A stretch of DNA of 22,435 bases from a virus: the IMG/VR virus record IMGVR_UViG_3300031857_001510, positions 1 to 22,435 of that record. One strand, written 5' to 3'. This document shows positions 1-22,435 of the stretch, piece by piece. The notes beneath the pieces are model-generated. The model was not told the origin of the DNA. It saw only the letters and a list, made by a program, of their open reading frames with translations, and searched no databases. How positions within the stretch are numbered: position 1 is the stretch's first letter; every line of letters starts with the position of its first letter. The position numbers and the translations under genes are program-made.

Positions 1-427
1 CTAACTCTAGATTTTGCTGAAAGCCAGCAGTTACATTAAAATTTGCCGTTGTTGGATAAACTTTTGTAGAGGTATTAGTAAAAGTAACGCCTTTATCTGA
101 GGTTGTAGAAAGCGTAGTTGGCGTTTGAACCTCAAGAATTGCTGCCCCAGACGCAGTAGAAGTCCCAACGAGCAGCCTGCCGCTGGAGTCGATGCGGGCG
201 CGTTCAGTTCCAGCCGTGCTGAGTGCCACCTGATCGGCGCCGGGGGAGTACAGGCCGGTGTTCGGGTCGCCGCTGAAGTACAGGCTGGGGTTGGCCGCCG
301 TTCCAGCAAGTAGCGCGGCGGGGTACTCCTTGACCTCCCAGCCGGTGCCGTTCCAGCGCCAGGTGCGGCCCTCGAAGCTGTACTCGTCGTTGACCGCAGG
401 AGCGGCAGGAAAGTCAATCGCAGGCAT
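1..427 (-). CDS. Tail fibre protein, N-terminal part (3' end beyond left edge)
   Basis: The frame starting with ATG at 427 stays open for 142 codons to the left edge, so the C-terminus is missing. It begins MPAIDFPAAPAVNDEYSFEG, followed by WRWNGTGWEV, which resembles the short beta or virion-anchoring start of many phage fibres. Around residues 50-95 it carries SLYFSGDPNTGLYSPGAD and a VALSTAGTERARIDSSGRLL-type repeat. These are recurrent in tail fibres of cyanophages and cyanobacterial prophages (family knowledge). The start lies 2 nt after the stop of the upstream gene, so it is probably translationally coupled and is the last visible gene of the fibre operon. Base composition turns clearly AT-rich below about position 120, suggesting a swapped receptor-binding end. 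A 128-aa frame at 31-417 overlaps this gene but is a shadow. Confidence 0.8.
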   Translation of the reverse strand, partial: MPAIDFPAAPAVNDEYSFEGRTWRWNGTGWEVKEYPAALLAGTAANPSLYFSGDPNTGLYSPGADQVALSTAGTERARIDSSGRLLVGTSTASGAAILEVQTPTTLSTTSDKGVTFTNTSTKVYPTTANFNVTAGFQQNLEL

Positions 428-429
428 GG

Positions 430-1101
430 CTAGGTGATGAGGATGTAACGAGGCAAAACAAGTTCCCGAACCGCTAGGTGGACAGCGGCGCGGTCATCAG
501 TAGCGCCCGAAAAACCAACGTTACGGGCACCTTGACCCGCCGTGGTTTCGCGCACCAAGGCAGAGCCATAGTTACCAATGTCAATGCTGTTGAGCAAGGT
601 GCTACCGGTGCCGGCTGTGGGTGGCGCGTTCAAGCCTGAGTAGCACCCGGCATAGCGGAGGCTGTTAGCTCCAGGAGAACCGTCGTTAACACTCTGCACC
701 GTAAGAGTGCCATCCCCTTCCAGCAGCACAATGCCTGTCACTCCGGTGGCTGTGGCTGCCGTGACAGTTGCAGCCGCCGCGTACATCACGGTGGCGTTGT
801 TGGTCCGGTTGACCGTGATCGTCTGGTTGCCAGTAGCAAGACCACTACCGAGGAAGAACGTGTCAAGGCGGCCCAGCTCTCCAGCCCCGTCCTGCGCTAG
901 GCCCCCTGTCACCCGAGTCAGCCCGGTGCCGCCATAGGTGACGCTGGTGACAAGGCTGGTAACGCTGGCGTAGGTGGACACAAACACCACCACACCTTGC
1001 GGTGTGCCTGTCTGGGTGTGCGTCCACGAAAAAGCGGCCTGGTTAGCAGAACCGGTGGTGCCGGTGTGACTCTCAGAAGCAGCGCTGTGTGCGACGGCCA
1101 T
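430..1101 (-). CDS. Putative fibre-associated beta-rich virion protein (223 aa)
   Basis: The product is a Thr/Gly/Ala/Val-rich protein with no signal peptide or membrane segment. It reads like an all-beta sandwich: alternating short strands such as GVVVFVSTYASVTS, VTSVTYGGTGLTRV and NQTITVNRTNNATVMYAA. Its style resembles the C-terminal domain of the large tail-tip protein at 8354-11425, so the two may share a carbohydrate- or structure-binding fold (inference from visual comparison). The ATG at 1101 overlaps the TAA stop of the collagen-like fibre by one base (TAATG), and the stop lies 2 nt before the next fibre gene. This places it firmly in a fibre cassette. A role as a fibre tip, fibre adaptor or surface-binding accessory fits the context. 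I cannot assign a named family. Confidence 0.75.
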   Translation of the reverse strand: MAVAHSAASESHTGTTGSANQAAFSWTHTQTGTPQGVVVFVSTYASVTSLVTSVTYGGTGLTRVTGGLAQDGAGELGRLDTFFLGSGLATGNQTITVNRTNNATVMYAAAATVTAATATGVTGIVLLEGDGTLTVQSVNDGSPGANSLRYAGCYSGLNAPPTAGTGSTLLNSIDIGNYGSALVRETTAGQGARNVGFSGATDDRAAVHLAVRELVLPRYILIT

Positions 1102-4100
1102 TAGAAGATCAGCGTCACGGCCAGTTGAGTCACCGTGCCAGAGATGGCCGAGGTGGTCAGCCAGACATAGTTGTCGGCTGGCACCGTGGCGTTGTTAAAG
1201 CTGGTGGTGCTCAGCCCGGTGGTGGTGTTGGTAACGGTGATGCCGCTCGTGACCACTTCCGTGCCAGCGGCAGAGAGGTCAGTGCCGTAGCGGATGGAGA
1301 AGGTGACCGATGGGCTGGAGCCAAATACCGAGGAGCGGATTTGGGTGATGGTGAGGCCGCCCGTACTGAAGAACAGCACCACGTCCTCGGTAGCGGTGGG
1401 GTTGGTGATGGTGAGCGCTTTGGGTGCGGCCACCCCAGTGACTCCCGTGGCACCAGTCACCCCAACAACGCCCGTGGCGCCGGTTACGCCAATCACGCCC
1501 GTGGCGCCGCTGACACCAATAACACCTGTCGCTCCAGTGGCACCGGAGACACCGATGACGCCAGTCGCACCAGAGACACCGACCACGCCGGTTGCGCCAG
1601 TGGGTCCTTCAACGCCGGTAGCGCCGCTGACGCCAACCACCCCGGTAGCGCCGCTGACACCAACCACGCCGGTGGCACCTGTGGCGCCTTGGGGGCCGTA
1701 GATCTTGGGGCCTAGCTCAACCCACTGGCTGGTGTTGGCATCGGTGACATAGGTGTAGAGGATGCCCGCGTCCTCGTCGAACCACTCGTCACCCTCGATG
1801 GGGCTACCTGGCGGGGTGGTGGTGGAGGTAAAGGCAGCAGCGCCGGTCGCACCAGCCGGGCCCGTGGCGCCTGTGGCACCCGAAACACCGATCACCCCGG
1901 TGGCACCTGAGACACCCAAAACACCGGTAGCGCCCGTGGCACCGCTGACTCCAACCACACCGGTTGCACCTGTGGGGCCGGCCACGCCTGTGGCACCCGT
2001 GGCACCAGAGACACCAACCACACCCGTGGCACCTGTTGCACCGCTGACACCAACAACTCCGGTGGCACCTGTGGCGCCGCTAACGCCGACAACCCCTGTT
2101 GCTCCAGTGGCGCCAGAGACGCCGATGACGCCTGTTGGGCCTTGGATGCCTGTGGCGCCCGTTGCGCCGGAGACGCCAACAACACCGGTGGCACCAGTGG
2201 GGCCTTGGATACCGGTGGCGCCCTGGATGCCGGTCGCACCAGAGACGCCAATGACCCCGGTCGCTCCAGTGGGGCCGGTGACGCCTGCGACTCCGGTGGC
2301 GCCGGTTGGGCCTTGAACGCCCGTGGCGCCGGAGACACCAATTACGCCGGTGGCACCTGTGGCGCCATCAGCACCGGCGACACCTGTTGCACCGGTGGCG
2401 CCATTCGTGCCAGCGACACCTGTTGCGCCGGTGACTCCGGTGGCGCCTGTGGCACCGGCGGGGCCTACGTAGCCCTGGGTGATGGCGGTGCGGACATTGC
2501 TGGGGGTCGCACCAGAGTGGAGGAAGTGGGCGGTGACGTTGCTGGTGTGGGTGGTCTCGGCGTAGACCTTGACGACAATGCGGTCGGTTTCCGCGATGGC
2601 GAGGGGGCTGACGGCGATGCTCAGCGCGGTGTAGTAGTTGCTGCTGGTGGCGTTGATTTCGGGGCTGTCGATCTCGAACAGCAGGGTTTCGGTGCCGCCG
2701 GTGTTGCGCTTGTAGACCTTGAAGACGAGGTTGGTGCTGCCGCTGGCGTCGCTGACGTAGCCCCAGAAGCGGAACTCGTATTCGCCGGCGGGGATTTCGG
2801 TGAGGTTGGGGTCGCCTGCATCGGTGGCGAACTCCTCGATGATGACTTGGCCGGTGGTGTTGTTCACCACGGCGGTCATGTCGTCCTGCGGATCGCTATC
2901 GGGGGTGTCCGGCTGGAGCGACTCGTACCCGCTGATGTCGGAGTCGGTCTGGCGGAAGTACCAGATGCGGCCCGAAGCGCTGACGCCCGCAACACCGGTT
3001 GCACCGGTGGCGCCAGTTGTGCCGACGCCGGTTGCGCCGGTTGTGCCAACGCCGGTGGCGCCGGTTGCGCCGTTAACACCGGCAACCCCTGTGGCGCCTG
3101 TGACACCGGCAACTCCGGTTGCCCCGGTGGCACCATCCGCGCCAGCGACACCTGTTGCACCGGTAGAGCCTGCTCCGGTGGCGCCTTGAACGCCGGTTGC
3201 TCCGGTGGGGCCTTGGATGCCGGTTGCTCCAGCGACACCTGTGGCACCAACCGGGCCGGTGGCTCCGCTGATGCCGATGACACCGGTGGCACCTGTTGCG
3301 CCTGTGATGCCGATAGGCCCGGTGCTCCCCTCGACGCCGGTCGCACCAGTGGCACCGCTAACTCCGGTGGCACCTTGGATGCCAGTTGCGCCAGTGATGC
3401 CGACGCCTGTTGCGCCGGTTGCTCCAGCAACACCGGTCGCTCCAGCGGCGCCGGTGGCGCCTTGGATGCCGGTGGCTCCTGTGACACCCGCACCAGTGGC
3501 ACCTGCAGCGCCTGTGGCACCTGTGGGGCCGGCGATGCCTGTGGCTCCGGTGACGCCTGCACCAGTGGCTCCGGTTGCGCCTGCGCCGCCTGCAACACCG
3601 CTGGCGCCGGTGGCGCCGTCTGCGCCGGCGGTGCCTTGCGCTCCAGTGGGGCCTTCAGGGCCGCTGGGGCCTAGAGGTCCGGTTGCGCCGGTTGGGCCGG
3701 CGACACCTGTGGCGCCTGTCGTACCAGTGCCGGTGGCACCGGTTGCGCCGGTGGAGCCATCAACGCCAATGGTGCCTGCGGCGCCGGTGGCGCCTTGGGG
3801 GCCGGTCGCTCCAGTGCTGCCGTCAACACCGATGGTGCCGGCTACGCCAGTGGCGCCGATGGGGCCTGTTGCACCGGTGGCTCCGGCGGGGCCGGTGTCT
3901 GGGGCTACGGGTTCCCAGCGGGAGGCGGCATCGTTCCAGGCGAGGACGTCACCGTCGTTTGTGGAGCCGTTGGCCTCAACGTCGTGGAGATCTTTGAGCC
4001 GGGAGCCGGTGGTCCAGCGGACGAAGATGGTGCCATTGTTCGTGGCGTGGACAACGGCGGCGACGGGGAGTTTGAGGTAAGGGGCTTGGGGTTCGGTGGT

Positions 4101-4943
4101 GGTGAAGCCGCCGGGGTTGGTGGGGTCGCACCAGAGGATGTCGCCGTCGGCGTAGGCGGAGGTGTTGATGCCGCGGATTTTCCCGAAGACGGTGACGTAG
4201 CCGTCGGCGCCGCCGGCGATGGCTTGGTCGGTGACGCCGAAGAAGACGTAGCCGGGATAGGTGCCGTCGGCCACCATGGGGGCGACCTTGAGGCGGCCGC
4301 TGTTGCCCACCGAACCAGCGAAGCGGACGGCGGTGCCTTTGGGGATGGCGACGGAGTTGCTGTTGTTGCGGCACAGGAGCATGGTCTCCTGGCCGAGGTA
4401 GTTGCTGATGCCGCCGAGCTTGCCAAGTTCGAGGGTTCCCTCGTCGGCGTTCCAGGTGAGTTGGCCGGTGCCGACGCTTAGGCCGGCGTCAAGGGTGAAG
4501 CCGAGGGCGTCAATCGTAGGGAAGCGGACTGGGTCGTAGGCCGGGAAGCCGTTGGGCGGCTCGGCGTTGGACTGGATCGTGATCCGCATTTGGTTCTGCG
4601 GACCAGTGCCCTTGGGGACGGCGACCGTGGAGACGGCGGTGCCGGCGTAGGCCTCAACGATGTAGGCGCCGATGGGTTCAAGGTCTACCGCGTCGCTCCA
4701 GTCCACGAGGTAGACCGTCCATGCGCGGAGCGCACCGGAGTCGGCGTACTGGGGGATGGGGGTGAGGTCTGGGTCGCGGATGATGACGACTTCCAGGCCG
4801 GTGACGGTCGTGCCAGCGGAGAGGGCCTCACCGCTGGAGCGCACGGCGATGGCGGGCGTGGTGGCGCCGTTGGGGAGGGTGTACGTGCCGAGGCTTGCGC
4901 TGAGCAGCGATGCCAGCTCGGTGCGCAGTTCAAGGACGTTCAC
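1101..4943 (-). CDS. Collagen-like tail fibre protein (1280 aa)
   Basis: This is a modular fibre. Residues 1-350 form a non-repetitive N-terminal part that probably attaches to the tail. It contains a KGTAVRF...[12 protein letters not shown]-type beta domain like those found before collagen regions in phage fibres. Three Gly-X-Y tracts follow at about residues 350-653, 827-1034 and 1082-1170, with units such as [13 protein letters not shown] and GPTGATG. A roughly 170-residue globular domain (654-826) and a roughly 47-residue one (1035-1081, with [16 protein letters not shown]) interrupt the tracts. A roughly 110-residue beta-rich C-terminal domain ends the chain and could trimerise it or bind the host. 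Phage collagen tracts form trimeric rods (family knowledge). The start is GTG with no good Shine-Dalgarno, 27 nt after a conserved CTAGG motif. The gene overlaps the next one by one base. Confidence 0.9.
1432..1697 (-). repeat. Collagen-like Gly-X-Y repeat tract 3
   Basis: About 88 residues of Gly-X-Y triplets rich in GATG, GVVGVSG and GVIGVTG units, encoded by near-identical short DNA units. It precedes the C-terminal beta domain of the fibre. Confidence 0.9.
1841..2463 (-). repeat. Collagen-like Gly-X-Y repeat tract 2
   Basis: About 207 residues of Gly-X-Y triplets. The most regular part is a run of [13 protein letters not shown]-type units at about 1900-2170, with successive DNA copies nearly identical. 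That makes it prone to length change by slippage or recombination. Confidence 0.9.
2985..3894 (-). repeat. Collagen-like Gly-X-Y repeat tract 1
   Basis: About 303 residues of Gly-X-Y triplets, more varied than tract 2, with GPTGATG, GATGVAG and GIQGATG units and occasional polar X/Y positions. It begins right after the N-terminal attachment part of the fibre. Confidence 0.9.
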
Positions 4944-4964
4944 AAACCCTGCGCGGCACTATGT

Positions 4965-4976
4965 ACCTAGTTTTCC
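4965..4976 (-). promoter_or_regulatory. Conserved CTAGG motif upstream of the collagen fibre gene
   Basis: The minus strand reads GGAAAACTAGGT, one of three identical 12-base copies in the window. It overlaps the TAG stop of the chaperone T frame, and CTAGG begins 27 nt before the GTG start at 4943. A promoter-like role is inferred from recurrence and position. Confidence 0.55.
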
Positions 4977-5614
4977 CCTGCCGGCAGCAGTAGTCCAGTC
5001 TCCAGCCACGCGAAGGTGCGGCGGTCTGGAATGTTGAGGGTATAGGTGGTGAGGGGGCGGTCAATGTCTCGCAGACGTACCACGCCGAAGATATGGTCTG
5101 CTACGGCGATGAGGCCGGCGCGGACGTTCTTGCCTTCCCAGGTGGGGCAGAGGATCCAGATTTGGTTGTCGTCGCTGTGGAGGGCGCGAACTTCAGGGAT
5201 TTTGGCGGTTGTGGTGGCGCTGGCGAGGACTTTGTCCCAGGCGGCGAGCAGTATGGGGGCATCCTTCTTTTCTGCTCGTAGCGCGAGTGCGGTGGCTGCC
5301 ACCTCAGGGCTAAGCACCTTGTGATCGGACTCGCGTTCGCGGAACATGGCGAAGTCCAGCGCCGTAAAAGGTTTGGATTTTTTGGGGTCGCGGTTGATGT
5401 TGGCGGTGAGGGCCTGGAGCGCGGCGATGGGGAGTTCGGCGAGGGCGGCGTTGTCGCGGCGGATTTTGTGGAGTTGTTTCCACGCACGCAGCACGGTGCA
5501 GCGCAGCTCTTGGCCGTAGGACTCGCGGTGGAATTGGCCGGGGTAGGCGGCTACGAGTTCCCAGAAGATTTCCGCCCAGTCCGTTTGGGACTGTCGGTGG
5601 TGTCCGGCTGCGGC
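4967..5614 (-). CDS. Tail-assembly chaperone, T extension (expressed as a GT fusion by -1 frameshift)
   Basis: This frame has no stop from the slippery heptamer at 5620-5614 down to the TAG at 4967, giving about 215 residues. The part upstream of the first possible internal start (GTG 5494) already looks like real protein (DWAEIFWELVAAYPGQFHRE), so it is most likely reached by a -1 ribosomal shift from the 195-aa gene upstream. The resulting GT fusion would be about 390 aa (175 + 215). In lambda-like tails such G and GT proteins coat the tape measure protein and recruit tail tube subunits, then leave before the virion is finished (family knowledge). Later residues (QIWILCPTWEGKNVRAGLIA, DRPLTTYTLNIPD) match no family I can name. 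An internal start giving a separate 175-aa protein is the alternative. Confidence 0.75.
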   Translation of the reverse strand, partial: AAAGHHRQSQTDWAEIFWELVAAYPGQFHRESYGQELRCTVLRAWKQLHKIRRDNAALAELPIAALQALTANINRDPKKSKPFTALDFAMFRERESDHKVLSPEVAATALALRAEKKDAPILLAAWDKVLASATTTAKIPEVRALHSDDNQIWILCPTWEGKNVRAGLIAVADHIFGVVRLRDIDRPLTTYTLNIPDRRTFAWLETGLLLPAGEN

Positions 5615-6138
5615 TTTCCCAGCTCTTCTTCGGTTGGCGGGGTGGAGGGCATGTCCTCGGCGAGTTGCTCGTCTTGGGCTAGTTCCCAGATGGCGTCGCG
5701 GAGGGCTTTGGGGAGCGTGCCAGTGTCGGCCATGGACCAGTCGGGGAGGTTCTGGCGGTGGCGGATAAGGGCGGTAACGGTGGCGCGGATGTTTCGCGCA
5801 CCAGCGGAGGTGTAGACCTTGGCGACTTCTTCGATGCGGGCGGCGTGGCGACAGCGGATCTCGTCGGCGGCGGCCTCCATGGAGCGGCCGCTGATGGCGG
5901 CCTCAATGATGTTGAAGGCCTCGCTGACGCTGATCTTTTCTTCCTTGGCGATGGCGTCGGCGATCTGAGCGCCTTTGACAAAGCTGCTCTGCTCCATGGC
6001 CAGCAACTCTTGGATGGTGTCGGCCTCGTCAACGGTGAGGCCGCCTAGCTCGGGCATCTCGATGATGCCTGTGGCGGGCGTTCCAAGGCGGCGGGTTTTG
6101 GTCTGCGCTGGTGCGGAGACAAACGTGAGGCCCTTCAT
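5551..6138 (-). CDS. Tail-assembly chaperone G-like protein (195 aa)
   Basis: The protein starts MKGLTFVSAPAQTKTRRLGT and then has a mostly helical middle: LTVDEADTIQELLAMEQSSF, SVSEAFNIIEAAI, and a run with paired acidic and basic residues around 100-150. It ends in a Pro/Thr/Glu-rich tail. Helical content and length fit siphovirus tail-assembly chaperones of the lambda gpG type. The decisive sign is a GGGAAAG heptamer in the correct phase at codons 173-175, with an overlapping downstream frame in -1. The normal product stops at 5551; shifted ribosomes make the GT form. Position is unusual: such genes normally sit between the major tail protein and tape measure genes, but here they follow the tail-tip and LamG genes. 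No sequence family was recognised by eye, so the call rests on architecture. Confidence 0.7.
   Translation of the reverse strand: MKGLTFVSAPAQTKTRRLGTPATGIIEMPELGGLTVDEADTIQELLAMEQSSFVKGAQIADAIAKEEKISVSEAFNIIEAAISGRSMEAAADEIRCRHAARIEEVAKVYTSAGARNIRATVTALIRHRQNLPDWSMADTGTLPKALRDAIWELAQDEQLAEDMPSTPPTEEELGKPQPDTTDSPKRTGRKSSGNS
5577..5593 (-). other. Hairpin downstream of the frameshift site
   Basis: The minus-strand RNA can pair CAGUCC with GGACUG around a 5-nt loop, about 20 nt after the slippery heptamer. An outer CCGC directly after the heptamer could also pair with GCGG beyond this stem. Stimulatory stems usually lie closer (5-9 nt), so its role is uncertain. Confidence 0.35.
5614..5620 (-). 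promoter_or_regulatory. Programmed -1 frameshift slippery heptamer GGGAAAG
   Basis: In the zero frame of the 195-aa gene the codons read CTG GGA AAG, so G-GGA-AAG fits X XXY YYZ exactly. It is the same heptamer used in phage lambda G/GT (established knowledge). After slipping back one base, reading continues GCC GCA GCC GGA CAC and stays open to 4967. Confidence 0.75.
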
Positions 6139-6161
6139 GCGGAGCTGTCTTTTCTGACAGT

Positions 6162-6284
6162 CTATCGCTTAACCTCGTTGATGATTCGCTGGTTCGTTGC
6201 CTTGCGCAGCAGGGCGTAGCGGCTGGCGGCGGTGAGCACTTGGAGCTGGTTGAGCAGCTTGCGGGGGTCAGGAATGGGGTTCAT
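6162..6284 (-). CDS. Small basic 40-aa protein between the LamG and chaperone genes
   Basis: ATG at 6284 lies 4 nt after the stop of the LamG gene and opens a 40-codon frame ending in TAG at 6162. The product begins MNPIPDPRKLLNQLQVLTAA and ends in NEVKR. It is helical in character, with Leu/Arg/Lys spacing suggesting one amphipathic helix. Tight coupling to the preceding gene and lack of another gene in this 150-nt gap support it as real. It may be a small tail or chaperone accessory; no family is recognised. Confidence 0.6.
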   Translation of the reverse strand: MNPIPDPRKLLNQLQVLTAASRYALLRKATNQRIINEVKR

Positions 6285-6288
6285 GGCG

Positions 6289-7473
6289 TCAGTACATCAC
6301 AGGGGTAAATCCAGTAATTGGATACAGATGCTTTGGCGTAAACCTAACTCCTCTCATTGCCATAATGTCATTTTTGTTTGTTTTGCTAAAAGGAAAAGGT
6401 GGCGCATATCGTAGAGTCGCAACAGCCTCTAATGCTGTTTCTGCGTAAGTTAAAAACGATGGTTCTGCGTTATTGCCTGCTCCCGCAACATACTTGTCTA
6501 CATACACTAGCAGTTGGCCGTTGACAAACCAATAAATTCTGTCATTTTTATGCCAAAATGCAAGATGATTCCACTGTCCTACTACAAGAGTGTTCAAAAT
6601 TGCTTCATTCCTCCTATCAAGGCTAGGTCCGCCTACTCCGTCAGTGAAAAGGGCGGCCCATTCATACCCGGTTTGCGTGCCGGAATTTTGACTTATATCA
6701 GCGCTTACAGCAGTAATAGGTATCCAACCTGTAGCCCCAGGATACGGAAGAGGATAATTATAAGCTCCGTAAACATTTGCAAGTAAACTGACTTTCACAC
6801 TATAAACGTAGCCATTATTATTTGGAATAGGAGGATCAACGTTAGGTACATAAACCCAAGCCTCCACGGTAAATGGAGAGTTTGCACCAACTGGCATTTT
6901 CTTCGTACTTCCGAGCGTCTGTGCTGCTATGCTGTGGTAACGATCACCGCCAACAAAAGTACCCGGAGTGCTGTAGTCTGTTATGCGAACTGAATACTTT
7001 CCAGGTGAAGGACCGAAAGTAGAAAATAATCCCGGATCCGTTAAGGAAATAGTAGTAGGAAGTTCTGAAGTGCCTATGCTCCTAGTTGGTACAAAAAAAT
7101 CTCCAAAATTTTCTTGATACCGCAGCGCGTTTGAGTTTTTGCTTGCGGCTACGCCTTCTGGGGTGACTAACGGTGGTATGGGTACAGAGCCTATAGGTGC
7201 CTTTCGGGGAGTTAAAATTACACCGCCAGCCAATCTATTGGCTGCTGGTCGGCGTTCCAGTTCGAGCGCTTGGTTGCGTGCGCCTGTTAAAAGGTTTCCG
7301 CTGGCGTCGAGACCGAGGGAAGCAAGGGTAGTGGTGCGGGTATCGGTGGCCTGAATTTGCAGGCGCTTATTAGCTTCTTTCTCTAGCTGGGCTTGGCGGC
7401 TGGCGTTTTGCTGGAGACGCGCTTGGTTTAGGAGATTGTTGTCACCAACGCTGATGTTGATGTTGGTGCTCAT
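6289..7473 (-). CDS. LamG/concanavalin-like virion protein (394 aa)
   Basis: Residues about 8-45 (NQARLQQNASRQAQLEKEAN onward) form a short coiled-coil-like helix, probably an oligomerisation or tail-attachment segment. After a Pro-rich linker, residues about 150-385 look like a LamG/concanavalin A-type beta sandwich. Typical elements are PFTVEAWVYVP and the strand pair WNHLAFWHKNDRIYWFVNGQ. Such domains usually bind glycans, so a role in host-surface recognition or as a side fibre is plausible (inference). The DNA of the LamG part (about 6290-7140) is visibly more AT-rich than the flanking genes, a sign of exchange. ATG start at 7473, 8 nt after the previous stop. Confidence 0.75.
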   Translation of the reverse strand: MSTNINISVGDNNLLNQARLQQNASRQAQLEKEANKRLQIQATDTRTTTLASLGLDASGNLLTGARNQALELERRPAANRLAGGVILTPRKAPIGSVPIPPLVTPEGVAASKNSNALRYQENFGDFFVPTRSIGTSELPTTISLTDPGLFSTFGPSPGKYSVRITDYSTPGTFVGGDRYHSIAAQTLGSTKKMPVGANSPFTVEAWVYVPNVDPPIPNNNGYVYSVKVSLLANVYGAYNYPLPYPGATGWIPITAVSADISQNSGTQTGYEWAALFTDGVGGPSLDRRNEAILNTLVVGQWNHLAFWHKNDRIYWFVNGQLLVYVDKYVAGAGNNAEPSFLTYAETALEAVATLRYAPPFPFSKTNKNDIMAMRGVRFTPKHLYPITGFTPVMY

Positions 7474-7481
7474 GGCGGCGC

Positions 7482-7886
7482 CTAGTCGTCGGTAGCGAGG
7501 GTGATGCGGTAGGTCTGGGTTTGCCCGGTAGCCAACGTGATATTGGGATCTTCCACAATCATGCTGTGGATGTAAGTCTCTCCGTCAATGTAAATAATTA
7601 TACGGTCGTAGCTGTAGCCCGCACCAGTGGCCGTGAAGGCGGCGTCGATGGCTGGGATTTCGTAGCGGGCATCAGTTGCGTCGTAGGCGCCCGTGGCAAC
7701 CACCTGCGAAAAACGAACGTAGCCGTTGCCGCTTTTTTCAGCGCTCTGCCAGTTGGCGACGCTGCTTTCGGCGGTGTATCCGGTCACTCCAACGCTGCAG
7801 AGCATGACCTTGATGGTTTCGCCTTCGTAGGCGAGGCCGGCAACGCGCTTCAATTCACGCTGACTGATGGTGGTGGTTAGGGCCAT
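7482..7886 (-). CDS. Small virion protein, paralogue of the next upstream gene (134 aa)
   Basis: The product is a compact beta-rich protein beginning MALTTTISQRELKRVAGLAY. It shares a pattern with the adjacent 143-aa protein: an I/Y-K-V/L-MLC strand near residue 30-35, a GNGY turn in the middle, and an AAFTATGAG / VTWTASGAA strand near the C-terminal third. I read the pair as an ancient tandem duplication. Proteins of this kind follow tail-tip genes in many siphoviruses and are usually annotated as hypothetical virion or tail proteins. ATG at 7886 follows the upstream stop by 3 nt and the end precedes the LamG gene by 8 nt, so it is co-transcribed. The exact role is unknown. Confidence 0.75.
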   Translation of the reverse strand: MALTTTISQRELKRVAGLAYEGETIKVMLCSVGVTGYTAESSVANWQSAEKSGNGYVRFSQVVATGAYDATDARYEIPAIDAAFTATGAGYSYDRIIIYIDGETYIHSMIVEDPNITLATGQTQTYRITLATDD

Positions 7887-7889
7887 GGA

Positions 7890-8321
7890 TCAAGCCACCG
7901 AGAAGGTGAAGATGCCGCTGGCGCTCCAGGTCACGATGAAGTCGGTCCCATCCCCTGCTGTTTCGGTGCCCCCAAAGTCAATCATGGCCAGCGGTGGATC
8001 ATTGGCGTCAGTGTCGTTGTAGAGGATGGCTTTGGCGGCAGAGAGGGCCGCACCAGAGGCGGTCCAGGTCACGTCGTCGGCGTCAAATTTGGCATCGTTG
8101 GTAGTCACCGTAGTCACCGCCACGTTCGTCAAGGCCGCACCACCAGTGGTATAGCCATTGCCGTTGGCCACCTCGGTCTTGGTGATGCCCGCCAAGGTGG
8201 TGTCAGTCGCGGTGAAGGTAGCCGAGGTGCAGAGCATCAGCTTGTAGGTGTCTGCTGGTGCGTTTGAAGCCTCGGCAAAGAGCTTGGTTGTGTGGTTGTA
8301 AACCGAGACGGTGGCTGGCAC
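7890..8321 (-). CDS. Small virion protein (143 aa)
   Basis: GTG start giving MPATVSVYNHTTKLFAEASN, followed by TYKLMLCTSATFTATDTTLA, GNGYTTGGAALTNVAV and VTWTASGAALSAAKAILYND. The protein is all-beta and cysteine-poor. Proteins with this pattern are common just after the tail-tip gene in siphoviruses and prophages, generally of unknown function. Its start lies 25 nt after a conserved CTAGG motif, in the only sizeable gap between the tail-tip gene and the accessory genes, so it may open a new transcription unit. It resembles its 134-aa neighbour. Confidence 0.75.
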   Translation of the reverse strand: MPATVSVYNHTTKLFAEASNAPADTYKLMLCTSATFTATDTTLAGITKTEVANGNGYTTGGAALTNVAVTTVTTNDAKFDADDVTWTASGAALSAAKAILYNDTDANDPPLAMIDFGGTETAGDGTDFIVTWSASGIFTFSVA

Positions 8322-8340
8322 GGGGCGTAGCTTTGCTTTT

Positions 8341-8352
8341 ACCTAGATTGCC
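8341..8352 (-). promoter_or_regulatory. Conserved CTAGG motif upstream of the 143-aa virion gene
   Basis: The minus strand reads GGCAATCTAGGT in the 32-nt gap after the tail-tip gene. CTAGG begins 25 nt before the GTG at 8321. It is one of seven related intergenic copies. Confidence 0.5.
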
Positions 8353-8353
8353 C

Positions 8354-11300
8354 CTAGACCCCCTTGAGCGCAACCACAAAGTAGGTGTCGGTAGTACTGA
8401 CCGTCTTGGTGAGGGTGCTGGTGCCGGTCGCGCCACTGTTGTCCATCAAGCCACTGGCAACAACAAACCCACCCCCGTTTCCGGCTGACGATCCATACTC
8501 AAAGTGTTTTGTAATGTCTGTGAGTGCAGCGTTTACAGGCACGCCAAAGTGTGCAGTGCTGCTACTGTCATCAGGGCGACCAACAAACATGACGACACGG
8601 GTATTGAAAACGGTTGCAGTTACTGAGGGCACAGTCGCTGTTGCACTCGCAGAAGTTTTAGTTCCTGAGCCAAGCACGTCCCAAGGATTGCCGGTGGTGG
8701 GGCATCCTCGGAATGTAGAGATGGCTGCAATTTGATGGTCACCGCCGTCTGGAATTAGAATATCAGCCTCTGCATTACTGGTAGCTCGTCTCCACCACAA
8801 TTGAAGTTTTGAGCCGGAGATGCTGGCGACATCAACGACTGGACTAACGGATAGAGCTTGCCAGCCGCTTGGAGGTGTCATTGTGCTATCAGCACCTGAG
8901 GATTCAATAACCACAAGCCCGATGTCGTTGGTTTGATGTCCAAGTGGCCAGGGCAGGGCAAAGCCAGCTGTGCTAAAGCTTTGGCTGTAATCAACAAAGT
9001 AAGGCGGTTCACGCCAGACAATCGGCGTGTAGGCAGCAACACTACAGTCAGTGACTGGAACACTGATGAGTGTGCCCGCGTTGATTGTGGGGATGTGGGT
9101 GGCAATAGATATTTCAGCTTCGGGGATGGCTACAACCGCACCAGCCTCGCCAACAAAGACCGGCTCAAAAGCATTAACACTGAAGTCAAAGGCTGTTGGG
9201 GTCACGTTGACACCGCTGCTGATAGTTGGTGCGAGCATTGCTACGGCAATGCCAGCAGCCGGGACTGCAACGGAAGTATCTGTTTTAACGGTTGGTGTAC
9301 GAGGCACCAAGGTTATGGCGGTGACTGGAACATAAATAGGTGTGAGTATTTTGACTAGTACCTTTGTCTTTAGCACTAAAGCTGGGATTTCGGTCAGCAC
9401 AGCCAAGGCATAGTTGATGCTGGTGATGTCCAGCGTGGTGCGCACCACGGCGGTGTAGACGGCGGTTTCGTTGTAGGGCAGCACGGTGCTGCCGGCGTTC
9501 ATCGCGCCATCGACGATGGGCGGTTCGACAGGGAGGGTGGTGATGCCTGGGGCGACGGGGAACCAGAACGTGCCAGTGCCGCCAACAGCTGCCCAGAACA
9601 GGGCATCGACTGAGCAGACGATGCCGTTGCTGTCAAAGGCCCAGTTGGTGCCGTTGGCGCGGTAGAGCGCGGTCAGGCCGGAGGCTTGGAGGTAGAGCGG
9701 GGAGTAGGGGGCGGCGGGAAGTTTTTCGGGGGCCAGCTGGAGATTGACGCCGTTGCGGTTACCTAGCAGGAGGCGGTTTTGGACGCGCCCGTAGCGCATG
9801 GCTTTGGCGGGGGCGTCACTGGGGGTGGCGGTGAACGGACCACCGGTGGGGCCACTAAAGGTATCGTCTGGTGCGTAAGGCATTGAGAATTCAATGCGCC
9901 GCTGGGCTGTGGCGCTGCCAAGGGCTAGCTCCAGGTCGGCAAAGCTTTCGGTGCGCCAGCCGTTGTTGGGGTCACCTCCTTTGGCATAGGCGGCATTGTT
10001 GACATCCTCAACGGGCGGGAGGCGGTTGTTTAAGCGAGAATCTCCGTAGTTAATTTCAACTGACGTATCAGTAAAGATGAGCGCTCCTGTGCTGAGCAGT
10101 GAGCTGACGTAGCCGTTAAGGCCACTGAGCGTGGTAATCCCTTGGCCAGCCAAGGCAATCAGCTGCTGGCCCTCTTGGGTGTAGCCGTAGATTGCGTAAT
10201 TATTGCTGATTGAACGGGTGTAGCCGGAAACGGTTTCGTCAATGCGCACCGTTTTACGGGAAACCATGGTGTCGGTCGTTGCTGCGTAGGCGGAGCTTTC
10301 CACGACCCAGGGCAGATTGAACGATGCGATCACACGCAAGACGCTTTCTTTAATCAGCGTGGTGGTTCGTTGAACTTCGCCGCTGGTGTAGTACCAGCTG
10401 CCGTTTGGTAGTTGAACTGTGATTGCAGCGATGTCGTATTCATAGGTAGTGGTTGTAACTTCGGTGATTTCAGCGCCAGGGGAAACAGGGAAAGAACCAA
10501 GTTCGTTGAAGACCGCTTCTAGGTAGCTGCCGCCGGCCTCGGCAGCAATGGTGGTTTTGGTAACGGTCTGCTTGAGGATGCGGCGATCTCCCCCAGCTTC
10601 GTATTGGGTCTCAGTGACAGTCTCAGGAATGTAGGTGTAGGTGCCGGTGGCTACTTTGATGCTTTGTTGGACGCCTCTGGAGACGGTGTAGATCCAGGGG
10701 TCGCTGCTGTTGTTCGTGCTGTCGGGGTTTTTGAGTTTGAGGGTGCTGTAGCTGACAGTGACCGCTTCGCCGGGGAGCTGGCCTACGCCAATGGGGCCGA
10801 GGTCTACGATGTCGCTGCCGGTGAAGACTGGGCCCGTACCAGCGTCTTGGTCGAGGTTGAAGACTTGGAGCACCTCGTTGGTGTCGAGGTAGCCGCAGTA
10901 GGACTCGGAGACCAACAGGTCGCTCAGCACTGGGACGTAGCCGGCGCCGAAGTCAAACTCTGCGATGGAGAACTTATTGGTGAGGGGGTTGCTGCTAGCG
11001 GTGATGCCCAGCTCGCTCAGGCACTTGTTCATCACGCTGCTGGCATACAGCGGCAGCGTGACGATGAGGGCATCATTGGCGACGTAACCCGAATTCTGGG
11101 GGTCGTCGAACGCGGTCCAGTCAATCGGCTCTTTGAGGTCGCTGAGGTAGGTGAGCTTGCAGCCCAGTTCGACTGTGGTGGTGCGGCGGAACGGATCAGC
11201 GAAGCTGCTCATCACGCGCAGCTTGCGGGGGATGCTGCGGGCCACGCCGCTTTTGGTGTAGCTGAAGGTGACGGCAGTGCCGACGGCCGGGGTGATGGTG

Positions 11301-11425
11301 CCGCTGATTTCCACGCTGCCGCGGGTTTTTATTAAGCCACTGCCTTGGACGTAGTCGTCGGAGATGGAGCCGCTGATGAGCGTTCCAAGGCTGCAGGTGA
11401 CCGTGGCGCGGATGTCGATGGCCAT
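8354..11425 (-). CDS. Large tail-tip / baseplate hub-like protein (1023 aa)
   Basis: The second protein after the tape measure gene, in the position of siphovirus tail-tip or host-specificity proteins. The N-terminal half is beta-rich and hub-like: RATVTCSLGTLISGSISDDY, FRRTTTVELGCKLTYLSDL, EITEVTTTTYEYDIAAITV. Residues about 655-810 hold five tandem 22-24-residue beta repeats with a VPxxxIxVxxxxPxI pattern (VPVTAITLVPRTP, VPAAGIAVAMLAPTI, IPEAEISIATHIPTI). From about 815 a C-terminal globular domain (NDIGLVVIESSG, GSKLQLWWRRAT, IAAISTFRGCP) resembles binding domains added to many phage tail proteins. The ATG overlaps the previous stop by one base (TAATG). Likely role: closing the tail tube and contacting the host. 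No enzymatic motif is visible. Confidence 0.75.
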   Translation of the reverse strand: MAIDIRATVTCSLGTLISGSISDDYVQGSGLIKTRGSVEISGTITPAVGTAVTFSYTKSGVARSIPRKLRVMSSFADPFRRTTTVELGCKLTYLSDLKEPIDWTAFDDPQNSGYVANDALIVTLPLYASSVMNKCLSELGITASSNPLTNKFSIAEFDFGAGYVPVLSDLLVSESYCGYLDTNEVLQVFNLDQDAGTGPVFTGSDIVDLGPIGVGQLPGEAVTVSYSTLKLKNPDSTNNSSDPWIYTVSRGVQQSIKVATGTYTYIPETVTETQYEAGGDRRILKQTVTKTTIAAEAGGSYLEAVFNELGSFPVSPGAEITEVTTTTYEYDIAAITVQLPNGSWYYTSGEVQRTTTLIKESVLRVIASFNLPWVVESSAYAATTDTMVSRKTVRIDETVSGYTRSISNNYAIYGYTQEGQQLIALAGQGITTLSGLNGYVSSLLSTGALIFTDTSVEINYGDSRLNNRLPPVEDVNNAAYAKGGDPNNGWRTESFADLELALGSATAQRRIEFSMPYAPDDTFSGPTGGPFTATPSDAPAKAMRYGRVQNRLLLGNRNGVNLQLAPEKLPAAPYSPLYLQASGLTALYRANGTNWAFDSNGIVCSVDALFWAAVGGTGTFWFPVAPGITTLPVEPPIVDGAMNAGSTVLPYNETAVYTAVVRTTLDITSINYALAVLTEIPALVLKTKVLVKILTPIYVPVTAITLVPRTPTVKTDTSVAVPAAGIAVAMLAPTISSGVNVTPTAFDFSVNAFEPVFVGEAGAVVAIPEAEISIATHIPTINAGTLISVPVTDCSVAAYTPIVWREPPYFVDYSQSFSTAGFALPWPLGHQTNDIGLVVIESSGADSTMTPPSGWQALSVSPVVDVASISGSKLQLWWRRATSNAEADILIPDGGDHQIAAISTFRGCPTTGNPWDVLGSGTKTSASATATVPSVTATVFNTRVVMFVGRPDDSSSTAHFGVPVNAALTDITKHFEYGSSAGNGGGFVVASGLMDNSGATGTSTLTKTVSTTDTYFVVALKGV

Positions 11426-12222
11426 TACTTCACCAGTGCCAGGTCGAAGGTGACGGTGTAGCGGGTGGACTTGGCGCCGCCCGAGATGATGATTTCACCG
11501 GTGGCGGTGGGGGCAGTGATGGGGAACCAGCTGTTGACGGCGGGGATGGCGGCCACCACTTCTTCGTACCAGGTCTGGATGACGGCCCAGCTGGCGCTGG
11601 AGGTGGTGCCTTCGATGCTGCGGACCTTGGTGGCGGTGAGGGGGCCGGCGAGGACGTGGGCGCCGGTGGCGGCGAGGGTGAGGGTGGGGCCGTCCTGGTA
11701 GGTGACGGGGTCGGCGATCAGCACGATGGTGGCTGTGGCGGTTTCGCCACCGCCGAGGCTTGGGACGATTTTATCGGGGGTGCCGGTGACGATGAACCAG
11801 CTGCCGAAGCTGGGGAGGGTGGACTCGCTGTTTTGGCGGGATTTTTCTTGCTCGCGGAGGAGGACTTGGAGGGCTTGGGCGGCGTCAACGAGGGTGACGC
11901 TGGCGGAGATGTAGGGGCCGGTTTGCTCGCCGGTGGGTGGGTCGGTGAACCAGCAGGCTAGGGAGTTGATGCTGAGGCCGTTGGCGTTGACCGTCAGGGC
12001 GATGGTGGTGCCGACCGTGCCAGTGACGAGGGTGTCTTGGTCGGTGATGCGGGTGTTGCGCCAGGCGTCGTAGGCGGCGACCAACTGCTGCCACTGGTAC
12101 GGGGTAAGCAGGCCGCTGATCTGGAACGAGCGGGAGGTAAGGCCCGTGCGAGCCTCGCCCTCGTAGCCAAATGGCTGCGCGGTCAGTGTGGTCGAAGTGA
12201 AGGCGCCGAGAGTGACAGTCAT
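11425..12222 (-). CDS. Tail protein, distal-tail or tip-associated (265 aa)
   Basis: The product is 265 aa with no signal peptide. It starts MTVTLGAFTSTTLTAQPFGY, then has RSFQISGLLTPYQWQQLVAA near residue 35-50 and a beta-rich remainder (FIVTGTPDKIVPSLGGGETA, TRYTVTFDLALVK). The gene is stop-start coupled at both ends (TAATG overlaps with the tape measure gene and the tip gene). Immediately after the tape measure gene is the usual place of a distal tail protein that joins the tube to the tip (family knowledge). I assign that role from position, not from a recognised motif. Confidence 0.7.
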   Translation of the reverse strand: MTVTLGAFTSTTLTAQPFGYEGEARTGLTSRSFQISGLLTPYQWQQLVAAYDAWRNTRITDQDTLVTGTVGTTIALTVNANGLSINSLACWFTDPPTGEQTGPYISASVTLVDAAQALQVLLREQEKSRQNSESTLPSFGSWFIVTGTPDKIVPSLGGGETATATIVLIADPVTYQDGPTLTLAATGAHVLAGPLTATKVRSIEGTTSSASWAVIQTWYEEVVAAIPAVNSWFPITAPTATGEIIISGGAKSTRYTVTFDLALVK

Positions 12223-15200
12223 TAGAAGGTGGATGCGGCAAGCAACTCTGAGGCTGCGCTGCCGGTGTAATTGTTGTTAATGTAGACGTTCCAGTCCTTT
12301 TGAGTTAGCAGAAACACTTGCTCGCTTAGTGTGTTTGTTGCTTGAGTATTGGCGTTTGTAATTTCAGCTTGTGCGTTAATAACTGTTGCTAGGGCTTGCT
12401 GAGTGCCTATGAGGTCAAGCGTTACTTGGCTCTCACTTTGGACGCTGTTGATGAAGTCGCGGATGGCTGCGTTGACGCCAGCGGTGGATCCGGTGAACTC
12501 GGGGGCGCGGGCGCCGGTGAGTTCGGTGAAGCGGGCTTGGGCTTCGCGGAATTGAGGGAGGAGGACGTCAAAATCAAAGTTGGCGCGTTGCTGGCGCTGT
12601 TGCGAGTTCAGGAAGCGGTTGAGGCCTTGGGGGTCGCTGCGGACGCGAGTAAATTCAACGACCGCACCACGCAGATTGTCGCGGAGCTGCTCTCCGGCTT
12701 CCTTGAGGGCGAGGGCGCCTTTTTCGAGTTCCAGGCGGGTTTGCTTGGCGGCGACCTTCTGTTCTTGGACGAGGCGGAAGGCCTCTTGTTCGCCGGCGTC
12801 GCCGCCGCGTTGCCGAGCAGCGTCAATCTGAGCACCGATCTCACGCTCCCGATCCTTAGCTGCGTCAATGCCCGCTTGAATATTTTGGGTGGTGGCCAAG
12901 GTATCGCGTGCCACGCCCCGCTCAGCCTTACTCAGCGCTTGGGTCGCTGTTACTTGTCTTGCGATGTTTTGCAGCTTGATGTTGTCCTGTGCTGCCTCTA
13001 GGCCCTTCTGAGCAGCGCGATCTTTATCTAATTGGTTAAGTTGTTGGGTAAGGCGGTACAGCTCTAAAGCAGCGTCCTGCTGAATTTTTACAGCTTTTGG
13101 ATTTGCTGGGTCGTTGCGCTCCTTATCTGTAAGTTCTAAAAGTTTGCGGTTCCGTTCGTTGAGTACCTGCTGTTTTTGTAGCTCAAGTGATTGCCGCTCG
13201 TAGCCTTGGGTAGACGCATCTATCAGTTGGTAAGAGGTGGACAGAGATTTTTGATTTTGTACTTGTGCAAAAGCGATGCGAGCTGCGAGTTCTGCTCGCT
13301 GTTTTTCAATACCAAGGAGTTGTTGGGCTAGAGCAATTCCTGCCTGTAATCCTTTGTTTACGTCTTCGTTACTGGGAGGCAGAATGGCGCTTATACCGCC
13401 CCGTGCTTGTCGGGACGCTTCGGTTACCTGCTCTCGCCTAGCTTGAACTTGACGGAATTGATCGGGGCTCAGTTGCCCGACCAGTTGTTCAAAAGATACG
13501 CCTGTGGCTAGTCCACCTGTTGGCTGGGACAGGGTGCGAATTAGAGCAGCAAGAGGTCCCGCAACAAAACTGGCTAAAACTGTGCTGGCTTCGGACCAGG
13601 CTCTACTGATGGTGTCAACAGCATCGTTGTATTCCTTGGCGCCCTGCAGAGAGCCAAATGTACCTATCAAATCTCTTTGAATTACAGCGGCGGCTTCAGC
13701 GCCTCTGCCCGAATCAATCAGAGCTTGTGCGTAGCGTTCCAGCTCTTTTGAAGATAGTGATGCGTTTTGGACAAGGGTCTGGAAATTGGCGATTGGGTCG
13801 TCCAGAGCTTTAGCTAGTGCTCCTAACTTTTGGAGGGCTACGTCAAATTGGGAGCCGAGGGCGGTGCCGACGAGGGAGAGGCCGAAGCCGAATTGGCCGC
13901 CGATGGCGCCACCTGCTGCACCACCCGCTGCACCGCCGATACTGGCGCCGATGCCTTGGCCGAAGAGGAGCGGGAACGCGCCACCGATGATGGCGTTGCT
14001 GATGATGCCTTGCTGCTTCTGGGAGGCGGCTTTGACCTCGCGGGCCTGCTTGGCGAAATACTCCTTGGGGAAGCTGGGGAAGATAGAGTCAAGGAAGGCG
14101 GGCGAGCCAGGGAACGCTTTGCCTCCGCGGACGGGTGCAGCATTCAGAGCGCCGATACGGCGCCCTTCGGCTTGGGTAGATTTTTCAGCAGCGCGAGCGG
14201 AGCGTTCGCGTGCAGCGGTAAGACGTTCTTCTGCGCGGACGGCGGCGGGAGAGCCGGCAATATTGGCTGCACCGCCAATCGGAGATCGAGCGCCACCCTG
14301 GCGGGCAAGGAAAGCAAGGTCAGCTGGGGAGCCTGTAAGACCTACCCGACCACGAAGAGGTTCCGAAGGACCACCCCGACGTGCCTGACGATCCAGTTCG
14401 CGGTTCTGGTCGCGGATGACGCGCAGTTTGTCGCGTTCTTTGCGGAGAGTGAAATCAAGTGAATCGGCGATTCTGTTGAAGCTGCCGAACTGGCGATTGG
14501 CTTGGGCAGTGGTGGCTTCGCCAAGCTGGGTGCGCAGTTTTGCAGTGTTGATTCCTGCGGCTTCTAGGCTGCGGATCTGCTGGTCTAGGCCGTAGCGGCG
14601 CTTTTGTGCATTGGTTAAAGCGTCAATGGATTCCCTAGCGCCTCCTTGCCTAGCGCCTATACGAGCGGCTTGGCTTTCGGCACGCTGAGTCTGCTCAGTT
14701 AGGCGCAGCTTTCGCTCAGCCAAGGTGATTTCCCTAGCAAGCACTCGTCCGGTCTGCCTAAAAGTGCCAAACTGGCGGCTGCTTTGTGCTTCGGTTAGTT
14801 GGCCAAGTCGATACCTGAGCCGGCTTACATCAACGCCTCTTTCTTCTAGAGTTTCTATGCGTTGACTGAGTCTGAAGCGACGTTCCTGTGCCTTCTCTAA
14901 AGCACGCACATCCTCACGCGCTCCACCGAACCTAGCTCCCCTGCCTGTCACTAAACTCTGCTTGCTTTCTGCTGCCGCAGCCGCAGATGCTTGCTGTTTG
15001 AGTTGAGCTGTCAGCAGCGTAGCAACACGTAACCTTCCTTCTTCAAGCCTTACTGTGTTGGAAAGTTGAGCTGTTATTTGACGTACAGTTCCAAAACTAC
15101 GCTGCTCGTTAGCGGATATAGCACTGGTTAGCCGAGCCCTTAACTGGGTAACGTCTACTCCTTTTGCTTGGAGTATATTTATTCTGTTCTGTAAACCAAC

Positions 15201-15386
15201 AATGCGACTGTTGGCTTTTTCTACTGCATCAGTAGATTCGCGTGCTCCGCCTTTTGCCGAAGTTCTGGTTGATGCTAGTTTTGCTGTTCTTTGTACGTCC
15301 TGCTTTAGAAGATTTAACGCATCTCTAGCGGGTTTGTCATCTACGGTAATTCTTAGGACGGCTGTGCCGAGATTTTCCTCTGCCAC
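12222..15386 (-). CDS. Tail tape measure protein (1054 aa)
   Basis: Longest helical protein of the cluster, in the standard position between the major tail protein and tip genes. It sets tail length and is ejected with the DNA (family knowledge). Residues 1-40 look like a small N-terminal domain (TAVLRITVDDKPARDALNLL). Residues 46-340 contain three tandem helical repeats, each starting GGARE. Residues about 462-515 are a Gly/Ala-rich hydrophobic stretch (FPLLFGQGIGASIGGAAGGA onward), typical of the membrane-active part of tape measures. The rest is Gln/Arg/Leu-rich coiled coil. Start is GTG, without a clear Shine-Dalgarno, 29 nt after a minus-strand CTAGG motif in the gap shared with the divergent plus-strand genes. 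No peptidase motif is evident. Confidence 0.9.
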   Translation of the reverse strand: MAEENLGTAVLRITVDDKPARDALNLLKQDVQRTAKLASTRTSAKGGARESTDAVEKANSRIVGLQNRINILQAKGVDVTQLRARLTSAISANEQRSFGTVRQITAQLSNTVRLEEGRLRVATLLTAQLKQQASAAAAAESKQSLVTGRGARFGGAREDVRALEKAQERRFRLSQRIETLEERGVDVSRLRYRLGQLTEAQSSRQFGTFRQTGRVLAREITLAERKLRLTEQTQRAESQAARIGARQGGARESIDALTNAQKRRYGLDQQIRSLEAAGINTAKLRTQLGEATTAQANRQFGSFNRIADSLDFTLRKERDKLRVIRDQNRELDRQARRGGPSEPLRGRVGLTGSPADLAFLARQGGARSPIGGAANIAGSPAAVRAEERLTAARERSARAAEKSTQAEGRRIGALNAAPVRGGKAFPGSPAFLDSIFPSFPKEYFAKQAREVKAASQKQQGIISNAIIGGAFPLLFGQGIGASIGGAAGGAAGGAIGGQFGFGLSLVGTALGSQFDVALQKLGALAKALDDPIANFQTLVQNASLSSKELERYAQALIDSGRGAEAAAVIQRDLIGTFGSLQGAKEYNDAVDTISRAWSEASTVLASFVAGPLAALIRTLSQPTGGLATGVSFEQLVGQLSPDQFRQVQARREQVTEASRQARGGISAILPPSNEDVNKGLQAGIALAQQLLGIEKQRAELAARIAFAQVQNQKSLSTSYQLIDASTQGYERQSLELQKQQVLNERNRKLLELTDKERNDPANPKAVKIQQDAALELYRLTQQLNQLDKDRAAQKGLEAAQDNIKLQNIARQVTATQALSKAERGVARDTLATTQNIQAGIDAAKDREREIGAQIDAARQRGGDAGEQEAFRLVQEQKVAAKQTRLELEKGALALKEAGEQLRDNLRGAVVEFTRVRSDPQGLNRFLNSQQRQQRANFDFDVLLPQFREAQARFTELTGARAPEFTGSTAGVNAAIRDFINSVQSESQVTLDLIGTQQALATVINAQAEITNANTQATNTLSEQVFLLTQKDWNVYINNNYTGSAASELLAASTF
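14367..15251 (-). repeat. Three-fold internal repeat in the tape measure protein
   Basis: Units begin at residues 46, 154 and 248. Each runs GGARE(S/D)..A(L/V)..A..R...L...I..L...G(V/I)(D/N)...LR..L, then a RQFG/RSFG turn and a basic helix ending in KLR or RLR. Units are roughly 92 residues, spaced 108 and 94 residues apart. Confidence 0.8.
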
Positions 15387-15409
15387 GGGGGATGTCGGTG
15401 CCGCCTATA

Positions 15410-15421
15410 CCCTAGGTTGCC
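15410..15421 (-). promoter_or_regulatory. Conserved CTAGG motif upstream of the tape measure gene
   Basis: The minus strand reads GGCAACCTAGGG. CTAGG begins 29 nt before the GTG start at 15386 and is followed by TATAGGCGG. It is the most divergent of the seven copies and lies 3 nt from the plus-strand copy. Confidence 0.4.
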
Positions 15422-15424
15422 TGA

Positions 15425-15436
15425 GGAAAACTAGGT
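15425..15436 (+). promoter_or_regulatory. Conserved CTAGG motif upstream of the plus-strand neck genes
   Basis: The plus strand reads GGAAAACTAGGT, identical to the copies at 4965-4976 and 19079-19090 but in the opposite orientation. CTAGG begins 27 nt before the GTG at 15458. The motif has turned with the genes it precedes. Confidence 0.55.
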
Positions 15437-15457
15437 GTGTAGGCGTACCAGCGATCT

Positions 15458-15853
15458 GTGGCAACTGCGCTGGCTGCACTGGATAATGCGACGGTCACGT
15501 TCACGGTGACGGCGTCTGGGACGACCGTGGATGCGGACACCGGGAACGTGGTGCCGAACACGACGACGGTCCAGGTGAGTGCCTACCTCAAGGGCGAGAG
15601 CGTCAACGAGGTGGTGTATCCCGGCGTGAATCAGGTGACGACGCTGTTTGAGGGGTATGTGACGAGCACCAGCGGGTTGGATGCGCGGGTGGTGGCTGGG
15701 ACGACCGGTCAACTGACGTTTGCAGGGCAAACGTCTGTTGACTGCGAGGTGTTGGAAGCGCGGCTGCCGTATGGGACCAGTGGGTTGCTGGGGGGTACGC
15801 TGGCCTCGGCGCTGGGGCCCAAGATTCGGCTGGTGTCGCGGAAGCAGACCTGA
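15458..15853 (+). CDS. Putative head-closure / neck protein (131 aa)
   Basis: One of only two plus-strand genes. GTG start gives MATALAALDNATVTFTVTAS, then DTGNVVPNTTTVQVSAYLKG, a beta barrel-like middle, and TGLLxxTL-like C-terminal segments (GTSGLLGGTLASALGPKIRL). Size, beta content and pairing with a gp10-like gene match siphovirus head-closure or stopper proteins, which sit below the adaptor ring and receive the tail (family knowledge). Its stop overlaps the next ATG by one base (TGATG). A conserved motif lies 27 nt before the start. The inferred role depends mainly on context, and a tail-completion protein is an alternative. Confidence 0.7.
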   Translation: MATALAALDNATVTFTVTASGTTVDADTGNVVPNTTTVQVSAYLKGESVNEVVYPGVNQVTTLFEGYVTSTSGLDARVVAGTTGQLTFAGQTSVDCEVLEARLPYGTSGLLGGTLASALGPKIRLVSRKQT

Positions 15854-16320
15854 TGGCGCGGGTATCGTTCCAGCTGAAAGAGTGGAACGCCGACAAGCTG
15901 CTGGCGAAGAGTGAACGGGTGCTGGAGCAGCTGGGGCCGATTTACGAGGCTGAGGCAGACAGGCAGATAGCTTCTGTGAAGTGGGCCTGGCCCGTGCCAG
16001 TGCTTAGATTTCAGAGCTTGTTGATGGGTGGTACGCCGGGGCCTAGAGGAGGTGTGGTTGTGAACGCCGGCCGTAGGGACATTGTGGATACGGGACAACT
16101 TATGGATTCAAGGAAGACGCAGTTACAGGGGAAATCGTTGTCGATTACGTGGCAGGCGCCGTATGCGATGAACGTCATCAAGGGATCGTATGGGCCGTAT
16201 GTGAACCCGGCAGGCGACAGGGTTTTGCCGCAGCAGATTGCGCGGAACTGGATTGATGCGACGTACCAGGCGTTGCCGGCGATGAAGACGTTTGCGGAGA
16301 AGTGGCGGGTTACGAAGTGA
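15853..16320 (+). CDS. HK97 gp10-like neck / tail-completion protein (155 aa)
   Basis: Product begins MARVSFQLKEWNADKLLAKS and contains a helical segment (RVLEQLGPIYEAEADRQIAS), RRDIVDTGQLMDSRKTQ, WQAPYAMNVIKGSYGP and a final helix (IARNWIDATYQALPAMKTFA). The 'D(T/S)G.L..S' plus 'APYA..V..G' pair is characteristic of HK97 gp10-type proteins that join head and tail (family knowledge). It is translationally coupled to the upstream 131-aa gene and ends 60 nt before the convergent major tail protein gene, with a terminator between them. Orientation is opposite to all other structural genes. Confidence 0.8.
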   Translation: MARVSFQLKEWNADKLLAKSERVLEQLGPIYEAEADRQIASVKWAWPVPVLRFQSLLMGGTPGPRGGVVVNAGRRDIVDTGQLMDSRKTQLQGKSLSITWQAPYAMNVIKGSYGPYVNPAGDRVLPQQIARNWIDATYQALPAMKTFAEKWRVTK

Positions 16321-16324
16321 GGCA

Positions 16325-16352
16325 ATAAAAAACCCCGCTGGTGGGCGGGGTG
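16325..16352 (-). terminator. Rho-independent terminator after the major tail protein gene
   Basis: On the minus strand a 7-bp stem ACCCCGC/GCGGGGT with a 6-nt loop is followed by a run of six T (16332-16327), the first within the stem. The T-run lies only on the minus-strand side, so it ends leftward transcripts from the major tail protein gene before they run antisense into the plus-strand neck genes. Confidence 0.85.
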
Positions 16353-16380
16353 GGTGGGGGACTGGCTGATTGTGCCGTTA

Positions 16381-17142
16381 TCAGGAGACGGTGGCAACGG
16401 TGAAGGTGGGGGCCACATCTGGGGAGGCGCCGCCGACGGAGGCGAGGGCGACGGTGAGGATGTCGCCGACCTTGTAGTTGGTGCCGCCGGCCACGATGGT
16501 GGGGGCTGCGCTGACGGTGCCGCCGCCGGCGACGATGATGTCAGCGGTGGCACCCTTGCCGGAGCCGATGCCGGCTGCGGGGTTGCTGGAGAGCAGGGTC
16601 ACGCCGCTGTAGGTGGCGGGGGTGAGGCCCGAACCAGCGGTGGTGACCGTCAGGGTGGCGATGGGGTTGCCTTGGGGGTAGAAGTAGTAGACGCCGTAGC
16701 CGGTGAGGGTGAAGGAGACCTTGGCGATGTTGCCGGCGGTGATGTCCTCGGAGAAGTCGCCGATTTGGGCGAGGCCGGAGTGGACTTCGGGGTTGTCGCC
16801 GGAGGCGTCGGTCACCGGGGTTTCCCGATACCACTCAAGGATCGTGCCATCGGCGGCTTTGAGGGCGGCCTTCTTGAGGATCTCGTAGCCACCGTCGGTG
16901 ACGTCGAGGTTCATCGAGCAGGGGATGCTGTAGCTCTGGCTCGTGATGAGGTTGGCCTGGAAGCCTTGCTCGGAGTCGTAGTCGATGACCGAGGTGGACT
17001 CGGAGGTGCCCTGGATGCCGGTGTTGTCCAGCGACAGGATGCGGGTCATTCCAGCCGACGAGGTCGGGATGGAGCTGGCGCTGCTACCGAGCTTGACGTA
17101 GAGCTTGTAGCCGAGGCTAGCGAAAAAACTTCCCGTCGCCAT
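16381..17142 (-). CDS. Major tail (tube) protein with C-terminal beta domain (253 aa)
   Basis: Residues 1-160 look like a siphovirus tail tube protein: GYKLYVKLGSS, FQANLITSQSYSIPCSMNLD, and IAKVSFTLTGYGVYYFYPQG near the end of the domain. Residues about 165-253 are an added Gly/Thr/Val-rich domain (TTAGSGLTPATYSGVTLLSS, GGTNYKVGDILTVALAS) of the 'GSGxxPGTYxxVxL' kind that decorates structural proteins of cyanophages, probably exposed on the tube surface. ATG at 17142, 40 nt after a conserved CTAGG motif and 15 nt after a second CCTAGG. A strong terminator follows, making this a single-gene unit, consistent with a protein needed in many copies. Confidence 0.85.
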   Translation of the reverse strand: MATGSFFASLGYKLYVKLGSSASSIPTSSAGMTRILSLDNTGIQGTSESTSVIDYDSEQGFQANLITSQSYSIPCSMNLDVTDGGYEILKKAALKAADGTILEWYRETPVTDASGDNPEVHSGLAQIGDFSEDITAGNIAKVSFTLTGYGVYYFYPQGNPIATLTVTTAGSGLTPATYSGVTLLSSNPAAGIGSGKGATADIIVAGGGTVSAAPTIVAGGTNYKVGDILTVALASVGGASPDVAPTFTVATVS

Positions 17143-17176
17143 AGTCTGCTAGCCTAGGTGGCTCTAAGAGATCTAA

Positions 17177-17188
17177 ACCTAGATTACC
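17177..17188 (-). promoter_or_regulatory. Conserved CTAGG motif upstream of the major tail protein gene
   Basis: The minus strand reads GGTAATCTAGGT and overlaps the TAA stop of the HNH gene. CTAGG begins 40 nt before the ATG at 17142. A second CCTAGG (17153-17158) lies closer to the start. It could drive the tail-tube gene independently of the upstream genes. Confidence 0.55.
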
Positions 17189-17873
17189 GGGGCTTGACCT
17201 GCCAGCGTCGTGGTCTGCGGTTGTTCGCTTGTGTTGTGTAGTCGGCCCACCGACAGTTTCCGGGCTCGTAGTTCCCGTCGTTGTCAATACGATCAAGAGT
17301 CAACCCCTCAGGACACTCTCCCATGTCATCTAAAAATGCCTCAAAACTTTCAAGCCATTCAGAGCAGCAACTGATACCACGTCCTAGGTAATATTCGGTG
17401 TAAGGATTATTCGGGTTACTTACTCTCTGTTTCATGTTTGTCCATATCTGGTATGTACGACTCACACCTGTAGACGAGCGGGCGTGGCCATGACTTAAGT
17501 TCAGAGCACCGGCAACTTCCTGTTTAATACAGCCACAGCTGTGGACACTCCAGCCAAGATTGGAGCTTTTTAGCTCAACACGGTTTCCGCAGGCACACTG
17601 ACAAAGCCAAATAGCTTGCTTACCTACGTTACCTGTCTGCTCTAATAAGGTAAGCCGTCCGATAACGTCCCCCGGCTTTTTCTTGTAAGAACACCCGCAA
17701 CTGGTACTCTTTCCGTTTTTAAGGTTTCGTGAAGCCACCTCGCGTTCAATGCCGCAGTCGCATCGACAGAGCCATCGGTAACCGGGCCGTGGTTCTAGGG
17801 CGATCCAACTCCCGAAGCACTGGCCTGTGAGGTCTATAGTCTTTGGCATCACCTGGCGGTTGCGGGTGGTCAC
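17184..17873 (-). CDS. HNH-type endonuclease with two zinc ribbons (free-standing homing type, 229 aa)
   Basis: Two Cys-rich ribbons occur at residues 36-61 (CRCDC...SCGC) and 91-115 (CQCAC...SCGC). They are followed by YQIWTNMKQRVSNPNN and, at 193-210, LDRIDNDGNYEPGNCRWA, the block typical of phage-borne HNH endonucleases of this class. Such proteins cut DNA and spread into related genomes lacking the gene (family knowledge). The gene sits between the sigma-like gene and the major tail protein gene, is visibly more AT-rich than its neighbours, and its stop overlaps the next conserved motif. The longest frame starts GTG at 17873; ATG at 17849 (MPKTIDLTGQ) is an equally good start. The HNH histidine is not obvious, so activity is uncertain. 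Confidence 0.8.
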   Translation of the reverse strand: MTTRNRQVMPKTIDLTGQCFGSWIALEPRPGYRWLCRCDCGIEREVASRNLKNGKSTSCGCSYKKKPGDVIGRLTLLEQTGNVGKQAIWLCQCACGNRVELKSSNLGWSVHSCGCIKQEVAGALNLSHGHARSSTGVSRTYQIWTNMKQRVSNPNNPYTEYYLGRGISCCSEWLESFEAFLDDMGECPEGLTLDRIDNDGNYEPGNCRWADYTTQANNRRPRRWQVKPR

Positions 17874-17909
17874 GCTCCAGGGGCGGCAACCCGCTGGGGC
17901 ACTCCTATC

Positions 17910-18449
17910 CTACAGGTCCGATTCCTCTAGCAGTTCCATCGGGGTGGGGCGGGGGCAGAGGTGGAGGTTGAAGTCTTTGGTTTCGTGGTCGATGGATTCG
18001 GTGGCGGTGAGGGCGAGCTTGAGTTTTTCCTCGGTGGTGTTGAGGGCGGCGATGACTTCGGCGCGGGTTTTGCCGTCGCGGAGCATGTAGCGGGCTTGCT
18101 GACCGAGGGTTCTGACTGCCGCTGGTGCTTTGATCTCCCAGTTGTGGTCGCGGATGAAGTGGCGGATTTCGCCTTCGGAGAAGACGGTTAGGAGGGTGGA
18201 GAAGGTGCCCTTGGCGGGGTTCCAGGCGCGGCAGGTTTTGATGAAGGCGATGTCGATGCTGCTGTAAATGTCCTCCTTGCGGAGGAAGCGATATTTGCGG
18301 CACATCTTGCGGCCCATCAGTGCGATCAGGCCGCCGTGTTGGCGGTAGAGCGCTCCAACGCTGCGCTGCTCCTCGCGGGTGAGCGGGGTGGCGAGGTAGC
18401 CCGTGCGGGCCCGCTTGGGTTTTGGTGGACTTGCTGTGGCCATAGTCAC
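17910..18449 (-). CDS. Sigma-70-family-like RNA polymerase sigma factor, short (179 aa)
   Basis: After a basic N-terminus (PPKPKRARTGYL), residues about 35-105 resemble sigma region 2: a helix ending in RKMCRKYRFLRKED, then IYSSIDIAFIKTCRAWNPAK (2.1-2.2 like the 'D..QEG..GL..A...FDP..G' pattern), and GTFSTLLTVFSEGEIRHFIR (2.3-2.4 like 'FSTYA...I...I...IR'). Residues 105-150 could be a region-3-like helical domain. There is no visible region 4 helix-turn-helix, and the C-terminus is acidic. It probably redirects host RNA polymerase to phage promoters (inference). Position is odd: between head-tail adaptor and tail genes. A hairpin overlaps its ribosome-binding region. Start is GTG 18449 or ATG 18443. 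Confidence 0.65.
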   Translation of the reverse strand: MTMATASPPKPKRARTGYLATPLTREEQRSVGALYRQHGGLIALMGRKMCRKYRFLRKEDIYSSIDIAFIKTCRAWNPAKGTFSTLLTVFSEGEIRHFIRDHNWEIKAPAAVRTLGQQARYMLRDGKTRAEVIAALNTTEEKLKLALTATESIDHETKDFNLHLCPRPTPMELLEESDL

Positions 18450-18452
18450 AGC

Positions 18453-18478
18453 CTACAGGCTGTACTTAGGGCCTGTAG
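18453..18478 (-). promoter_or_regulatory. Inverted repeat at the sigma-like gene start
   Basis: An 8-bp dyad CTACAGGC/GCCTGTAG with a 10-nt loop ends 3 nt before GTG 18449. The AGG that could serve as ribosome-binding site for ATG 18443 is at the foot of the stem. It could be an operator, or an RNA hairpin limiting translation. Confidence 0.45.
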
Positions 18479-18494
18479 TTTGCCACTGCTGGTA

Positions 18495-19064
18495 CTAGCT
18501 GCGGACGCGGGCCATGATTTTGCCCGTGCCACCGGGGATGGTGCTGGTGGTGAGGCAGCCGAGGATGGTGGCGAGGTGGGGGAGGGCGGAGAGGGGGCTC
18601 ACCACGGCCTGGGAGGCGGAGGAGACGTCGGTGCGCCACTCCAGCTCCATGACGTCGAGCTTGAGGCGTGCCAGGTCGCGGTTGGGGACGCCTGGGACGA
18701 TCTCGGCGGCGCTGCCGGTGCTGCTTTGGAGGAGGGTGGGGGTGGTGAGGAGGGCGTTGGCGAGGTCGAAGGTGCTGTACTGGACTTGCTCGGGGATGAT
18801 GTTGTCGGCGTATTCGACGCCGTCGCATTCCACGTCGGAGCGGGGCCAGTCCAGCGCCTGGGTCGTGCTGGCGCGACTGCCGATCCAGACGAGGGTGTCG
18901 AGGCCGCGGGTGGAGGTGATGAGGGCCCGTGTTTTTTGGTCGGTGGTGGCGGTGGTCCAGGCCAGCGTGCCAAGCATCGTCTCGGCGATGGTGTCGGCCG
19001 CGGCGATGGTGAGGTAGCTGTTTGCCGTGGCCGATCCAACGGTTGCGGTGATGGATGCCGGCAT
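18495..19064 (-). CDS. Head-tail adaptor, DnaT-like family (189 aa)
   Basis: The protein begins MPASITATVGSATANSYLTI with AAADTIAETMLGTLAW, matching the 'TV..GT.LANSY.S...AD.Y...' start of phage DnaT-like/adaptor proteins that follow capsid genes. Further features are ALITSTRGLDTLVWIGSRAS, LDWPRSDVECDGVEYADNII and a helix DLANALLTTPTLL, the usual order in this family. It should form the ring under the portal connecting head and neck (family knowledge). ATG at 19064 has AGAGGT 8 nt upstream as a fair ribosome-binding site, and a conserved CTAGG motif begins 20 nt upstream. It is followed by the sigma-like gene after 45 nt, rather than by neck genes. Confidence 0.75.
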   Translation of the reverse strand: MPASITATVGSATANSYLTIAAADTIAETMLGTLAWTTATTDQKTRALITSTRGLDTLVWIGSRASTTQALDWPRSDVECDGVEYADNIIPEQVQYSTFDLANALLTTPTLLQSSTGSAAEIVPGVPNRDLARLKLDVMELEWRTDVSSASQAVVSPLSALPHLATILGCLTTSTIPGGTGKIMARVRS

Positions 19065-19078
19065 GTTGCTGTACCTCT

Positions 19079-19090
19079 ACCTAGTTTTCC
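19079..19090 (-). promoter_or_regulatory. Conserved CTAGG motif upstream of the adaptor gene
   Basis: The minus strand reads GGAAAACTAGGT, identical to two other copies, in the 47-nt gap after the 44-aa gene. CTAGG begins 20 nt before ATG 19064, so it precedes the unit containing the adaptor and probably the sigma-like gene. Confidence 0.55.
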
Positions 19091-19111
19091 GGTGGGTTAC
19101 TTGCGCTTGCG

Positions 19112-19246
19112 CTAGCGGCCTTGACCGCGGTACGGTTTTTTGCCGGCCTTGGGGCGGCTGCCCCGGCCGGCGCCTTGGGTGGTTTTGTGGTGGACCGGGT
19201 CTTTGCGCTGCGTACCAGCGAGGCCGGATTTGGCTTTGACCGCCAT
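19112..19246 (-). CDS. Very basic 44-aa protein
   Basis: ATG at 19246, 3 nt after the stop of the 76-aa gene, opens 44 codons to TAG at 19112. The product MAVKAKSGLAGTQRKDPVHH continues with KTTQGAGRGSRPKAGKKPY and ends RGQGR. About a quarter of the residues are Lys or Arg, with almost no acidic residues and no hydrophobic core, so it is probably disordered and nucleic-acid or capsid binding (inference). Tight spacing and filling of an otherwise empty interval support it. No family recognised. Confidence 0.65.
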   Translation of the reverse strand: MAVKAKSGLAGTQRKDPVHHKTTQGAGRGSRPKAGKKPYRGQGR

Positions 19247-19249
19247 GGG

Positions 19250-19480
19250 TTAGATGCGGTAGGCGAGGACTTTGCCGCTGGTGAGTTTGACGGCGGTGAA
19301 GATGCCGTAGATGGTGGTGCCGACCGGGATGGGCAGGGAGGTCAGGGTTCCGGTGATGTCGTCGCTGACGGTTCCGCTGGCGAGGACGGTGGCTTCGAGC
19401 GCTTGGATCGCACCGAACTTACCGGAGACGGTGGTGGTGTCGGCGATGTAGACGGCGCCGAGGAATTCGCTGCGTTCCAT
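19250..19480 (-). CDS. Small beta-rich head-region protein (76 aa)
   Basis: The product MERSEFLGAVYIADTTTVSG continues GKFGAIQALEATVLASGTVS, then PIPVGTTIYGIFTAVKLTSG and KVLAYRI. It is an alternating-strand pattern like small phage head or tail accessory proteins that recur in cyanobacterial and other phages, with no assigned function. It is coupled to the 44-aa gene downstream (3-nt gap). Upstream there is no clear Shine-Dalgarno, and its start lies inside a possible 81-aa frame, which may feed ribosomes to it. Confidence 0.65.
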   Translation of the reverse strand: MERSEFLGAVYIADTTTVSGKFGAIQALEATVLASGTVSDDITGTLTSLPIPVGTTIYGIFTAVKLTSGKVLAYRI

Positions 19481-19587
19481 GGGGTGGTGGAGGTGGGGGC
19501 GGCAGCGGGGGGCTGCGGGGACGTGGAAAGGGAGGCCGCTAGTGCAGCCTCCTGTTCACGTAGGCGCCGGAAGGCGAAGAGACCCAA
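19342..19587 (-). CDS. Possible small overlapping ORF (81 aa)
   Basis: TTG at 19587 follows the decoration gene stop by 3 nt, with GGAAG as a plausible ribosome-binding site. The first residues MGLFAFRRLREQEAALAASL resemble the charged helix starts of small phage proteins found between capsid and adaptor genes. The frame then overlaps the 76-aa gene by 139 nt, where its Pro/Ser-rich sequence looks like a shadow. It otherwise fills the 110-nt gap 19481-19590. Real start with an overlapping tail, or a frame disrupted at its end, are both possible. Confidence 0.4.
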   Translation of the reverse strand: MGLFAFRRLREQEAALAASLSTSPQPPAAAPTSTTPWNAANSSAPSTSPTPPPSPVSSVRSKRSKPPSSPAEPSATTSPEP

Positions 19588-19590
19588 GGG

Positions 19591-19998
19591 TTACTTCCGG
19601 TAGACGGTGAAGGCCGGCGTGCCAACGGCAGTGCAGACGAACACGTAGGAGGCGCTGGTGGCAGCGGCCACGGTGGCCATGCCGGCGACGCCGCCAAGGG
19701 TGATGCCGGTGGCACCAGCCGTGAAGGTGATCGCGTGGGTGGCGGCGGCCACGTTGACGACAGTCAGCTCGAAGCTGGTGCCGATTTCGAGGGCGTTGCC
19801 GATGGCGGTCTTGAGGGCTGCACCAGTGGGGGTGGTGAGGGCCCGTCCGGCGGAGGGGGTCATTGTGACGACGCCGTTGATCGCCTCGGCGGCGGTCAGG
19901 CTGGTGGCTTCGTCAGCGGCGGCGGTGACAGATTTTTTGGTCAGCAGATTTTCGACCACCGCTTGGTCGGAAGTCAGCTCGAAAATCGAGGATGGCAT
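19591..19998 (-). CDS. Putative capsid decoration / cement protein (135 aa)
   Basis: The protein begins MPSSIFELTSDQAVVENLLT and then becomes Ala/Thr/Gly-rich beta sequence: GVVTMTPSAGRALTTPTGAA, FELTVVNVAAATHAITFTAG, GITLGGVAGMATVAAATSAS. This pattern is common in small virion surface or fibre-like proteins. Position right after the major capsid gene is typical for decoration proteins that trim or stabilise the shell (family knowledge). The role is inferred from position and composition. A GC-rich hairpin between this gene and the capsid gene may reduce read-through. Confidence 0.65.
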   Translation of the reverse strand: MPSSIFELTSDQAVVENLLTKKSVTAAADEATSLTAAEAINGVVTMTPSAGRALTTPTGAALKTAIGNALEIGTSFELTVVNVAAATHAITFTAGATGITLGGVAGMATVAAATSASYVFVCTAVGTPAFTVYRK

Positions 19999-20027
19999 TG
20001 GTGCGTACCAGGGGATTGGAAGAAGGT

Positions 20028-20049
20028 GCCCCCGCTACTGGGCGGGGGC
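20028..20049 (-). terminator. GC-rich hairpin between capsid and decoration genes (weak terminator/attenuator)
   Basis: An 8-bp perfect stem GCCCCCGC/GCGGGGGC with a 6-nt loop lies 29 nt after the capsid stop on the minus strand. It is followed by ACCTTCTTCC, not a true T-run, so it is more likely a partial terminator or 3' RNA stabiliser. Confidence 0.5.
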
Positions 20050-20077
20050 TGTTACGTCGAGGGCGTTAGCCCGAGAC

Positions 20078-21130
20078 TCAGTCGAAGGAGCTGGTGACCG
20101 TGAGGCGGACGATGCCGATGTTCTCGGTCTCGAACACCTTCTCCCAGTTGCCGGCGGTGGCCAGGTCTGCCTGCTCCGGGTTGGCCGCGCCGATGTAGCG
20201 GGCGCCCAGGGGGTGGTAGACGTTGTGCCAATCGACCGACATGGCGTCGGACTTGGCCAGGATGTCGCGGTCCACTTCGGAGCGGAGGGCGGCTTGTTGG
20301 CCGGTGCCGACTGCGCCGGAGGCCATCACGTAGCAGGCGTACTTCGTGGTTGCGCCGGTGCCCGAGGTGGGGACGTCCTTGCTGCGGATCACGCGCATAC
20401 CCATGTAGAAGGGGATTTGCGTGTTGTTGGTGTAGGCAGCAGCCACAGAACCGCCGAAGGCGTTCAGGGCGGTGATCGAGCCAGCGGCGATGCTGGAGGC
20501 GGTCACGCGGGCGTCGGTGGCGGTCACGTAGTCGATGGCCTTGCGCTCCTTGAGGTCTGCGTAGACCAGGGGGTGCATGACGATGGCGGCCAGCTTGTCG
20601 GAGTCCTCGTTGAGGAGGGCTTCGGCGGCGGCGATTTGGCGGGGGCCGAGGTTGGTTTCGCCCGAGCCAGCGGCGTCAACCGACAGGGCGGCGAAGGCGG
20701 CGCCAGAGTTGCTGGTGCCCAGATTGCCGAAGACCCCTTTCAGGGTGGCGATCATGTCCTTCTGCTGTTGGTTGGCGATGTAGTCGGCCACCTTGGCACC
20801 GATGGCGCCCATGGGGTCCGAACCAGCGGCCAGGCGGGCCAGGTCGCGGGATTCCCATGCGCGGCCGCGGTGGAGGACCACGCCGACTTGCTTGTCTGCG
20901 GTGATCTTGCCGGGGGTCAGGCTGGTGCTGTCGGTCAGGCGCTCGGCGTCGCCGGACAGGTCAGCTTTCCAGTTGGGGATGTTGACTTTGTCGCCGCCTT
21001 CGGTGACGTTGAGGGCGTCGAGGGCAGAGACCACGCCGGAGGTCAGGAAGCTGTTCCGGACCGTGGTGGCCTCGATGAGGTACGGCGTAAAAATCTCGGG
21101 GATAATTACGTCGCTGCGGACGGTAGCCAT
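20078..21130 (-). CDS. Major capsid protein, HK97-fold type (350 aa)
   Basis: Starts MATVRSDVIIPEIFTPYLIE, followed by ATTVRNSFLTSGVVSALDAL, the usual 'P..F..y....t...s.li.SGV' opening of this coat-protein group. The middle includes KVADYIANQQQKDMIATLKG (spine-helix-like) and LLNEDSDKLAAIVMHPLVYA with DLKERKAID, characteristic of phage coat proteins. The C-terminal half carries PFYMGMRVIRSKDVPTSGTG and AMSVDWHNVYHPLGARYIGA. It forms the icosahedral shell around the scaffold (family knowledge). It follows the scaffold gene by 35 nt and has no conserved motif of its own, so it is probably transcribed from the motif before the scaffold gene. Length is normal for the family. Confidence 0.9.
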   Translation of the reverse strand: MATVRSDVIIPEIFTPYLIEATTVRNSFLTSGVVSALDALNVTEGGDKVNIPNWKADLSGDAERLTDSTSLTPGKITADKQVGVVLHRGRAWESRDLARLAAGSDPMGAIGAKVADYIANQQQKDMIATLKGVFGNLGTSNSGAAFAALSVDAAGSGETNLGPRQIAAAEALLNEDSDKLAAIVMHPLVYADLKERKAIDYVTATDARVTASSIAAGSITALNAFGGSVAAAYTNNTQIPFYMGMRVIRSKDVPTSGTGATTKYACYVMASGAVGTGQQAALRSEVDRDILAKSDAMSVDWHNVYHPLGARYIGAANPEQADLATAGNWEKVFETENIGIVRLTVTSSFD

Positions 21131-21165
21131 GGCTGGGGATCAGTAAGGGGGTGAGGGCGTACCGC

Positions 21166-21903
21166 TCAGCCTCGGGAGGCCTCGGCTTTGTAGCGGTCGT
21201 GGGTGGCGCGGTCCTCGCGGTAGAGGCGGCCGATCTCGGTCAGGTTGATGGGGCTGCTCAGGAACGGGTTGTTGCCTGAGGCGGCGGATACGGGGGCGGC
21301 GGGGGAGGATCCCATGCCCTTCGCTCCAGTGGGGGCGAAGTGGTGGTCCCAGCCGGACTCTGGGGCGCGGAGGCGTGCCAGGTGGTCGGAGAGGGGGATC
21401 TCGATGCCGCCGGAGATGACTGCGGGTTTTCCGTCGACCTCGCGGAGGTCGGAGGAGATGAGGGCTAGGAGTTGGTCCGGCCTGAGGGCCTTGGAGGCGG
21501 TGATCTCTTGGATTGCGCGGGACCGGAGGGTCTCGCTGGCTCGGGCTTGGCGCTCGGCGTCAAGTTGAGCGTGCAGGTCAGAGATTTGGCGTTCCAGGGT
21601 CAGGTTGGTTTCCTTGGCGTCCTCCCACAGTTTTTTGTATTCGCCGGATTGCTCCAGTTGGGTGGTCTGACCGGATTTGAGCTGGGCCTGCGTCGCTCGG
21701 AGGTTCTCTTCTAGGTCCTGGAGTTTGCGGTTGAGTTCGGCGTTTTTCTCGCCGGCTCGGCGCTTGTCTTCGGAGACGAGGTCTAGCTTTGCTTTGAGGC
21801 GTGCCAGGTCCTCGGAGGAGGGGGTGCTCTGAGCGTCGGGTGAGGGCGTCGCGGACGCACTCTGCTCCTCCACGGGAGGAGCCCCGTTGACTGATTCAGT
21901 CAC
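21166..21903 (-). CDS. Capsid scaffolding protein (245 aa)
   Basis: Residues 1-30 are a Pro/Ser/Glu disordered lead. About 30-125 are a continuous coiled coil with heptad Leu and Lys/Glu pairs (LARLKAKLDLVSEDKRRAGE onward). About 130-180 is a small domain with LRPDQLLALISSDLREVDGK. The C-terminal tail NPFLSSPINLTEIGRLYRED, ending in KAEASRG, is the basic helix by which scaffolds dock to capsid protein (family knowledge). Start is GTG with no Shine-Dalgarno nearby, 26 nt after a conserved CTAGG motif. The gene directly precedes the capsid gene, as expected. No protease motif is visible. Confidence 0.85.
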   Translation of the reverse strand: MTESVNGAPPVEEQSASATPSPDAQSTPSSEDLARLKAKLDLVSEDKRRAGEKNAELNRKLQDLEENLRATQAQLKSGQTTQLEQSGEYKKLWEDAKETNLTLERQISDLHAQLDAERQARASETLRSRAIQEITASKALRPDQLLALISSDLREVDGKPAVISGGIEIPLSDHLARLRAPESGWDHHFAPTGAKGMGSSPAAPVSAASGNNPFLSSPINLTEIGRLYREDRATHDRYKAEASRG

Positions 21904-21923
21904 GCGGGTAAGTGAGGGTACAC

Positions 21924-21935
21924 TCCTAGATTACC
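21924..21935 (-). promoter_or_regulatory. Conserved CTAGG motif upstream of scaffold and capsid genes
   Basis: The minus strand reads GGTAATCTAGGA, then GTGTACC, in the 47-nt gap after the minor head gene. CTAGG begins 26 nt before GTG 21903. It could drive the scaffold-capsid unit. Confidence 0.55.
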
Positions 21936-21950
21936 GCGTTTAAGTAATAG

Positions 21951-22435
21951 TTAGGAGAATAAAGGTATAGCGATGCAGCGGCAGAGAGGGTGCCGGGGAG
22001 GCGGTGCTGGCACGAAATCTTCGAGGTTTTCGACCACTGTGCCGTTGAGGGCGACGCACAGGGGGCAGGTTTTGGGGTCAAGGATGGCGTTCCAGCGCCA
22101 GCCGGTGAGGGAGCGGTTGGAGGCGGTGGCGGCGGCCTGCTGAATTGGCACCACTAAGGACCAGAGGGTCGCGGATGTGATGGCCTTGGTGCGGGCGATC
22201 CAGGCGTTGGCGACGTCGCCTTTGCGGAGGGCGGGGCGGGCTTCGCCCGCAACGGTGCGGGTGGAGATGACTGAGGCGGCGATTGCTGGGGTTGGGCGGT
22301 CGGTGAGGAAGGCGGGGAGGACGGTGTTTTCGAGGAGTTTGAGGAGTTGGGAGGCGTAGGGGGAGGCGTTGGTGGCGGCGGTGGGGCTGAAGAGGGTGCG
22401 GAGGGTCGTGCCAGCGGTGGGGGTGGTGATGAGGG
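21951..22435 (-). CDS. Minor head protein, Mu gpF / SPP1 gp7-like, C-terminal part (5' end beyond right edge)
   Basis: The frame is open from the right edge to TAA at 21951, giving 161 visible residues. A Met-like GTG at 22154 is internal, not the real start. The last 50 residues carry the family signature: NAILDPKTCPLCVALNGTVV, then a spaced RHPLCRCIAIPLFS end, with the paired Cys motifs (CPLC...HPLCRC) of SPP1 gp7/Mu gpF minor head proteins. Upstream is helical (VLPAFLTDRPTPAIAASVIS, GDVANAWIARTKAITSATLW). These proteins bind portal and capsid, and help head assembly or DNA ejection (family knowledge). The portal and terminase genes are expected just outside the window to the right. Confidence 0.85.
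   Translation of the reverse strand, partial: LITTPTAGTTLRTLFSPTAATNASPYASQLLKLLENTVLPAFLTDRPTPAIAASVISTRTVAGEARPALRKGDVANAWIARTKAITSATLWSLVVPIQQAAATASNRSLTGWRWNAILDPKTCPLCVALNGTVVENLEDFVPAPPPRHPLCRCIAIPLFS

Follow-up and report, generated by a model that had tools for sequence, protein, structure and literature searches.

What is a sigma-like protein doing among the structural genes of a viral contig, and which promoters might it serve? We interrogated this locus in an IMG/VR virus contig, analyzed as one stretch of 22,435 nucleotides (hereafter the window). Comparison with 50,697 phage records gave no close isolate. The capsid protein of the window is nearest to those of the Synechococcus siphoviruses S-H1 and KBS-S-2A (58-59% identity), with Prochlorococcus phages next, and the host is therefore likely, judging from sequence, to be a picocyanobacterium. 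The 179-aa ORF is present where an earlier note, made from the sequence alone, had placed it (Table 1). The head-tail adaptor gene lies directly upstream, and an HNH endonuclease gene followed by a tail gene lies downstream. The HNH gene (17184-17873, minus strand; PHROG 374, 2.4e-71) comes directly after the small sigma gene in the window; an HNH-like protein is encoded at the same place in a relative, G023 (45152-45826; L141), and is absent there in most relatives. It is probably a mobile (homing) gene.

The protein is a member of the sigma-70 family that contains regions 2 and 3 and lacks region 4. In profile searches, residues 34-104 match Pfam Sigma70_r2 (E 2.7e-4, with a score just short of the gathering threshold), and region 4 has no match, either in the protein or anywhere in the window. 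NCBIfam SigBFG (7e-7) and PHROG 351 'RNA polymerase sigma factor' (1.3e-13) agree with the region 2 match, in keeping with the region-2-like block that the earlier note had put at residues ~35-105. Against the PDB, the family profile hits S. aureus SigB (2.5e-6, profile positions 28-148), and in a profile-profile comparison with the full-length sigma factor of the same phages, regions 2 and 3 align (E 9e-7). When a global alignment is forced, the C-terminus of the small sigma meets residue 225 of the 293-residue full-length protein, in the linker before region 4. An AlphaFold model of moderate confidence (mean pLDDT 72) contains a region-2 bundle (residues 25-102) and a region-3-like helix set (110-149), followed by a low-confidence stretch (154-174) and a short last helix (170-176), with no fourth domain. 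The possible region-3-like block and the missing region 4 proposed earlier are thus both borne out, the former by the alignment and the model helices, the latter by profiles, model and the point at which the protein ends. Structural matches of the model are sigma factors, the best being sigma-28 (Z 8.8), and the isolated SigE region-2 domain is matched as well (Z 8.7, rmsd 2.5 over 77 residues); T4 gp55 is not among the matches listed, which is neutral either way. By eye, the key beta'-contact residues of region 2.2 are non-standard (SSID vs QEGN in sigma-70); this and the moderate confidence of the model count against the sigma role proposed below.

The earlier note had also pointed to a single-block CTAGG motif around the gene. 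That motif is real and consists of a single block, but the bare pentamer is no commoner across the window than chance would have it (38 copies vs 31.7 +/- 6.1 expected, with 38 reached in 21 of 100 shuffles) and was rejected in favor of an 11-nt element, GGNAAHCTAGG, which has seven exact sites in the window against 0.07 expected (0 of 100 shuffles). A slightly wider form, GGNAANCTAGG, occurs 66 times, and its reversed pattern once, in 19 sigma-bearing records, some of them near-duplicates. The length of the element, like the second, full-length sigma and the lysis unit described below, had been missing from that note.

We then considered the surroundings of 100 non-redundant sites, which were selected by the core GGNAAHCT, so that conservation of the core is not independent evidence and that of the flanks is. 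Ahead of the motif, information stays at or below 0.13 bits at every position between -59 and -4, with a lone preference for C at -3 (0.27 bits) and no conserved upstream block. After the motif comes an A+T-rich stretch at positions 13-17 (A in 55% at position 15, purine in 80% at position 17), and the start codon is mostly found 21-32 nt from motif position 7. If transcription were to start at position 15, A4 would be placed at -11 and T8 at -7, where ordinary -10 elements have their two key bases. Back-to-back motif pairs are present in 18 distinct sequences, with 5' ends 0-10 bp apart and a varying gap; the members of the window's pair are 3 bp apart. At such distances no -35 element is therefore possible without overlapping the opposite promoter. 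Together with the lack of an upstream partner, these pairs uphold the single-block layout.

Table 1. The small sigma gene, its upstream neighbor and motif sites in the window
Feature	Position	Strand	Basis
Small sigma factor (179 aa) with regions 2 and 3, lacking region 4	17910..18449	-	Homology, family alignment, predicted model
Head-tail adaptor gene, upstream gene of presumed adaptor-sigma transcription unit	18495..19064	-	PHROG 477 / Pfam DnaT_2
Putative promoter motif GGAAAACTAGG, before adaptor-sigma unit; proposed feedback promoter	19080..19090	-	Motif search
Degenerate motif copy GGCAAACTACA, directly upstream of sigma gene; function uncertain	18474..18484	-	Upstream-window motif scan (L026)
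Putative promoter motif GGTAATCTAGG, before tail gene 16381-17142	17178..17188	-	Motif search
Putative promoter motif GGCAACCTAGG, before large, probable tape-measure gene 12222-15386; one member of divergent pair	15411..15421	-	
Putative promoter motif GGAAAACTAGG, before inverted gene pair 15458-16320; other half of divergent pair	15425..15435	+	
Putative promoter motif GGTAATCTAGG, before probable scaffold gene 21166-21903, which closely precedes capsid gene	21925..21935	-	
Putative promoter motif GGCAATCTAGG, before gene 7890-8321	8342..8352	-	
Putative promoter motif GGAAAACTAGG, before collagen-like fibre gene 1101-4943	4966..4976	-	

Two of the neighborhoods listed in Table 1 have features of their own. 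The inverted gene pair, on the plus strand, opposes the direction of the structural cluster, has its own motif in the divergent pair, and is conserved in all relatives checked. The collagen-like protein (1280 aa, minus strand) carries a G-A-T-G repeat and is a probable tail fibre, and its length varies from 646 to 1436 aa across relatives.

In the relatives, whose genes were called by simple ORF tiling so that individual starts may be off, the motif is found at units for portal, scaffold, adaptor, tail, tape measure, fibre and lysis; the replication half is without it. The near-complete contig G023 (47.6 kb), which has the same motif pair at both ends, carries all of its sites in the part encoding terminase, portal, scaffold, tail, fibre and lysis functions; no motif site is found at ~17-35 kb, where DNA polymerase, primase and exonuclease are encoded. 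This split between structural and lysis genes on one side and replication genes on the other is repeated in G003, G019 and G025. One G023 site, at 16888, precedes a unit ending in endolysin. A conserved ~80-aa protein (PHROG 26178; G023:C1:16921-17163 and homologues) is encoded just after a motif and upstream of the endolysin gene. In divergent clades with the small sigma, the motif is altered at one or two positions, chiefly among its final four, and is again found at the genes for portal, scaffold, adaptor, tail, inverted pair and tape measure.

The association between motif and small sigma that the earlier note had drawn is seen across loci. A relaxed motif is present in 105 of 527 upstream windows in loci with the small sigma vs 0 of 918 in capsid relatives without it, a count that leaves out three explained loci (L061, L062 and L066), which hold the motif although the small sigma was not seen at them, and the upstream 8-mers most enriched in the former over the latter are pieces of the motif. 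As for the three, the record of L066 carries the small sigma elsewhere, the 4.7-kb contig of L061 ends about where the sigma gene would begin, and the record of L062 is without the whole adaptor-to-tail block around sigma, consistent with a contig gap. No exact motif copy is found in S-H1, KBS-S-2A or MED4-184, which lack the small sigma. The sigma-bearing loci form one related group, and shared descent therefore weakens the co-occurrence as evidence of cause; sigma and motif could both be lineage markers rather than cause and effect.

We propose that the protein is a late sigma factor resembling T4 gp55, that it serves a single-block promoter of its own and that, via the adaptor promoter, it also drives transcription of the sigma gene, and we put the probability of this reading at about 0.76. 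It rests directly on the homology and domain content of the protein, on the motif and its position, and on the co-occurrence of motif and sigma, from which we infer core binding, promoter recognition, start site, feedback and late timing.

A second sigma factor has to be weighed against this proposal. In the replication part, the near-complete contigs with the small sigma carry a further sigma gene, whose product is of ordinary build (~290-350 aa, regions 2 and 4). This RpoD-like, full-length protein is carried by G003, G019, G023, G025, G037 and G021 (L139-L154). Its presence, and the restriction of the motif-sigma association to one lineage, would suit a reading in which another lineage-specific factor, be it the full-length phage sigma or an activator, uses the motif as its promoter or activator site, and the small sigma only assists or is an anti-sigma. 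We regard this as improbable. KBS-S-2A, G030 and G031 have the full-length sigma and neither the small sigma nor the motif, and because of these phages the motif is seen to follow the small sigma; it is unlikely that the full-length phage sigma reads it, and we disfavored that candidate. The single-block layout and the back-to-back pairs are also better suited to a sigma without region 4. To our knowledge, the transcription programs of cyanosiphoviruses have hardly been described; two sigmas of different build in one lineage suggest an early-to-late sigma cascade in these phages.

The position of the element, 21-32 nt before start codons and so within ribosome reach, raises the question of whether it acts in RNA, as a translational operator or enhancer, and is no promoter. 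We give this little credence, since in divergent pairs one copy would fall outside the leader belonging to the other, a promoter accounts better both for a start-codon distance that varies and for the A+T-rich sequence that follows the block, and the element co-occurs with a sigma factor.

The small sigma has relatives at 43 IMG/VR loci, 54-93% identical. All 20 aligned members end at about the same point with nearly the same length and share an invariant C-terminal pattern, C-P-R-x-T-P...L-E, in a segment that reads CPRPTPW[DE]xLE. Although region 4 is missing, a truncated, decaying sigma without function can practically be dismissed, given the 43 loci at this level of identity, the conservation of length and C-terminus in the aligned members and the HNH endonuclease gene, rather than a region-4 remnant, that follows the stop codon in the window. 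A scan with the family profile of one genome per GTDB species found no cellular relatives, and we therefore drew no link to a host gene or prophage. Neither the motif nor the small sigma has a prior description in the literature searched, which covered papers outside subscription.

For the late-sigma reading, the following course can be envisaged. The small sigma would replace the host sigma, or compete with it, on the RNA polymerase core of a host that is probably a cyanobacterium, with region 2 binding the core. Region 2, perhaps with region 3, would read GGNAAHCTAGG, whose core is GGNAANCT and whose placement resembles that of a -10 element, and transcription of the virion and lysis operons would start 3-8 nt past the block, giving short leaders. 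The promoter before the adaptor gene would read into the sigma gene, and the regulator would amplify itself. First synthesis of the small sigma would have to come from another promoter, perhaps via the phage's full-length sigma or the host sigma.

Positive feedback, as suggested earlier, is plausible, because the motif stands before the adaptor gene (19080-19090), no terminator-like site is found on the minus strand between it and the sigma gene, and the adaptor-motif-sigma arrangement is repeated in relatives. Canonical sigma-70 promoters near the cluster number 3 vs 0.8 expected, and none lies before the adaptor or sigma gene. As a dedicated promoter of the sigma gene, only degenerate motif copies are seen, in part of the family; the copy in the window (Table 1) might add a weak promoter. 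Whether the protein is also a stand-alone minimal sigma is a further and more doubtful matter: it is possible that, with no region 4, -35 element, phage clamp or gp33-type coactivator, an 11-bp element of unusually high information, read by region 2 together with region 3, would suffice for cyanobacterial RNA polymerase to transcribe late genes specifically, and would do so even where two divergent promoters stand back to back at 0-10 bp. The small protein and short promoters make the requirements of a region-4-less sigma for initiation directly testable, and the motif would mark late operons in many uncultured viral contigs from sequence alone.

Several phage sigmas invite comparison. The sigma of phages phiEco32 and 7-11 has a short phage-specific motif of the TAATGTATA type (PMC4331800). 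As in those phages, the present motif is short and phage-specific, stands before structural genes and is placed to transcribe its own sigma gene; the motif and the phage group differ, and the phiEco32 / 7-11 sigma gene, unlike ours, sits in a functional (replication) cluster with an anti-sigma gene. Cyanosiphovirus P-SS2 encodes a group 3 sigma of ~214 aa, ORF003 (PMC2784084). This protein (L030, 2091-2732) is a distant relative of the small sigma, with homology across regions 2-3. The P-SS2 record contains no PF04545 region-4 match, and in this sigma, too, region 4 may have been lost or have decayed. ORF003 differs in its C-terminal part and in having its gene next to terminase, and GGNAANCTAGG is not enriched in P-SS2. 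The RpoD-like sigma of the cyanosiphovirus KBS-S-2A (PMC3751600), whose capsid protein shares 58% identity with that of the window, and of its relatives is full-length with region 4; its counterpart in the phages studied here is the second sigma rather than the small one.

The closest functional parallel would be T4 gp55, a late sigma with domain 2 and without domain 4, which acts at the late promoter with gp33 and gp45 (PMC2988020). The small sigma shares this domain content, and because gp55 works without region 4, that region is not obligatory for sigma function. Both systems would have late promoters without an upstream or -35 element and late structural genes as targets, and in both proteins a less ordered stretch leads into a short conserved segment at the C-terminus. 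The T4 late promoter is an AT-rich block, whereas that of the small sigma would be GGNAAHCTAGG. Unlike gp55, the small sigma keeps a recognizable region-3-like part, has a different C-terminal segment, and is encoded inside the structural cluster. No gene for a bacterial-type clamp C-terminal domain was found in the sigma-bearing phages with the bacterial-type families searched, and a bacterial-type clamp was rejected as a T4-like activator. Profile searches with the small sigma gave PHROG 351 and SigB/SigF-type sigmas, and these hits would put it closer to SigB/SigF than to gp55. We would file it as a sigma-70-family protein that by analogy works like gp55, without placing it in the gp55 family. 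If true, the T4 late strategy, in which a sigma without the -35 domain is paired with a one-block promoter, would have a second example in these ~47-kb relatives of picocyanobacterial siphoviruses.
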